Source: Phycisphaerales bacterium
Lineage (GTDB): Bacteria; Planctomycetota; Phycisphaerae; Phycisphaerales; UBA1924
Direction of reading: 5' to 3'
DNA length: 64,000 nt
Assembly (NCBI GenBank): GCA_022843045.1
Contig: JALHOJ010000004.1
Coordinates: 1 to 64,000 of the forward strand
Below, piece by piece: positions 1 to 64,000 of the stretch. A program made the position numbers and the translations under genes. The notes below the pieces were generated by a model that was given only the letters and a program-made list of their open reading frames with translations, had not been told where the DNA came from and made no database searches. Position 1 is the stretch's first letter, and the number at the start of each line of letters is the position of its first letter.

Positions 1-771
1 GGGCACTTTGAGTTCGTTTTCAGGGCACGCGCGGACGGGCAGCTCGGTCTTGGGGTTGGCCTTGCGGCAACCCCGACACCTCCATAGATCCGGCGTGACT
101 GACGGGCGAAGAGACCGGGCGCGCGATTGAGTTCACACGCTGGGGAGCCTTGCTGCTCCTTCGGTGGGAGTTGGCCTTTGGCGATGGACCTTTCGGGCAT
201 CGACTTGGGCAGTTCGCGTCCAACACCGAAACACTTCGACCGTATCGCTCGACACACTTTGCTGTGCGGCCTGAAGGATCTGGCGGGGCTGCCTCGGGTG
301 GGGTGGGGGTTGAGGGAGAGGCGCGACGACTTTTGTCGTAACGCCACAGGTTCTATTCGTTCCTGTGCTCGGGGCGAAGCGATCGCCTTTGAGGTCCGCT
401 CTTTTCCTACACCACCGTCAAAGGAACGCCAGAGACGGGCCGCCGAGCTTGGTGGGCCGGGCGATGCGGTAGTATGACGTGGATTTTTGGGAACGCAAGA
501 GGGGAGCGTGGGAACGGGGTCAGAAGCGCGCACAAACGTGGTTGTTTTCAGAGGTGATCGCGGAGGGGCGCAGGGGGACTGAGAAACGTGGAAGGGGTGG
601 GTTGGGCGACGTGCTGCCGCGCGGAAAACACGGCACCTCATCGGGTTCATCGTGGCACCTGCCGGAGGACGCGGAGGGGGAGAAGACAGGTGAAGATCAG
701 GAAGGCAGGAGGCACTCGGCATCGAGGCATCGAGGTGGTCAAGATGCAATGCTGAGCCTGCGGTGGTTTGG

Positions 772-809
772 CACAGGTCTCGCCGTCGCTCTCGACGGCG
801 AGACCTGTG
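772..809. repeat. Strong inverted repeat (17-bp arms, 4-nt loop): cacaggtctcgccgtcg-ctct-cgacggcgagacctgtg
   Basis: Arms 772-788 and 793-809 are perfectly complementary; lies 3' of the minus-strand CDS ending at 861. Confidence 0.85.
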
Positions 810-860
810 GCACGAGTGCGAGCCTGTTGTGCTACATGCCAACCGATTTCGATGTCATGT

Positions 861-1445
861 TCAGTCGATCATCCATCCCCAGATTCTCGACACTTGGTGA
901 TGAGGGTGGATAAGTCCGTCGACAGTTGCGTGCTGACGGGGACCGATTCGGAGAGAAGCGATCTGTGTAGCAATCAACTCAAACGAATTGACCAGTGGGT
1001 CCAGACTAATTCTCGCTGGGGTGTGTTCATAGCCTACGACGATGATCGCCCGCGACTCAGGGCCGGAGTACAAGCTCAGTTTCATTCCGTCGGAGACAGA
1101 ACTCGTGTTTCCCGGGTAGGGATGGAGCAGATTCTGAGACCAGTGCTCAGCCTCTTTCCCGTTGTCGCCGAACGGCCTGGCGATCTTCAGTTCGATTGCC
1201 CAACGGCTTGGAATCAGAACATCTGGAGTTCGCTTGGTGACCGCACCGTGGAAGTCGTGATTCGAGCTGGAGTTCATGAAGTTGACAATCTGCTGGCACA
1301 GCGAAGTTTCGCTGTACGGTCCAACTCCGGGTGAGTATTCGCGATACGGAGGCTTCGAAGACTTGTACGGGATGGCAGAGGAGTCCACGTGACGAATCGC
1401 TGCGGCAATCACATGAATGAGCGATGCAAGGTCTTGAGTAGGCAT
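861..1445 (-). CDS. Hypothetical protein with a possible PD-(D/E)XK nuclease-like motif
   Basis: ORF trimmed to MPTQDLASLIHV; contains TPDVLIPSRWAIELKIARPFGDNG (PD...ExK pattern). The N-terminal part of the supplied ORF (MPSKSSALRRLRC) derives from a repeat hairpin. Confidence 0.6.
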   Translation of the reverse strand: MPTQDLASLIHVIAAAIRHVDSSAIPYKSSKPPYREYSPGVGPYSETSLCQQIVNFMNSSSNHDFHGAVTKRTPDVLIPSRWAIELKIARPFGDNGKEAEHWSQNLLHPYPGNTSSVSDGMKLSLYSGPESRAIIVVGYEHTPARISLDPLVNSFELIATQIASLRIGPRQHATVDGLIHPHHQVSRIWGWMID

Positions 1446-1479
1446 GCTTCGGTCTCTCGGATTCGGCCTTTGGAGATCG

Positions 1480-1513
1480 CATCGAAGTCGTCGCAGAGCC
1501 GACGACTTCGATG
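1480..1513. repeat. REP-like hairpin copy 1 (catcgaagtcgtcg ... cgacgacttcgatg)
   Basis: 14-bp perfect arms 1480-1493/1500-1513; flank cgtgcc directly follows the TGA stop of the minus-strand CDS 1519-1989. Confidence 0.9.
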
Positions 1514-1518
1514 GCACG

Positions 1519-1989
1519 TCAATCGAACTTGATGGCGTACTTGACGAATTCGGTGCCGAGGGTCATGCCGAGTTTTTCGTAGAGGGCTCTTGCGGGGGTG
1601 TTGGTGTGTTGGGTTTCGAGGGTGAGTCTTGCCGCGTTGTCTTGGCGGGCGAAGGCGATGGCGTGGAGGGTCAAGGCTTTGGCGATGCCGAGGCGGCGGT
1701 GCTGCGGGGCGACGAAGAGGTCGTTTAGGTGCCAGGTTTTGGCGAGGCCGACGCTGGTGAAGATGGGGTAGAGCTGGGCGAAGCCGGCGGGGGTGGTGCC
1801 GGTTTTGGTGGCGACTTTGGCGAGGAAGACGACGGATTCGTTGCGGGCGAGGCGGTCTCTGAGGAAGAGTTCGCAGCGGACGCTGTCGCCGTGTTGTTTG
1901 CCGTAGAACTCGCGGTAGGCGGCGAAGAGGGGCGCGATGAGGGGGGCGTCGTCTGGGGTGGCGCGGGAGATGGAGAGGGGGGCGGTCAT
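1519..1989 (-). CDS. GNAT family N-acetyltransferase
   Basis: Motif LNDLFVAPQHRRLGIAKALTLHAIAFAR and C-terminal ALYEKLGM typical of GNAT. Confidence 0.85.
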   Translation of the reverse strand: MTAPLSISRATPDDAPLIAPLFAAYREFYGKQHGDSVRCELFLRDRLARNESVVFLAKVATKTGTTPAGFAQLYPIFTSVGLAKTWHLNDLFVAPQHRRLGIAKALTLHAIAFARQDNAARLTLETQHTNTPARALYEKLGMTLGTEFVKYAIKFD

Positions 1990-2495
1990 CGGTTGGGCGA
2001 GGTCGCGGAGGTCTCGGCTGTGTTGGATGGGGCGTGGGTGCTCTTGCCGCTGATGGCGACCATCACGAGGCCGGCGATCATGAGGGCGATGCCGGCGACT
2101 TTGATGGGGGGCATCGATTCCTTCAAGATGTACCAGCCCAGGAATGCGCCGACGACGGGGGAGACGCCCAGGGCGATGGGTTTGACGGTGCTGATGTCGC
2201 CGAATTTGAGGCCCAGGTAGAAGAACGCGACGCCGCCGAAGCCGGCCATGAGCGCGCTGCCCAGGAGGAGTTTGGTGAGGATGGGGGCGGGGGCGGTCCA
2301 GAAGGCGCGGGGTTCGCTTTTGAGGACAGAGGTCGCGAGCCAGTACGCGAGCACGGCGAGGGGGACGACGGCGACGATGCGCACCATGACGACGGCCCAG
2401 GGGCCGATCTTGCCGGACAACAGGACTTGTTTGGTGAAGAACTCACCCACGCCCCAGCAGAGCCCGCCCAGCAACGCGAAGAGGATCGCTTTCAT
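1986..2495 (-). CDS. EamA/DMT-family transporter (short)
   Basis: Multiple hydrophobic segments; GALCWGVGEFFTKQ-like start and C-terminal GVSPVVGAFLGWYILKESMPPIKVAGIALMIAGLVMV typical of EamA. Confidence 0.75.
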   Translation of the reverse strand: MKAILFALLGGLCWGVGEFFTKQVLLSGKIGPWAVVMVRIVAVVPLAVLAYWLATSVLKSEPRAFWTAPAPILTKLLLGSALMAGFGGVAFFYLGLKFGDISTVKPIALGVSPVVGAFLGWYILKESMPPIKVAGIALMIAGLVMVAISGKSTHAPSNTAETSATSPNR

Positions 2496-2508
2496 GGGGG
2501 AAGGTATG

Positions 2509-2580
2509 GCGAGAGGGCGAGAGGGCGAGAGAGCGACAGAGCGATAGAGCGATAGAGCGACAGTGCGAGAGTGCGAAAGA
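2509..2580. repeat. 8-bp tandem array GCGANAGN x9
   Basis: gcgagagg gcgagagg gcgagaga gcgacaga gcgataga gcgataga gcgacagt gcgagagt gcgaaaga read directly. Confidence 0.9.
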
Positions 2581-2646
2581 GGGGGAGGAGATGGGAGCGG
2601 CAGGGAGATTGGCGCGGGGGCGGAGGTTTGAGGCGCTGATCGTGAT

Positions 2647-3831
2647 CTACTCGTTGGGTTCGACTTTGCGATACGTGAGTTCGACGTCGCCTTGCAGGTT
2701 CTTGACGCGCCAGAGGCCGAACTTTCGGGCGTTGCTGAGTTTTTCGGCGACGCGGCCGACGGCGACGCTGCGGGCTTGGTCGTCGCCTAGCAGCATGGGG
2801 GCAATGTAGACGACGGCTTCGTCGATCAGGTCGGCTTCGAAGAGGGAGCCGAGCAAGCCGGGGCCGGCTTCGACCATGATGGTGCTGACGTTGAATTCGA
2901 AGTGCAGGGTGCGGAGGAGTTCGGTGAGGTCGAGGCCGTTGCCGGGGCCTTGGTCGGCGATGGGGACGATGGTGAGGCCCAGTTGGTCGGCGGCGGCGCG
3001 CTTCTTGGCGGTGTAGGTGGTGCAGGCCATGCTGCGCTCGACGGCGAGGAGGGTCGGAGCTTCGCGGGCCGTGGTGGCGAGTTGGGAGTCCAGCGGCAGC
3101 GAGAAGTCCGAGTCGGTGACGACGCGCTTGGCGATGCGGCGCGGGGCGTGGTGCAGGCGGGCTGTGAGGAGCGGATCGTCGGCGACGACGGTGCCGATGC
3201 CGGTGAGGATGGCGTCGACGCGGCTTCGGAGGAGGTGGACGCGGCGGCGGGCCCAGGCGCCGCTGATCCACTTGGATTCGCCCGTGCGGGTGGCGACGCG
3301 GCCGTCGATGGTCTGGGCCCACTTGGCGATGACCCAGGGCAGGCCGGTGGTGACGCGCTTGACGAAGGGTGCGCTCACGCCCGTGGCGAGGGGGCTGGCG
3401 TCGCTGGGGCGGGCGGAGATGCCGGCGCGGCGGAGGATGACTGCGCCGCCGGCGGCGATGGGGTTTGGGTCGCTGCGGGCGAAGACGACCTCGGCGACGC
3501 CGGCGTTGATGAGGGCGTCGGTGCAGGGGGGTTGCTTGCCGATGTGGGCGCAGGGCTCGAGGGTGACGTAGGCGGTTGCGCCGCGGACGTCGATGTTTTT
3601 GGCGCGGGCGTCGGCGAGGGCGAGGGCTTCGGCGTGGGGGCCGCCGAACCTGCGATGATGGCCGCTGGCGAGGACTTGGTCGCCTCTGGCGATGACGCAG
3701 CCGACCATGGGATTGGGCTCGACAGACCCAAAGCCGCGGAGGGCAAGGCGGGCGGCGCGATCGAGCATGTGGCGGTCGAGGTGGTCGTGTGCGGGGGGCA
3801 CGGGGGAGGGTAGGGGAAGATGAGAAAGCAT
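2647..3831 (-). CDS. ribD: Bifunctional riboflavin biosynthesis deaminase/reductase RibD
   Basis: HAEALALADARAKN...TLEPCAHIGKQPPCTDALI zinc deaminase motif followed by reductase domain; start could also be 3768 (MLDRAARLALRGFGSVEPNPMVG). Confidence 0.92.
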   Translation of the reverse strand: MLSHLPLPSPVPPAHDHLDRHMLDRAARLALRGFGSVEPNPMVGCVIARGDQVLASGHHRRFGGPHAEALALADARAKNIDVRGATAYVTLEPCAHIGKQPPCTDALINAGVAEVVFARSDPNPIAAGGAVILRRAGISARPSDASPLATGVSAPFVKRVTTGLPWVIAKWAQTIDGRVATRTGESKWISGAWARRRVHLLRSRVDAILTGIGTVVADDPLLTARLHHAPRRIAKRVVTDSDFSLPLDSQLATTAREAPTLLAVERSMACTTYTAKKRAAADQLGLTIVPIADQGPGNGLDLTELLRTLHFEFNVSTIMVEAGPGLLGSLFEADLIDEAVVYIAPMLLGDDQARSVAVGRVAEKLSNARKFGLWRVKNLQGDVELTYRKVEPNE

Positions 3832-3855
3832 GAGACGGTGAAACGGTGAGACGGT
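3832..3855. repeat. 8-bp tandem array GARACGGT x3
   Basis: gagacggt gaaacggt gagacggt, adjacent to candidate ribD ATG. Confidence 0.75.
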
Positions 3856-3965
3856 GAAGGTGAGCGAGCGGGCGGGAACTTGTGGTAGGCACGTCCATTC
3901 AGTCGGTGGGTGAGTTGGTATCTTCAACTGCGCGTCTGATCGCCGCGTTGAATAGAATCCCTCCT

Positions 3966-5012
3966 ATGGCATCGCAGACCAACGCCGTTTCGCCTGAGGC
4001 TTCGCAGCAGCGGGTGGATCCTTCGTCGCAGCGGAAGTACATTCGCGATTTGGGCACGCCCGAGTTTGTGCGCGGGTTGTTTTCGATTGCCAACGCGCAG
4101 CTGGGGCAGACGCGGCAGGGCAAGCCGTATCTCAAGTGCATCGTGGGCGACAAGACGGGGGAGATGCCGGCGCGGATGTGGACGATTGAGGAGGGCGTGT
4201 ATCGCCGGCTGCCCACGGATGGGTTTGTGTATCTCGAGGGGGAGACGCAGGCGTATCAGGGCGATGTGCAATTGATCATCCACAACATCGAGCCCGCGGA
4301 GCCCAACGCGGACCAGATGAAGGACCTCCTGCCCTGCACGACGCGGGACATCGATGAGATGTTTGGCGAAGTGAACCGGCTGCTGGGGACGCTGCAGCAC
4401 CCGGCGGCGAAGGCGCTGGCGAACACGTATCTGGCGGATGCGCATCTGATGGACGCGTTCAAGCGGGCGCCGGCGGCCAAGAGCATGCACCATGCGTGGC
4501 TGGGCGGACTGCTTGAGCACACGATGACGCTGATGCAGCTGGCGGATGGGATCTGTGCGATCTATCCCAAGATCAACCGCGACATCGTGATGCTGGGGCT
4601 GTTCCTGCATGACCTGGGCAAGACGCGGGAACTGATCTATGACCGCGCGTTTGGGTACAGCGATCGGGGCGAACTGATCGGGCACATCGTGGATGGGGCG
4701 ATCATGCTGCACGACAAGGCGCAGGTGATGATGCGCGAGCACGGGATGCGGCTGCCGCCTGGGATGCTGACGGTGCTGCAGCACATCATTTTGAGCCATC
4801 ATGGGGAGCCGGAATTTGGGGCGGCGAAGGTGCCCATGACGCCCGAGGCGATCATGATCAACCTGATCGACAATCTGGATGCGAAAACGGTGATGGCGCT
4901 GTCGGCGACGCGGGATGAACGCGGGCCCAAGACGGACAATCCGGGGAGTTTCACGGAGAAGCTGTGGGCGCTGAATACGAAGCTGTATAAGAGGGATCCG
5001 CTGGCGCAGTGA
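3966..5012 (+). CDS. YhaM-like 3'-5' exoribonuclease (OB fold + HD domain)
   Basis: N-terminal OB-like segment then HHAWLGGLLEHTMTLMQLAD...LGLFLHDLGKTREL HD signature. Confidence 0.8.
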   Translation: MASQTNAVSPEASQQRVDPSSQRKYIRDLGTPEFVRGLFSIANAQLGQTRQGKPYLKCIVGDKTGEMPARMWTIEEGVYRRLPTDGFVYLEGETQAYQGDVQLIIHNIEPAEPNADQMKDLLPCTTRDIDEMFGEVNRLLGTLQHPAAKALANTYLADAHLMDAFKRAPAAKSMHHAWLGGLLEHTMTLMQLADGICAIYPKINRDIVMLGLFLHDLGKTRELIYDRAFGYSDRGELIGHIVDGAIMLHDKAQVMMREHGMRLPPGMLTVLQHIILSHHGEPEFGAAKVPMTPEAIMINLIDNLDAKTVMALSATRDERGPKTDNPGSFTEKLWALNTKLYKRDPLAQ

Positions 5013-5095
5013 GTTGGGGATTTGGGGTTCGGGATTTGGGGGCGCGGTGAACGTGGTACGTTGCACTTGCGGACACCAGAGGCTTACGCTGGCGC

Positions 5096-6034
5096 ATGGC
5101 TGACGCGCCCGCATCCCAAGCGAAGATCATCGATGGCAACGCGCTGGCGGCGTCGCTGCGCGAGCAGATCAAGGCTCGGGCGGCGGCGGTGCGGGAGGCG
5201 GGCGGGTTTGTGAAGTTGGACGCGATTCTGGCGGAGAGCGGGGACAACGGGGCGCGGGTGTACGCGGAGAATCAGGCCAAGACGTGCGAGAAGGTGGGGA
5301 TTGAGTACACGCTGCATCGGCTGCCCATGGGCGCGAGCGAAGCGGAGATCGCGGCGAAGGTCGAGTCGCTTTCGGCGAGTGATGCGTGCCACGCGATCAT
5401 GATGCATGTGCCGCTGCCTGAGGGGATTGAGCCGTATCGGGTGCAGCGGTTGATCCATGTCGAGAAGGACGTGGAGGGCGTCAATCCGGCGAACATCGGG
5501 AACATCGTGTATGGGAAGAGCAGCCTTGCGCCGTGCACTGCGCTGGCTGTCGTGAAGATGGTCGAGCACGTGCATGGGCCCAACTTTGGGTTCAGCGCGA
5601 CGTTTGGGGAACAGGCGAAGGCTCCGCTGCTGCGCGGCAAGGTCGCGGTGGTCGTTGGCGCGAGTGATGTGGTGGGCAAGCCGATTGCGGTGCTGCTCAT
5701 GCGGCATGACGCGACGGTGATCAGTTGCAACAAGTGGACGCCATACCTCGAGGAATACTGCCGGAGCGCGGATGTTCTGGTGGCGGCGGCGGGGGTGCCA
5801 GGATTGATCACGGCGGAGAAGATCAAGCCGGGGGCGACGGTGATTGATGTGGGGGTGAATCGGATTGCGGGGGCGGATGGGAAGACGCGGACGGTGGGCG
5901 ATGTGGCGTTTGAGCAGGCGGCGCGGGTGGCTGGGCATATCAGTCCGGTGCCGGGGGGCGTGGGGCCGGTGACGGTGGCGATGCTGCTGCTGAATGTGGT
6001 GGAGTCGGCGGAGCGGAGGCGCAGCACCCGGTAG
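5096..6034 (+). CDS. folD: FolD-family methylenetetrahydrofolate dehydrogenase (cyclohydrolase activity doubtful)
   Basis: Overall FolD architecture: LPCT-like LAPCTALAVVKMVE, GKVAVVVGASDVVGKPIAVLLMRHDATV, PVPGGVGPVTVAMLL; divergent active-site residues (see findings). Confidence 0.88.
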   Translation: MADAPASQAKIIDGNALAASLREQIKARAAAVREAGGFVKLDAILAESGDNGARVYAENQAKTCEKVGIEYTLHRLPMGASEAEIAAKVESLSASDACHAIMMHVPLPEGIEPYRVQRLIHVEKDVEGVNPANIGNIVYGKSSLAPCTALAVVKMVEHVHGPNFGFSATFGEQAKAPLLRGKVAVVVGASDVVGKPIAVLLMRHDATVISCNKWTPYLEEYCRSADVLVAAAGVPGLITAEKIKPGATVIDVGVNRIAGADGKTRTVGDVAFEQAARVAGHISPVPGGVGPVTVAMLLLNVVESAERRRSTR

Positions 6035-6056
6035 AGGGCCCGGCGTGGACGGCGGC

Positions 6057-8759
6057 CTACTTCCCGCGAAGCTGCTGGGCAAACCCCTCAAGTCGCTGGG
6101 CGATTTCGGGAGCACGGGACTTGCTCGCGGCGGTCATGAGGGGCTCGATGGCGCGGGCGTCGCCGAGTTTCACGAGGGCTTCGCCGGCGGACATGCGGGC
6201 GCGGTTTTCGCGGATGTTGAGCATGTCGGTGAGGCGAGTGAAGGCCCGTTCCTTGTCCTTGGGGTCGTTGCTGGCCTGGGCGAGGCGGACGAGGACGTCC
6301 ATGGCGGTGGCGCGGGTGCGGTTGTCGACGCCTGGGCCGGCGTAGAAGCTGGCGTAGTCCATCGCCTCCTTGGGCATGTAGTCCACGAGGCATTCGAGGG
6401 CGGTCTGGCGGGCGCTGTCGCTCTGGCTGCTGCTGTTCAGGGCGGCTTTCACCAGATCGAGGCCTTCGGAGACGCGCATGCGGGCGAGGCCTCGCAGAGA
6501 GGCGTTGCGGACGCGCAGGCTTTCGTCCTTGGCGGCGCGGTTGAGCAGGGTGCGCTCGGCGAGGGCGCGGAGGGAAAGGTCGTTGACGTTGGATTCGCGC
6601 GAGGCCAGGTCGGCGAGGGCGGTGCAGAGGGCTTCGCGGACTTCCCAGATGTCGCGGGTGGTCGTGACCAGCGAGGAGATGTCGTTGCGGGCGTTGCGGG
6701 CGGCGAGGGCGCGGATGGCTTCGACGCGCAGGAACGCGGGCACGGCTGCGTCGGCGGAGATTCGACGCAGAGGCTCGTTGCCGGCGGTGTCGGTGGACTT
6801 GGCAAGGGCGCGGGCGGCTTGGACCTTTGCAAGCAGCGTGGGGCCGTCCTGCGCCTGCGCGATCCACTGCTCGGGGCTCTGGGCGACGTCGAACGCGCCG
6901 AGGGTTGAGAGTTGGGGATTCACGGCGACGAAGACGGGCGGGCCTTCGAGATCAACCTCGAAGGAGTCGGTCCGGGCGGCGATCATGGGATCGATCACGA
7001 CGTCTGGACCCGCCGAGTTCTTGATGTACACGCCCATCGGGAATTCGAAGGCGGGGTTCTGGTCGTCGATCTGCTGGGTTTGCTCAACTTCGAAGCGGAG
7101 CTTGCGGCGGGCGGGGTCGTAGGTGAACTTGACGTTGACGCGCGGGACGCCCGGGCGCTGGGTCCACTGGTAGAAGAACTGCTCGAGTTGCAGGCCGCTC
7201 GCGTCTTCCATCACGCGGCGGAACTCGCTGGTCTCGACGGTGCTGTCCTTGTGCAGGTCGATGTAACGCTGAAGGCCGCGGAAGAAGTTGTCATCGCCCA
7301 GGCGGGCGCGGAGCATGTGGAGCGTCATCGCGCCCTTGGGATAGGGATTCGCGGCGCGGCGGAAGGTCTCCCAGGGGTGGGTCCAGACTTTGCTGACGAA
7401 GCCTTGGGCCTGAGGGGCGACGCCTCGGTCGGCGCTGATGACGCGGTCGTAGTCACTGAGCACTTCGCGCTGGTAGCCTTCTTCGCCATCGCGGGCTTCG
7501 AACCAGAGGGCTTCGCTGTAGGTGGCGAAGCCTTCGTTGAGCCAGATGTGTTCCCAGGAGTTGCAGGTGATCAGGTCGCCAAACCACTGGTGGGCGAGTT
7601 CGTGGGCGATGAGGCCGTCGAGATCGTGGTCTTTGGTGGAGTCCTTGGTGTGGAGGGCGGTGTCGAACATCGTGGTGGCGGAGGTGTTTTCCATGCCGCC
7701 GGCTTCGAAGTTGTGGACCACCAATTGCGCGTATCGCGCCCAGGGATAGGGCTCGTCGAGGAGCTTTTCAAAGACCGCGATCATCGGGAGGGTGTTGGCA
7801 TAGGTGTATTGGACGTCGTCGGCGCGGCCCGGGGGGACGTAGACGGGGCAGGAGAGCTTGATCTTGGTTTCCTTGCCGTCGATGATGCGGGGGAGCTCGC
7901 CGCCCACGTCCACGACATCGAACTTGCCGACGACGAGGGTGACGAGGTAGTTGACGTGTTCGCGATCCTGGACCCAGCGGAAGCGGTCGAAGGGGCGAAG
8001 GAGGGCTGGGCCGAGAGTACCTCCAGCGGTTTTGGCGCCGGGAGCTTCGCGGATGACGCGGGTTTGCTCGGCGAGATAACCGTTGCTGCTGGCGAGGAAC
8101 CCGGCGGGGACGGTGGCGATGACTTCGGTGGTGAGGCGCTCGTTGGGGAAGTCGTGGCTGGGGAACCAGTAGTGGTTGGTCTGGGGCTGGCCCTGCGTGT
8201 GGATCTGCGGATCGCGGCCTGGCCAGGCGCGGTCGGCGAGGGTCCACATGAGGCCGCGGGGCGGGTCGTTGAGTTCGTAGGTGGTGACGAGGTCGACGGT
8301 CTGGCCGGGTGGGATGGAGGGGACGAAGTTGGCGGTGTAGGTGCTGCCGTCGTGGGTGAAGGAGACTTGGTAGCCCAGGGCCGACGCACCGGTGATCTTC
8401 ATCGCGCTGGCATCGAGGGAGAGGGAGGTGACAGTTTCGGAGATGGGGGCGAAGCGGAGCGTCTGCGTGACGGTCGCCTTGGGGGTCTCCATGTCGGGGA
8501 TGAAGAGGTCCAGCGTCATGTGCTGGAAGTCGACGATGCGGTCTTTCTGGAAGTTGCGGAGGTCCTGGCCCGTGGCTTCATCGAAGCCGGGCGTGCCTTC
8601 GGCTTGCATGCCCAACAGGGCTTCGAGTTTGTGGGCGCAGCATGCTTCGCCGCCGTCTTCGGTGCCTTCCCAGGCGAGAGCGGCGGGCCCTGATGTGAGG
8701 GCCAGACCGGCGAGGAGGGCGAGGAGGAGGGCGGGATTGGGCGTGCGGGTAGGAAGCAT
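6057..8759 (-). CDS. M1 family aminopeptidase with C-terminal HEAT-like repeat region
   Basis: GGMENTSATTMFD and HELAHQWFGDLITCNSWEHIWLNEGFATYSEAL; start trimmed to MLPTRT because upstream codons are a tandem repeat. Confidence 0.93.
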   Translation of the reverse strand: MLPTRTPNPALLLALLAGLALTSGPAALAWEGTEDGGEACCAHKLEALLGMQAEGTPGFDEATGQDLRNFQKDRIVDFQHMTLDLFIPDMETPKATVTQTLRFAPISETVTSLSLDASAMKITGASALGYQVSFTHDGSTYTANFVPSIPPGQTVDLVTTYELNDPPRGLMWTLADRAWPGRDPQIHTQGQPQTNHYWFPSHDFPNERLTTEVIATVPAGFLASSNGYLAEQTRVIREAPGAKTAGGTLGPALLRPFDRFRWVQDREHVNYLVTLVVGKFDVVDVGGELPRIIDGKETKIKLSCPVYVPPGRADDVQYTYANTLPMIAVFEKLLDEPYPWARYAQLVVHNFEAGGMENTSATTMFDTALHTKDSTKDHDLDGLIAHELAHQWFGDLITCNSWEHIWLNEGFATYSEALWFEARDGEEGYQREVLSDYDRVISADRGVAPQAQGFVSKVWTHPWETFRRAANPYPKGAMTLHMLRARLGDDNFFRGLQRYIDLHKDSTVETSEFRRVMEDASGLQLEQFFYQWTQRPGVPRVNVKFTYDPARRKLRFEVEQTQQIDDQNPAFEFPMGVYIKNSAGPDVVIDPMIAARTDSFEVDLEGPPVFVAVNPQLSTLGAFDVAQSPEQWIAQAQDGPTLLAKVQAARALAKSTDTAGNEPLRRISADAAVPAFLRVEAIRALAARNARNDISSLVTTTRDIWEVREALCTALADLASRESNVNDLSLRALAERTLLNRAAKDESLRVRNASLRGLARMRVSEGLDLVKAALNSSSQSDSARQTALECLVDYMPKEAMDYASFYAGPGVDNRTRATAMDVLVRLAQASNDPKDKERAFTRLTDMLNIRENRARMSAGEALVKLGDARAIEPLMTAASKSRAPEIAQRLEGFAQQLRGK

Positions 8760-8777
8760 GGGGCGATCGGGGAGCGG

Positions 8778-8847
<70 letters not shown>

Positions 8848-8884
8848 GAAATCGGTAGTATCGGGTGGGGTGGCCGGGTGGGCG

Positions 8885-10846
8885 TCAATCGTTGATGTTG
8901 AGAGACGCGGCGGGTTCGGCGGGGGCCGCGGCGGGTTGTTCGGCGGGCTCAGGAGTGGGTTGGGGCTTGGGGGGTTCGGATTCGCGGCGGTCGGGGCGGG
9001 TGGCACCGCTGGTTGGGTCGAAGGAACGGGGTTGGAAGCTGGCGATCTGGGTGATGGCGGGGTCGACGTCGACGCGGACGGGGGGTGCGCCCATGGGGAA
9101 GATCTGCGTGGCTTCGCGGGTGTTCATGGTGGCGACGACGGTTCTGGTCGTGCCTTCGGCGTCGGTGAGGACGAGGGGGACGCTGAGGACATACGCGGGC
9201 CAGCGCGGGGCGATGGGCTGGGTCTGGACGAGGCGGACGCGCAGGGCGGAGGCGCTTGGGTCCCAGGAGCCTTCGACGGTGACGAAGGGCATGCCGGGTC
9301 GCTTGCCAAATTGATCGATGATGCGTTCGAGATCGCGGCCGTGGAACTCCTCGAGGACGAAGCGGAAGTCGTCGGTTTCGACAGCCTTGCCCTTGAAGCG
9401 GTCGACGTACTCGCGGGTCGCGTTGAAGAATGCTCCGTCGCCCATGCGCTGTCGGAGGACGTGGAGGAGGAGCGCGCCCTTGGTGTACGCGTTATCCCGG
9501 CTGAAAAAGGCATCGTCGGGATGCTCAAAGCGGGACTCGATCATCGCGGGCTCGGGAGTTTTGTCTTCCCAGACCATCTTGCGGGAGGAGTTGATGTGGG
9601 AGCGGAGCAGGCCGCGGATTTCTTCTTCGTAGGTGCCTGAGGTCTTGATGCCTTCGCGGGCGGCCCATTCGTACCAGAGGGCTTCGCTGTAGGTCGCCCA
9701 GCCTTCGTTGAGCCAGGTGTGGTCCCAGTGGCGGCAGGTGAGGAGGTCGCCGAACCATTGGTGGGCGAGTTCGTGGGCGATGAGGCCGTCGGCTTCGGTC
9801 GCGCCGCGGTCGATGGTGCCGGGGGTGAGGAACGTTGCGCCGGTGTTTTCCATGCCGCCCCAGCGGAAGCCGCGGACGACGGCTTGGGCATACTGGGGCC
9901 AGGGGAAGGGCTCGCCAAAGAGCTCTTCGAAGCAGGCGACCATGGCGGGGGTGTTGGCGAAGACTTTGAAGGCGTCTTCGGTGCGGCCCACGGGGACGTA
10001 GGCGGGCATGGCGAGGCCTGGGCGGCGCGAGTTTGGCCCGGTGTTGATGTCGACGATGTCGAAGTCGCCTATGGCAAGGGTGATGAGGTAGGGCGCGTGC
10101 TCGCGGTCCAGGGACCAGTGCCAGCGCTGGCGGCGTTGGCCCGCGGTGCCTGGGCTGGCGGGCGAGGTGCTTTGGAGCGTGCCATTGGAGAGGACGTCGA
10201 CATCGGCGTCGACTGTGACGGTGACTTCGCTGGTGAGGCGTTCCTGGGGCGAGTCGAACATGGGGACCCAAAGGCTGTTGACCTCGGCTTGGCCTTGGGC
10301 GTGGACGACGGGTTTGCGGTCGGTGGCGTTTTGGGGGTCGTCGGTGGGCGGGGAGAAGGTGAGGCCATCGCCCTTGCCACTGGAGAAGTCGAGGTTGTAC
10401 TTGACGACGACGGTGACGGCCTCGCCTCGGGAGAGTTCCTCGGCGAGGGTGATCACGAGTTGCTTGTCCAGTTGTTCGAAGCGGGTGGGGGAGCCGTTGA
10501 CGCTCGCCGCGATCACGGCGGGGCCGTTGCAATCGAGGATGATTTCGGAGATGGGCAGGCCCTTGACGCGGCCGGTATGCGAAACGACGCCCGTAAGCAG
10601 GGGTTGGGAAAAGTCGGGGATGTCGAGTTCGATGGCGGTGTGGGCGAAGTCGATGGGCTGGTCCTTGCGCCAGGTGATGTTCTGGCGGCCATTTTCAAGG
10701 ATCAGGGCGGGGGGGAGCTTGGGTTCGTCCTCGCGGTCGGAGTATGAGGCGGGGGGGTGTGCGAGGGAGATGCCGGCGAACGCTGCCAACGCGAGCAGCC
10801 CCGAGCAACCGCGCACAATGCCCGAACGGGAACGACGATGAGCCAT
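8885..10846 (-). CDS. M1 family aminopeptidase, tandem paralogue of the preceding gene
   Basis: GGMENTGATFLTP and HELAHQWFGDLLTCRHWDHTWLNEGWATYSEALWYEW; start at MAHRRSRSGIVRGC with signal-peptide-like N terminus. Confidence 0.92.
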   Translation of the reverse strand: MAHRRSRSGIVRGCSGLLALAAFAGISLAHPPASYSDREDEPKLPPALILENGRQNITWRKDQPIDFAHTAIELDIPDFSQPLLTGVVSHTGRVKGLPISEIILDCNGPAVIAASVNGSPTRFEQLDKQLVITLAEELSRGEAVTVVVKYNLDFSSGKGDGLTFSPPTDDPQNATDRKPVVHAQGQAEVNSLWVPMFDSPQERLTSEVTVTVDADVDVLSNGTLQSTSPASPGTAGQRRQRWHWSLDREHAPYLITLAIGDFDIVDINTGPNSRRPGLAMPAYVPVGRTEDAFKVFANTPAMVACFEELFGEPFPWPQYAQAVVRGFRWGGMENTGATFLTPGTIDRGATEADGLIAHELAHQWFGDLLTCRHWDHTWLNEGWATYSEALWYEWAAREGIKTSGTYEEEIRGLLRSHINSSRKMVWEDKTPEPAMIESRFEHPDDAFFSRDNAYTKGALLLHVLRQRMGDGAFFNATREYVDRFKGKAVETDDFRFVLEEFHGRDLERIIDQFGKRPGMPFVTVEGSWDPSASALRVRLVQTQPIAPRWPAYVLSVPLVLTDAEGTTRTVVATMNTREATQIFPMGAPPVRVDVDPAITQIASFQPRSFDPTSGATRPDRRESEPPKPQPTPEPAEQPAAAPAEPAASLNIND

Positions 10847-11043
10847 GGTTGCGGAGCGTACGTCCGAAAGGTGGGGTTGGTTGGGGGCTTGGTGCGGGTG
10901 CGTGGGGGGAAGCGTCGGCAATCGCACACGGTCGCGCGGAAATCGGTGTGGAAAACGAGTGGGAATGCGTGCCTGGGTGGGGTGAACCGGGTAAGATCGT
11001 TTCCATGCCTGCCGCGAGTTCGCCGCACCGGTCTGGTGCAGAC

Positions 11044-13152
11044 ATGGATCAATCGATAAGCAATGAGACACAGCAACCCGGGATGGCCCGGGGGGTGGTG
11101 AAACCGCGCCCGCCGGTGAGTCCGGTGGTGGTTGAGGCGGTTGAACCCGTGGCAGGGGCGGTGACGCCTCGGGATGGGCGGGGCGGGCCGACGCCGGCGA
11201 ACGCGGCGGTGGCGAGCGAGTTGTTCCGCGGGCATCGGCCGCAGGACCTTGCGGGGATGTCTCCGGGCGCGAGCGAGAGCGAGTTCTACAGCCCGTACCC
11301 GGACGGGTATCGCAAGGGGCATCACAAGTACGTGATCGTGCTGGGGACGGTCATGAGCGGGCTGGGGAAGGGGATCTTCAGCAGCAGTCTGGCGAAGATG
11401 CTCAAGGACAAGGGGCTGTGCGTCGCGCCGATCAAGATGGAAGGCTACCTCAACATGGATTCGGGTACGCTGAATCCGTATCGCCATGGCGAAGTGTTCG
11501 TGCTCGAGGACGGGACCGAGTGCGACATGGACCTGGGGACGTATGAGCGGCTGCTGGATCAGAATCTGACGCAGGCGAACTTCACGACGAGCGGGCGGAT
11601 CTTTGACACGATCCTGAAGCGCGAGCGCAAAGGCGAGTATCTCGGGCGGGATGTGCAGATGATTCCGCACGTCACGGCGGAAGTGAAACGCAAGCTGCGC
11701 GAACTGGCTGTGCAGGGCGATGGGCAGCGCCCGGCGGATGTGGTGTTTGTCGAGGTGGGCGGGACGGTGGGCGATTACGAGAACGGGTACTACATCGAGG
11801 CGATGCGGGAGTTGGCGTTTGAAGAAGGGCCTGGGAATGTGTGCTTTGTGGCTCTCACGTATGTGATCGAGCCGCCCGCGCTGGGCGAGCAGAAGAGCAA
11901 GGCGGCGCAGCTGGGCATCAAGCGCCTGATGGAAGCGGGGATTCAGCCGCACATGATTGCGTGCCGGGCGAGCAACGCGGTGGGCGAGAAGATCAAAGAG
12001 AAGATCGCGATGTTCAGCAACGTGCCGATGAAGCGGGTCTTCTCGATGCACGACCGGGACAGCATCTACACGATTCCCGAGGAGATGCGTGGGGAGGGGC
12101 TGGACCGCGAGATTCTGTCGCTGCTGAACCTGCACGATCGCGGCAATGTTGCGTTGGAAGATCAGAATCGCGAGCGATGGAACTCGTTTGCGCGGCGTTT
12201 GACTGCGCCCAAGCCTCGCGCGATTTCGATTGCGATTGCGGGCAAGTATGCGAACCTGCGGGATGCGTATGCGAGCATCGACAAGGCGCTGGAGCATTGC
12301 GCGGCGCATCTGGGCGTGGACATTGACACGCACTGGATCGAGACGACGGACATCACGGATCACAACGTCGCGAGCAAGCTGGGCGCGGGAGAGCCGCCGA
12401 TTGACGCGGTGATCGTGCCGGGCGGGTTTGGGACGCGGGGTGTGGAGGGGAAGATCGCGTGCGTGAAGTACTGCCGGGAGAACAAGGTGCCTTATCTGGG
12501 CATCTGTTTGGGCTTCCAGGTGGCGGTGATTGAGTTTGCGCGGAATGTGCTGGGCCTGAAGGATGCGAACTCGACGGAGTTTGATCCCAACTCAAAGACG
12601 GCGGTGATCAGCGAACTGCCCGAGCAGAAGCGGCTGGAGGGGCTTGGGGGCACGATGCGTCTGGGCGGGCAGGACGTGATGATCACGCCCAACACGCTGG
12701 CGAGCTTTTTGTATGGCAACCAGCCGAGCATTCGCGAGCGGTTCCGCCATCGCTATGAAGTGGAGCCGGCGTTCATCGAGCAGCTTGAGGCGGCGGGGAT
12801 GATCTTCAGCGGACGGCACCCGACGCGGCCGATCATGCAAGTGCTGGAATTGCCACGCGTGCTGGCGGCGAGCAGCGCGCATGCGGTGCGGACGGTGGCG
12901 GGCGTGGCGAGCGCGGGCGAAGACAAGCCCGGGATCACGCATCCGTACTTCATTGGCGCGCAGTTTCACCCGGAATTGACGAGCAGGCCCTTGCGCCCGC
13001 AGCCGCTGTTCATGGGATTGGTGGCGGCGGCGATTCACCGGCACGCGAATAGCTCAGGCAAGCCGATCAACCTGGCGGATTCGAAGGATCCGTGGGCGGG
13101 GGATATCAAGCGGTGGACGCCGAAGGCAGTGGCGGCGTTGCAGCATGCGTGA
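11044..13152 (+). CDS. pyrG: CTP synthase (divergent, N-terminally extended)
   Basis: KYVIVLGTVMSGLGKGIFSSSLAKMLK, NPYRHGEVFVLEDGTECDMDLGTYER, glutaminase PYLGICLGFQ and AQFHPELTSRP. Confidence 0.9.
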   Translation: MDQSISNETQQPGMARGVVKPRPPVSPVVVEAVEPVAGAVTPRDGRGGPTPANAAVASELFRGHRPQDLAGMSPGASESEFYSPYPDGYRKGHHKYVIVLGTVMSGLGKGIFSSSLAKMLKDKGLCVAPIKMEGYLNMDSGTLNPYRHGEVFVLEDGTECDMDLGTYERLLDQNLTQANFTTSGRIFDTILKRERKGEYLGRDVQMIPHVTAEVKRKLRELAVQGDGQRPADVVFVEVGGTVGDYENGYYIEAMRELAFEEGPGNVCFVALTYVIEPPALGEQKSKAAQLGIKRLMEAGIQPHMIACRASNAVGEKIKEKIAMFSNVPMKRVFSMHDRDSIYTIPEEMRGEGLDREILSLLNLHDRGNVALEDQNRERWNSFARRLTAPKPRAISIAIAGKYANLRDAYASIDKALEHCAAHLGVDIDTHWIETTDITDHNVASKLGAGEPPIDAVIVPGGFGTRGVEGKIACVKYCRENKVPYLGICLGFQVAVIEFARNVLGLKDANSTEFDPNSKTAVISELPEQKRLEGLGGTMRLGGQDVMITPNTLASFLYGNQPSIRERFRHRYEVEPAFIEQLEAAGMIFSGRHPTRPIMQVLELPRVLAASSAHAVRTVAGVASAGEDKPGITHPYFIGAQFHPELTSRPLRPQPLFMGLVAAAIHRHANSSGKPINLADSKDPWAGDIKRWTPKAVAALQHA

Positions 13153-13178
13153 GATGAGTTCGGTGCGGGAGGGGAACC

Positions 13179-13790
13179 GTGAAACCGACGAGGTTTGAGC
13201 ATGTGTCGCTGGTCGAATCGACGCAGCATGGCTCGTGCTGTGTGCTTCGCTTCGCGACAGAGGGCGAGTTTCTTCCGGCTGAGGCGGCGGAACTGCTGCT
13301 GCAGCTTTGGGGACGGGTCGAGTCGCAATTAGCTGGCACGTGCGCGGGCGTGATGAACCTGCACTTTGCGATGGTGGACGCGGAGTTCTGCGGCGAGATG
13401 CTCGCCATCGCAATTGACTGCGGCGGGGAGCGGGTCGTGACGCACATAGAGCCATTTGGTCCGGGGAACCTGGACGCGAAGTGCAGTGACGCGTACTGCG
13501 CGGTGGACTTTGACACTGCACCGTTTCGCGGCGCGATCGAAGAGTTGGTTTCGATGCCCAATCTCGACGGCATCTGGTTGGGGGCGGCGAGATCGTTGAA
13601 GGTTGAGGCCAAGCTCGCGATCCGGTCCAGCCGGGTGTATGACCACGAGTTTGATGTCGAACGCCGGGTGACGGAGTTTCGCGAACTTGGACTGGATCTC
13701 TTGGCGTGGACGTCGCACGAGGGCGATGTGTTTGTGATGAGCCACGTCGCACATGAGCGTGAGTTGCTTGCGGCATGCGGGGCGGAGTGA
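13179..13790 (+). CDS. Hypothetical protein
   Basis: 203-aa ORF with acceptable amino-acid composition, closely downstream of pyrG. Confidence 0.6.
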   Translation: MKPTRFEHVSLVESTQHGSCCVLRFATEGEFLPAEAAELLLQLWGRVESQLAGTCAGVMNLHFAMVDAEFCGEMLAIAIDCGGERVVTHIEPFGPGNLDAKCSDAYCAVDFDTAPFRGAIEELVSMPNLDGIWLGAARSLKVEAKLAIRSSRVYDHEFDVERRVTEFRELGLDLLAWTSHEGDVFVMSHVAHERELLAACGAE

Positions 13791-13795
13791 TCGTG

Positions 13796-13827
13796 CCATC
13801 GAAGTCGGCTGAGGCCGACTTCGATGG
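13796..13827. repeat. REP-like hairpin copy 2 (ccatcgaagtcggc-tgag-gccgacttcgatgg)
   Basis: 14-bp perfect arms; begins 5 nt after TGA stop of CDS 13179-13790. Confidence 0.9.
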
Positions 13828-13877
13828 GAACCACAGTCGGTTGACGAAGGCCGAGGATGAGTCATCGGAGCCCTCCC

Positions 13878-14561
13878 TTACGGTCGGGCTGCATGTTGCG
13901 TGAGGGCATCGACGGCGTCGAGCAGGATGCACGCGCTGAAGCGGTCGATGGTGCCGCTGACTTGCCCCCCGACTTGGCAATTGTGCAGCAGTGTCTGGGC
14001 GTACATCGAGGCGTCGGCGCGGAGGGTCGCGTCGAGGTCTTCGCGGAGGGACAGATCGGCGAAGACGTGGAGGGCCCAAGGGCGGTTGGTCGCGTTGTCG
14101 GGTTGGAGTTCGGCGATCAGCCAGCGGGCGGCGCTGTCGCAGCGGGGCGCGAGTGTGGGATCCAAGCGCGCGTGCCAGGAAAGGGCGTGAAGGCCGGAGA
14201 GTTCGGCTTCGGTCCACATTTCGATAGCCTGAGCATGCAGGCGGGGGAAGAGCGGGCCGGCGGCATCGATGAGTGTGCGCGGGGTTGACTGCTTCGCGTG
14301 CAAGAGCCACCAGAGGGCGGCATCGGGTTGGCGATGTTCCAGTTGGCGGGCCTGGTCGGCGGCGTGATCAAGGCCGAGGCCCATCATGTGTGCGAGCATC
14401 GGGAGATCGCAGGGGCGGCGGGCACCGAAGGTGTCGGTGAGACCTTGAGCCCATGCGAGCGCTTCGGAATGGCTTCGAGATGGACGCAGGAGCGGGGTGT
14501 CGCTCAGGGCTGGGGTCGCCGCGTTGCGGAGCATCTGGATCCATTGGGTCCGATCGAGCAT
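13878..14561 (-). CDS. Hypothetical protein
   Basis: 227-aa ORF, MLDRTQWIQMLRNAATPAL; convergent with the preceding gene; no family recognised. Confidence 0.6.
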   Translation of the reverse strand: MLDRTQWIQMLRNAATPALSDTPLLRPSRSHSEALAWAQGLTDTFGARRPCDLPMLAHMMGLGLDHAADQARQLEHRQPDAALWWLLHAKQSTPRTLIDAAGPLFPRLHAQAIEMWTEAELSGLHALSWHARLDPTLAPRCDSAARWLIAELQPDNATNRPWALHVFADLSLREDLDATLRADASMYAQTLLHNCQVGGQVSGTIDRFSACILLDAVDALTQHAARP

Positions 14562-14582
14562 GGCGTGAACGGTACGCGAAGG

Positions 14583-15881
14583 TCATGGGCGATCTGGGTT
14601 GCCATTGCTGATGCGCTGTTCGAGGTTGGCGAGTCGGTCGGTGAGGAGGCGCTGGTGCGGGGCTGGCCAAGGCAGCGCGAGGGCGGCGAGCAGGGCGGCG
14701 CGGGCTTCGTGCAGCAAGTCGGCTCGCTCGAAAAGTTGGGCTCGGACGGCGTGGAAGGGCGGATAGTTGGCGAGGGCGGATTGGAGGTCGGCCTCGTCGA
14801 GAGCGCGCAGGCCTGCTTGCGGGCCGTGCAGCATCGCGATGACGACGACGCGGTTGAGTCGCACGATGGGTGTGGGATGAGCGCGGACGAGCAAGTCGTA
14901 GAGCGAGAGCAGTTCGGCCCAGTCGGTTGACTCGAACGTGGTGGCGCGTGCGTGGATGGAGGCGATCGCGGCTTCGATGTGGTATCGGGTGAGGCGAGTG
15001 CCGGAGGCGGCGAGGGCGAGGTGTCGGAAGCCGCGCTGGATCAACGCTTGGTTCCACTTGTCGCGCGGCTGCTGGTCGAGCATCAGGAGCACGCCGGCCT
15101 CGTCCATGCGTGCATCGGTGCGGGATCGCGTGAACAGGGTCATGGCGAGCATGGCGTGCACTGCGGGCGCGGTGGTGCGGGGGTGTTCGAGGAGCAGTTC
15201 GCACAGGCGGGTGCATTCCTCGAGCACATCCAGGCGGACGGGGTCGTTGCCGACGCCCGGGGCGTGGCCTTCGTTGAGCATGAGGTAGATGGTGTCGAGC
15301 ACGGCGTCGAGGCGCTCGGGCAGGTGGGTTTCATCGGGCACTTCGATCGTCGCCTGCTCGTCTCGGAGCAAGCGCTTGGCCCGCAAGATTCGCTGGGACG
15401 CGGCGTCTTCGGAGAGCAGAAACGCCCGCGCGACTTCGGCGACGGAGAAGCCCGCGACCAGGTGCAGCATGAGGGCGATGCGTGACTCGGGGGCAAGCTG
15501 CGGGGCGGCGCAGGCGAAGAGCATCGCGAGTTGGTCATCGAGCACCAGACCGGCGTCGCGCGGGGCCTGGGGACGGCCCAGCCACGCCGCGATGCCCGGA
15601 GCGCTGCGCTCGAGGACGCGGTCGCGGCGCAGTTCGTCGATGGCGCGGCGTCTGGCGACGCTGAGGAGCCAGGCGCCGGGGTTGTCGGGCACGCCGTGGA
15701 AGCGCCAGTGCTTGAGAGCCTGGACGAGTGCGTCTTGCACGACGTCTTCGGCGAGGTCGATGTGGCGGGCGCCGAAGGCGCGGACCAGCGACGCGCGCAG
15801 CCGCGCCGCCTCGTGTCGGAACACGTGGTCGGTCGCGGCGTGGGTGTTGTCCGGAGGCAGCGACGGCGAATCTTCGGGCAC
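14583..15881 (-). CDS. ECF RNA polymerase sigma factor with C-terminal extension (ECF42-like)
   Basis: DLAEDVVQDALVQALKHW...NPGAWLLSVARRRAIDELRR and sigma-4-like LAPESRIALMLHLVAGFSVAEVARAFLLSEDAASQRILRAKRLL; candidate GTG start at 15881 immediately after the YCII gene. Confidence 0.88.
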   Translation of the reverse strand: MPEDSPSLPPDNTHAATDHVFRHEAARLRASLVRAFGARHIDLAEDVVQDALVQALKHWRFHGVPDNPGAWLLSVARRRAIDELRRDRVLERSAPGIAAWLGRPQAPRDAGLVLDDQLAMLFACAAPQLAPESRIALMLHLVAGFSVAEVARAFLLSEDAASQRILRAKRLLRDEQATIEVPDETHLPERLDAVLDTIYLMLNEGHAPGVGNDPVRLDVLEECTRLCELLLEHPRTTAPAVHAMLAMTLFTRSRTDARMDEAGVLLMLDQQPRDKWNQALIQRGFRHLALAASGTRLTRYHIEAAIASIHARATTFESTDWAELLSLYDLLVRAHPTPIVRLNRVVVIAMLHGPQAGLRALDEADLQSALANYPPFHAVRAQLFERADLLHEARAALLAALALPWPAPHQRLLTDRLANLEQRISNGNPDRP

Positions 15882-15883
15882 GG

Positions 15884-16234
15884 TCAGACCTCGTCGACCT
15901 TGCGGATCTGGATCGAGGAGCCGTACTTGATGTGCGGGCAGGTCTTGGAGAGTTCGACGGCTTCGTCCAGCGAATTGGCGTTGATCACGAAGTACCCGCC
16001 CAGCACTTCCTTGGCTTCGGCGAAGGGGCCGTCGGTGATGATGAGTTTGCCGGCCGATCCACGCAGCGTCTTGCCGCCGTGCTCGGCGAGTTTGTCGCCG
16101 CCGACGAGCTTGCCCTGGCGGGCCAATTGCTCGGCCCACTGCTTGTACTCAGCGACGACCTGCTGCATCTGCTGGGGCGAGAGGTTGATGTCCTGGGCGG
16201 GGTTGTCGAACAGCATCAGCATGAACTTGGACAT
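15884..16234 (-). CDS. YCII/DGPF-domain protein
   Basis: MSKFMLMLFDN...LIITDGPFAEAKEVLGGYFVI contains the DGPF motif. Confidence 0.9.
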   Translation of the reverse strand: MSKFMLMLFDNPAQDINLSPQQMQQVVAEYKQWAEQLARQGKLVGGDKLAEHGGKTLRGSAGKLIITDGPFAEAKEVLGGYFVINANSLDEAVELSKTCPHIKYGSSIQIRKVDEV

Positions 16235-16396
16235 GGCTTGCTCCTTGGCGTGCCTGGGCACGCGACCGGGCCGGGCATCCGCACCATGCGGAGGCTGGGC
16301 CACCCATGCGACGAATCAGCCGAAGTGCCGCCGACAGGAAAGGCGAAAAATCTTCGTGGGATCGGGTTGCGAGGGGCCGCGACCCAATTCCGAACA

Positions 16397-17701
16397 TCAG
16401 CCAATCTGCTTGGGACCAAGTTCGTGGCGGATTTCGCCCTGCACGATCGTCATTGCGGCGCGGCCTTGCACTTTGCGGCCCGGGAAGGGGGTGTTCTTGC
16501 TCTTGCTAAGCAGGGCGGAGGGCTGCACCGTCCACGTGGCGGCGGGGTCGATGACGGTGAGGTCGGCGACGCCTCCCACGACGAGTTTGCCGACGCCGCA
16601 GGAGTCGAGGCCGCAGAGTGTGGCGGGTTCGATCGTGAGCATCGCGATGAGGCGGGGCCAGTCGATTGCGCCGCTGCGGACGAGGGCTTCGATGTAGATG
16701 GGCAGGGCGGTTTCGAGGCCGACCATGCCGAAGGGGGCTTCTTCGAAGGGGAGCGCTTTCTCGTCGGCGCTGTGGGGGGCGTGGTCGGTGCCCAGCACGG
16801 TGATGACGCCCTCGGCGACGGCGGCGATGAGTGCGTCGATGTCCTTCTTCTCGCGCACGGGCGGGTTGACCTTGCCCAGGGTGTTGTAGTTGTCGCAGAC
16901 TTCGTGGGTGAGCACGAGATGGTGGGGCGTGACTTCGGCGGTGACGGGTTGGCCGCTTGCGCGGGCGCGGCGCAGGATTTCGACGCTTCCCCCACTGCTG
17001 ACGTGCTGGGCGTGGTATCGGCAGCCGATGCCAGCGTTGAGGCGGACGTCGCGCTCGATGATGGTTTCTTCCGCGCTGCGGGGCCAGCCGCCGAGCCCGA
17101 GCCGAACCGCGATCGAACCAGCGTGCATCGCACTGCCTTTGGTGAGCGTGGGTTCCTGGCAGTGCTGCATGAAGACGCAGCCGGTGGGGGCGACGTTGGC
17201 GAGAACCTTGGCCATCATGCCGGCGGTGGGGACGCAGTCGCCATCGTCGGTGAAGGCGACGGCGCCGGCGGCGCGAAGCAGCGAGATTTCGGTGAGTTCC
17301 TCGCCCTTGCGGCCTTTGGTGACGGCGGCGGAGGGGAACACGCGGCACTTGGCGGTTTGCAGAGCCCGCTGCTGGACCCATGCGAGGGTTTCGGGCGTGT
17401 CGAGGGCGGGCGCGGTGTTGGGCATGCAGACCAGGCTGGTGAAGCCACCCGCGACGGCGGACATGGTGCCGGTTTCGATGGTTTCTTTGTGTTCCTGGCC
17501 AGGCTCTCTGAGGTGGACGTGGGGATCGACCAGGCCTGGGGCGATGATCTTGCCTTCGCAGTTGATTTCGCGCGCGCCGTCGACCTTTGCGAGCTTGGGG
17601 CCGATGGCGGCGATCAGGCCGTTGGCGATGGCGACGTCTGCGACCTCGTCGCGCGAGGTCGCGGGGTCAAGGACGCGTCCGTTCCGCAGGAGCAGGTGCA
17701 T
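16397..17701 (-). CDS. pyrC: Dihydroorotase
   Basis: GLVDPHVHLREPGQEHKETIETGTMSAVAGGFT and VLGTDHAPHSADEK. Confidence 0.93.
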   Translation of the reverse strand: MHLLLRNGRVLDPATSRDEVADVAIANGLIAAIGPKLAKVDGAREINCEGKIIAPGLVDPHVHLREPGQEHKETIETGTMSAVAGGFTSLVCMPNTAPALDTPETLAWVQQRALQTAKCRVFPSAAVTKGRKGEELTEISLLRAAGAVAFTDDGDCVPTAGMMAKVLANVAPTGCVFMQHCQEPTLTKGSAMHAGSIAVRLGLGGWPRSAEETIIERDVRLNAGIGCRYHAQHVSSGGSVEILRRARASGQPVTAEVTPHHLVLTHEVCDNYNTLGKVNPPVREKKDIDALIAAVAEGVITVLGTDHAPHSADEKALPFEEAPFGMVGLETALPIYIEALVRSGAIDWPRLIAMLTIEPATLCGLDSCGVGKLVVGGVADLTVIDPAATWTVQPSALLSKSKNTPFPGRKVQGRAAMTIVQGEIRHELGPKQIG

Positions 17702-17855
17702 GCGGGGCAGCGTAGTCGTCGTCTTCGAGTGCGACGCGGGTTGCGGGCGTGTCGAGATCGTCAAACTGGCCGTGGCGGACACCCCAGACGAAGGCCCAGA
17801 CGGCGGCGCCGACGATGACGATCGCGAGCGGGAGCACGATGAAGAGGACGCTCAT
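17667..17855 (-). CDS. ccoS: cbb3-type cytochrome oxidase assembly protein CcoS
   Basis: MSVLFIVLPLAIVIVGAAVWAFVWGVRHGQFDDLDTPATRVALEDD; position next to ccoI; overlaps pyrC start. Confidence 0.88.
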   Translation of the reverse strand: MSVLFIVLPLAIVIVGAAVWAFVWGVRHGQFDDLDTPATRVALEDDDYAAPHAPAPAERTRP

Positions 17856-20476
17856 GGGGTGGGCTCCGGAAGGGCGGTGGGGATGGGCTCAATCGACGCG
17901 GATCGCGCGGCGGCAGGGCGCACGCGTGGGGCGGCGAAGGTGGGCATGCGCAGGGCCAGCAGCAGGACCGTCAGCGAGGCCATGGGCATGATGATGGCGG
18001 CGAGCAGTGGGTTGATGATGCCTGTGATGGAGAGCGCGGCGGCGACGATGTTGTAGGCGATAGAGGCGATCACGCACCAGCGAATGGCGCGCATGGTGCG
18101 CTCCGCGCCGTCGAGCAAGGTGAGCACGCCAGCAAGGCCCGGCCTGGTGAGGTAGATGTCGGTGGCGGCGAGGCTGGCCTCGGCTCCGCCCTGGACGGCG
18201 ATGCCGACGCTGGCGGCGGCGAGGGCGGGAGCGTCGTTGACGCCGTCGCCCAGCATGACGGTCGTGGCGTGCTCGCGGGAGGCACGGACGAGGGCAAGTT
18301 TGGCTTCGGGCGCGAGGCCGCCCAGGCAGTCATTGGCGGGAATGCCGAGGGCGGCGCCGACGTGTTGCACGACTTGGGGGGCGTCGCCTGAGGCGATGCG
18401 GATGTGCCAGCCGCGGGCGCGGAGGTTGGCGAGGACTTGCGGGGCGTCGGCGCGGATGCGGTCGCCGATGCTGAGGAGGGCGACGGGGCGGTGGTTGATG
18501 GAGAGAAAGACGGGGGACTCGCCGCGGGCGAGGATTTCATTCTCGGCGCGGGTGAGTGGGTTGGATGTCGCGGCAATTGAGTTGGCTGCACTCGCGAGGG
18601 CAAAGGCGCGGGTGCCGATGCGGATGTGGTGGCCTTGGATGGTGCCTTCGCGGCCGGCGCCGAGGACTTCGCGGACGTCGGAGGCGGTGGGTAGATCGCT
18701 CGGCTCGGAGTGCGGAGCTACTCGCGCGATCGCTTTTGCAACGTGGTGCTGCGAGCCGGCCTCGAGCGCGGCGGCGAGGCGCTGCACGTCTGTGAGCGTG
18801 AAGGCGCAGTCGTCGGCGAGGGTCCAGCTGGTGACGCTGGGCGTGCCTTCGGTGAGGGTGCCGGTTTTGTCGACCAGGAGCGTGCGATGCGTGGTGCGCG
18901 TGCCCAGGGCTTCGATAGCGGCAGCGTTCTTGGCGAGGATGCCCAGACGGGCGGAGCGACCCATGGCCATGGTCATGACGAGGGGCGTCGCGAGGCCCAG
19001 GCCGCAGGGGCAGGTGACGACGAGCAGGGCGATGGCGTTGGTGAGTCCTCGCGAGAGGCCGCCATCGTGAGGCAACGCGAGCCACCAGAGGGCGATGGTG
19101 GCAAGGCCCAGCACGAGCATCGCGACGATGAAGTGAATCGCGAGTTGGTCGGTCCATTGAATGAAGGGCGGCTTGGTGCGCGAGCCTTCCTCGACCAGGC
19201 GCATCAGCTTGCCGACGCGGGTGGATTCGCCCGTGGCCTCGACGCGGACGCGCAGGAGGCCGCCCAGATTGATGGTGCCGGCCTCGACGTGATCGCCCAC
19301 GCGCACGGCGACGGGCTTGGTCTCGCCCGTGAGCAGGGAGCGATCGACGGAAGAACTGCCCACGAGCACGACGCCATCGACGGGCACGCTCGCACCGGCG
19401 AGAACGACCACGACATCGCTCACACGCAGGGCCTCGACGGGGACTTCGCGAATGCCGTCCTCGCCCACGCGGCTGGCGACGCTGGGCGTGAGGCTGAAGA
19501 GCAGTTCAACGCTGTCGGCGGCGGCGCGTTGCTGGCGCTGCTGGATGAAGCGGCCCACGAGCAGGAAGAAGATGAGGACGCTGATGGAGTCGAAGTAGAT
19601 GTCGCCTTCGCCGCGGATGGTGTTGACCACGCCCCACACCGTGCCGGCGAGCAGGCCCAGGCTGATGGGGACGTCGAGGGAGAGGGCGCGAGCGCGGAGG
19701 GCGGCGAGTGCGCCGCGGACGAACATCCAGCCGGGGCCGAACATGGCGATCACGGAGAGGGCCATGCTGACCCAGCGGAAGAGCTGGACGTGCGAGGCTT
19801 CCATCGTTTCAAACGCGCCGGCGTAGAGGGCCAGGAAGATCAGCATCACGTTTGCGGCGATTGCGCCGGCGATGCCCAGGCGCGCGAGCATGACGCGGTC
19901 GTCCTTGCGGCGGATATCGCGGGCGCGAGTGCCGCGGGCGGGGTGGGGCGTGTAGCCGAGGGTGTCGAGAGCGCGGGCGATGGTGGAGAGTGGGACGACG
20001 TGCGGATCCCACGTGACGGTGATGACGGCGCGGCCGACTTCGAGGCGGGCTTCGACGACGCCCTTGACGACCTGGGGCAGTTTTTCGAGCAGCCAGACGC
20101 AGGCGGAGCAATGAACGCCTTGGAGGAGGAGCTCGATGCGGCGGAGGTGAGTGTCGGCGGAGGCGGGGCGGGCGTAGAGGGCTTGGAAGGTTTCGTCGTC
20201 GTACTCGTCGAAGCGCCGATCGGTGGCGCGAAGGGTGGAGCCACCTGTTGAGTTGGCGGCTTGGGCTTGGTCGCGCAGGGCGTAGTAGCGCTCGAGGCCG
20301 CAGCCGCGGATGACTTCGTAGGCGGCTTGGCAGCCGGTGCAGCAGAATGGGGTGGACTGCGCGGCATGCTCGGCGAGCATGGATGATGGCACGGGCAGGC
20401 CGCAGTGGGCGCAGGCGACGCGTTGGGTTGCGCTCGCGCGTGGATTCGTGGAGGTTGGGAGTGTGTCAGTTGCCAT
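17852..20476 (-). CDS. ccoI: Copper-translocating P-type ATPase for cbb3 assembly (CcoI/FixI)
   Basis: CxxC N terminus, VTCPCGLGLATPL, LVDKTGTLTEGTP, MLGDGVNDAPALAAASVG. Confidence 0.95.
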   Translation of the reverse strand: MATDTLPTSTNPRASATQRVACAHCGLPVPSSMLAEHAAQSTPFCCTGCQAAYEVIRGCGLERYYALRDQAQAANSTGGSTLRATDRRFDEYDDETFQALYARPASADTHLRRIELLLQGVHCSACVWLLEKLPQVVKGVVEARLEVGRAVITVTWDPHVVPLSTIARALDTLGYTPHPARGTRARDIRRKDDRVMLARLGIAGAIAANVMLIFLALYAGAFETMEASHVQLFRWVSMALSVIAMFGPGWMFVRGALAALRARALSLDVPISLGLLAGTVWGVVNTIRGEGDIYFDSISVLIFFLLVGRFIQQRQQRAAADSVELLFSLTPSVASRVGEDGIREVPVEALRVSDVVVVLAGASVPVDGVVLVGSSSVDRSLLTGETKPVAVRVGDHVEAGTINLGGLLRVRVEATGESTRVGKLMRLVEEGSRTKPPFIQWTDQLAIHFIVAMLVLGLATIALWWLALPHDGGLSRGLTNAIALLVVTCPCGLGLATPLVMTMAMGRSARLGILAKNAAAIEALGTRTTHRTLLVDKTGTLTEGTPSVTSWTLADDCAFTLTDVQRLAAALEAGSQHHVAKAIARVAPHSEPSDLPTASDVREVLGAGREGTIQGHHIRIGTRAFALASAANSIAATSNPLTRAENEILARGESPVFLSINHRPVALLSIGDRIRADAPQVLANLRARGWHIRIASGDAPQVVQHVGAALGIPANDCLGGLAPEAKLALVRASREHATTVMLGDGVNDAPALAAASVGIAVQGGAEASLAATDIYLTRPGLAGVLTLLDGAERTMRAIRWCVIASIAYNIVAAALSITGIINPLLAAIIMPMASLTVLLLALRMPTFAAPRVRPAAARSASIEPIPTALPEPTP

Positions 20477-21452
20477 GGCACTCCGGTTGGTCGCCTCGCA
20501 GCAGGGCGGCGGCTTGGGTGAGGGCGGGGGATTGGTCGGCGAACTGGTCGGACAGGTGCTGGGAGTTGGCGGCGGCGCTGGCGAGGAGGTCGTTGGGCGT
20601 GGCGGTCAGGCGGCCCACGAGCGAGAGGAGGCCGAAGGTCAGGAGAAGCATGCTGGTGAGGATGGGGACGCGGATGCGCAGGGCGGTGGCGAGGCGATGG
20701 AGGAGTGCACCGAGGAGGACGAGGCCTGGCAACGTGCCCAGCCAGAAGGCGAGCATGACGAGCAGGCCGGCGGGCGCGCTGGCGGTGCCCGCGGCGACCA
20801 ACACGAAGGCGTAGAGCCAGCCGCAGGGGAGGAGAGTCGTGAGCAGGCCCGTGGCGAAGGCCCGGCGAGGGGCGGGCCAGGCGAGGACGGCGCGCTGGGC
20901 CGGGATGATCCAACGAAACGCGAGCGCGGGGGAGCGTCGAGGGGGGTGCGTGGCCGAATGCACGTTCGACGCTCCCTGACGGTCGCGTTTCGTGAACGCG
21001 AAGGCACCGAAGGAGCGGAGCAGCATCGCGGCGGCAATCAGGATCATGGTGACGCCCGCGAGGATTGCGGCAGCGCGCTGGAAGCCGAGGATGGATGCGC
21101 CGGCGTCGAGCGCGCTGCCGGAGAGGCCGGCGAGGGTGCCGAGGGTGAGGTAGGTTGCGAGGCGGCCGCTGTGGTAGAGAGCGTGGAGCGCGAGGGAGCT
21201 TGGGAGGGGCTGGGGACGGCCGGCGATGCGGACTTCGGCGCGATCGTCGATCGGAGACTTGGCGCAGGTGGCCATCGCCATGAACGCGCCGCACATGGCG
21301 AGGCAATGCGCGCTGCCCAGCGCGCTGGCGAGGAGGACGGTGATGAGGAGGGCGAGGGTCACTGTGGGATTCGGTGCAGTGTCAAGGGGTTGGTGATGGA
21401 CTTGCGGCGGCGACGTCGCTCGCGGCGATCCAGAGTTCGAACTTGCGGGCAA
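20466..21452 (-). CDS. Sulfite exporter TauE/SafE-type (UreH-like) membrane protein
   Basis: GSAHCLAMCGAFMAMA...HALYHSGRLATYLTLGTLAGLSG and LLPCGWLYAFVLVAAGTASAPAG; typical neighbour of ccoI. Confidence 0.85.
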   Translation of the reverse strand: MPASSNSGSPRATSPPQVHHQPLDTAPNPTVTLALLITVLLASALGSAHCLAMCGAFMAMATCAKSPIDDRAEVRIAGRPQPLPSSLALHALYHSGRLATYLTLGTLAGLSGSALDAGASILGFQRAAAILAGVTMILIAAAMLLRSFGAFAFTKRDRQGASNVHSATHPPRRSPALAFRWIIPAQRAVLAWPAPRRAFATGLLTTLLPCGWLYAFVLVAAGTASAPAGLLVMLAFWLGTLPGLVLLGALLHRLATALRIRVPILTSMLLLTFGLLSLVGRLTATPNDLLASAAANSQHLSDQFADQSPALTQAAALLRGDQPECHGN

Positions 21453-21903
21453 CGCGGTCGCCCGCGCGGGCTGCTTCGACCTGGATAGTCCAGCGGCCTT
21501 CGCGGTTCATGGGCACGGCGCCGGCGTGCTCGCCCAGGCCCATATCGGCGAGGGTGGCGTGGGCGACGTCGTCGGGGCGGGCGTCGTGAAACGCGGCGAC
21601 GCGCACGGTGGCGTCGCGGAGGGGCTTGCCATCGCGACCATACAGCAGGACTTTGACGTCGGCGGTCTTGTCGTGATTGCCGTGGGCTTTGCAGTCGAGC
21701 TGCCAGCCGAGTTCGTCGGCCTTGGCGCGTTCGTCCTTGACTTGCTGCCAGGCGTGGCCTTTGGCGTCGTATTCATCCTCGATCTTCGCGACGGGATCGC
21801 CTGTGGCGGCGATGATGGTGAAGGTCACGATGGCGACGTTGGTGGCGAGGAAGCCGACGATGATGAAGGGCCAGGGTTGGAGGCGGGGGGGCTTGGACAT
21901 CAC
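21382..21903 (-). CDS. ccoH: FixH family protein (CcoH-like)
   Basis: N-terminal TM plus domain with GRDGKPLRDATVRVAAFHDARPDD...GRWTIQVEAARAGDRVARKFELWI; cluster position. Confidence 0.8.
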   Translation of the reverse strand: MMSKPPRLQPWPFIIVGFLATNVAIVTFTIIAATGDPVAKIEDEYDAKGHAWQQVKDERAKADELGWQLDCKAHGNHDKTADVKVLLYGRDGKPLRDATVRVAAFHDARPDDVAHATLADMGLGEHAGAVPMNREGRWTIQVEAARAGDRVARKFELWIAASDVAAASPSPTP

Positions 21904-23585
21904 TTATCCTCCTTCTTTGATTCGGGCTTGTGTTCTGCTTCGCGGTCTTCGCCCTCATCGTGAGACTTGTTTTGCCATTGGCTGGCCCGCTTGTGGGTTG
22001 GGCCCAACATGCGATACGTGAATGTCTTCTCGTAGCCGTGGCTCGCCTGATTCCCATCGGCGACCACGCGCACCTGCACCGCGTGCTGGCCATGTTCGAA
22101 CGCGGCGGGCATCGCGGCGAGCGTGACGGGCAGCACCGCGGCCTGGGCGGGCAGGAGCGTGACTTCGAGTTTGTCGGCAATGAGGCGGCCCGCGGCGGGA
22201 TCGACACTCACGACGTAGGTCGCGAGGTCGTTGGTGCGGTTGATGATCGAGACGCGCACAGGATTGGCGATTTCACCGGTGGGCAGGGAGTAGAAGGGCG
22301 CGCCGGTGCCTCGGCGGATCGAGACGTACGCAGGCGGGCGGGTGGCAAGGACGGTGAAGAAGGCGGTCCAGACGATGAGCAGCAGGGTCGCGTAGACAAT
22401 GAGACGGGGGCGGACCAGATGCGGCTTTTCGCCCGGTTGGGGCAGCATGGTGGCCTGGCTGCCGTAGCGGATGAGGCCCTTGGGGCGACCGAGTTTTTCC
22501 ATGACGGCGTCGCATGCGTCGATGCACTGGGTGCAGTGGATGCACTCCATCTGCAGGCCGTTGCGGATGTCGATGCCGGTGGGGCAGGTTTGGACGCAGA
22601 GTTTGCAGTCAACGCAGTCGGCGGTGCGCTTGGGGTCGAGCGTCGGGCTGCTCGCGTGCGACACGCCTAGGACCGGCAGGGCGATGCTGGTGACTCCCCC
22701 ACTGCTGCCGGCAGACAACGCGGGCGTGAGGGCGACGGGCTGCGTGATGCCGATGCTGGCGAGAGAAGCTCGCTCGCCGGTCTCGTGCTTGGCCTTCTGG
22801 CCGCGGGGCTCGCCTCGGACGCGGTCATAGCTGACGATGAGCGAGTTGCGATCAAGCAGCACGCTCTGCATGCGGCCGTAGGGGCAGGCGACGAGGCAGG
22901 TTTGCTCGCGGAAGAAGGCGAAGTCGAACATCATCGCGAGAGTGACGCCCGCCATGATGAGGAATGAGGCGGGGTGCTCGAGGGGGGAGCGCTGGATCCA
23001 CTCGACAAGCTTGTCGACGCCCACGAAGTAAGCGAGGAACGTGTGGGCGAGGAAACAGGAGGCGAGGAAGAAGGCGATGTACTTGAGAGGCGTGCCTGCG
23101 CCGGAGGTGTGCAGCCAGCCTTGCAGGCCGGTGGTTTTCTTCGCTCGGCCAGGCGTGCCGTCAAAGAATCGCTCGATGGGGCGATACAAGAACTCCATGT
23201 ACACCGTCTGCGGGCAGGCCCAGCCGCACCAGACGCGCCCGAAGATCGCGGTGACGAAGAAGATGGTGAGGAAGACCCCCACCATCATGAGCGCGAGCAG
23301 CAGCGTGTCGGTAGGCAGGAAGGTCTGGCCAAACAGCGTGAAACGGCGGGCGGCCAGGTCCAGCAGCACGGCGGGCTTGCCATTGATGTGGATGTGGGGC
23401 AGGGCGACAAAGAGGACGACGAGCAGGAAGGCGGCGACGCGGCGGCGCTTCCAGAAGTCGCCAAAGCTGGGGCGGGGCTTCAGCCAGCGGCGCGAACCGT
23501 CTTCGTTCAGCGTGGAGAGCACGCTGGTGGGGTCGGTGACACCGCCGATTTTTTCAGGGACGTTGGTGGGACTGACGGTGGACAT
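21900..23585 (-). CDS. ccoG: Cytochrome oxidase accessory protein CcoG (FixG), with an inserted segment
   Basis: WCGWACPQTVYMEFLYRPIERFFDG, DCVDCKLCVQTCPTGIDIRNGLQMECIHCTQCIDACD. Confidence 0.95.
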   Translation of the reverse strand: MSTVSPTNVPEKIGGVTDPTSVLSTLNEDGSRRWLKPRPSFGDFWKRRRVAAFLLVVLFVALPHIHINGKPAVLLDLAARRFTLFGQTFLPTDTLLLALMMVGVFLTIFFVTAIFGRVWCGWACPQTVYMEFLYRPIERFFDGTPGRAKKTTGLQGWLHTSGAGTPLKYIAFFLASCFLAHTFLAYFVGVDKLVEWIQRSPLEHPASFLIMAGVTLAMMFDFAFFREQTCLVACPYGRMQSVLLDRNSLIVSYDRVRGEPRGQKAKHETGERASLASIGITQPVALTPALSAGSSGGVTSIALPVLGVSHASSPTLDPKRTADCVDCKLCVQTCPTGIDIRNGLQMECIHCTQCIDACDAVMEKLGRPKGLIRYGSQATMLPQPGEKPHLVRPRLIVYATLLLIVWTAFFTVLATRPPAYVSIRRGTGAPFYSLPTGEIANPVRVSIINRTNDLATYVVSVDPAAGRLIADKLEVTLLPAQAAVLPVTLAAMPAAFEHGQHAVQVRVVADGNQASHGYEKTFTYRMLGPTHKRASQWQNKSHDEGEDREAEHKPESKKEDK

Positions 23586-23637
23586 GGGCGTTTGCTCCGG
23601 AACTGGCACGCGCCGCGGGTTCGCTTGAGAACTGCGA

Positions 23638-24294
23638 TCACTTCTTCGAGACCTGAGGTCCAAACGGCGGCAGGACTTCACCCTCGGGCGCACGGGGGGC
23701 TGCAGGCTTGGTGCCGCGGAGGTTCATGACGTACGCCGCGAGCAGGACGCGTTCGTTCTGCGAGAGTCGCGCGTTCCATGGCGGCATCGCGCCGTTGTTG
23801 GCGCCGTCGGTGATGACTGTGTAGACGTCGATGAGTTTCTTGACGTTCTTGTAGTGGTCGTCGGTCAGGTTGACGCCGTTGATGCCGCCGCCGTCGTTGG
23901 CGTGGCAACTGGCGCAGTTGCCCACAAACATGCCCTTGGCGACTTCCATCATGGGGGCGTCGTTGCTCATCTTGATGATGGTGGGTTCGTCGGCGGCGAG
24001 GTCGCCGATCTTGCCGAAGATCTTCTTGGTTTCCGCGACTTTCTGGGCCTGCCAGCGATCCTGGATGCTCCACGACACGGGGCTTAAGTGGAAGAAGGCG
24101 AAGTAGAGGATCGCGAACATCACGCTCGCGAGGAAGATGGCGTGCCACCAGCCGGGCGTGGGGTTGTCATACTCGCGAATGCCGTCGTACTCGTGGTCGA
24201 GGAGGTCGGCGTTGGTGACGGGGTCTTTGGCGCTCTGCCAGTCGGCGTTGTCGGCGTGAGGGCTGCGCTGCGGGGTGTGAGAGTTGGTGCTCAT
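23638..24294 (-). CDS. ccoP: cbb3 oxidase subunit III-like (CcoP), single CxxCH
   Basis: DHEYDGIREYDNPTPGWWHAIFLASVMFAILYFAFFH plus one haem motif CASCH. Confidence 0.9.
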   Translation of the reverse strand: MSTNSHTPQRSPHADNADWQSAKDPVTNADLLDHEYDGIREYDNPTPGWWHAIFLASVMFAILYFAFFHLSPVSWSIQDRWQAQKVAETKKIFGKIGDLAADEPTIIKMSNDAPMMEVAKGMFVGNCASCHANDGGGINGVNLTDDHYKNVKKLIDVYTVITDGANNGAMPPWNARLSQNERVLLAAYVMNLRGTKPAAPRAPEGEVLPPFGPQVSKK

Positions 24295-24322
24295 GGAGTG
24301 CTCCTTTGGAAAGGAACCAGAT

Positions 24323-24541
24323 TCAGCGGGAGGTGCGTGCGGGGCGAGAGGTGTTGATGGGCGCGGGTGCGAGCGGCGCGTCGTCGGCGAGGGGCAGCTG
24401 CGCCGCCTCTTCGCCTTCCTTGCGGGAGCGCTTGGTGAAGGTGCGGGCCACTACCGCGACGAAGACGGCGAGGAAGAGCACGAGGGCGATGGCGGGGAAG
24501 ATCCAAAGGCCCGCCTGGCTCATGAGTTGGGTGAGGCTCAC
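24323..24541 (-). CDS. ccoQ: Small membrane protein in CcoQ position
   Basis: (V/M)SLTQLMSQAGLWIFPAIALVLFLAVFVAVVARTFTKRSRKEGEEAAQLPLADD; overlaps ccoNO stop. Confidence 0.75.
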   Translation of the reverse strand: MSLTQLMSQAGLWIFPAIALVLFLAVFVAVVARTFTKRSRKEGEEAAQLPLADDAPLAPAPINTSRPARTSR

Positions 24542-26988
24542 TTGGCACCTCCGCTGTTGACCTTGGTGGTGCTGGACGCGACCTTGTCGGCCTCGCCATT
24601 TCGGGCGGCGAGGATCTTGGTGGCGCGGTCGCGGAACTTTTCGTAGGGGTCCCAGTCGTCGGGCTTGGAGATGTCGATGCCCAGGCGCTGGATATACGCC
24701 GTGAGGGCGATCACCTTCTTGTCCTGCATGTCCTCGTAGCCGCCCTGCTGGACGAGGTCGGCGGCGATCTGCTCGGCTTGAGCCTGGGCATAGGCGCTCG
24801 CGACGCCTTCCTTGACCATTTCGCCGTAGGGGACGCCCAGCATGGCCATGGCGCGGACTCTGGTTTCGGTGTCCTTGAAGTCGATCTTGCTTTCGAGCAG
24901 GTGCTTGTAGCTGGGCATGATCGACTGGGCGATCAGTTGGCGCGGGTTCTCGAAGTGGCGCACGTGCCAGTCGTGGCTCTTGATGCCGCCCTCGCGGGCG
25001 AGGTCCGGCCCGATGCGGCGGCTGCCCCACTGGAAGGGATGGTCGTAGACCGACTCGCCACCCTTGCTGTATTCGCCATAGCGCTTGGTTTCGGCCCAGA
25101 TCGGGCGGATCATCTGGCTGTGGCAGTTGTAACAGCCCTCGGCGATGTAGACGTCGCGGCCGTGGAGTTCGAGGGGCGTGTAGGGTTTGACGCTCGCGAT
25201 CGTGGGCACGTTGCTCTTGATGAGGAACGTGGGGATCATCTCAAAGAGGCTGGCGAGCAGCACGGCGAGGAGGGTGAGCAGCGTGAACTTGATGGGCTTG
25301 CGCTCCCAGACGCGGTGCCACCAGCCCTGCACGAAGACGTCGGCGTCGTGGCCGATGGCGAGGTTGCCTTCGCCCAGGCGCGAGGCGGGACGGGGCGGAT
25401 CGGAGTAGAAGGGCGTGAGGGCGGGAGCGCTGTGGACGGGGACTTCGTAGGCCGCGGGGCGGGCCTTCCAGGTCATGAACATGTTGACCGCACCGAAGAC
25501 CGCGCCGGCGAGGTAGAGCGTGCCGCCCAGGGCGCGTAGCCAGTAGAAGGGGACGATGGCGTTGACGGTCTGGACGAAGTCGTTGTACTGGAGGCTGCCT
25601 GACTCATCAAAGGCGCGCCACATGAGGCCCTGGGTGATGCCCGCGGCGTACATCGGAATCACGTACATCACCATGCCGATGGTGCCGATCCAGAAGTGGG
25701 CGGCCATGAGCTTCTTGCTCCAGAGGGGCGTCTGGAAGAGGCGCGGGAGGAGCCAGTACATCATGCCGAAGGCGAGGAAGCCGTTCCAGCCCAGCGCGCC
25801 GCTGTGGACGTGGGCGATGGTCCAATCGGTGTAGTGGCTGAGGCTGTTGACGCTCTTGATGCTGAGCATCGGGCCTTCGAAGGTGGCCATGCCGTAGAAC
25901 GTGATGGCGATCACAAAGAACTTGAGGACGGGGTCCTGCGAGACCTTTTGCCATGCGCCGCGCAGAGTCAGGAGGCCGTTGATCATGCCGCCCCAGCTGG
26001 GCATCCAGAGCATGACGCTGAAGAGCATGCCCAGCGTGCTGGCCCAGGCGGGCAGGCTGGTGTAGTGCAGGTGGTGCGGGCCGGCCCAGATGTACATGAA
26101 GACCAGGCTCCAGAAGTGCACGATCGACAGGCGATACGAATACACCGGGCGCTCGGCGGCCTTGGGCAGGAAGTAGTACATCAGGCCCAGGAAGGGCGTG
26201 GTGAGGAAGAAGGCCACGGCGTTGTGCCCATACCACCACTGCATGAATGCGTCCTGCACGCCTGCGTAGACGGGCCAGCTCTTGACGAAGCCTTCTTTGG
26301 TGGGCGTGTTGCCGGAGAGGACTTGGGCGAGGGCGTAGGGGAGGCTGAGGTTGTTGAAGACGTGAAGGATGGTGACGGTGACGAGGCTGGCGATATAGAA
26401 CCAGAGCGCGACATACATGTGTCGCTCGCGACGCTTGACCAGCGTCATCAGGAAGTTGGTGCCGAAGAAGCCAAGCCACACGACCGCGATCGCGAGATCG
26501 ATGGGCCATTCGAGCTCGGCGTACTCCTTGCCCTGGGTGATGCCCAAGGGCAGCGTGATCGCGGCGGAGACGATGATCGCCTGCCAGCCCCAGAAGTGCA
26601 GGCTGCTGAGCTTGTCGCTCCACATGCGGGCCTTGCACAGACGCTGCGTGCTGTAGTAGATCCCGGCGAAGATCGCGTTGCCGGCGAAGGCGAAGATCAC
26701 GGCATTGGTGTGAAGGGGTCGAAGGCGGCCGAAGTTGAGCCAACTGGTTTCGTAGAGGAACGAGAGCGGCTTGGCGCCTTTGACTTCCGGGAGATAGGGC
26801 AAGGCGAGCTGGAGGGCGATGATGAGCCCTACCAACATGCCGACGATGCCCCAGACGAGCATGGCGACGAGGAACTTGCGGACGATCGCATCGTCGTATG
26901 AAAACCGCTCTAATGGTCCGGAATTTGCAGGTTCGTGGCTTGATCCCACCCGCTCGTTGCGAGCGTCCGCCGAGAATGCTGTTGACAT
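24538..26988 (-). CDS. ccoNO: Fused cbb3-type cytochrome c oxidase subunits I and II (CcoN-CcoO)
   Basis: Subunit I helices (LHTNAVIFAFAGNAIFAGIYYSTQRL, WWYGHNAVAFFLTTPFLGLMYY) continuous with subunit II haem motif EGCYNCHSQMIRP. Confidence 0.95.
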   Translation of the reverse strand: MSTAFSADARNERVGSSHEPANSGPLERFSYDDAIVRKFLVAMLVWGIVGMLVGLIIALQLALPYLPEVKGAKPLSFLYETSWLNFGRLRPLHTNAVIFAFAGNAIFAGIYYSTQRLCKARMWSDKLSSLHFWGWQAIIVSAAITLPLGITQGKEYAELEWPIDLAIAVVWLGFFGTNFLMTLVKRRERHMYVALWFYIASLVTVTILHVFNNLSLPYALAQVLSGNTPTKEGFVKSWPVYAGVQDAFMQWWYGHNAVAFFLTTPFLGLMYYFLPKAAERPVYSYRLSIVHFWSLVFMYIWAGPHHLHYTSLPAWASTLGMLFSVMLWMPSWGGMINGLLTLRGAWQKVSQDPVLKFFVIAITFYGMATFEGPMLSIKSVNSLSHYTDWTIAHVHSGALGWNGFLAFGMMYWLLPRLFQTPLWSKKLMAAHFWIGTIGMVMYVIPMYAAGITQGLMWRAFDESGSLQYNDFVQTVNAIVPFYWLRALGGTLYLAGAVFGAVNMFMTWKARPAAYEVPVHSAPALTPFYSDPPRPASRLGEGNLAIGHDADVFVQGWWHRVWERKPIKFTLLTLLAVLLASLFEMIPTFLIKSNVPTIASVKPYTPLELHGRDVYIAEGCYNCHSQMIRPIWAETKRYGEYSKGGESVYDHPFQWGSRRIGPDLAREGGIKSHDWHVRHFENPRQLIAQSIMPSYKHLLESKIDFKDTETRVRAMAMLGVPYGEMVKEGVASAYAQAQAEQIAADLVQQGGYEDMQDKKVIALTAYIQRLGIDISKPDDWDPYEKFRDRATKILAARNGEADKVASSTTKVNSGGAK

Positions 26989-27074
26989 GACACGAGTCTC
27001 CGAAAAGCCAGGGGAACTGCGGTGTGACCGGTGAATTTTAGACCCGTTTCTCCAATTTCCGCTTGCGAGAAGTG

Positions 27075-27126
27075 GACAAACAGGATAAGTTAATCCATAG
27101 TATTGTCGATTCAAGACCTGTTTGTC
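27075..27126. promoter_or_regulatory. Candidate operator dyad between ccoNO and rrf2-like gene (gacaaacagg ... cctgtttgtc)
   Basis: Perfect 10-bp inverted repeat 27075-27084/27117-27126; second dyad caagaa-gt-ttcttg at 27126-27139; divergent gene starts on both sides. Confidence 0.5.
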
Positions 27127-27227
27127 AAGAAGTTTCTTGGAGAAAATTCTTGCCAGACGGCAAAATCGACTGCCTGCAGCGTCCAAGGATGCTCTGATGC
27201 TGCAGGACAGGAATCTCGATACGCAGA

Positions 27228-27737
27228 TTGAGGGGTTTTCGAATGCTCAGCCAAGCCTCCGGGTATGCCTCCACGGCTCTCGCCTATATCGCGTTGCTTC
27301 CAGGACCTGCGCTGGTGAAGGACATCGCGAAGGCGACGGACATCCCCGCGCCGTACCTCGCGAAGATCGTGCAAGTCCTTGCAAGAAAGGGATTTGTCAA
27401 GACCCAGCGGGGGATTGGCGGAGGGGTGTCACTGGCACTGCGGGCCGAGGAAATCACGCTCTTTGATATCTGCGATGCGCTGGACGACCCGTGCACACAA
27501 ACCAAGTGCATGATGGGCAACGCCAAGTGCTCGGATGAGCGGGCGTGTGCGTCGCATGAGTTCTGGAAGGCGCAGCGGGCTCAGTGCTTGGGTTTCCTGC
27601 AGCAGACGACGATTGCGGACCTGACGAAGACCAAGCCAATCCTGCGCTTCAGGGTTTTGCAGACCTCGGAAATCTCGCGCCTTGCAGGTATGCCCGGAAT
27701 GGACGGCGTGGGTTCAGCCCGCCATACTCCTGCATGA
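27228..27737 (+). CDS. Rrf2-family transcriptional regulator with Cys cluster
   Basis: LSQASGYASTALAYIALLPGPALVKDIAKATDIPAPYLAKIVQVLARKGFVKTQRGIGGGVSLA and CTQTKCMMGNAKCSDERAC. Confidence 0.93.
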   Translation: MRGFRMLSQASGYASTALAYIALLPGPALVKDIAKATDIPAPYLAKIVQVLARKGFVKTQRGIGGGVSLALRAEEITLFDICDALDDPCTQTKCMMGNAKCSDERACASHEFWKAQRAQCLGFLQQTTIADLTKTKPILRFRVLQTSEISRLAGMPGMDGVGSARHTPA

Positions 27738-29302
27738 GCAATTCTGCCTTGTCGGGTTCCCTGCCGTCCCTCGCGATCTTCACCTTGCTTGCGCTGGCGG
27801 GATGTGCCGCTGAGCGATCGGCGACGACTACTTCGCACGCGAGCGGGAGCGCGCAGGTGCCAGTGATCACGCTGGATGGGGACTTCAGCGATTGGCCTGG
27901 CAGCACGCCTCCAAACCCGGTCGGATACACGGTCGCGGCGGCGGACGAGCATCATCTCTACATGCGGTTCACCGTGGAAGGTGAGCAGTACACGATTCAA
28001 TCCGCGCCGTGGACGACGGCGATTTTGCTGGACACCGACGCGAACGCGAACACGGGTTTGGCAGGCAGCGATGAGTTGTCCGGCATGGGCATTGACATCA
28101 AAGTGGAGTTCTCGCCTCGTCGGGCCAATCGCGAGACGGGCGCGATGGAGATCGGGCGGGGCGTGCGGGTGTCGGCGCTGGACAACGCGGGGAATGAGAC
28201 GCAGCTGGAGGCGTATGACTGGGACGTTTCGTTCGCACCGACGTTTGCGAGCGATTGGTATGAGGGGCGGATCAGCCGGACGCCCGCGGGAAGCGTGCCA
28301 GTGCCGATGGAGGGGTTGCTGAGCACCGGTAGCACGCGCGGGGCGTTTGTGACGTATGACGCGTCGGGGGCGATGACGGCTTCGTCAGAAGTCTTCACGG
28401 TTGCGATGGACGAGCGATGCCTGGATGCGGCCCGGCGGTCGAACATGGAGTTGCCGGCGAAGGAGCCTGGGGCGATTCGCGTGGTGAGCTACAACGTTCT
28501 GCGGTCGAAGCCCGAGCAGGATCCTGCGACGTTTGCGCGGATTTTCGCCGCGCTGGATCCGGATGTGATCCTTGTGCAGGAATGGGAAGTGGACTCGGCT
28601 CGCGAGTTGGCGGAGTGGTTCAATCTGAACCTGATGCGTGAGGGCGGGTGGGACGCGGTGACGACCAAGGGCACAGTCGCGACGGGCGCGGGCGTTGGGA
28701 TCATCAGCAAGTTTCCTGTGACGACGGAGAACGTGTCGCTGGTGCTGGGGGCGACGCCTCAGGATCCGAACTTTGAGAACGACCCGATCCGCTATGCGCT
28801 GGGGAAGGTTGAGACGCCCATGGGCACGATCCTCGCATCGAGCGTGCACCTGAAGGCGGCGGGGAGCGCGAGCAGTTGGGAAGATCGCAAGCGGGTTGCC
28901 GAGGCCCAGAAGATCAACGACGACATGCAAGCCGCGGCGGCGCGGATCAACCCGGCGATGATGCTGGTGGGCGGGGATATCAACTTGGTGGGCTCGCGGC
29001 GGCCGCTGGATCTGCTGGCGGAAGGGCTGGACCTTGACGGGTCAAACTTCACGTGGGCCAATCCGCGAACGCTCGGAGATCGGACATACGTGACGTGGAG
29101 CGAGTATGGCAACACGTTCAGCCCGGGGCGGCTGGACTGGATCGGCTACAGCGACGCGAAGGCGCGGGTGGTGCGGTCGTTTGTGCTGGATACGTCGCGC
29201 CTGAGCGACGCGTCGCTGGCGAAGGTCGGGCTCAATGCGGACGACACGGCGAAGGCGAGCGATCACAAGCCGGTGGTGGTGGATTTGATGCCCGTGCGGT
29301 AG
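27734..29302 (+). CDS. Lipoprotein with endonuclease/exonuclease/phosphatase domain
   Basis: Lipobox-like LLALAGCAAE; RVVSYNVLRSKPEQDPATFARIFAALDPDVILVQEWE ... SDHKPVVVDL; ATGA overlap with rrf2-like gene. Confidence 0.85.
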   Translation: MSNSALSGSLPSLAIFTLLALAGCAAERSATTTSHASGSAQVPVITLDGDFSDWPGSTPPNPVGYTVAAADEHHLYMRFTVEGEQYTIQSAPWTTAILLDTDANANTGLAGSDELSGMGIDIKVEFSPRRANRETGAMEIGRGVRVSALDNAGNETQLEAYDWDVSFAPTFASDWYEGRISRTPAGSVPVPMEGLLSTGSTRGAFVTYDASGAMTASSEVFTVAMDERCLDAARRSNMELPAKEPGAIRVVSYNVLRSKPEQDPATFARIFAALDPDVILVQEWEVDSARELAEWFNLNLMREGGWDAVTTKGTVATGAGVGIISKFPVTTENVSLVLGATPQDPNFENDPIRYALGKVETPMGTILASSVHLKAAGSASSWEDRKRVAEAQKINDDMQAAAARINPAMMLVGGDINLVGSRRPLDLLAEGLDLDGSNFTWANPRTLGDRTYVTWSEYGNTFSPGRLDWIGYSDAKARVVRSFVLDTSRLSDASLAKVGLNADDTAKASDHKPVVVDLMPVR

Positions 29303-29316
29303 CACAACCAGTTCGC

Positions 29317-29430
29317 TTTCAGCACAGAGACACAGAGAGCACAGAGGAAGAGGAGAAGGAGTGGATTGGGTCTTGGACCCTTCCGTTGCTTCTCCTCTTT
29401 CTCTTTATCCCTGTATCTCTGTGCTGAAAA
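29317..29430. repeat. Long imperfect palindrome between convergent genes (tttcagcacagagacacagaga ... tatctctgtgctgaaaa)
   Basis: Arms read directly; purine-rich left arm and pyrimidine-rich right arm. Confidence 0.88.
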
Positions 29431-29434
29431 TCGA

Positions 29435-30874
29435 TCAACCAACCGCGTCCGCATAATGCTCATCGAGCACGGCTCGCCATTGGGCGGTGCTACTGACGCT
29501 GATGAACTTGCGCCGGACTTCGTCGCTCTTGGGGTGGTGGGCGGCGAAGCGGATGGCGAACTTGCGCATCATCATCGCGGTGGCTTGCTCGGGCTGTCGG
29601 AAGCGGCGTGTGCAGGCGAGCGACAGGCGGAAGTGCTCGGCGAGGACGGCGCGCTGCTCGGGGATGGTGGGCTGGCTGGGGGGCTTGCCGGCCATCATCT
29701 CGCGGGCCTGGCGGAAGATCCACGGATTGCCGATGCAGCCGCGGGCGACGGAGACGCCAGTCATGCCGGCGTACGCGATCATCAGGAAGATGTCGTCGAC
29801 GGTCCAGACGTCGCCACTGCCCAGGATGAGTTTGTCGGGGTTTTTGGCGCGGAGATCGCGGAGGAAGTCCCAGCGGGAGGGGCCGACGTACTTCTGCTCG
29901 ACGGTGCGGGCGTGGACGGTGGTCCAGGCGTAGCCGATTTTGTAGCACGCTTCGAAGATGGCGTGGAAGTTGTCGACCATCTCGGGCGTGTCGTCGAAGC
30001 TGCGGCGGAGCTTGACGGCGCAGGGGATGTGGGCGGGCACGGCTTCGCGCACGGCTTCGAGGATGGCGATGGCGCCGCGCGGGTCGGTGAGCCAGTGGCC
30101 GCCACGACTCTTCTTCTCGATCTTCTTCACAGGGCAGGCGAGGTTGACGTCGAGGACTTGGAAGGAGAGAGACGAAGAGACGGAGAGACGGAGAGACGAA
30201 GTGGAAGAAGTCGGGTCGGGATCGATCGATGTATCGGCGTCCCCCGCTTCTTCGACGCTGCAGGACCAGTTGTCCGTGTCGGCGCCGGCTTCTTCGAGGC
30301 CTTCGGTGGGGTCGAAGCGGCCCAGTTGTTCGCCGCCAGGCAGGCGCAGCGCGGTGGCTGCGGGGGGGCCGTCGCGATAGGCCATCATGCGATAGGCCTT
30401 GTCGGTGCGGGTGCGTTGTTCGATGGCTTTGATCGCGCTGGCGGCCATCTCGGCGGGCTCGCTGCCCATGATCTGGCAGGCGAGGGGATTGTCTTCCGCG
30501 CCGCCCGGGACGTTGTCGCGCAGTTCGCCAAGGTCGGCCTTGTCAAAGCCACGCCCGCCCGCGAGGAGGGTGCGGTCGAGGAGGGCTTCTGTGACGCAGA
30601 AGGGGCAGCCGTGGCGGCGGGCGATGATGCGCATCGCGCCATCGGAGTATCCGGCGAGGCCGGCTTGGAAGAAGGGGGCGTCAAAGCCTGGGACGAGGGC
30701 GGGGATGCGCGGGTCTATGCCCAGGGCGGGGGCGCTGCCCTTGCCCCCACCTGGCCAGTGCCATTGGCCCGCGCCGATCTGGGCGGCGATATCGCGCGCG
30801 ACGAGCGACTCGGCCCCGGGGCGGATGGCGGGGGTAGGGGGCGTGGCGTTTCGGCTGGCGGTTTCACAGGACAT
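29435..30874 (-). CDS. tRNA-dihydrouridine synthase family protein with internal insertion
   Basis: GYSDGAMRIIARRHGCPFCVTEALLDR, VNLACPVKKI, VARGCIGNPWIF. Confidence 0.88.
   Translation of the reverse strand: MSCETASRNATPPTPAIRPGAESLVARDIAAQIGAGQWHWPGGGKGSAPALGIDPRIPALVPGFDAPFFQAGLAGYSDGAMRIIARRHGCPFCVTEALLDRTLLAGGRGFDKADLGELRDNVPGGAEDNPLACQIMGSEPAEMAASAIKAIEQRTRTDKAYRMMAYRDGPPAATALRLPGGEQLGRFDPTEGLEEAGADTDNWSCSVEEAGDADTSIDPDPTSSTSSLRLSVSSSLSFQVLDVNLACPVKKIEKKSRGGHWLTDPRGAIAILEAVREAVPAHIPCAVKLRRSFDDTPEMVDNFHAIFEACYKIGYAWTTVHARTVEQKYVGPSRWDFLRDLRAKNPDKLILGSGDVWTVDDIFLMIAYAGMTGVSVARGCIGNPWIFRQAREMMAGKPPSQPTIPEQRAVLAEHFRLSLACTRRFRQPEQATAMMMRKFAIRFAAHHPKSDEVRRKFISVSSTAQWRAVLDEHYADAVG
30171..30202. 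repeat. 8-bp tandem array GACGRAGN x4 inside the dus-family CDS
   Basis: gacgaaga gacggaga gacggaga gacgaagt read directly. Confidence 0.85.
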
Positions 30875-30896
30875 GCGGCGGGACTACTTTAGGGAG

Positions 30897-31346
30897 ATGC
30901 TTCGCACTGCTTTGATTGCCGGGTGCCTGGGTGCTGGTTTGGTCGCGCTTTTGTCGCTGGCGGGGTGCGATTCGGCTCCGAAGCGAGACTACGCCGCGGC
31001 TCGCGAGTTCCCGTCAGAACTGAAGCGGTCGGTGGTGCTCGATGTGCAGGTGGTGCGGGATGTGACGCAAATCAGCTCGACCAACACGAGTGCGCGGGCG
31101 TTTGCGGAGCCGACGACGATGTGGATCAATCGGCGGTTCTCGCGTCCGATCGGGGCCTGGGGCGTTGGGGAGACGCTCACGATCGATCTGGAGCAGTTCC
31201 GCGACAACTTTGGGGAGCAGTTTCGGGCGGGCGGATTCTTCTCGGCGAACCGGCCGGATGATGTGGTGCTGGTGGAGTTGGAGACTGGGGAGGGCGATGG
31301 ACGGGAGTTGGTGGGGTTGGTGGTGGTGAAGGGGAAGGCGGAGTAG
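30897..31346 (+). CDS. Hypothetical lipoprotein
   Basis: MLRTALIAGCLGAGLVALLSLAGCDS lipobox; followed by terminator. Confidence 0.75.
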   Translation: MLRTALIAGCLGAGLVALLSLAGCDSAPKRDYAAAREFPSELKRSVVLDVQVVRDVTQISSTNTSARAFAEPTTMWINRRFSRPIGAWGVGETLTIDLEQFRDNFGEQFRAGGFFSANRPDDVVLVELETGEGDGRELVGLVVVKGKAE

Positions 31347-31403
31347 GCGGCTTCGCGCATCCCACAGCCTTGCTTGGACATGGTTCGATACGGCATTTGG
31401 CGG

Positions 31404-31429
31404 ACTCGGCGCGAAAGGCCGAGTTTTTT
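31404..31429 (+). terminator. Rho-independent terminator
   Basis: actcggc-gcgaaag-gccgagt followed by T-run. Confidence 0.85.
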
Positions 31430-31525
31430 GTTCTCGAATGATGCCCGGCGCTACCGGCTTCCGCTCGTGCCAATGAAGGGGTGATCGTCACCCCGTCTCG
31501 CACGCATCGCAAGAAGGAAGTAGCC

Positions 31526-33001
31526 ATGAACCGCAGCATCTCCCTGTCCGCCACGATTGCAACCCTCCTCGCAGCCGTTGGAGGTGCGCACGCACAAACG
31601 CTGGGCCCAACCATTCTCAACTCCGCCACGGGCAGTCGGTACATCCGCGTGAACTGGAACGGTGCGACCTGGACCCAGATGCGTGACTACGCCCGCAGCT
31701 TGGGCGGCGATCTTGCCACGATCGACAACGCCACGGAGAACACTTACGTCGCTACCTCCATCTTGAGCGCCGGCGACAAGGCGTTCATCGGCCTCAATGA
31801 TGTGGCGAGCGAAGGCGCCTTCGTTTGGAGCAGCGGCGGCACTTCAACCTACCGCAACTTCAGCGCGAACGACGGAGGCAACTCAGCAAGCAACGACTTC
31901 GCGCTGCTCGCCGTGGGCAGCGGCAACATATGGGACGTCCGCGGGGCGACTTTCACGCCCAACGCGGTGATTGAATTCACCGGTCCCATCCGCTTCCCCG
32001 GTGAAGCCGCGACGCTCAGCGCTGCGATGAGTCTGGCTGCCTCGCCGGGCGGCGGCGGGGTGGTGCTCATCGCCCCAGGCACGTACACGTTGGAAAGCCA
32101 GGTTGCTGCGAATCTGAACGTGACGCTTCGTGGTTCTGGTGCGGGGACGACGACCATTCAGGGCCCGGCCATTGGCGCGGCATTCAGCGGCGTCGGCAGC
32201 ATGACCTTTGAAGACCTCACGCTGGTCTCGCGAGATGTGCAGCCGATGTTCAGCTTTGGCGACGCGGCTGGGACGCAGACGCTCACGTTCCGCCGATGCA
32301 CCATGACCAGCCTGCTGGGTCGATCCGGCGGGACGCGACTGGTCACGTCCGGCTTCGAAACCGTGCTGTTCGACGGCTCGACGATCCACACGGTGGACAC
32401 GGTGCTGGATTCGTCGAACCTGTTGAGCAGAATCCGGTTCGTCAACTGCGTGATTCGCGACAACAACCGCCTGCTCAGCAGCGCGGACGCGAACGATGAC
32501 GTGACGCTGGTCAACTGTGTGATCGCACGCAACCTTGGCGAGTTCATTCCGATCAATGGCACCGCGTTTGCCGCGAACACCATTCTGTTCAACAACACCG
32601 ATCTCTCTCGCATCGAGTTCGCGGATTGCATGTCCCCCACTGCCCTGTCCAATCCGAATCCCAACTCCAACAACGTCACGGCGGACCCGTTGTTCGTCAA
32701 CGCGGCGGGCAACGACTTCCGCCTCTCCGCCTTGAGCCCTGCGATCGACCGCGGCAATCCCGCTCGATTCCTCAACTCCGGCGCGACGGAACTGCTGGAC
32801 GCCGCAGCGGAGGCCCGCATCCGCGACGCGCTGGGCTACTCGAACCGCAACGAAAAGAACCCGATCGACCTCGGCGCGTTTGAGTTCCAGGGCGATCAGG
32901 GCTGCGACGATATCGACTTCAACAACGACGGCAGCATCTTCGACCCCACCGACATCGACGCGTTCTTGAGCGTGTTCAGCGAAGGGCCGTGCATCCGCTG
33001 A
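31526..33001 (+). CDS. Secreted C-type-lectin-like plus right-handed beta-helix protein with Cys-bounded EF-hand/dockerin-like tail
   Basis: Signal peptide; ATWTQMRDYARSLGGDLATIDNATEN...FIGLNDVASEGAFVWSSGG; beta-helix-like middle; tail CDDIDFNNDGSIFDPTDIDAFLSVFSEGPC. Confidence 0.8.
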   Translation: MNRSISLSATIATLLAAVGGAHAQTLGPTILNSATGSRYIRVNWNGATWTQMRDYARSLGGDLATIDNATENTYVATSILSAGDKAFIGLNDVASEGAFVWSSGGTSTYRNFSANDGGNSASNDFALLAVGSGNIWDVRGATFTPNAVIEFTGPIRFPGEAATLSAAMSLAASPGGGGVVLIAPGTYTLESQVAANLNVTLRGSGAGTTTIQGPAIGAAFSGVGSMTFEDLTLVSRDVQPMFSFGDAAGTQTLTFRRCTMTSLLGRSGGTRLVTSGFETVLFDGSTIHTVDTVLDSSNLLSRIRFVNCVIRDNNRLLSSADANDDVTLVNCVIARNLGEFIPINGTAFAANTILFNNTDLSRIEFADCMSPTALSNPNPNSNNVTADPLFVNAAGNDFRLSALSPAIDRGNPARFLNSGATELLDAAAEARIRDALGYSNRNEKNPIDLGAFEFQGDQGCDDIDFNNDGSIFDPTDIDAFLSVFSEGPCIR

Positions 33002-33026
33002 GCAAGGATGAAGAGAGATGAGCCTG

Positions 33027-33058
33027 GTGCGGGCCCGCTGAGGAAGGCGGGCCCGCAC
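33027..33058. terminator. Perfect 12-bp hairpin downstream of beta-helix gene (no clear T-run)
   Basis: gtgcgggcccgc-tgaggaag-gcgggcccgcac. Confidence 0.6.
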
Positions 33059-33185
33059 TCGCAGGAACATCACGCCAGCCGGCGTATCACACACAGGCTG
33101 TGCGAGTGCCATCGGGGTCGCGAGAGCGGCCCTGGTGGCCGTTTTGCGGGAGCATGACAGTCGATTTGCTGCGGCACGGACGCGA

Positions 33186-34697
33186 TCAGCACTCGCTGAC
33201 GCTCACCGAGATGTTGACCGCGAGCCCGCCCTCGGCGGTTTCCTTGTACTTGCTCTTCATGTCCTTGGCGGTTTCCCACATGGTCTTGATGACGCCGTCG
33301 AGCGTGACTTTGGCCTGGCGCGGGTCGCTTTCGATCGCGATGTTGGCCGCGGTGATCGCCTTGATCGCGCCCATGGTGTTGCGTTCGATGCAGGGAATCT
33401 GCACGAGGCCCGCGATGGGGTCGCAGGTCATGCCCAGGTGGTGCTCCATCGCGATTTCGGCGGCTTGCAAGACTTGGCCGACGCTCGCGCCCATGATCTG
33501 GGCGAGTCCGCCCGCAGCCATCGCGCTGCTGACGCCGATTTCTGCCTGGCATCCGCCCATCGCGGCGGAGATGGTCGCGCCTTTCTTGAACAGGCTGCCG
33601 ATCTCGCCCGCCACCAGCATGAAATCAACGAGTTCCTCGTCGCTCTTGCCCAGGAAGCACGCGGCGTACATCATCACGGCGGGGATCACGCCCGCCGCGC
33701 CGTTGGTGGGCGCGGTGACGACGCGCCCGAACGCGGCATTCTCTTCGTTCACTGCGAGCGCGAACGTGCTGACCCACTTGAGCGTGTCCTGAAAGGTGTG
33801 CGTGATGGTGGATTGGCCGTCGCGACGGACGGCACGCATCCAGCGGGTGACGTTGTCGTCGGTGAGGACGGGGACGGTGGCGCCCAGCGTGTCGCCGTGG
33901 AGCGGGTTGGCGATGCCGAGGAGTTGGTGGTTGAGGCGTGCTGCGCGGCGGGTGACTTGGAGGACGCCTGGGAGCGTGCCGACGGTGTGACAGCCGCGGA
34001 AGATGCACTCGCGCATCACCTTCCAGATTTGGAGCAGGCCCAAGCGAACCTGCTCGCGATCGCGCCACATGAGTTCGTTGCGGAGCACGATCTGTGGGAT
34101 CGTCGCCTGCTGCTCCTCGCAGTATCGCTCGAGTTCGGCGGCCTTTTCGATGGGAAATGGCAGTTTGACGCGCTGGCGGAGGGGGCATTCTCGCTCGTGC
34201 TCCTGCACGACGAAACCGCCGCCGATGCTGTAGTAGGTTTCTTCGATGGTGCGGGGGTTGGCGTCGTCGCCATCTCGTCCGCCGGCCCCCCCGAGTTGGG
34301 CCTCGAAGGTCACGCCGTTGGGGTGAAAGGGCAGGACTTGGTCAAAGTGAAAGATGATGTCGGTGGCAGGGTCGAGGGTGATCTCTCGCGCGCCGCGGAG
34401 GCGGATGCGGCGGGACTTGCGGATCTCGGCTTCGATTTCGGGGAGCGCGCCAACGTCGCACGACACGGGGTCTTCGCCAGCCAGGCCCATCAGCACGGCG
34501 AAGTCGGTGCCGTGGCCTTTGCCGGTTTTGGCGAGGGAGCCAAAGAGATGGACGCGGACGCGGTCGATCTTGGCGAAGTGGTTGGCGGCGATGCAGCGGT
34601 CAAGAAACATCTGGGCGGCTCGCCAGGGGCCCATGGTGTGGGAAGAACTCGGGCCGACGCCGATTTTGAGGATGTCGAAGACGGAGATGGATTCCAT
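33186..34697 (-). CDS. sdaA: L-serine ammonia-lyase, iron-sulfur dependent, single chain
   Basis: MESISVFDILKIGVGPSSSHTMGPWRAA and GMTCDPIAGLVQIPCIERNTMGAIKA. Confidence 0.93.
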   Translation of the reverse strand: MESISVFDILKIGVGPSSSHTMGPWRAAQMFLDRCIAANHFAKIDRVRVHLFGSLAKTGKGHGTDFAVLMGLAGEDPVSCDVGALPEIEAEIRKSRRIRLRGAREITLDPATDIIFHFDQVLPFHPNGVTFEAQLGGAGGRDGDDANPRTIEETYYSIGGGFVVQEHERECPLRQRVKLPFPIEKAAELERYCEEQQATIPQIVLRNELMWRDREQVRLGLLQIWKVMRECIFRGCHTVGTLPGVLQVTRRAARLNHQLLGIANPLHGDTLGATVPVLTDDNVTRWMRAVRRDGQSTITHTFQDTLKWVSTFALAVNEENAAFGRVVTAPTNGAAGVIPAVMMYAACFLGKSDEELVDFMLVAGEIGSLFKKGATISAAMGGCQAEIGVSSAMAAGGLAQIMGASVGQVLQAAEIAMEHHLGMTCDPIAGLVQIPCIERNTMGAIKAITAANIAIESDPRQAKVTLDGVIKTMWETAKDMKSKYKETAEGGLAVNISVSVSEC

Positions 34698-34722
34698 GAA
34701 CGTGATGGTACCGAATGCGTGC

Positions 34723-34756
34723 CATCGAAGTCGCCCGGTTTCGGGCGACTTCGATG
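34723..34756. repeat. REP-like hairpin copy 3 (catcgaagtcgcccg-gttt-cgggcgacttcgatg)
   Basis: 15-bp perfect arms. Confidence 0.9.
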
Positions 34757-34782
34757 CCAAGTTCAGCATGGGTACATGGTCG

Positions 34783-34816
34783 CATCGAAGTCGTCGCTGA
34801 GGCGACGACTTCGATG
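34783..34816. repeat. REP-like hairpin copy 4 (catcgaagtcgtcgc-tgag-gcgacgacttcgatg)
   Basis: 15-bp perfect arms; 5 nt from TGA stop of nuoB on minus strand. Confidence 0.9.
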
Positions 34817-34821
34817 GCACG

Positions 34822-35388
34822 TCAGGAACCGACCCGAAGGCCCACCGGCTGCGGCTTTACCGCGTGCGTGGGCTCGAGCACCAGGCCCAGGGGCACGCGC
34901 TTGCCGCCGTTGGTGGGTGGGATGCCGTCCTGGTCGATGATGCGTTGGATGGCCATGACGCCTTCGATGAGCTGCTCGGGGCGAGGGGGGCAGCCGGGGA
35001 CGTACACGTCGACGGGGATGAACTGGTCGCAGCCTTGGACCACGGCGTACGTGTCAAACACACCGCCGGTGCTGGCGCAGGCGCCCATGCTGATGACCCA
35101 CTTTGGCTCGGGCATCTGCTCATAGATGCGTTGCAGGACGGGCATCGTCTTGATGCTGATGCGGCCGGCGACGATGAGCAGGTCGGCCTGGCGCGGGCTG
35201 AAGCGCATGACTTCGGCGCCGAAGCGGGCGAGGTCGTAGCGGGAGCAGGCGGTGGCCATCAGTTCGATGCCGCAGCAGGCGGTAGCGAAGGGCATGGGCC
35301 AGAGGCTGCTGCGACGCGCCCAGTTGATGACGTGGCGGAGCTGGGTGGTGAGAAAGCCGTCGACGGGGAGTGCTGCTTCGATGCCCAT
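34822..35388 (-). CDS. nuoB: NADH-quinone oxidoreductase subunit B
   Basis: [70 protein letters not shown]. Confidence 0.92.
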
Positions 35389-35459
35389 GGGGTGTCCTTG
35401 AAGTTGGAATCAGTATAGGAATCGGCGGTGGGAACCGCTTGGATGCTGGGCCGCTGGGT

Positions 35460-35708
35460 TTACCGCACGGTCCCGACGCCCGGGTTCTTGGGCACGGGCT
35501 TGGATTCGCGGGGGTCAGAGAACATCGAGTCCCAGGCTCGGTCGGCGGCGGTATCGCTGCGGTAGCCTTCCTGGACCTTGGTTCCCATGGCGCCGATGCC
35601 CTTGGCATGGACGGTGCGCTCGTAGCACCCCGAGGCGAAGATCGCGAAGAGGGCAAGGGAAAGCCCGGAGGCGACTTGGAGGGACTTCGCGCGGGTGCGG
35701 GTGGGCAT
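35460..35708 (-). CDS. Small lipoprotein
   Basis: LALFAIFASGCYERTVHAKGIG lipobox. Confidence 0.6.
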   Translation of the reverse strand: MPTRTRAKSLQVASGLSLALFAIFASGCYERTVHAKGIGAMGTKVQEGYRSDTAADRAWDSMFSDPRESKPVPKNPGVGTVR

Positions 35709-35739
35709 GGGGGATGATATGGGGGTGTGGAGAATGGGG

Positions 35740-35912
35740 TTCACTGCGGAGGACGCGGAGGGCGGGGAGAGGAAGAAGAAGAGGGGCCGCGGATTTGCGC
35801 GGATGAGCGCGGATTTGAATCAAGAGTTTTTGTTTTCATCCGCGTCAATCCGCGAAAATCCGTGGCCACTCTGCTTGGCTTGTTCCGTGATCTCTGTGTT
35901 CTCCGTGGTGAG
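35740..35912. repeat. Nested long palindromes (outer ttcactgcggaggacgcggag.../...ctctgtgttctccgtggtgag; inner 30-bp ggccgcggatttgcgcggatgagcgcggat / atccgcgtcaatccgcgaaaatccgtggcc)
   Basis: Inner arms 35785-35814 and 35838-35867 with a few mismatches; degenerate outer arms flank them. Confidence 0.8.
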
Positions 35913-35929
35913 TCTTCTTCTCGAACGGT

Positions 35930-37507
35930 TCACGCCAACGCCGCGTTGCCGGGCATCATGGGGTCGGACTGTTGGGGCGGCGGGGCGAGTTGGGCGACGA
36001 GGTCGGCAAGGGTCACGCCTCGGAAGGCGGTGAGGCGGGCGTCGCGGAGGCGGTTGGTGATGGTGGTTTTGTCCGCAGCGCCTTCGAGCATGTCTTCGCC
36101 TGCGCCAAAGACTTCGGAAGCGAGGATCATCTGTGAAGGCTTGGCGAGGACGAAGCAGGGCGTGGGAGCGCGTTCGACGGCGATCTGGTGAAGCAGTCCC
36201 GCGCCCATCAAACGCTCGGCGACGCTCTTGACGAGGTTTTCGTCGGCGCGGAGTTCGGTGGTGAGAGTCTGGAGGTCAGTATGCTGGCCCTTGGCGAAGC
36301 GGTCGGCGACGACGACCATGGCTCGAAGCGGCAGGCCGTGATCGAGGACGCGGATGCTGCCCAGGTGGCCCAGCGTGCCGGCGACACCCATGAGGCGCGG
36401 GCCGCCGGTGGTGCCCAGCACTTGGTCTTCGCCCACGAGGCCCAGGGCCATCATGACGGACTGCTTGAAGCCGTCCTTGGAGATGACGCGGAAGGTCTGG
36501 AGCGTCACGGCGACCTGGAAGCCCAGCAGGACGATGATCCAGGTGACATAGACCCAGAGCAGGAAGAGGGGCAGCAGGGCGATGACGCCATAGAGGCGGG
36601 CGTAGGACGAGCTGTACTTGATATAGCCGACCAGGCCCCACTTGGAGAGTTCCCAGAGGACCGCGGCACCGAGGCCGCCCCAGAGAGCAGCGCGGAAGTC
36701 GATGCGCTTGTTGGGGACGCTGGTGAAAAGGATCATCAGCGTGATCATGCTGATGGGGATGGCAATGAGGGAGCCCAGCACGTCGGCGAGAACCTTGCCG
36801 CTCATGGGGAGCGCGCCTTCGAGGTTGCTCTTGAGCAGAGGCTGGAGGCCCTGGGCCACGGCAAAGCCCGCGACCAGCAGAATCGGCCCCAGCGTCAGCA
36901 GCGTCCAGTAGTGCGTGATCCGCTTGATCCAGGTCTTGCCCGTGGGGGCTTCAGCGATCTGGTTGAAAGCCTTTTCGATCTCAACGATCATCGAGAGCGC
37001 GGCGTAGAGCAGCATGATGAGGCTGACCAGGCCGATGGCGCCGAAGTTGATGCCGTCGATGCGTGAGAGCAGCACGGTGATCCACTCATCAAGGCGCGCG
37101 CTTTGGGCCGCCTGGGTCTGGGCCGCGGCTTGGGCCGCTTGCACCGCGCCGGCGGGGTTGGGCATGCCGAAGCCGAAGATGTTGAGGCCCGGGACGGTCG
37201 CGGCGATCTCCTCCGGGGGCGGCTCGCTGACGACGATCTTGGTGAGGCCGGTGTACTCGAGGAAGTTGGTGACGACGCTCTTGACCTTTTCCGCGGGCAC
37301 GAAGCGGTGCAGCACGACAAGGCTGACGGCCATCACGGGGACGAGGCCGAAGATCGTGCGGAACGAAAGCGCGGCGGCCATCGCCGTGATCTGGCTGCGG
37401 CTGTAGTTCTTCGCGGCGACCCGCCAGAGCATCCGACCGCGGTGCATGACATAGCGACCCGTCTTGGTCGCGCTGGCTCGGTGATGGAAGGCCTTGAGGA
37501 AGTTCAT
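35930..37507 (-). CDS. YihY/BrkB-family membrane protein
   Basis: AAALSFRTIFGLVPVMAVSLVVLHRF ... RIDFRAALWGGLGAAVLWELSKWGLVGYIKYSSSYARLYGVIALLPLFLLWVYVTWIIVLLGFQV. Confidence 0.88.
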   Translation of the reverse strand: MNFLKAFHHRASATKTGRYVMHRGRMLWRVAAKNYSRSQITAMAAALSFRTIFGLVPVMAVSLVVLHRFVPAEKVKSVVTNFLEYTGLTKIVVSEPPPEEIAATVPGLNIFGFGMPNPAGAVQAAQAAAQTQAAQSARLDEWITVLLSRIDGINFGAIGLVSLIMLLYAALSMIVEIEKAFNQIAEAPTGKTWIKRITHYWTLLTLGPILLVAGFAVAQGLQPLLKSNLEGALPMSGKVLADVLGSLIAIPISMITLMILFTSVPNKRIDFRAALWGGLGAAVLWELSKWGLVGYIKYSSSYARLYGVIALLPLFLLWVYVTWIIVLLGFQVAVTLQTFRVISKDGFKQSVMMALGLVGEDQVLGTTGGPRLMGVAGTLGHLGSIRVLDHGLPLRAMVVVADRFAKGQHTDLQTLTTELRADENLVKSVAERLMGAGLLHQIAVERAPTPCFVLAKPSQMILASEVFGAGEDMLEGAADKTTITNRLRDARLTAFRGVTLADLVAQLAPPPQQSDPMMPGNAALA

Positions 37508-37531
37508 GGGGCGGGTGTCGAGGGTGGATTG

Positions 37532-37676
37532 ATTTTCAGCACAGAGACACAGAGATCAGGAGGAAGAGGAGAGCAGACGGATTGGTGTTGGGATGAAGCA
37601 ACGCTTCTAGCTTTTCACATTCTGACCCCAGTGCTCGCTCTTCTTTCTCCAAGTCTCTGTGTCTCTGTACTGAAAT
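37532..37676. repeat. Long imperfect palindrome (attttcagcacagagacacagaga ... tctctgtgtctctgtactgaaat)
   Basis: Same arm sequence as the repeat at 29317-29430. Confidence 0.88.
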
Positions 37677-37691
37677 CGAACGTCGATTGGC

Positions 37692-39104
37692 TCACTCCGG
37701 CAGGATCGTCCGTGGTCCCTTGCGAGGCCCTGACCCGGCGGGGCGTTCGGGGGCTTGCGGTCGGGTCGGGCGTTGGGGACGAGCCGGGCGGGTGGGCTTG
37801 GGGCTGAAGTTGGGGCCGGACTTGAAACTGGGCTTGGAGCTGGATTTGAAGTTGGACTTGAAGCTGGGCTTGGGACTCGACTTAGAACTGAACTTGGCGG
37901 GTTGCGGGCGGTTGCGGGTTGGTTGGGCGTCGCCTCGATCCGGTTCGCTTCGAGTAGATCGGTCCATCTGTCGCAGGGCCTTCCGGCGTTCGCGGTCCTT
38001 GAAGGCTCGTTCGCTCATGCCGCGGATGGGTTGGGTGCGTGGTGCGCGAGAATCGCCGGGCGGGCGGTCGAAGTTGGCGGATGGGCGGGCCGCGGTGCGC
38101 GGTTCTTGCGCTTCCTGTGGCGTCGGGCTGGGTTCGCCGTTCCATGCTGGGGTTGCCAGCAAGTCGCGGACCTCTTCCATCGAGAGTTCGCGCCAGTCGC
38201 CCACTTTGAGGTTGGCCAGGCGCAGCCCGCCCACTCCGACGCGGGTGAGGCGGCGCACAGGAAGCCCCACGGCGAACAGCACGTCGCGGAGCGGCACACC
38301 CCGGGCCTCAACCTGTGTGATTTCGAGCGTGACGCCCTGGCTTTCGCGTTGCTCGTTCCACTCGGGCTTGTCCTTGTCGAGCAAGCGCACGGCGGGGGCG
38401 ATGAAGAGTTCCTTGCGACGGCCCACGCCGCCGCCGCCCGCGCCGATGGAAAGGGGGCCGCCCCCCGCGGCTTCTTTCGCGGCTTTGCGGCGCATCGCGG
38501 CGTCGCGCTTGATGGCGAGTTTGGTGTGGCGGCGGACGGCGGCTTGGAGTTCGGGGACGCGCTCGGGCACGACCTCGCCCTTGACCTGCACGCGGTAGAC
38601 CTTGGGCACTGCATAACGCGGGTGGGTGAGGCGCTGCGCGAACTCGCCGTCGGTGGTCAGCAGCACCATGCCCTGAACGTCCCACTCAAGGCGGCCCACG
38701 GGGAAGAGGCGGGGGGCGAGGGCGTGCTTGACGAGGTCGGTGACTTTAGTGCGTTCCAGGCCCGGTTCGTCCGCCGCGGCGACCAGGACCCGCTCGGGCT
38801 TGTTGAGCATGATGTAAACGTGGCGGGCGAGGGGCTGAATGATGCGGCTGCCGACTTCGACGCGGTCCTCGCGGGGGTCGATGAAGACGGGGAGGTCGCG
38901 GACGGTGCGGCCGTTGACCTTGACCCGGCCTTCCTCGATCATCTGCTCGCACACCCGGCGGGCGGCGACACCGGCGTCGGCTAGGTAGCGGTGGAGGCGG
39001 ACTTTGTGGGGGGACGGGGAGTTTTGGGGGGTGGACACGGGGGATGGTACGAAGGGGGGAGGGGAGACAGCGAAAAGCGATGGGGCGATAGCGAGAAGGG
39101 ACAA
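37692..39104 (-). CDS. RsuA/RluB-family pseudouridine synthase with low-complexity C-terminal tail
   Basis: S4-like VRLHRYLADAGVAARRVCEQMIEEGRVKVNG; LFPVGRLEWDVQGMVLLTTDGEFAQRLTHPRYAVPKVYRV. Confidence 0.9.
   Translation of the reverse strand: MSLLAIAPSLFAVSPPPFVPSPVSTPQNSPSPHKVRLHRYLADAGVAARRVCEQMIEEGRVKVNGRTVRDLPVFIDPREDRVEVGSRIIQPLARHVYIMLNKPERVLVAAADEPGLERTKVTDLVKHALAPRLFPVGRLEWDVQGMVLLTTDGEFAQRLTHPRYAVPKVYRVQVKGEVVPERVPELQAAVRRHTKLAIKRDAAMRRKAAKEAAGGGPLSIGAGGGGVGRRKELFIAPAVRLLDKDKPEWNEQRESQGVTLEITQVEARGVPLRDVLFAVGLPVRRLTRVGVGGLRLANLKVGDWRELSMEEVRDLLATPAWNGEPSPTPQEAQEPRTAARPSANFDRPPGDSRAPRTQPIRGMSERAFKDRERRKALRQMDRSTRSEPDRGDAQPTRNRPQPAKFSSKSSPKPSFKSNFKSSSKPSFKSGPNFSPKPTRPARPQRPTRPQAPERPAGSGPRKGPRTILPE
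37819..37890. repeat. 12-bp tandem repeat x6 within pseudouridine synthase tail (consensus gacttgaagctg)
   Basis: Six 12-mers read directly; encodes a KP/SF-rich tail. Confidence 0.85.
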
Positions 39105-39307
39105 TCAACAGGTGTGACGGAGCTTCGGGACGGTGCCGCGAACCGGGGCTCGATTCATGACTCAAAGGGTTGATCGCTTCATCGCTTTGTCCCAATTGCA
39201 CCCGGCTCGCCATTCCGCCCGATATCCGTGTTTTCCCGCGGAGGATCCGCTTGCAGCCGAACACCCCAACCACTGCTGTCGAACCACCACTTGCCGCTGG
39301 CGTTGCC

Positions 39308-40984
39308 ATGGAGTTGCCGCGCGAGGAGCGCGGGGGCGACTCGGGCGTTGCTGTTGCGCTGGGGCCTGATGCGCTGGATCGCACGTTGGAGTCGGCGGTG
39401 GAGCGGGCGTTTTTGTCGCCTCGGGTGGTGGATCAGACGGCGTTTGATTCGCTGGCGGGCACGCTTCGCAAGTTAACGTCAGAAGCGCAGGGGCAGGCGC
39501 GGTCGCTGGCGAGCACCAGCGCGCAGATGGGGCATCTGCAGGAGAGCGTGCGGGGGCTGATCAAGGACTTGCAGGGGCGGATCGAGCATGCGCTCAAGGC
39601 GCTGCCGACGCTGGACACGCGGATCAGCCGGACGCAAGCGTTGCTGGACCGGGTGAGCAATGAGACCGCGTTGACGAAGGCGCGGGAACTTCGGGACAGC
39701 ATCATTCAGGAAGTCGCGACCCAGCGGGAGACGCTCGTCCGCGATGCTCTTTCGCTCGCGCTCGATGGCGCGAAGGAGAAGTTCGCTGCGGACTTGCAGG
39801 CGATGGTGCGAGACGCGCTGGATCAGGCTCGGGCGGACGCGATCCTCGCGGCCCGCAGCGAAACGACCGGCGAAGGCGGCTTGCAAACCACGCTTCGCGA
39901 CGCTGGGGCGGCGACAGTGTCGAACGCGCCGCTGGCTCTTGTGGGCGGGGGCGTAGCGATTCCTGCGGAGTCGCTCGCCGCGATTGAGCAGCGGTTGACG
40001 CTGGCAACGAGCAACGCGATTGCGACGCAGCTTGATGCGTTGACGCTGCGGGCTCGCGAAGCACTGCATGAGTTTGAGGCGGGCGTGGAGCGGATCGAAG
40101 CCCGGCTGGCGGCGGTGCAATCCGCGGCGGAGCGGGATGTGGAGCGGGCCGAGCAGGGCGAGAAGAGCCTCGAGGAAGCGGTCTTGCGAGCCGAGATGCG
40201 GTTGCGGAACGCCAGCAGCGACGCGGAGCGACGGACCGAGGCGGTGGCGACGGAGATCGCTGAGCAGTTGCTCGCGCTGCGGACGGATGCTGGTGCGATG
40301 GTCCACAGCGGGCGCGAGCAGATCGCCAGCGAGACCCGCACGCTGGCGGCGGGGCTCCGCGAGCAAGTGGATCGCGCGATCCGCGAGCGCGTCGAGCCGA
40401 TCGCGGCGCCGATCATCACGCAAGAGACGGAACGCGCGGCACGCACGATCACGGAGCAAGCGATGCAGATCGCGGCTTCTTCGCCTGCGTCCGCCACCAC
40501 ACCGTCCATCGCGGCCCCGCAAACCTCGCCTGCTCTCACCACCGCGCTCCCCGACACGACCGCCGACTTCGCGCGGCTGGCGACAGCGCGGACTCAGATC
40601 GAAGCGCTGCTGCACCAGCTTGACCAGTCCAAGGCCAGCGTGGCAGCCGCTGCCCGCCACTGCGACGAGCGAACGCTCGCCGCGGCGACGGCAATGGACA
40701 CGATTGAGTCTCGCTTTGCGACAATCGAGCGGCAGACCACTGCACTCTCGCAGAGGCACTCGACGACGATTGGTGGGCTCCAGGCGCCCGCCCCTGCGGA
40801 CAACCGCGGCGAGCCTCGGTTCGATCAGGGAATTGCAACCCTGCAGCAGGCCCAGACCCAGTCGCAGTTGCAGGCGATCCAACTGCAGCAACTCACGGCC
40901 CAGGCGATACAAGTGGGTCAATGGCTGGCGCAGATGATGCAGGCGGCTCAGTTGAATGCCCAGCAGCCAATCGGCCGGCGCTAG
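39308..40984 (+). CDS. Hypothetical long alpha-helical/coiled-coil protein
   Basis: Ala/Glu/Arg-rich heptad-like sequence throughout; start trimmed to MELPREERGG. Confidence 0.7.
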   Translation: MELPREERGGDSGVAVALGPDALDRTLESAVERAFLSPRVVDQTAFDSLAGTLRKLTSEAQGQARSLASTSAQMGHLQESVRGLIKDLQGRIEHALKALPTLDTRISRTQALLDRVSNETALTKARELRDSIIQEVATQRETLVRDALSLALDGAKEKFAADLQAMVRDALDQARADAILAARSETTGEGGLQTTLRDAGAATVSNAPLALVGGGVAIPAESLAAIEQRLTLATSNAIATQLDALTLRAREALHEFEAGVERIEARLAAVQSAAERDVERAEQGEKSLEEAVLRAEMRLRNASSDAERRTEAVATEIAEQLLALRTDAGAMVHSGREQIASETRTLAAGLREQVDRAIRERVEPIAAPIITQETERAARTITEQAMQIAASSPASATTPSIAAPQTSPALTTALPDTTADFARLATARTQIEALLHQLDQSKASVAAAARHCDERTLAAATAMDTIESRFATIERQTTALSQRHSTTIGGLQAPAPADNRGEPRFDQGIATLQQAQTQSQLQAIQLQQLTAQAIQVGQWLAQMMQAAQLNAQQPIGRR

Positions 40985-41095
40985 GCGCGAACGCGAGAGG
41001 CTTCTCTCCCAAACGTTGGAGCAACGACCTTCGATCCTTCGCGGCATGGCGTCATGTCATGCCGGATTGTCGAAGCACAGCCCACGATCTCATTC

Positions 41096-41130
41096 CAAGA
41101 AAAAGGGCCTCGATTCGGATCGAGGCCCTT
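41096..41130 (-). terminator. Rho-independent terminator for the giant gene
   Basis: Perfect 12-bp stem aagggcctcgat-tcgg-atcgaggccctt; on minus strand followed by T-rich run (RC of ccaagaaaaaggg). Confidence 0.88.
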
Positions 41131-41152
41131 CGTGCTTGTTTTGAAACTCTGA

Positions 41153-44100
41153 TCAGATGCGGGGCGACAGGTTCTGGCGGAGCAGTTCGGTGCCGATCTG
41201 GCGACCCAGGAAGAAGTTGGTTGTCGTGATGGTGTCGGCGCTGCCCGAGAGCGGGCGGCTGAAGTCGGCGATGACGTAGGTGGGGTTGAAGGTGCGGTCG
41301 TCGCGGCCGTGGTCGACGGAGTTGGACGCAAAGGCGTCGAACTGGTTGCCGAAGTTGTTGACGCTGTCGAAGGTCGTGATGCGAGCGCCCATGATTTCGC
41401 CCGCGCGACGCGCGATCGCGGCGGTGAAGTTCTCGATGAGCAGGTCCACGTCCGCCGGGGCGGGTGTGCGGCCGATGAGCGAGAGGCTGGGGAAGAAGAC
41501 AACCGCTTCGTCGTCCAAGCGAGTGTTGAAGGGGTCCGACCGCTGCGAGACGCCATAGGGCTGGACGGGGTTGAAGATCTGGTTGAAGTTGCCTTGGGCG
41601 ATTGAGAGGAAGTTGAAGGCGGTGAAGGTGTCGAAGAGGGCGTTGATGGGGTCTTGCAGGCTGGACAGGTAGATGGTCGAGAAGTCCTCGAACTCGAAGT
41701 CCGCGGGGTTGGTCGAGAAGATGACGTCGACGCCGATGCTCTGGAAGAGGCTGTTGAGCTGCGTCACTGTGTTGTTCAGGACATAGGTCTGGAGAGGCTG
41801 ACCGTTGATGGCCGAGCCGACCAGGCCCAGGGTCTTGACATCCAGGGGCGTCAGGCGGGTGTCGCGGTTTCCGGTTTCGAGCCAGTTGACGGTACCGCCG
41901 TTGGTTTCGAGGAAGATGCGCTGGGTGCGGCGCTGGGTGTTGCCGCTGCCGTCGGTCACGACTTCGAGCTCGTAGTCGCTGTTGATGATGCCCTGCACGT
42001 AGGCGGCGAAGGTGCCCGCGCCGTTGCTGGTGCCTTGGGCCTGGGGCACGATGAACTCGATGAAGTAGTCGCCGTTGGCGTCAAAGCCGTAGGTCGTGGC
42101 GGCGCTCTGGCCGATCGTGCTGTTCGCGGTGCCGCCGTTGGCGCGGAAGTCGCTGGAAGAGAAGATCAGATTCGCGTCGTCCAAACCGAGCGAGCCGGTA
42201 GTCTCAAAGAAGGCGAACTGGACGTAGCCACGCAGGTCCTGCGTCGTGGGGATGCTCAGGCTGCCCAAGTCGCTGCCGGTTTCGGAAAGACGCAGGGTGA
42301 GCCGCATCTTCTGGCCCGGAGCGATGGGCTGGCGGTTGTTGAGGTGGAAGATGTCCACGTCGGCCTGGAACTTGTTGGGCACGCCGATGCTGCCGCGCGA
42401 GCCGACGGCCGACTCCACGGTCTGCACAAGACGGTTACCGACCCGGGTGGAGACTGCGCCCTCGCCGTCGACGCCGGTCACGATGTCGTCGGCAGTGTTC
42501 ACGACGCCGTCCAGGCCGCGGTCGAGCGTGAAGGTGTAGTTGTTGATGAGCAGCTTGGACTGGTCGTCGGGCGTGCCGAAGACGCCGTCGTTGCCTGCAA
42601 AGTCGATGGGCAGAGGCGCGGGCACCAGCGTGTTGCCGTCGCCGGCATCGGTGGTGTTGGTGAAGCCGCTATCCCCGTCATCGAAGATCTCGACGGTGAA
42701 GGAGTACGGGCCAACGCTGCCCGGCACAGTCTGCACCGGGTTGTTGACGGTGCCAGGGACCGCGACGTTGTCGGTCACGCCCACGGCGATGATGAACGTC
42801 CCCGAGACCCGCATGAGATATGCCTGCTGCGCGCCAGTCTCGAACGGAGCGTTCACGTCCGGCACGGGCAGCGAGATGGTGGTCGCGGTCGCGTTGAGCA
42901 GGTCGACAGGCGTGCCATCGGTATTCAGCACGCGGAAGGACGCACCCGAGGCACCGCCGCTCAGGGGCGAGATTCGCAGAATCTGGCCGGCCAGCACGGT
43001 GATCGTGTAGAGGTCCACGTCGCCGCCAAAGCGGAAGTTGGTGGTGTCGTTGTCGGGGTGATCGCCGATGAAGCCGTCGACCGTGATCGCACGGTTGGTG
43101 TCGGGCAGGTTGTCGGGGGCGTCGGCGTTGTCGAGGATGAAGTTGAGGTTGCTGGGGCCGTACAGGTCGTAGCGGCTGCCGCCAACGTTGACGACTTCCG
43201 CGGTGATCTTGTCGCCAGCGTCGCCAGCGACCACGCCGCCGACGAAGTCATCGCTCTGCTCGATCAGGCCATTGCCGTTGCCGTCGAACCCGGCGTCGAC
43301 AAGGCGGGCGCGAGCGACCGTGCTGTCGAGGCGGATGCGGTAGACGCCAGGACCCGGGCGACCGGGGACCACGGGCAGGTTGGCGCTCACCAAACTGCGC
43401 GAGAAGGTGATGATCAGGCCGTTGTTGGCTTCGTTGTAGCTGAGGGTGTAGTCGAGGCCTTCGACGAGGCGGATTTCGACTTCGCCGCCACCGCGAACTT
43501 CGGCCACGCTCAGGGCGCGAGGCAGGGAGCTGAAGTCCATCGGCTGGTTGAACTCCACCACAGCCGCGGGGATGAAGCTCTCGTTGCTGACACGGATGCT
43601 CTCGATCTGCGCGCTCTGGGGCGGCAGGGCGGGAGCCAGTGTCGCGAAGTTGCCGCGGGTGCCGTTAAAGGTCAGGCCCGCGAGCGTCACCGTGCCCAGC
43701 GTGCCGTTGCTGGCGATGCGATAGGACTCGGTCGAGCGGACCGAGCCGGTCTGGGTACCGTTGATGGTGACATTGCCGATTGCGCCGCGGCCGCCCGCGA
43801 TGCGATCGTCGTTGGTGCCGAAGAAGCGGTCCTGGCCGCGGATGAAGCCGGCGGTGATGTCCGACTCGCGGAAGTCGCCGCTGATGGTCACGTTGCCGAT
43901 CGAGCCGCTGCGGAGGCTGTCGGCGTCAACGCCCGTGCCGTCGAACTGGGCGTCGCGGCCCAGATCCACGCCTGCGCTGATGGCGGAATCGAACATCTGA
44001 CCGCCAATGGTGACGGTGCCGATATCGCGGCCCGCGCTGATCAGCGAGCGGCTGAGCTGCCCACCAAAGGTGACGGGGCCGAGCGTACGACCCGCACGCA

Positions 44101-47100
44101 CGGCGGCGCGATCGCCCTGACCGGTCACGGCCAGGCCCGTGAAGTTGCCGTCCGCGCTGATCGTGCCTCGGAGCGAACCGGAGATGGTCGCGGTGCCCAT
44201 GTTGAGGGCACGGAGCGTGGCGGTGTTGGGTCCGGAACCAAAGTCTCCCGTGACCGTCAGCGTGCCCACGTTGCGGGCGGTGATGAAGACGTTGCTGAGG
44301 TCTGTGTAGGCGATCCGGGTGACGTCGCCGCCGATGTCAAAGCGGGGGCGGAAGAACTCGTTGAAGGCGTTGCTGGCGCTGGCCGTGGTGCCGCCCGTGA
44401 CGTTGGCGACTCCGCCATCGACGAGGAAGGTGCTGTTGCCCTGCACGCGTCCGTTGACGGCGAGGGTGGCGAGGCTGGCGTTGTTGTTGGTCCAGAGGTG
44501 GAAGTTGTCGACAACGCCCGTGCTGCTGGTGATGGAGAACGCGCTGGTGGGGCCGCTGTTGCGGAGCGTGACGGTGAAGTCCGGAGCGCCCACGCCGCTG
44601 CTGAGGATGCCGCCCGGGACACCGAAGGTGAAGAAGGCTTCGCCCGGCCCGCTGAAGTTGAGGGTGTAGGTTGCGCCGCCGACCGTGACGGAGCGGGTGC
44701 CGCTGAACTGCGTGCCCGCGAAGCCAACGCCGGCGTCGAGGACGTAGTCGGCCAACTGGCTGGGCACGCGCTTGATCGCGTACCGGTTGTCGTTGAGGAT
44801 GGACTGGGGAATCACATCCGCGATCACCTGCGCGTTGGCGAGCGTGCCGCCGATGTTGAGCGTGCCGATCGTCGAGACGCCCAGTGCGAGCGCATCGTCC
44901 AGCGATTCGTCCGCAAGGGTGCCCGCAAGGTCTCCGTACACGCCGTCCGCGCCGGCTTCGGCGCCGGCGACGAAGGTGACGCCGAACGCGCCGCCCGGCG
45001 AGATGATCGTGCCGATCGTGCCGCTCTTGACCACGTCCTCGTTGGCGTCAAACCCGCCCGGACGATTGTCCGCGCCGAGGCTGACCAGCCCTGCGACGAA
45101 CAGCGTGTCGGCGAAGTTCACGCCCGTGCTGACGCGGACGATCGAATCGCCCGCGGCGAAGAAGGAGCCCTTGCTGCCAAAGTCGGTGTTGTTGGAGACA
45201 CGACCGCCGACGGTGATGTTGGTGATGTTGCGGACGGCGTGGAAGCCGGACTCAAAGACCGAGCCGCTGACGTTGATGCTCACAATGTCGCGGCCGGCGC
45301 GGATCAGAGCGCCGTCAAAGCCGCTGCGGGCGAACACGTCCTGCGGCAACTGGTTGCGACGCGCGTCCACAACGTTGAAGGGAGTCTTCGCGGCGTCGAT
45401 GCCGATGTTGCCGAAGGGCTGGCCGTTGCCGTTCACCACCAGGCTGGTGATGTCGTCGTCGGCGTAGACATTGCCCAGCAGGTCGCCACCCGTGATGGTG
45501 AGCGACGCGATGCTGCCTCGGTATGCGGCGATCAGGCGATCGGGCAGGAAGCTGCCGTTGGTGATGGCGATGCTGCCGATCCCGCCCGAGTAGCTCAGGA
45601 TGTCGCCGCCGAAGTCGCCATTGATGGTGACGGCGGTGATGCCGTTGTAGGCCACCAGCGAGCCGCGACCGGTCTGGTCGTTCTCCGGCTTGTTGGGCGC
45701 CCCGCCCAGGCGAACGCTCGCGAGCGTGCCGCCCGCACGGAGATCGCTGTAGAGCGTGCCGTTGGGCGCGGCGATGTTGTTGATGTTCAGTTGAGCGACG
45801 AACGCGTCGCCCGGACGGCTCGCAAGGCCGATGTGGCGACCCGCGGTGATCGTGCTGACGGTGCCGTTCACAAAGCCGCGGATCGCGACGTCGCGGCCCG
45901 CGGTGATCGTGTTCACGTTGGCGTTGCGTTCGGTCGTCGAGACTTCGGCGTCGAAGTCACCAGCCGTGACCGTCAGTGTGGAGATCGGGCCCGAGGACCG
46001 GACGCGACCCTGGAAGCCGTTCACGGCCGTGATCGTGCCGATTCGGCCGTCTGGCCCGCTGACCAGCACGTCGGTGTTCAGGGCGCGATCCGCGATCGTG
46101 ATGTTGGTGAGTTCGCCCGAGACGGCGATCGTCGACGAGGCGATGTTGCGACCGATGGTCAGGGCATCGAGCTGACCGGCGGAGATGCTGCTGCCTCGCA
46201 GGTCCTGCGTGGCGCTCATCGTGCGGATCTGGCCGTTGACGCTGAGCGCAGCACGGATGTAGTTGCGAGCGGTGAAGCCACCCGTGAAGTCGCCCGTGGC
46301 GCTGATGGTCACATCGGAGGCGTCTTCCTCGACGGTGATGCGGTCGATGTCTCGCTCCACACGAATGTCGGTGGGCACGAAGTCTCGGCCCGTACCCAGC
46401 AGCGTGCTGTTGGAGAATCCGAGCACGGTCATCGTGCCCAACGAGCCGCCAAGCTGCATGCGTGACGCGTCAAAGACGGTGCCATCCGCGTCGAACACAT
46501 CGAGATCACGCAAAGAGAAGCGATTGCGGGTGAAGACCGCGTCGGTGACATCGATCTGGCCCAGATCGCCGTAGAAGAAGCGATTCTCGCCATAGTTGAA
46601 GCTGGTCCAGAAGCTGTCCAGCGTGTCGCTGCCGACGTACGCGTCTACATACCGCCCGCCGGGCAGCAGCAAGTTGGTGATGCCGTCCTCGGTGAAGTCA
46701 AAGGTGAAGCCGTTGGGCAGAACGATGGGGCCCTGGTTGAAGCGAACCAGGTTGCCGGCGATGATCACGCCGCTCACCTGCGTGGGCTTGACGCTGGGAC
46801 CGCCCTGGCCAGTGCCCGGGACTGTGATAGAGGCAGGACCGGTCACCGTGCCGATGTCGTCTGCCGCGTACACGCCCGGGGCGCCGAGCGGGTTGCCATC
46901 AAGGCGGGTGGCGATGCCGTCACCGACGTCGACAAGCGCGACGCGGAACGCGTAGACCGTGCCCAGCAGGCCTTCGAAGCCGTCCAGCACGGTGATGCCG
47001 TCGCTGTTGATGCGGACGTCGCCCAATACGGCGTCGTCGCCCTGCAGGATGATGTTTCGCACCGCACCCTTCGCGGCGACGCGCGACAGGCTGCCGGTTC

Positions 47101-50100
47101 GGACGATCACGCCTTCGAGTCGCCCTTCGAGCGGGCTGCCCAGGTCGTCAAGGAATGCTGATGTGCCCGCCAGCGTCTCGTTCTGGGCGGGGCGATACAC
47201 GTTGCCGCCGTACACATTGGTATCGATCAACGGTCCGGTGTCTTGGCCGCCCAGAGACACGCCCACTGGCCCACCCAGCGTGCTGTCGGGTCCATCGGGA
47301 GCGATGCCCGGGAACGGAGCGATCGAGCCAGGGCCAAAGCTCACCAGTTCGGTGACGCCCAAGCTGCCGTCCACTTCGACCAAGTCCAGACCTTCCGCAT
47401 CGATGGTGACGATGTCGCCGTTGGGCGTGGTGTTGGTGATCGCCTGCACCAGGCCCGTCACTTCGATGCGATAAACGTCGATCTCGGCACTGCCGTCGAA
47501 CTCCACGCGCGAGGTAGCGTCGCCGGTCACGCGGATGCGACCGATCGTGACGCGCTGCGGACGCCCGCCGCCGCCCGGCGAGGTCGTGTTGCTGCCCGTG
47601 ATGCGGAGGGTGCGACCGGCCGTGAGATCGGCCTGGATCTGCGCCACCACCACGCCTTGGCCGCCGTCAACGGGGACGACGCGAATCACGTCCAGTGGGC
47701 TGGCGGGGCCGCCGCCCACGAGCGAGATCGTGAAGCGAGCGCCGCCGTCATCGATGAACTCACGGGGCTCGTCGGGAACCAGGAAGAAGACCGAGTCGTC
47801 GCCCACGATGTCGATCTCGGGCGTGTCAACGAAGCGGATATCACTGTTGCGGCCCGTGTTCAGACCGATGGGGCCGCCATAGATCCCGCTGCGCGGATCG
47901 CCGTCTTCGTAGGCGTCCTGGGCAATCAAGATCGCGCCGATGGTCGAGTTGTCACTCGTGGAAATGTCAAACGGCCGGTTGCCGATGGATGATCCAACCA
48001 CGTGGAAGCCCACGCGGATCATGCCGATGTCACCAGCGATGCCACGGATGTTGTCGCCAGTCTGGAGGCGGAAGCCCGTGCCCGTGCCGCTGCGGCGAGC
48101 CGCATTTTCCGGATCCTGGTCCATGCCAACGCCGCCACCGATATCGATGTTGCCGACACCGCCGCCGCGAACGCGCATGGTGAGGAAGTTGACGTCGCCT
48201 TCCGCCGCGCCGTCGGCGGCGGCGCCCTGGAACGCACGGGGACCGTTGCCGATGGTCGGGTTGATGCCCGTGGCGATCAGGCCGACGCGACCGCCGATGT
48301 CGAAGGAGATGATGCCGCCGTCCGCGCTGGGTTCAGGCGCGCCGATATCACCGCCCGCAATGAGAGCCCACAGATCGCCCGAGATGGCGATGCTGCCGCC
48401 GTGCAAGGACATGGCGTCGTCATCGTTGAGACCGGTGTTGAAAAGACCGGACGCGGCGGTATCGCCGCCCGCGGGGCTGCCGTAGCCCATGCCGACCTGG
48501 AACGCGCCCATCGAGCCCGAGAGCAGCGTGATGGCATTGGCAAGTCCGCCGTTGGAACTGGAGAAGCCTGCGCCGCCGCCCGTGCGATAGGAGCCGAAAG
48601 TGGTGGATGCCAGGCCGCTGACCAGGAAGCTGTAGCTCGACAGGCCCGCGCCGTCGTCGACACCCTGCGGGTCGGTGACGACGAGGTAATAGAGGCCCGG
48701 TCCTTCGCGAGGCTTGACCTTGACGCGAGAGGAAGTGAAGCGCTGACGGTTGTTGGGATCGCCCAGCAGAGTTTCGGGGTCGGGCGATTCGGGAGCGCCG
48801 ACCGTGCGGCCCTGCGCATCGACGACGCGCACGTACACGCCCAGACCGGCGCGATCGTCCACGCCTTGGACGATGATGTCCGTGGTGCCATCCCAGACGA
48901 AGGAGTAGACGTCGGAAACGTCCTCGGCGAGGATGTTGTTGCGACCCGACAGATCGCCACGCACGCGGACGGCGGTGCCTCCCGAGCCGATGAACTCAGC
49001 GCTGGAGAGCGTGTTGTTGCGCAACCAGCCGCCACCATACAGGACGGCCTGGCTGGCGGGGCGCGTCAAGGCTGCGCCGTCGACGGCGAGACCTTCCATC
49101 GCGCCGCCGGAATAAAGGTGATCTCGCACTGTGGTGAGAGAATCGACCTGCGTGCCCAGGGGCGCGACGTATTCGCGCTCGCTGTAATTGAACACGTCGC
49201 GGGCGGGGCGCGTGATAGGCGAACTCAGGTCGCCGATGACGGTGATGTCGGCCTGGCCGCGTCCACCGATGGCGATCTCGCCGACGGAGCGACCGACCAC
49301 GATCGCGCCTTCCGTGCGATAGATCGGATCGATCGTCACGGGACGGGAGAAGTCAAAGTCGGGCTCGATGGCGAACGCGCCCGCGTCGGTCTGGGTCGTC
49401 AGCGAGCCCAGATCGCCCGCGACCGTGACCGAGCCGACGAGGTAGCTGACGCTGAGGCGATTGAGCGCGCCGGTGAACTGGGAGTTGCCGTGAACGATGC
49501 CGTGGACGAGCACGGAGTTCATGGACTGTCCGTTGGGCACGAAGATGCCCTGATCGGCGCGGATGAAACTGCTGTCTGCGTCGGGCTCGACGATGAAGTC
49601 GTCGGCGGAGAAGATACCGCCGCCGCCCAAGTAGTTGTTCGGATCTCGAATCCACGGCGAGCCGATGACGACCGACCCAGCGAACTCCGGAAGGCCGGCG
49701 ATGCCGAAGTCCTCACCCTGATCATTCACGTTGAAGGCGTACCCAAAGCCGGCGCTTTCGAAATCATCTGAGAACCCGTTGGCCACGTTGGTGTTCAGGG
49801 TGAAGCCGAAGCCTTGCTCGAAGAAGTCATCGTTGGGCTGCGGATCTTCGCGAGCCTGAATGACACCACCCCAGACCGAAAGGCTCGAACGCCCGTCAAC
49901 GTTGTTGAGCTGGACGCGGCCGATACCGTCGTTGAAGTTGGGCCGACCGTCGTCGTTGGTGTCGACGAGCAGGATGTCCGCTCCCTGAGGACGGCCCAGC
50001 GCGATCGTGCGCTGCATGGCGTTGCCGTACAGATCGAACACGGACACAGAAGCGCCGACAGGCCCGGTGAGTACAACCACGGCACCGAAGATCTTGGGCT

Positions 50101-50980
50101 CAAGCAGCGACGCGAACAGCGAGTTACGGAAGTTGAACGTGACGTCGTCCACCTCAAACGCGCTGAAGCCCGGCAGCGAGAACGCTCCAATCTGCTCGAT
50201 TCGGACTGAGTCGAAGAAGTCGCCACCGGCTTCGAGCTGGTATGTTCCCACACCCAGCGCCGCGTTGCCGCCGGCCAAAATCGCGTTGCGCAATTGCTGG
50301 CCCGTGAAGGTTGCGAGCACCGCGTTGTCACGAATCAACGACACTCGGACGTTGTTGGTGTCAAGTCCGGAAGAGTCAGAGTTGTTGGCCGCCGTCTGGT
50401 TGGGACGGATCGTGAACCGCACCTGATCGGTCGTGCGGGGCAGGTTGACGTTCTGCTCCTGGCGAGGGCGGAACTCCAAGAACTCGCCGATCTGATTCAG
50501 ATCGGTGCGAAGATACCGGTCCTGAATGTTGACGTCGTTGCCAAAGTCGCTGGCCACGGCGATGTCCGCCGCGGGCTGGATGTTGTGCACGACCCGCACC
50601 GACTCGGGCAGGAACGTGAAGCCGCTGGCCACGGGCTGATAGAGCGACTGGTTGAAGTCGAGAATGGTCTGGGTGTTGTCAACTTCAGGGATCTCGTAGT
50701 CGTCGGCCAGCCAAGGCACGACATAGCCGAAGTACGCCCGCACGGTGCCCAGGCCCGTCGCAGGGTCCACGGAGTCTTGCGTCACCGCCAGCGTGAAGAG
50801 CAGTTCGCGATTCTCAAGTCGCTCCATCTGGGGGCCGCGGTCTGTGAGCCCGGCCCATCGCGCGAGGCGAGCGCCAAGACCAAGGCCGACCGATGCGGTT
50901 GAGCTCGTGTCAACGCGCCCGTCCTGCGCGCGCGACGACATACGGGAAGTGGAACGACCAAAGCGAGTGAACAGACCCAT
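41153..50980 (-). CDS. Giant (about 3276 aa) beta-repeat surface/adhesin-like protein with LEPR-XLL-type N-terminal motif
   Basis: N-terminal MERLENRELLF; many GxITVxGxV-type beta-helix repeats; pre-peptidase-like domain; start trimmed to MGLFTRFGRSTSRMSSR. Confidence 0.88.
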   Translation of the reverse strand: MGLFTRFGRSTSRMSSRAQDGRVDTSSTASVGLGLGARLARWAGLTDRGPQMERLENRELLFTLAVTQDSVDPATGLGTVRAYFGYVVPWLADDYEIPEVDNTQTILDFNQSLYQPVASGFTFLPESVRVVHNIQPAADIAVASDFGNDVNIQDRYLRTDLNQIGEFLEFRPRQEQNVNLPRTTDQVRFTIRPNQTAANNSDSSGLDTNNVRVSLIRDNAVLATFTGQQLRNAILAGGNAALGVGTYQLEAGGDFFDSVRIEQIGAFSLPGFSAFEVDDVTFNFRNSLFASLLEPKIFGAVVVLTGPVGASVSVFDLYGNAMQRTIALGRPQGADILLVDTNDDGRPNFNDGIGRVQLNNVDGRSSLSVWGGVIQAREDPQPNDDFFEQGFGFTLNTNVANGFSDDFESAGFGYAFNVNDQGEDFGIAGLPEFAGSVVIGSPWIRDPNNYLGGGGIFSADDFIVEPDADSSFIRADQGIFVPNGQSMNSVLVHGIVHGNSQFTGALNRLSVSYLVGSVTVAGDLGSLTTQTDAGAFAIEPDFDFSRPVTIDPIYRTEGAIVVGRSVGEIAIGGRGQADITVIGDLSSPITRPARDVFNYSEREYVAPLGTQVDSLTTVRDHLYSGGAMEGLAVDGAALTRPASQAVLYGGGWLRNNTLSSAEFIGSGGTAVRVRGDLSGRNNILAEDVSDVYSFVWDGTTDIIVQGVDDRAGLGVYVRVVDAQGRTVGAPESPDPETLLGDPNNRQRFTSSRVKVKPREGPGLYYLVVTDPQGVDDGAGLSSYSFLVSGLASTTFGSYRTGGGAGFSSSNGGLANAITLLSGSMGAFQVGMGYGSPAGGDTAASGLFNTGLNDDDAMSLHGGSIAISGDLWALIAGGDIGAPEPSADGGIISFDIGGRVGLIATGINPTIGNGPRAFQGAAADGAAEGDVNFLTMRVRGGGVGNIDIGGGVGMDQDPENAARRSGTGTGFRLQTGDNIRGIAGDIGMIRVGFHVVGSSIGNRPFDISTSDNSTIGAILIAQDAYEDGDPRSGIYGGPIGLNTGRNSDIRFVDTPEIDIVGDDSVFFLVPDEPREFIDDGGARFTISLVGGGPASPLDVIRVVPVDGGQGVVVAQIQADLTAGRTLRITGSNTTSPGGGGRPQRVTIGRIRVTGDATSRVEFDGSAEIDVYRIEVTGLVQAITNTTPNGDIVTIDAEGLDLVEVDGSLGVTELVSFGPGSIAPFPGIAPDGPDSTLGGPVGVSLGGQDTGPLIDTNVYGGNVYRPAQNETLAGTSAFLDDLGSPLEGRLEGVIVRTGSLSRVAAKGAVRNIILQGDDAVLGDVRINSDGITVLDGFEGLLGTVYAFRVALVDVGDGIATRLDGNPLGAPGVYAADDIGTVTGPASITVPGTGQGGPSVKPTQVSGVIIAGNLVRFNQGPIVLPNGFTFDFTEDGITNLLLPGGRYVDAYVGSDTLDSFWTSFNYGENRFFYGDLGQIDVTDAVFTRNRFSLRDLDVFDADGTVFDASRMQLGGSLGTMTVLGFSNSTLLGTGRDFVPTDIRVERDIDRITVEEDASDVTISATGDFTGGFTARNYIRAALSVNGQIRTMSATQDLRGSSISAGQLDALTIGRNIASSTIAVSGELTNITIADRALNTDVLVSGPDGRIGTITAVNGFQGRVRSSGPISTLTVTAGDFDAEVSTTERNANVNTITAGRDVAIRGFVNGTVSTITAGRHIGLASRPGDAFVAQLNINNIAAPNGTLYSDLRAGGTLASVRLGGAPNKPENDQTGRGSLVAYNGITAVTINGDFGGDILSYSGGIGSIAITNGSFLPDRLIAAYRGSIASLTITGGDLLGNVYADDDITSLVVNGNGQPFGNIGIDAAKTPFNVVDARRNQLPQDVFARSGFDGALIRAGRDIVSINVSGSVFESGFHAVRNITNITVGGRVSNNTDFGSKGSFFAAGDSIVRVSTGVNFADTLFVAGLVSLGADNRPGGFDANEDVVKSGTIGTIISPGGAFGVTFVAGAEAGADGVYGDLAGTLADESLDDALALGVSTIGTLNIGGTLANAQVIADVIPQSILNDNRYAIKRVPSQLADYVLDAGVGFAGTQFSGTRSVTVGGATYTLNFSGPGEAFFTFGVPGGILSSGVGAPDFTVTLRNSGPTSAFSITSSTGVVDNFHLWTNNNASLATLAVNGRVQGNSTFLVDGGVANVTGGTTASASNAFNEFFRPRFDIGGDVTRIAYTDLSNVFITARNVGTLTVTGDFGSGPNTATLRALNMGTATISGSLRGTISADGNFTGLAVTGQGDRAAVRAGRTLGPVTFGGQLSRSLISAGRDIGTVTIGGQMFDSAISAGVDLGRDAQFDGTGVDADSLRSGSIGNVTISGDFRESDITAGFIRGQDRFFGTNDDRIAGGRGAIGNVTINGTQTGSVRSTESYRIASNGTLGTVTLAGLTFNGTRGNFATLAPALPPQSAQIESIRVSNESFIPAAVVEFNQPMDFSSLPRALSVAEVRGGGEVEIRLVEGLDYTLSYNEANNGLIITFSRSLVSANLPVVPGRPGPGVYRIRLDSTVARARLVDAGFDGNGNGLIEQSDDFVGGVVAGDAGDKITAEVVNVGGSRYDLYGPSNLNFILDNADAPDNLPDTNRAITVDGFIGDHPDNDTTNFRFGGDVDLYTITVLAGQILRISPLSGGASGASFRVLNTDGTPVDLLNATATTISLPVPDVNAPFETGAQQAYLMRVSGTFIIAVGVTDNVAVPGTVNNPVQTVPGSVGPYSFTVEIFDDGDSGFTNTTDAGDGNTLVPAPLPIDFAGNDGVFGTPDDQSKLLINNYTFTLDRGLDGVVNTADDIVTGVDGEGAVSTRVGNRLVQTVESAVGSRGSIGVPNKFQADVDIFHLNNRQPIAPGQKMRLTLRLSETGSDLGSLSIPTTQDLRGYVQFAFFETTGSLGLDDANLIFSSSDFRANGGTANSTIGQSAATTYGFDANGDYFIEFIVPQAQGTSNGAGTFAAYVQGIINSDYELEVVTDGSGNTQRRTQRIFLETNGGTVNWLETGNRDTRLTPLDVKTLGLVGSAINGQPLQTYVLNNTVTQLNSLFQSIGVDVIFSTNPADFEFEDFSTIYLSSLQDPINALFDTFTAFNFLSIAQGNFNQIFNPVQPYGVSQRSDPFNTRLDDEAVVFFPSLSLIGRTPAPADVDLLIENFTAAIARRAGEIMGARITTFDSVNNFGNQFDAFASNSVDHGRDDRTFNPTYVIADFSRPLSGSADTITTTNFFLGRQIGTELLRQNLSPRI

Positions 50981-51633
50981 ACATACTCCTGTCCGTTCCG
51001 CGCGGAGTTCGCGCGCGAGTGCTGAAAGTAGGTGGGCTTCCGCCCGCCGTCCGGCAGAAATCCCAGGTCGCCTGTTCAAGGCTCCCTGAGGACAACCACC
51101 ATCCCGCCCCCGCCCCGTGACCGACCCCGTCTGCTCCAAGCCCCTGGGCGGTCGCGCCGAGTGTCGACGCCACCACCATCAATCAACGCAACCACTGTCC
51201 GACTCATCCATCAACCATCGCCGCGTGTTGTGCTTCGGGAGCGCCGCTCTCGGCGCTGCGCGTGGCTCGTGTGGACGGCGCTCTCGCGCCAGTCCCCGCC
51301 CGCATCGGGCCGCGGCTTGCGCCGCTACCCATCGCGCCGCTCTCGCGACGCTGCAACATCAGCATACCCGACCAGACCTCACTTCACAAGCCTTCCCGAG
51401 GCCCTTCTTGCGAAAAGGCCCAAGAAAACAATGGATGCACGGGCGAGGATGCGATGGCGAACGAGTTCTATCCGCAATCCAGCCGGGATGGTTCCATACC
51501 AAACATTATACTAACTGCTCTTTCAGATCAGTTATGAGACGATTCCCAACACGACCGATGCCATTACGCGCACTTCTTGCCACAGATTACCCAAAGCCCC
51601 AACCAATGTCTGTCACAGACCGACTTCCTCTCT

Positions 51634-52896
51634 ATGGCCTTGAACCCGCCGGATGCTGTGCAGTTTCTTCCCGCCTTGTCGCTGGGGTTGGCGGCGGCGA
51701 TCGCGATTCCGTTGCTCGCGGTAGGCGGGCTGCTGTGGTGGTCGGGGCAGAAGTTGATGAAGCCGCTGGTGGCGTTCGCGGCGGGGTGCGTGGGTGCGCT
51801 GGTTGGGCTGGGGGTTGCGGCGTTGATGCAGAACAGCATTGCGCTGATTTTCCTGCCAGTGGCGGGTTTGGGGGTGGGTGTCGCGCTGGGGCTGATGCTT
51901 TTCCGGCTGGCGACGGCGCTGGTGGCGGGGGCGATGGCGTTCATGGTGGTGGCGTCGGTTGGGAGCAGCGTGGTGATGCCCAAGCACGCGGTGCTTGCCC
52001 CGGCGCCGCAAGTCGCGCGGACCGAGAGCGTGCAGGAGGGCGCATCGATGTCCGCCGCAGCGCCTGCGCCGCACGAAGCAGCGGCTCAGTCACTCAAAGA
52101 ACTCGCGACGGAGAGCATCGCTCGCGCGAAAGCCGCGGCGGCGGCGCGGCCGGCGCAGTCGTTTGATGGAAAGCAGGACGCGAAGGGCGAGAGCGCGAAG
52201 GAGTACGTGGATGTGCGACAACTTCGCGTGGGTGACAACCCGCTCGCGGTGGAGGAAGTGCGGGTGGATTCGGGACATCGCCACCTGGTGATTCGCAGCG
52301 GACCCACGCCTGAGGAACGCAAGAAGCTTGAGGAGCAGCAATCCTCGCCACTGGAAAAGCTAAAACTGGACGGGCTGGGTGGTGCCGGCGGGTTGCTGGG
52401 CCAGTTCAAGGCGGATGCGGAGAATCCTGACGCCGCGGCGCAGAAGTTTGCGGCGTTGCTGGGCGGGGTGGGCGGGACGGCGAACGCAGCGGATGCTGCG
52501 GCGCAGGTACCGATGCGTTCGGTCGTCATCGTGCTGGCGCTCGCGGGATCGATCGCGGCGACGGTCTTCGGGCTTGCGCTGTGGAAGCATCGCCAGACCG
52601 TCGCGCTGGTCGCGGCGGGGCTGGGTTCGGGGTTCTTGGTGAGCGGCGCGAGTGTCATGCTGCTTGCGGCCAAGCCTGACGCGGAGTGGCTGACGGGCTT
52701 GATGGCGAGCATGTTGTTTGCGGGCTTGTGGCTGGCGCTCACGGTGCTGGGCGCGATATCGCAACTTCGACGGGCGCGGGCGACGCAGATCGAAGAGACT
52801 GGCGGGGTGGCGGGCACGATTCGCAGCAAGCCGGTGGAGGAGGGGAAGGCGAAGCGGAAGGTGACGCGGATTCCGGCGGCGAAGAAGGCGGCGTGA
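51634..52896 (+). CDS. Hypothetical multi-TM membrane protein
   Basis: Several hydrophobic segments; start MALNPPDAVQFLPALS. Confidence 0.65.
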   Translation: MALNPPDAVQFLPALSLGLAAAIAIPLLAVGGLLWWSGQKLMKPLVAFAAGCVGALVGLGVAALMQNSIALIFLPVAGLGVGVALGLMLFRLATALVAGAMAFMVVASVGSSVVMPKHAVLAPAPQVARTESVQEGASMSAAAPAPHEAAAQSLKELATESIARAKAAAAARPAQSFDGKQDAKGESAKEYVDVRQLRVGDNPLAVEEVRVDSGHRHLVIRSGPTPEERKKLEEQQSSPLEKLKLDGLGGAGGLLGQFKADAENPDAAAQKFAALLGGVGGTANAADAAAQVPMRSVVIVLALAGSIAATVFGLALWKHRQTVALVAAGLGSGFLVSGASVMLLAAKPDAEWLTGLMASMLFAGLWLALTVLGAISQLRRARATQIEETGGVAGTIRSKPVEEGKAKRKVTRIPAAKKAA

Positions 52897-52923
52897 GAGG
52901 GGCGGATTCGTGGCGATGATGGG

Positions 52924-53769
52924 ATGGCGGGATGGCGCGAGTTGCGGGGGAGGTGCGCGCTATGCTCGCGCGTGTGCACGCTCTCGGTCATTGCGATTCG
53001 TGGGGAACAGGTCGGTGGGTCTCGCGCGGGCTATCGCGTGGTGATGAATCGCGACGAGCGCGATGATCGGCCAGAGGCCAAGCCGCCTGCAATTCACTTG
53101 TATCATGGGACGCGCGCTCTGGCGCCCGTCGATGCGCTTGCGGGCGGGACGTGGATCGGCGTGAACGCGCACGGAATGACGTTCACGCTCATGAATCGCA
53201 CGGACACGGTCAAGCCTGCGCCGCCCGAGCGACCGCTGTCGCGGGGGTTGATCATTCCGGCGCTCGCGCACCATGCTCGGCTCGAAGACGCCATCGAAGC
53301 GGCTCGGGCGTTGGACTGGTCGCGATATCCGCCTTGTCGACTGACGATTTTCGCGCCCGGTGCAGTGGTCGCGGCGTCACCTCGGATTGCGACGTTCTCC
53401 TGGAGCGGGGATGCCCAGATCGGAAAGGGCGTTGACGAGTCGATCTTCGCCAGTCCCGCTGCGTGCTTTGCGAGTTCGGGGTTGGGGGATGCGCTTGTGC
53501 AGATTCGCGTGCAGTTGTTTGAGCAGACGGTGCAAGGCGGGCTTGATCCGAGCGGGCAGTCTCGGTTTCATCAGCATCGCTGGCCCGAGTCCTCCCCCAC
53601 TAGCGTGTTGATGAGCCGGCCCGCGCATCGGACGGTGTCGATCACGACCGTGGAGGTCGGCGAGACGATCACGATGGCATACTCGCCAGTTCGGCGGGCG
53701 ACGGGTCCGGGAACTGACGAGTTGGTCGTGACAGAGCCGGTCCTTGCGAGTCTGGTTCGGCGCGATTGA
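52924..53769 (+). CDS. NRDE/TANGO2-like family protein
   Basis: RVVMNRDERDDRPEAKPP ... GGTWIGVNAHGMTFTLMNR. Confidence 0.82.
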   Translation: MAGWRELRGRCALCSRVCTLSVIAIRGEQVGGSRAGYRVVMNRDERDDRPEAKPPAIHLYHGTRALAPVDALAGGTWIGVNAHGMTFTLMNRTDTVKPAPPERPLSRGLIIPALAHHARLEDAIEAARALDWSRYPPCRLTIFAPGAVVAASPRIATFSWSGDAQIGKGVDESIFASPAACFASSGLGDALVQIRVQLFEQTVQGGLDPSGQSRFHQHRWPESSPTSVLMSRPAHRTVSITTVEVGETITMAYSPVRRATGPGTDELVVTEPVLASLVRRD

Positions 53770-53832
53770 CGGCGATCCCGCGTCTTTGTGGCGGAGGGGA
53801 CACCCGCCCGGGCTTTTCCTACCCTTGGCCAC

Positions 53833-54783
53833 ATGTCCGCAGCCGGCGTTGTTGCCAGCACATCTCCGAGTTTGCCTGTCGCAGCGGCCCCCGCGCTGCA
53901 TCGCGTGGGTGCGCCGGTCACATGGTCGCAGGCGCTGAACCCGGCACGGATGGTTGCCCAGATTGTCCGCGATCGATCGCTGATCTGGCAGTTTGCGCAG
54001 CGGGACATTGCAGCGCGGCATCGCGGGTCGTGGCTGGGCATCCTGTGGGTGCTGCTGCATCCGCTGGTGATGCTGGCGGTGTACACGTTCGTGTTTGCAA
54101 TCATCTGGGAGGCGCGGTGGTCGGAGACTGGCGCAGGGGGAGCGGCGGGTCCGCTGACGGGGACGCTGGCGGAGAAGGCGACGTTCGCGATCACGCTGTT
54201 TTGCGGGTTGGTCGTGTATGAGGTGTTTTCGGTGAGCGTGAGCAACGCGCCGACACTTGTGGTGCACAATCCCAACTACGTGAAGAAGGTGATTTTTCCT
54301 CTGGAGGTGCTGCCCCTGGCGCAGGTGCTGGCAGCGCTTGTGCTCTCGGCGGTTGGGATCGGCGTGCTGCTGGTGGCCAACCTCGCGCTGCGGCACACGG
54401 TGTCGGCGACGATTTGGGCGGTGCCGCTGGTGCTGGTGCCGCTGGTGTTGCTGGCGGGGGGGCTCACGATGCTGGCGAGCGCGCTGGGAGTGTTTCTGCG
54501 TGATCTGCGCGTGATCGTGACGGTGCTGGTGCAGATCCTGTTTTTCATGACGCCGATTTTGTACCCGGCGGAGAAGCTCGCGAAGCTCCCCGCGTGGTTG
54601 CAGTCGCTGCTCTCGTTCAATCCGCTGGCGCCGATCTTTGAGAGCGCGCGGGCGACGCTGGTGTTTGGCGCGATGCCCGACTTCGCTGGCCTGGCGTATG
54701 CGGCGGCAGTCGGGTGCGTTGCGTTTGTGATTGGCTACGCAGTCTTCACCAAGGCGAAGAGGGGGTTCGCGGATGTCCTCTAG
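53833..54783 (+). CDS. ABC-2 type polysaccharide export permease (Wzm-like)
   Basis: LIWQFAQRDIAARHRGSWLGILWVLLHPLVMLAVYTFVF. Confidence 0.9.
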   Translation: MSAAGVVASTSPSLPVAAAPALHRVGAPVTWSQALNPARMVAQIVRDRSLIWQFAQRDIAARHRGSWLGILWVLLHPLVMLAVYTFVFAIIWEARWSETGAGGAAGPLTGTLAEKATFAITLFCGLVVYEVFSVSVSNAPTLVVHNPNYVKKVIFPLEVLPLAQVLAALVLSAVGIGVLLVANLALRHTVSATIWAVPLVLVPLVLLAGGLTMLASALGVFLRDLRVIVTVLVQILFFMTPILYPAEKLAKLPAWLQSLLSFNPLAPIFESARATLVFGAMPDFAGLAYAAAVGCVAFVIGYAVFTKAKRGFADVL

Positions 54784-56359
54784 CGCGACGCCCAGTTCGA
54801 CGCCAATTGCGGCAAGCGTCGGTCCTTCGCTCGCGGAGGCGCTGGCGATGGAGGACCCGGTGGACTTTGTGGGTCCGAGCGGGTTGATTGAGCCCAAGGT
54901 CGCCGGATCGCTCGCGACCAACAGCGACGCGCCGGTTGCGATCCATGTCCAGGGCGTGGGGAAGTGCTATCAGATTTACAACAACCCGGCGGATCGCCTC
55001 AAGCAGGCGTTGTTTCGCTTCCGCAACAAGAAGTATGCGCGGGACTTCTGGGCGTTGCGGGATGTGTCGCTGACGGTGCGCAAGGGCGAGAGCCTGGGCA
55101 TCCTGGGCCGCAACGGGAGCGGGAAGAGCACGCTGCTGCAGATCATCGCGGGGACGCTGGCGCCGACGACGGGGTTTGCCGAAGTCGCGGGACGGGTCGC
55201 GGCGTTGCTCGAGCTAGGAAGCGGATTCAACCCGGACTTCACGGGTCGCGAGAATGTGTACCTGAACGCGGCGATTCTGGGGCTGAACCGAGCGCAGATC
55301 GATGAGCGGTTTGACGCGATCGCGGCGTTTGCGGACATCGGCGAGTTCATCGATCAGCCGGTCAAGACGTACTCGTCGGGGATGCTGGTGCGTCTGGCGT
55401 TCGCGGTGCAGGTGCAGGTGGAGCCGGACATCCTGATCGTCGATGAGGCGCTCGCGGTGGGCGATGCGCTGTTTCAGAAGCGCTGCTACACGCGGCTGGA
55501 GGAACTCCGCGCCAAGGGTGTCACGCTGCTGTTCGTCAGCCACAGCCAGGAGAGCGTGCGGACGCTCACTTCGCATGCGATCTTGCTCGACAAGGGGCGG
55601 GTGGTCGCGAGCGGCACGTCGGCGGATGTCATTCTCGAGTACCGCAAGCTTTTGCACGAGGCGGAGAAGTCGTTCTTTGATCGGGAGATCAAGCGGCATC
55701 AGCAACCTGCGATGCCGAGCGATCCCGCTGCAAGCATGACGCCAACCGGATCCGTGAACGGAACGCATGCCACGAAACAGCACGAAGCGGCTTCAACTGT
55801 GACCGCTCCCGCCGCGACGGGCGCGACGCGGAATCTGTCGTTTGGGGATCAGGACGCGACCATCACGCGCGTCGAAGTGCTGGACGCGACGGGCGAGCCG
55901 GCGACGTACTTCACATCGGGACAGGCGCTGTCGATCCGCGTGCACTTCCAGTGCCACGAGCCAGTCAGCCGACTCAACGTCGCGATCCGCCTGCGCAACA
56001 AGCAAGGCGTGATGGTGACGAGTTGGGGCACGTTCAATCAGGACCTGGCGGTGCTGGATGATGCCCGCGCGACCGAGGCACAGCGCGCCAACACCTTCTG
56101 GCGGCGCTCCTTTGCGAAGGGATACAAGGGCTGGGTGCAGTTCGACTTCGGATGCACGTTGGGCACGGATCTGTACGAAGTGCAGGCGGGTCTGGTGGAG
56201 GAACTCGACACGTCGTACATGAATCAGCGGATCATTCACTGGAAGGACGAGGCCGGGTTCTTTCAGGTGGGCGTCGTTCGGCAGGCGGCACAGACGCCCC
56301 GCGAACAGTTCTTTGGCGGCCTGGTGAACTTGCAGATCAAGGCGACGTCGCCGGACTAA
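54773..56359 (+). CDS. Polysaccharide ABC transporter ATPase with C-terminal carbohydrate-binding-like domain (Wzt-like)
   Basis: LGILGRNGSGKSTLLQIIAGTLAPTTG; YSSGMLVRLAFAVQVQVEPDILIVDEALAVGD; long C-terminal domain. Confidence 0.92.
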   Translation: MSSSATPSSTPIAASVGPSLAEALAMEDPVDFVGPSGLIEPKVAGSLATNSDAPVAIHVQGVGKCYQIYNNPADRLKQALFRFRNKKYARDFWALRDVSLTVRKGESLGILGRNGSGKSTLLQIIAGTLAPTTGFAEVAGRVAALLELGSGFNPDFTGRENVYLNAAILGLNRAQIDERFDAIAAFADIGEFIDQPVKTYSSGMLVRLAFAVQVQVEPDILIVDEALAVGDALFQKRCYTRLEELRAKGVTLLFVSHSQESVRTLTSHAILLDKGRVVASGTSADVILEYRKLLHEAEKSFFDREIKRHQQPAMPSDPAASMTPTGSVNGTHATKQHEAASTVTAPAATGATRNLSFGDQDATITRVEVLDATGEPATYFTSGQALSIRVHFQCHEPVSRLNVAIRLRNKQGVMVTSWGTFNQDLAVLDDARATEAQRANTFWRRSFAKGYKGWVQFDFGCTLGTDLYEVQAGLVEELDTSYMNQRIIHWKDEAGFFQVGVVRQAAQTPREQFFGGLVNLQIKATSPD

Positions 56360-56366
56360 ATCACGC

Positions 56367-59141
56367 ATGTCTTCCGTGGATTACCAATCCCTGTACAACA
56401 CCTACTGGCAGCGGCCCGACCGCTTCGGCAGTTCGTCGTTTGCCGATGCGACGGCGATGGCGAGGCGGGTGATGAAGGTCGCGGGGGCGGGGAGCGTGTT
56501 GGATGTCGGGTGCGGCTTTGGCGCGTTGGTCCACGCGTTGCTGCGTGAGGGCATCGACGCGCGGGGCGTGGACATCGCACCGGTCGCGATTGATCACGCG
56601 AACGCGACCTCTCCTGGGAGGTTTCAGGTCGGATCCATTCTGGCGTTGCCGTTCCCGGATGGCGCGTTTGACACGGTGGTGTGCACGGATTGCCTGGAGC
56701 ATCTTGCAGAGAGCGATGTGCAGGTTGCGCTGCGCGAGTTGGCCCGCGTGGCACGCAAGAACGTCTTCATCGTTGTGAGCACGGTGCAGGACCGCGATCA
56801 TCAATGGCACCTGACGGTGCGGGACCGGGATTGGTGGGAGTTGCAGGCGTTCACGGCGGGCGAAGGGACGAATCACCTGCTTCGCAGGCATCCGCGCAGC
56901 CTGCTGGATGTGTCGTACGAAGCGAGAGAGCATGAGGGGCCGTCGGTGACGCTCGCCCTGGAGAAGTGTCCCATTGCGATGCGCGAGTGGCTCCGTGAGC
57001 GACTGCTCAAGGACCGCGGCTTGCACATGGACATGCTCCGCGAGCCCGGGCGGCGAGCGGACGCGCATCTTGCCCGGTACGTGCACGCGGCGAGCGTGGT
57101 GCGTCCTGGGGACAGCGTGCTGGACGCGAGCTGCGGGCTTGGGTATGGAAGTCATGTGCTGCGGCAGTGCACGAGCGCGGCGAGCGTGCTGGGCGTGGAC
57201 ATCGATCCGCAGGCGGTTGCGTATGCACAGGCGGCATATGGCGAGAGCGCACGGTTTGAAGTGGCGGACGCGACCGATCTGTCGCGTGTGGCGGATCACA
57301 GCATCGATCTGGTAGCTTGCTTCGAGACGCTCGAGCACGTTGCGGAGCCGGAGAAGATGCTCCGCGAGTTTGTGCGAGTGTTGACGCCCGGCGGACGGCT
57401 GCTGGTGAGCGTGCCGCACGATTGGACAGATGAATCGGGGCACGATCCCAATCCACATCACTTGCAGGTGTACGACTGGGCGAGGCTGAGGTCGCAGTTG
57501 CTGGTCGCGGGCGGGGCGGATGCTGCAGAGCCCGCGCCGTCGCTGGACAACACGCTCTGGATCGAGCAACTGCATCGCCAACTCGCGGGCGGAGGCATGA
57601 AGCACGCGAGTGCGGCTCGCGTGATCGCGCCGCTTGCAGTGAACGAGCAAGACGAACTCGTCGAACCCGATCTCGCCAAGAGCCAGCCGACCGAGTGGCT
57701 GCTCGCGACGGCGATCAAGTCGCCGCTCGCGCCCAACTCCGCCTGCAGCCCTGCAACGTATCGCGAGACGATCTTCACCGACGCATCGGGCAGCGTCCCG
57801 GCGGGGAATCTCGCGAGTTTCAAGCGCGATTACGAGAATCCGTGGCTTCTGCGCAGCATGATCGCCTTGGGCATGCGAATCACGCGGCCCACTCTGCTTC
57901 GTGAACTCGCGCGACGCGTGATGCATTATGCACCGGAGAACTCGCCCGACTTTGGCGGGGCCTTGTGCGTGCTGCTGTACGACGCACTGACGACGCCGCA
58001 GGCTGCCGCTTTTGAAAGCGAGTTGCTTGGCCGTGTGAGCACGCTGGACACGCAGATGAGCCGCAATCCGCATGTGCTGCGGTGGCGGGTGTCGAACTGG
58101 TTCGCCGCGGGGCTGTTGCATCAGCGACGGGGCGATCTCGCGGCGGCCCGCGTCGCGTTTGATCGCTGCACGGCGTACGACGTACTGGCGTTCTCGCCGT
58201 TGCTGGCGACCAAGACGATCGAGGCGCGTTTCCGGCTGGGGTGCATGATCGCGGGCGAAGATCTTGCAGGCGCAAAGCAGCATTGGCACGCGGGGGTGCT
58301 CGAGGCACAACGGGTCTTGCAGGCTGATTGGGTCAATCTGTGGGGCGATGACCAGGCACCGCTGCCCTTTGCTCTGCCCGAGGCGTCGCAGGTGATCGAT
58401 CTGGCGGCGCGATGCGCGGCCGCGCTTCGCGCGGGCGAGGCGTGGCGATCAAGCCCCGCGCACGCGCTCGCGATGACGACCCACACACCCGCTCAGCAAT
58501 CCCGCTCGCTCGCGAGCGAACATGCTGCGTTGCAGCGTGCCTGGGCGGACCAACGTCACCAGCTCAGCCAACTCCGCGACGCCGACGCTGATCTTCGTGC
58601 TGCGCTCGAACGGGTGACGCAGAGTCGCGATGCGTGGGCAGGCGAGGCCAAGCGGCTTGAAGGCGAGTGGAAGCAGCTTGCAGCGAGAATCGAGCGGCTT
58701 TCCGCCGCTGAGAGCCGTGCCAAGGATGACGCTCAGGCGATCGCGGACCTGCGGACGCGGCTGCTGGACGCGGAGCGGCGCTGTGCGGAGGCCGATGCAT
58801 CGGTCGAGCGGCTCTACGACGAAGCCCAACAGCTTCTCCGGGATCGCGACCGCTGGCTCGCGGAAGCCAAGCGGCTTGAAGGCGAATGGAACGCATCACA
58901 GACAACGATTGCAAAGCACCAGTCGCTGCTCGCGGAGACTCGCAGCGAACTCTCGGCCCGTACGAAGTCGCTGGACGACGCGGTCGCACGCCTCCGATCG
59001 CTGGAACAATCGCTCGCGTCGCTCACATCCCAAGTTCAGTCGCTCCACCAACGCCGAGCCTTCCGAGCCCTGCAATCCTTGAGCCTGCTCACACCGATTT
59101 CGATCGAACCCAAACCCAACGGCAACCAAGCCACGCACTAG
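56367..59141 (+). CDS. Double SAM-dependent methyltransferase with C-terminal coiled coil
   Basis: LDVGCGFGALVHALLREGIDARGVDIAP and LDASCGLGYGSHVLRQCTSAASVLGVDIDP; C-terminal heptad-rich region with repeated AKRLEGEW. Confidence 0.88.
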   Translation: MSSVDYQSLYNTYWQRPDRFGSSSFADATAMARRVMKVAGAGSVLDVGCGFGALVHALLREGIDARGVDIAPVAIDHANATSPGRFQVGSILALPFPDGAFDTVVCTDCLEHLAESDVQVALRELARVARKNVFIVVSTVQDRDHQWHLTVRDRDWWELQAFTAGEGTNHLLRRHPRSLLDVSYEAREHEGPSVTLALEKCPIAMREWLRERLLKDRGLHMDMLREPGRRADAHLARYVHAASVVRPGDSVLDASCGLGYGSHVLRQCTSAASVLGVDIDPQAVAYAQAAYGESARFEVADATDLSRVADHSIDLVACFETLEHVAEPEKMLREFVRVLTPGGRLLVSVPHDWTDESGHDPNPHHLQVYDWARLRSQLLVAGGADAAEPAPSLDNTLWIEQLHRQLAGGGMKHASAARVIAPLAVNEQDELVEPDLAKSQPTEWLLATAIKSPLAPNSACSPATYRETIFTDASGSVPAGNLASFKRDYENPWLLRSMIALGMRITRPTLLRELARRVMHYAPENSPDFGGALCVLLYDALTTPQAAAFESELLGRVSTLDTQMSRNPHVLRWRVSNWFAAGLLHQRRGDLAAARVAFDRCTAYDVLAFSPLLATKTIEARFRLGCMIAGEDLAGAKQHWHAGVLEAQRVLQADWVNLWGDDQAPLPFALPEASQVIDLAARCAAALRAGEAWRSSPAHALAMTTHTPAQQSRSLASEHAALQRAWADQRHQLSQLRDADADLRAALERVTQSRDAWAGEAKRLEGEWKQLAARIERLSAAESRAKDDAQAIADLRTRLLDAERRCAEADASVERLYDEAQQLLRDRDRWLAEAKRLEGEWNASQTTIAKHQSLLAETRSELSARTKSLDDAVARLRSLEQSLASLTSQVQSLHQRRAFRALQSLSLLTPISIEPKPNGNQATH

Positions 59142-59160
59142 TCCGTTCCGTCTCTTCTTC

Positions 59161-61542
59161 ATGCAACCCCGCCGCATCATCTTCGTCTCCTGGGAATACC
59201 CGCCCGCGTTTGGCGGCGGCATTGGCACATATGTCGCGGCGATCACGCGGATTCTCGCGTCGCAGGGCCACGCCATCACGGTCATCACCGTCACTAATCG
59301 CCCCACGCCCTCGCGCGAAATGCTCGATACGCCTGGAAGGCCCATCGAGATCATCCGCCTGCCGATTCCGCGAGCCACGCCCGGGAGCATCGATCCCACG
59401 CACACGCTCACGGTCTGGCAGCGTCGGGCCGATCAGGTGAGCGAGTGCCTGCAGGGGTTGATGAAGCAGTCGGCGACGCTGGGGCCGATCGACGCGATCG
59501 AGTTTGCGGACTATCGGGGCGAAGGACTGACGTTCCTGACCAGCGTGCCCCCGGCGGAGCGACCGCTCTGCATCGTGCGACTGCACACGCCGCTGGTGGT
59601 GCTCAATCGCTATAACCAAGGGCGCAAGTCCGCGAGCGTGCTGGAAGCGTTCGAGAATGACGCGATCATCGCGGCGGATCGGATCGTGTCGCCCTCACGA
59701 GCGCTGGCGCGCGAGATGCAGGAGTTGGTCCCGTCGCTGCGTGAGCGGGAGATCGTGATTCACCCGTATCCGTTCGATGCGGCGTTTGCGAACGCCGCGC
59801 CGGCGGCGCCCGCGGGAGACTCCAACGAAGTCTTGTACGTGGGGCGACTCGAAGAGCGAAAGGGCGTGCAATGCCTGATCGAGGCGGCGCATGCATTCCT
59901 GCGGGCCTGCCCAAACGCCTCGCTGCGGCTGGTCGGCGGAGACACGCCGCTCTCGGCGAGTGAGCCGAGCATGCTGGCGCTGTTGCAGCGATCGATCGCG
60001 ATGGACGTCGCGCCGCGGATCACGTTCACGAAGTCGATCCCGCGCGAGCAACTCGTCTCGCTCTACCAGTCGGCCCGCTTCTGTGTGTTCCCATCGCTCT
60101 TTGAGAACTTCCCGAACGTCTGCCTTGAAGCGATGAGCCTCGCCCGTCCAGTCATCGGGACCACCAACAGCGGCATGGCTGAGATGATTGAGCAGGGTGT
60201 AAGCGGCGTGATCGTGCCCAGCGCGGACGCGTCCGCGCTGGCTCGGGCGATGATCGAGCTCTTCAACTCACCCGCGGAGACACGCCGCGCGATGGGGCAG
60301 GCCGCGACACGACGCGTTGCGACGCTCTACGACCCCACTGCGATTGGGACGTCGTTCGTGGACGTGACGTGCGCGCCGGTCACCCGCCCGTCCGGTGCGG
60401 AAAGAGCGACTGCTTCGATTGCTCGTGCGCCGGGCGCGACAACCACTACACCTGCCGTCGGCGTCGTCATTCCATGCTACAACCACGGCGAGTTCGTCGA
60501 AGAAACGCTGCAATCGGTCTTCGCCCAAACCCGCCCGGTGCAGGAGATCGTGATCGTTGATGATGGCTCTCCCGACGCCGCGACTCGGGCCCAGCTCGAC
60601 GCCCTCTCGAGCAAGTACGCGTACAAGGGCGTGCGTTTGATTCGCCAGGCCAATGCGGGGCTCGCTGCGGCTCGCAACACGGGCGTGCGGGCCCTCTCAA
60701 CCGACTTCTACATCCCCCTCGACGCGGACGACAAGCTCGCGCCAACGTTTGTCGAGCAACTGCTGCCCGCACTCACGGCGGATCCCGCGTTGGGTTATGC
60801 GTATTCGTGGGTGCAGTACTTTGGCAGCCACGACGGGCAATGGCACTGTCCGCCTTACGACGCTGCGAAGTTGCTGGTGGAGAATCTCTCCGTCGCCACC
60901 GCGCTGATTCGTCGCAGCGCATTTGACGCTGCGGGCGGGTACAACCCCGCGATGGTGCACGGGTTTGAGGATTGGGACTTCTGGCTGTCGCTGCTCAAGC
61001 ACGGCTGGCATGGCACGCTCGTGCCTGTGCCCTTGTTCCACTATCGCAAGCACGCGCAGGGCAGCATGCTGACGCGGACGCAGGAACGAAGGGGACTGAT
61101 GATCGCGCAGATGGTGCAGCATCATGAGGGGCTGTACGAGCACCTGCTGCCGTACGCGATCACGGAGAAGGATCGACTGTTCTTCCGCGATCACATGGAC
61201 CTTTGGCGGCTACGAGAGTCAATCGCGAGAGCGAGCCACACACAGGCCCCGCCGCCGCCCGACGAGCCGGCGGAAGGCGTGCAGTCGACGCCCGCCGAAG
61301 CCGAACTCGCGTTCATCGAGCGTTCCTCTGCGTGGCGCACCATCAACGCCTTCAAGGCCAACCCGCTGTATCACGCCATCGCGAAAAAGCGCTGGGGCGA
61401 GAACTGGCACCTGCTCGAACTCAAGGAGACGCCCGAGCAGCGCCTGCATCGCATCAAGAAGAGCCGCAGCTACAAGCTGATCCAGGCGATCAAGGGCACG
61501 ACGCTCTATCGGGCGTTTGCGCGAGTGCGGTACGGGGGTTAA
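59161..61542 (+). CDS. Fused GT4-family and GT2-family glycosyltransferase
   Basis: GT4: WEYPPAFGGGIGTYVAAITR...FPSLFENFPNVCLEAMSLARPVIGTTNSG; GT2: VGVVIPCYNHGEFVEETLQSVFAQTRPVQEIVIVDDGSPD. Confidence 0.92.
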   Translation: MQPRRIIFVSWEYPPAFGGGIGTYVAAITRILASQGHAITVITVTNRPTPSREMLDTPGRPIEIIRLPIPRATPGSIDPTHTLTVWQRRADQVSECLQGLMKQSATLGPIDAIEFADYRGEGLTFLTSVPPAERPLCIVRLHTPLVVLNRYNQGRKSASVLEAFENDAIIAADRIVSPSRALAREMQELVPSLREREIVIHPYPFDAAFANAAPAAPAGDSNEVLYVGRLEERKGVQCLIEAAHAFLRACPNASLRLVGGDTPLSASEPSMLALLQRSIAMDVAPRITFTKSIPREQLVSLYQSARFCVFPSLFENFPNVCLEAMSLARPVIGTTNSGMAEMIEQGVSGVIVPSADASALARAMIELFNSPAETRRAMGQAATRRVATLYDPTAIGTSFVDVTCAPVTRPSGAERATASIARAPGATTTTPAVGVVIPCYNHGEFVEETLQSVFAQTRPVQEIVIVDDGSPDAATRAQLDALSSKYAYKGVRLIRQANAGLAAARNTGVRALSTDFYIPLDADDKLAPTFVEQLLPALTADPALGYAYSWVQYFGSHDGQWHCPPYDAAKLLVENLSVATALIRRSAFDAAGGYNPAMVHGFEDWDFWLSLLKHGWHGTLVPVPLFHYRKHAQGSMLTRTQERRGLMIAQMVQHHEGLYEHLLPYAITEKDRLFFRDHMDLWRLRESIARASHTQAPPPPDEPAEGVQSTPAEAELAFIERSSAWRTINAFKANPLYHAIAKKRWGENWHLLELKETPEQRLHRIKKSRSYKLIQAIKGTTLYRAFARVRYGG

Positions 61543-61649
61543 CGAAAGGTGTCGAGGTTTCAAGGTGTCGAGGAAGGGCACCCGGTTCGGCGTGGCTTGA
61601 CACCTAGACACCAGGACACCTTCTTCCCCGACACCTCGTATCCTCACAC

Positions 61650-63767
61650 ATGCTCCCCTCCCGCGACAGCAGCAAGTCGCGATATCGCGCGTATCGAGAA
61701 AAAGCCAAGTCCAAGGCCGCCGAGCGGCTTGATCCGCAGGTTGAGGCCCAGATGGACCGCCTGCGGAACAAGCCCACCAATCGGGATCGCGGGTTCTTCA
61801 CGCTGCTTGGTCTCTTTTGGCAACGCACGAGTCGACATCGCCCGGCGATCATCTTCGCGCTGTGCACGCTCACGCTCACGACGATGGTGGGCCTTGCCGT
61901 GCCGGCGAGCACCAAGATCGCGTTGGATTACATCCTGACGGACAACCCGGGACCAACGGGCATTCCCGAAAACGTCCGCGAAGCATTTCGTATCTCCGAG
62001 CGAGCGATCGCGGAGCGCACGCCGCTGCTGTGGATGTTGTCGGGCATCGTGATAGCGATCTCTGCGTTTGGAGTGCTGCTGGGGACGCTGGGGCGGTGGC
62101 AGATGACCCGCGTGACCAAGCGACTGCAGGTGCAGTTCCGGCGCGAGGCGTTCCTGCACGCGATCCGCTTGCCCCTGCATCGCGTGCATCATTACAAGAC
62201 GGGCGGGATGTCGAGTTTGCTGCGCGAAGACGCCGGCGCGAGCGCGGAACTGGGCTTCAACATTCTCTACAACCCCTGGCGGGCGATCGTGCAACTGACT
62301 GGCACGCTCATCATCCTCGCCTTCACAGATTGGCGGATGCTCGTGGGCGGTCTGCTGCTGGTGCCGATCGTCTGGGTGACGCATAAGACCTGGATCGCGC
62401 GGATTCGTCCGCTGTATCGCGACGCCAAGGCGGCCCGCCAGACCATCGACGCGAGCGTGACGGAGTCGTTTGCCGGGATTCGCGTGGTACGGGGCTTTGG
62501 CAGGGCCCACAGCGAAGCCGGGCGCTTTGTGACTGGCCAGCACTACATGACCCGCATCGAGATTCTCACATGGTGGTGGTCACGCATCGTCGAGATCGCG
62601 TGGCACATCCTGATCCCGCTCGCGAGCGCGGCGGTGCTCATCTATGGCGGCACGCAAGTACTCAACAAGAACTTGACCATCGGCGACCTCATGATGTTCA
62701 GCACGTACCTGCTGATGCTGCTGGGCCCGCTCGAGACGCTGACGAGCACAGCCACCACCGTGCAGACCAATCTCGCGGCGTTTGACCGCATCCTCAGTCT
62801 GCTCGAAGAGCCCGAAGAGTTTGCGACCACGACCGACCGCACCCGTCCACTGCGCATGCTCAGCCCTGCGAAGGTGCGGGCCGAAGTCCAAATCGAGAAC
62901 CTCTCCTTTGCTTATCCCCGCAGCGCGCACACCGGCCGCGATGCCGGGGCTCTCAAGCCCCTCCCAGAGGGAGGGGTTGGGGCGGGCGGATCTCCGACAA
63001 GCGCAGCAAACCCGAATCCCCAAGCCACCGCCTCCCTCAACATCCGCCGGGAAGATGTGGACGCCCCCACTCTCGTCCTGCACGACCTGACGCTGCACAT
63101 CAAGGCTGGCGAAACCATCGCACTGGTCGGCCCATCCGGCGCGGGCAAGACGACGCTGTGCAACCTCATCGCACGCTTCTACGACCCAACTCGCGGCCGC
63201 ATCCTGCTGGACGGCACCGACCTCCGCGACATCGACATCGCCAGCTATCGGCGCATCCTGGGCATCGTCGAGCAGGACGTGTTCCTATTTGATGGCTCAG
63301 TCGCGGAGAACATCGCGTACGCAAACCGCGACGCAACGCCCGAGCGGATCCAAGCCGCGGCCCAGGCGGCCCACGCCCACGAGTTCATCGCAGGCCTGGA
63401 GCGCGGCTACGCAACCCTGATCGGCGAGCGGGGCGTGCGACTGTCTGGCGGGCAGAAGCAGCGCCTCGCCATCGCCCGCGCGATCCTCGCCGATCCGCGG
63501 ATTCTGATCCTCGACGAGGCCACCAGCAACCTCGACAGCGAGAGCGAGCAGTTGATCCAGCGCAGCCTGACGCAACTCATGCGCGAACGCACCAGCATCG
63601 TGATCGCCCACCGCCTCTCCACAATCCGCAACGCCGACCGCATCGTGGTGCTGGACAAGGGGAGGATCATCGAAGTCGGCCCGCACGAGGAACTCATCAA
63701 GAAGGGTGGGCTCTACGCCCACCTGCTGCACCTGCAGGTGCAGGGGGCAGAGCAGCTGACGGCGTGA
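61650..63767 (+). CDS. MsbA-like ABC transporter (TMD-NBD) with insertion before the Walker A
   Basis: ALVGPSGAGKTTLCNLIARFYDP; LSGGQKQRLAIARAILADPRILILDEATSNLD. Confidence 0.93.
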   Translation: MLPSRDSSKSRYRAYREKAKSKAAERLDPQVEAQMDRLRNKPTNRDRGFFTLLGLFWQRTSRHRPAIIFALCTLTLTTMVGLAVPASTKIALDYILTDNPGPTGIPENVREAFRISERAIAERTPLLWMLSGIVIAISAFGVLLGTLGRWQMTRVTKRLQVQFRREAFLHAIRLPLHRVHHYKTGGMSSLLREDAGASAELGFNILYNPWRAIVQLTGTLIILAFTDWRMLVGGLLLVPIVWVTHKTWIARIRPLYRDAKAARQTIDASVTESFAGIRVVRGFGRAHSEAGRFVTGQHYMTRIEILTWWWSRIVEIAWHILIPLASAAVLIYGGTQVLNKNLTIGDLMMFSTYLLMLLGPLETLTSTATTVQTNLAAFDRILSLLEEPEEFATTTDRTRPLRMLSPAKVRAEVQIENLSFAYPRSAHTGRDAGALKPLPEGGVGAGGSPTSAANPNPQATASLNIRREDVDAPTLVLHDLTLHIKAGETIALVGPSGAGKTTLCNLIARFYDPTRGRILLDGTDLRDIDIASYRRILGIVEQDVFLFDGSVAENIAYANRDATPERIQAAAQAAHAHEFIAGLERGYATLIGERGVRLSGGQKQRLAIARAILADPRILILDEATSNLDSESEQLIQRSLTQLMRERTSIVIAHRLSTIRNADRIVVLDKGRIIEVGPHEELIKKGGLYAHLLHLQVQGAEQLTA

Positions 63768-63852
63768 GGGGGTCGCGAAGTCCTCTGGCCTAGAAGGTCA
63801 GAGGACTCATGGTCATGAGCCCAACGCCACTCGCCGACGCGTCGTTGGCGGG

Positions 63853-63858
63853 TATAAT
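63853..63858 (+). promoter_or_regulatory. Candidate -10 box (tataat) for tRNA-Ile
   Basis: TATAAT about 27 nt upstream of tRNA; no clear -35. Confidence 0.45.
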
Positions 63859-63884
63859 CCGCCCCTCCGCCCGGCAGGGCGAAT

Positions 63885-63957
63885 GGGCTTGTAGCTCAGT
63901 TGGTAGAGCGCACCCCTGATAAGGGTGAGGTCGTTGGTTCGAGTCCAATCAGGCCCA
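63885..63957 (+). tRNA. tRNA-Ile(GAT)
   Basis: Cloverleaf gggcttg..gctc..gagc.caccc-ctGATaa-gggtg..gttgg-ttcgagt-ccaat-caggccc-a; CCA not encoded. Confidence 0.95.
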
Positions 63958-63967
63958 CTTTGGCAAG

Positions 63968-63994
63968 ACCCCCCGCAGATGTCGGGGGGTTTTT
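63968..63994 (+). terminator. Rho-independent terminator after tRNA-Ile
   Basis: accccccg-cagatgt-cggggggt followed by tttt. Confidence 0.92.
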
Positions 63995-64000
63995 GCGTTT

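Follow-up and report, generated by a model that had tools for sequence, protein, structure and literature searches.

What are the hairpins that recur beside unrelated genes on this planctomycete contig: mobile palindromes, or elements that act in the messages of their neighbors? We addressed this question in a window of 64,000 nt on contig C4 of a draft Phycisphaerales assembly (4.08 Mb, 147 contigs, 91% complete). An earlier note on this stretch had described four hairpins with a shared outer stem and inner stems that differ with pairing kept, three of them directly behind TGA stop codons and two arranged as an inverted pair. It proposed either a REP/BIME-like mobile palindrome with a preference for stop codons or a conserved 3′-UTR mRNA element. 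We conclude, with a probability of about 0.92, that the hairpins are REPs, standing singly or combined as REPINs, of a Phycisphaerales RAYT/REPIN system whose elements are headed (C)GTGC rather than GTAG or GTGG.

Within the window, the pattern CATCGAAGTCG-N-CGACTTCGATG matched four times, at 1480-1513, 13797-13826, 34723-34756 and 34783-34816, against an expectation of zero from 100 shuffles of the window. All four hairpins have perfect stems of 14-15 bp (the 14-bp stem of the second spans 13796-13827), and the inner stems vary with pairing kept in every copy, as had been described. The last two copies do form an inverted pair with outward heads (Table 1), which folds as single-stranded DNA at −45.3 kcal/mol (z −10.5). 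The TGA codons in front of three copies were likewise seen, in the form TGA-C-GTGCC at the stops of the GNAT and nuoB genes and TGA-TC-GTGCC at the hypothetical gene ending at 13790, for which a Pfam search returned no match. Rfam detected only tRNA in the window and no family at the hairpins. A possible fifth GTGC-headed hairpin has an unrelated stem and perhaps represents a second REP family; one of its halves is repeated at C6:85341.

Table 1. Hairpins and neighboring genes in the window (bits refer to the covariance model of the family).
Feature	Position	Strand	Details
REP singlet 1	1476..1518	-	head GTGC 1517-1514, stem 1513-1480, loop ~6 nt; 72.5 bits (model R1); 1 nt past GNAT TGA
REP singlet 2	13792..13830	+	head GTGC 13793-13796, stem from 13797, inner stem short; 48.6 bits; 2 nt past TGA of hypothetical gene
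REPIN	34718..34821	.	two inverted REPs, outward heads, ~104 bp; between nuoB stop and sdaA start
Left REP of REPIN	34718..34760	+	60.8 bits
Right REP of REPIN	34779..34821	-	65.1 bits; 1 nt past nuoB TGA
GNAT acetyltransferase gene	1519..1989	-	upstream of REP singlet 1
Hypothetical gene	13179..13790	+	upstream of REP singlet 2; start uncertain, gene model favors 13353
nuoB	34822..35388	-	PF01058
sdaA (serine dehydratase)	33186..34697	-	other neighbor of the REPIN
Possible fifth GTGC-headed hairpin	772..813	-	unrelated 17-bp stem CACAGGTCTCGCCGTCG

The family is dispersed over the whole genome, in line with the mobile-palindrome proposal. The strict pattern identified ten hairpins, and relaxed half-site searches together with a covariance model brought the number to ~31-34 copies, located mostly in non-coding DNA with a few within predicted genes. 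Sixteen copies are organized as eight inverted pairs of 99-108 bp with heads outward, among them the REPIN between nuoB and sdaA. The copies have a polarity, running from an unpaired 5′ (C)GTGC head through CATCGAAGTC... and a variable inner stem to a tail, often CGAACC or CGATCC, also CTTC and similar sequences. The head reads GTGC in 28 of 29 aligned copies and TTGC in the remaining one, all retrieved by searches that include the head; in a motif-free collection of hairpins from 764 kb of the same genome, GTGC was the commonest 5′ tetranucleotide. Among 19 copies of equal length, changes on both sides occurred at five pairs, four within the inner stem; paired cells in this alignment amounted to 94.4%, compared to 87.0% after shuffling (0/500) and 24-48% with slid controls. 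The inner-stem covariation was thus borne out, every measure exceeding shuffles and slid controls.

These features are those of a REP, defined as a short palindromic hairpin of 20-65 nt dispersed in many extragenic copies, with an unpaired tetranucleotide 5′ of the stem on one side, here GTGC and not the canonical GTAG or GTGG. The eight pairs of 99-108 bp likewise agree with the definition of a REPIN as inverted REPs with a short spacer (~70-110 bp). At ~31-34, the copy number is low for REPs (usually >100). Named genomes carrying the same GTGC-headed hairpin all belonged to the Phycisphaerales in the phylum Planctomycetota; in one of the searched sequences, ACE_PLA8, three 109-bp units lie in tandem. 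Hits in Bosea, Cupriavidus, Bacteroidales, Chloroflexi and other groups had no GTGC head and seem to be unrelated or due to chance, and no match to the hairpin was detected in the viral contigs searched. Separately, we observed composite elements of ~350 bp that consist of a family hairpin, then GCACGGGC..GCCCGTG, then GGGCCTTCTAGGCCC with a common tail. They occur at C28:42054, C33:1184 and C113:7224 and at the ends of C125 and C127 (L169, L172, L338, L170 and L171), both of these contigs terminating within or just past the hairpin.

If the hairpins belong to a RAYT/REPIN system, a cognate RAYT is expected. The window contains no RAYT-type transposase, as the earlier note had stated: it lies on C4, and PF01797 matches in this genome are confined to C35 and C53. 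A search of 163 genomes of the same taxonomic family identified true RAYTs (NF047646) in 108. The genome under study yielded no intact NF047646 RAYT at E ≤ 1e-6, in an assembly that is 91% complete, is divided into 147 contigs and includes two (C125 and C127) that end at repeats of this family. It does contain a C-terminal RAYT fragment on C113, with its stop ~10 nt before the REPIN at C113:8549-8647; the fragment reads AIHHNPVTRGL..., its catalytic-tyrosine position is changed and its best matches are mainly F-type RAYTs, the type found in a genome of a related genus (G215). In that relative, CGTGC-CATCGAAGTC hairpins with the same GGCTyTGC loop region as the family studied here border an intact RAYT (locus L247) at either end, and at one end they form a pair. 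The relative provides a RAYT flanked by the same, inverted REPs, and the genome under study a fragment beside a pair. The L247 protein has HVH and YIHRNP motifs, and its nearest solved structure is E. coli TnpAREP (PDB 4er8, E = 1.8e-10).

The association extends across the taxonomic family. GTGC-headed hairpins were located ≤400 bp from 37 of 52 RAYT loci and on both sides at 24, counts that are slightly biased by the inclusion of L105 and L106, which had been spotted through their flanks. Flanking GTGC heads at the 52 loci pointed outward in 62 cases versus 26, and GTGC headed 89 of 338 hairpins near RAYT loci versus 14 of 230 far from them (Fisher p = 1e-10). The majority head was GTGC at 36 loci, GTGG at four and GTAG at none, and a simple finder detected no GTGC, GTGG or GTAG hairpin at 13 of 53 loci. 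In addition, RAYT-like domains within open frames of ~1,200-1,500 codons recur across many Phycisphaerales genomes, perhaps as a fusion protein.

Comparison with orthologous 3′ ends distinguished insertion from conservation. No hairpin follows the nuoB stop in three same-genus genomes or accompanies the GNAT orthologues of two, and we therefore regard the copies as lineage-specific insertions; these sites show the lack of the element rather than a clean before/after junction, and no direct movement was observed. The genes nuoB and sdaA lie apart in both same-genus genomes in which both were located, on separate contigs in G083 and G151. In the window, where the two genes are neighbors (33186-35388), the REPIN marks their junction, which those genomes do not share. 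Polarity, a covarying stem, dispersal, uniform outward-headed inverted pairs of ~104 bp, orthologous absence and the RAYT association, in the flanks of the intact gene of the relative as well as in the decayed RAYT beside a pair, form the basis of the RAYT/REPIN reading and uphold the mobile palindrome of the earlier note.

The same comparison speaks against its second proposal, a conserved cis-acting 3′-UTR RNA element, such as an mRNA stabilizer, terminator or attenuator, that is selected after stop codons. The hairpin is also strong and covarying as RNA, and many singlets lie in sense downstream of stops with an excess at ≤25 nt. Furthermore, E. coli REPs ≤15 nt from a stop codon are reported to stall ribosomes (Liang et al. 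2015, as cited in PMC12306157). Against these points, the hairpin is missing after the orthologous nuoB and GNAT stops, the host genes are unrelated, some copies sit inside predicted genes and GTGC-headed hairpins flank RAYTs. In addition, the CGA(A/T)CC-like tails lack the T run of an intrinsic terminator, and no Rfam family applies. We consider an RNA element improbable as the primary explanation.

An insertion mechanism targeted to TGA stops, as an added property of the mobile element, was suggested by the three window copies that start 1-2 nt after TGA. Over all copies, these three compare to 0.08 expected at ≤2 nt, an excess due entirely to the copies from which the idea arose. No copy beyond the window starts ≤2 nt after any stop codon; copies elsewhere follow TAA or TAG or sit 10 to several hundred nt from a stop, and those near stops, at distances of 10-21 nt, come after both TAA and TGA. 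A fourth TGA-C-GTGC, at C3:9310, is not the stop of any called gene, and TGA already accounts for 56% of the stops of called genes (264/473). TGA targeting as a rule thus failed when stop adjacency was tabulated beyond the window, and we judge it very unlikely. Eight copies lie ≤25 nt downstream of a same-strand stop versus ~1 expected, and five versus 0.83 when only copies outside the window are counted (Poisson p = 0.002); genes were called with a custom codon-usage script, so that single stop distances carry some error. We attribute the TGA pattern to small numbers, superimposed on a genuine tendency of the copies to lie immediately downstream of genes.

There is similarly little chance that the hairpins are terminal structures or relics of IS200/IS605-type insertion sequences mobilized, without a RAYT, by the two IS200-type Y1 genes of the genome (C35 and C53). 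Both have open frames, but neither is flanked by the family motif, C35 having a GTAG-CCACGGGT... hairpin alongside instead, and in G215 it is a RAYT that has the exact motif in its flanks. These genes were rejected as the source, and two further candidates were set aside: the Y1 gene L092/L136 of a same-genus genome, which has a variant GTGCCCTCGAAGTC hairpin on both sides and another palindrome as its nearest flanks, and the ACE_PLA8 Y1 gene L151, where an exact hairpin lies ~340 bp off, on one side only and inside a large duplication. Around the IS200-type Y1 genes L136, L138 and L140 of same-family genomes, we observed inverted TAG-headed palindromes, for example TAG-CGTGGGGTCGCCGCGCAGCGGCACCCCACG.

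For the RAYT/REPIN system, biochemical work on TnpAREP proteins, that of E. coli among them, suggests how copies would arise. The hairpin in single-stranded DNA would be bound by the RAYT, the head would guide strand cleavage beside it, and the REPIN would then be transferred, by copying or by moving, to a new site, in most cases intergenic. As the only cognate RAYT found in the genome is a fragment, mobility of its copies may have been lost, unless unassembled sequence contains an intact RAYT. The hairpin in the mRNA begins 5-6 nt past the stop of nuoB, the GNAT gene and the hypothetical gene and could plausibly have a side effect there on translation or on transcript ends; given the ribosome stalling reported for stop-proximal REPs of E. 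coli, translation of these three genes could be lowered.

Among known systems, the REPIN/RAYT elements (Bertels and Rainey 2011, PMC3116915; Nunvar et al. 2010, PMC2817692) share with the present family inverted REP doublets of ~100 bp that form hairpins, singlets, inverted REPs flanking RAYT genes and stem variation with pairing kept; the differences are the GTGC head in place of GTAG or GTGG, the ~31-34 copies and an own cognate RAYT that is a fragment. The GTAG- and CGTC-tagged palindromes (PMC3733652) also have an unpaired tetranucleotide at one end, occur as singlets and opposite-orientation dimers and often abut ORFs, to which their GTAG termini can supply TAG stops. The tag here is GTGC, a term absent from that paper, which places the family outside the GTAG- and CGTC-tagged super-families. 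The class 3 TnpAY1 of Planctomycetes and Acidobacteria (PMC6006769) agree in phylum, in hairpins with an unusual foot that flank a Y1 gene and in high-copy hairpins, but their foot is CnGA and their Y motif Y----Q, as opposed to the GTGC foot and the YIHxNP motif of the RAYTs described here. E. coli TnpAREP is the closest solved relative by sequence, its HxH and YIxxNP motifs aligning; its guide-contact stretch reads WQPRFWEHAIR, that of the present RAYTs W[LQ]xGGG[FY]DRN. Heads described in the papers searched are GTAG, GTGG, CGTC and CnGA (PMC3116915, PMC2817692, PMC3733652, PMC6006769, PMC8266576). GTGC at the start of a word was found in none of PMC3733652, PMC6006769, PMC8266576, PMC12306157 and PMC2817692, and it may be mentioned elsewhere. 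The GTGC head is a new sequence variant, and REPINs, RAYTs and tagged palindromes are already well described.

The head variant bears on guide specificity. The base before GTGC is G at all 19 Y-type RAYT loci with such hairpins and mostly C at F-type loci (15 of 22 locus-base combinations). This link is a correlation among RAYTs that are related by descent. The F/Y position in GGG[F/Y]DR aligns with W99 of E. coli TnpAREP, beside E100 and H101, which belong to the residue set discussed as GTAG-guide contacts (PMC6006769). Since an altered head leads to an altered cleaved dinucleotide in vitro (PMC8266576), a different cut site is predicted for GTGC; by the published pairing model, the dinucleotide would be GC or GA. 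Upstream of 30 copies, neither GA nor GC was clearly enriched beside the heads (GA 3/30). From these sequence comparisons, we tentatively suggest, as a possibility we rate below even odds, that the RAYTs of Phycisphaerales constitute a group guided by GTGC, whose cleavage dinucleotide consequently differs from the CT cut in GTAG systems and in which the F/Y switch tracks the pre-guide base.

With these hairpins, RAYT/REPIN systems that use another guide tetranucleotide are seen to extend across a family of planctomycetes. The many naturally varying RAYT-hairpin pairs offer a ready test set for the evolution of guide and cleavage-site specificity in TnpAREP, for which in vitro studies have so far covered a handful of proteobacterial systems, and the window copies 5-6 nt past stops are natural test cases for whether stop-proximal REPs reduce translation.

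The window has further repeats. At 35738-35915, a repeat of ~170 bp with an inner inverted repeat (CGCGGATTTGCGCGGATGA / TCATCCGCGTCAATCCGCG) has ~45 further matches in the genome, in both orientations. The repeat at 1-547 recurs with 84-100% identity at ~16 other positions of the genome, often at the end of a contig; two ORFs tested in it gave no Pfam match. The segment 8760-8861, at the start of a predicted gene, has approximately nine matches in the same-genus genome G083 (80-93% identity). Finally, the minus strand of 41153-51139 contains an open frame of 3,328 codons.
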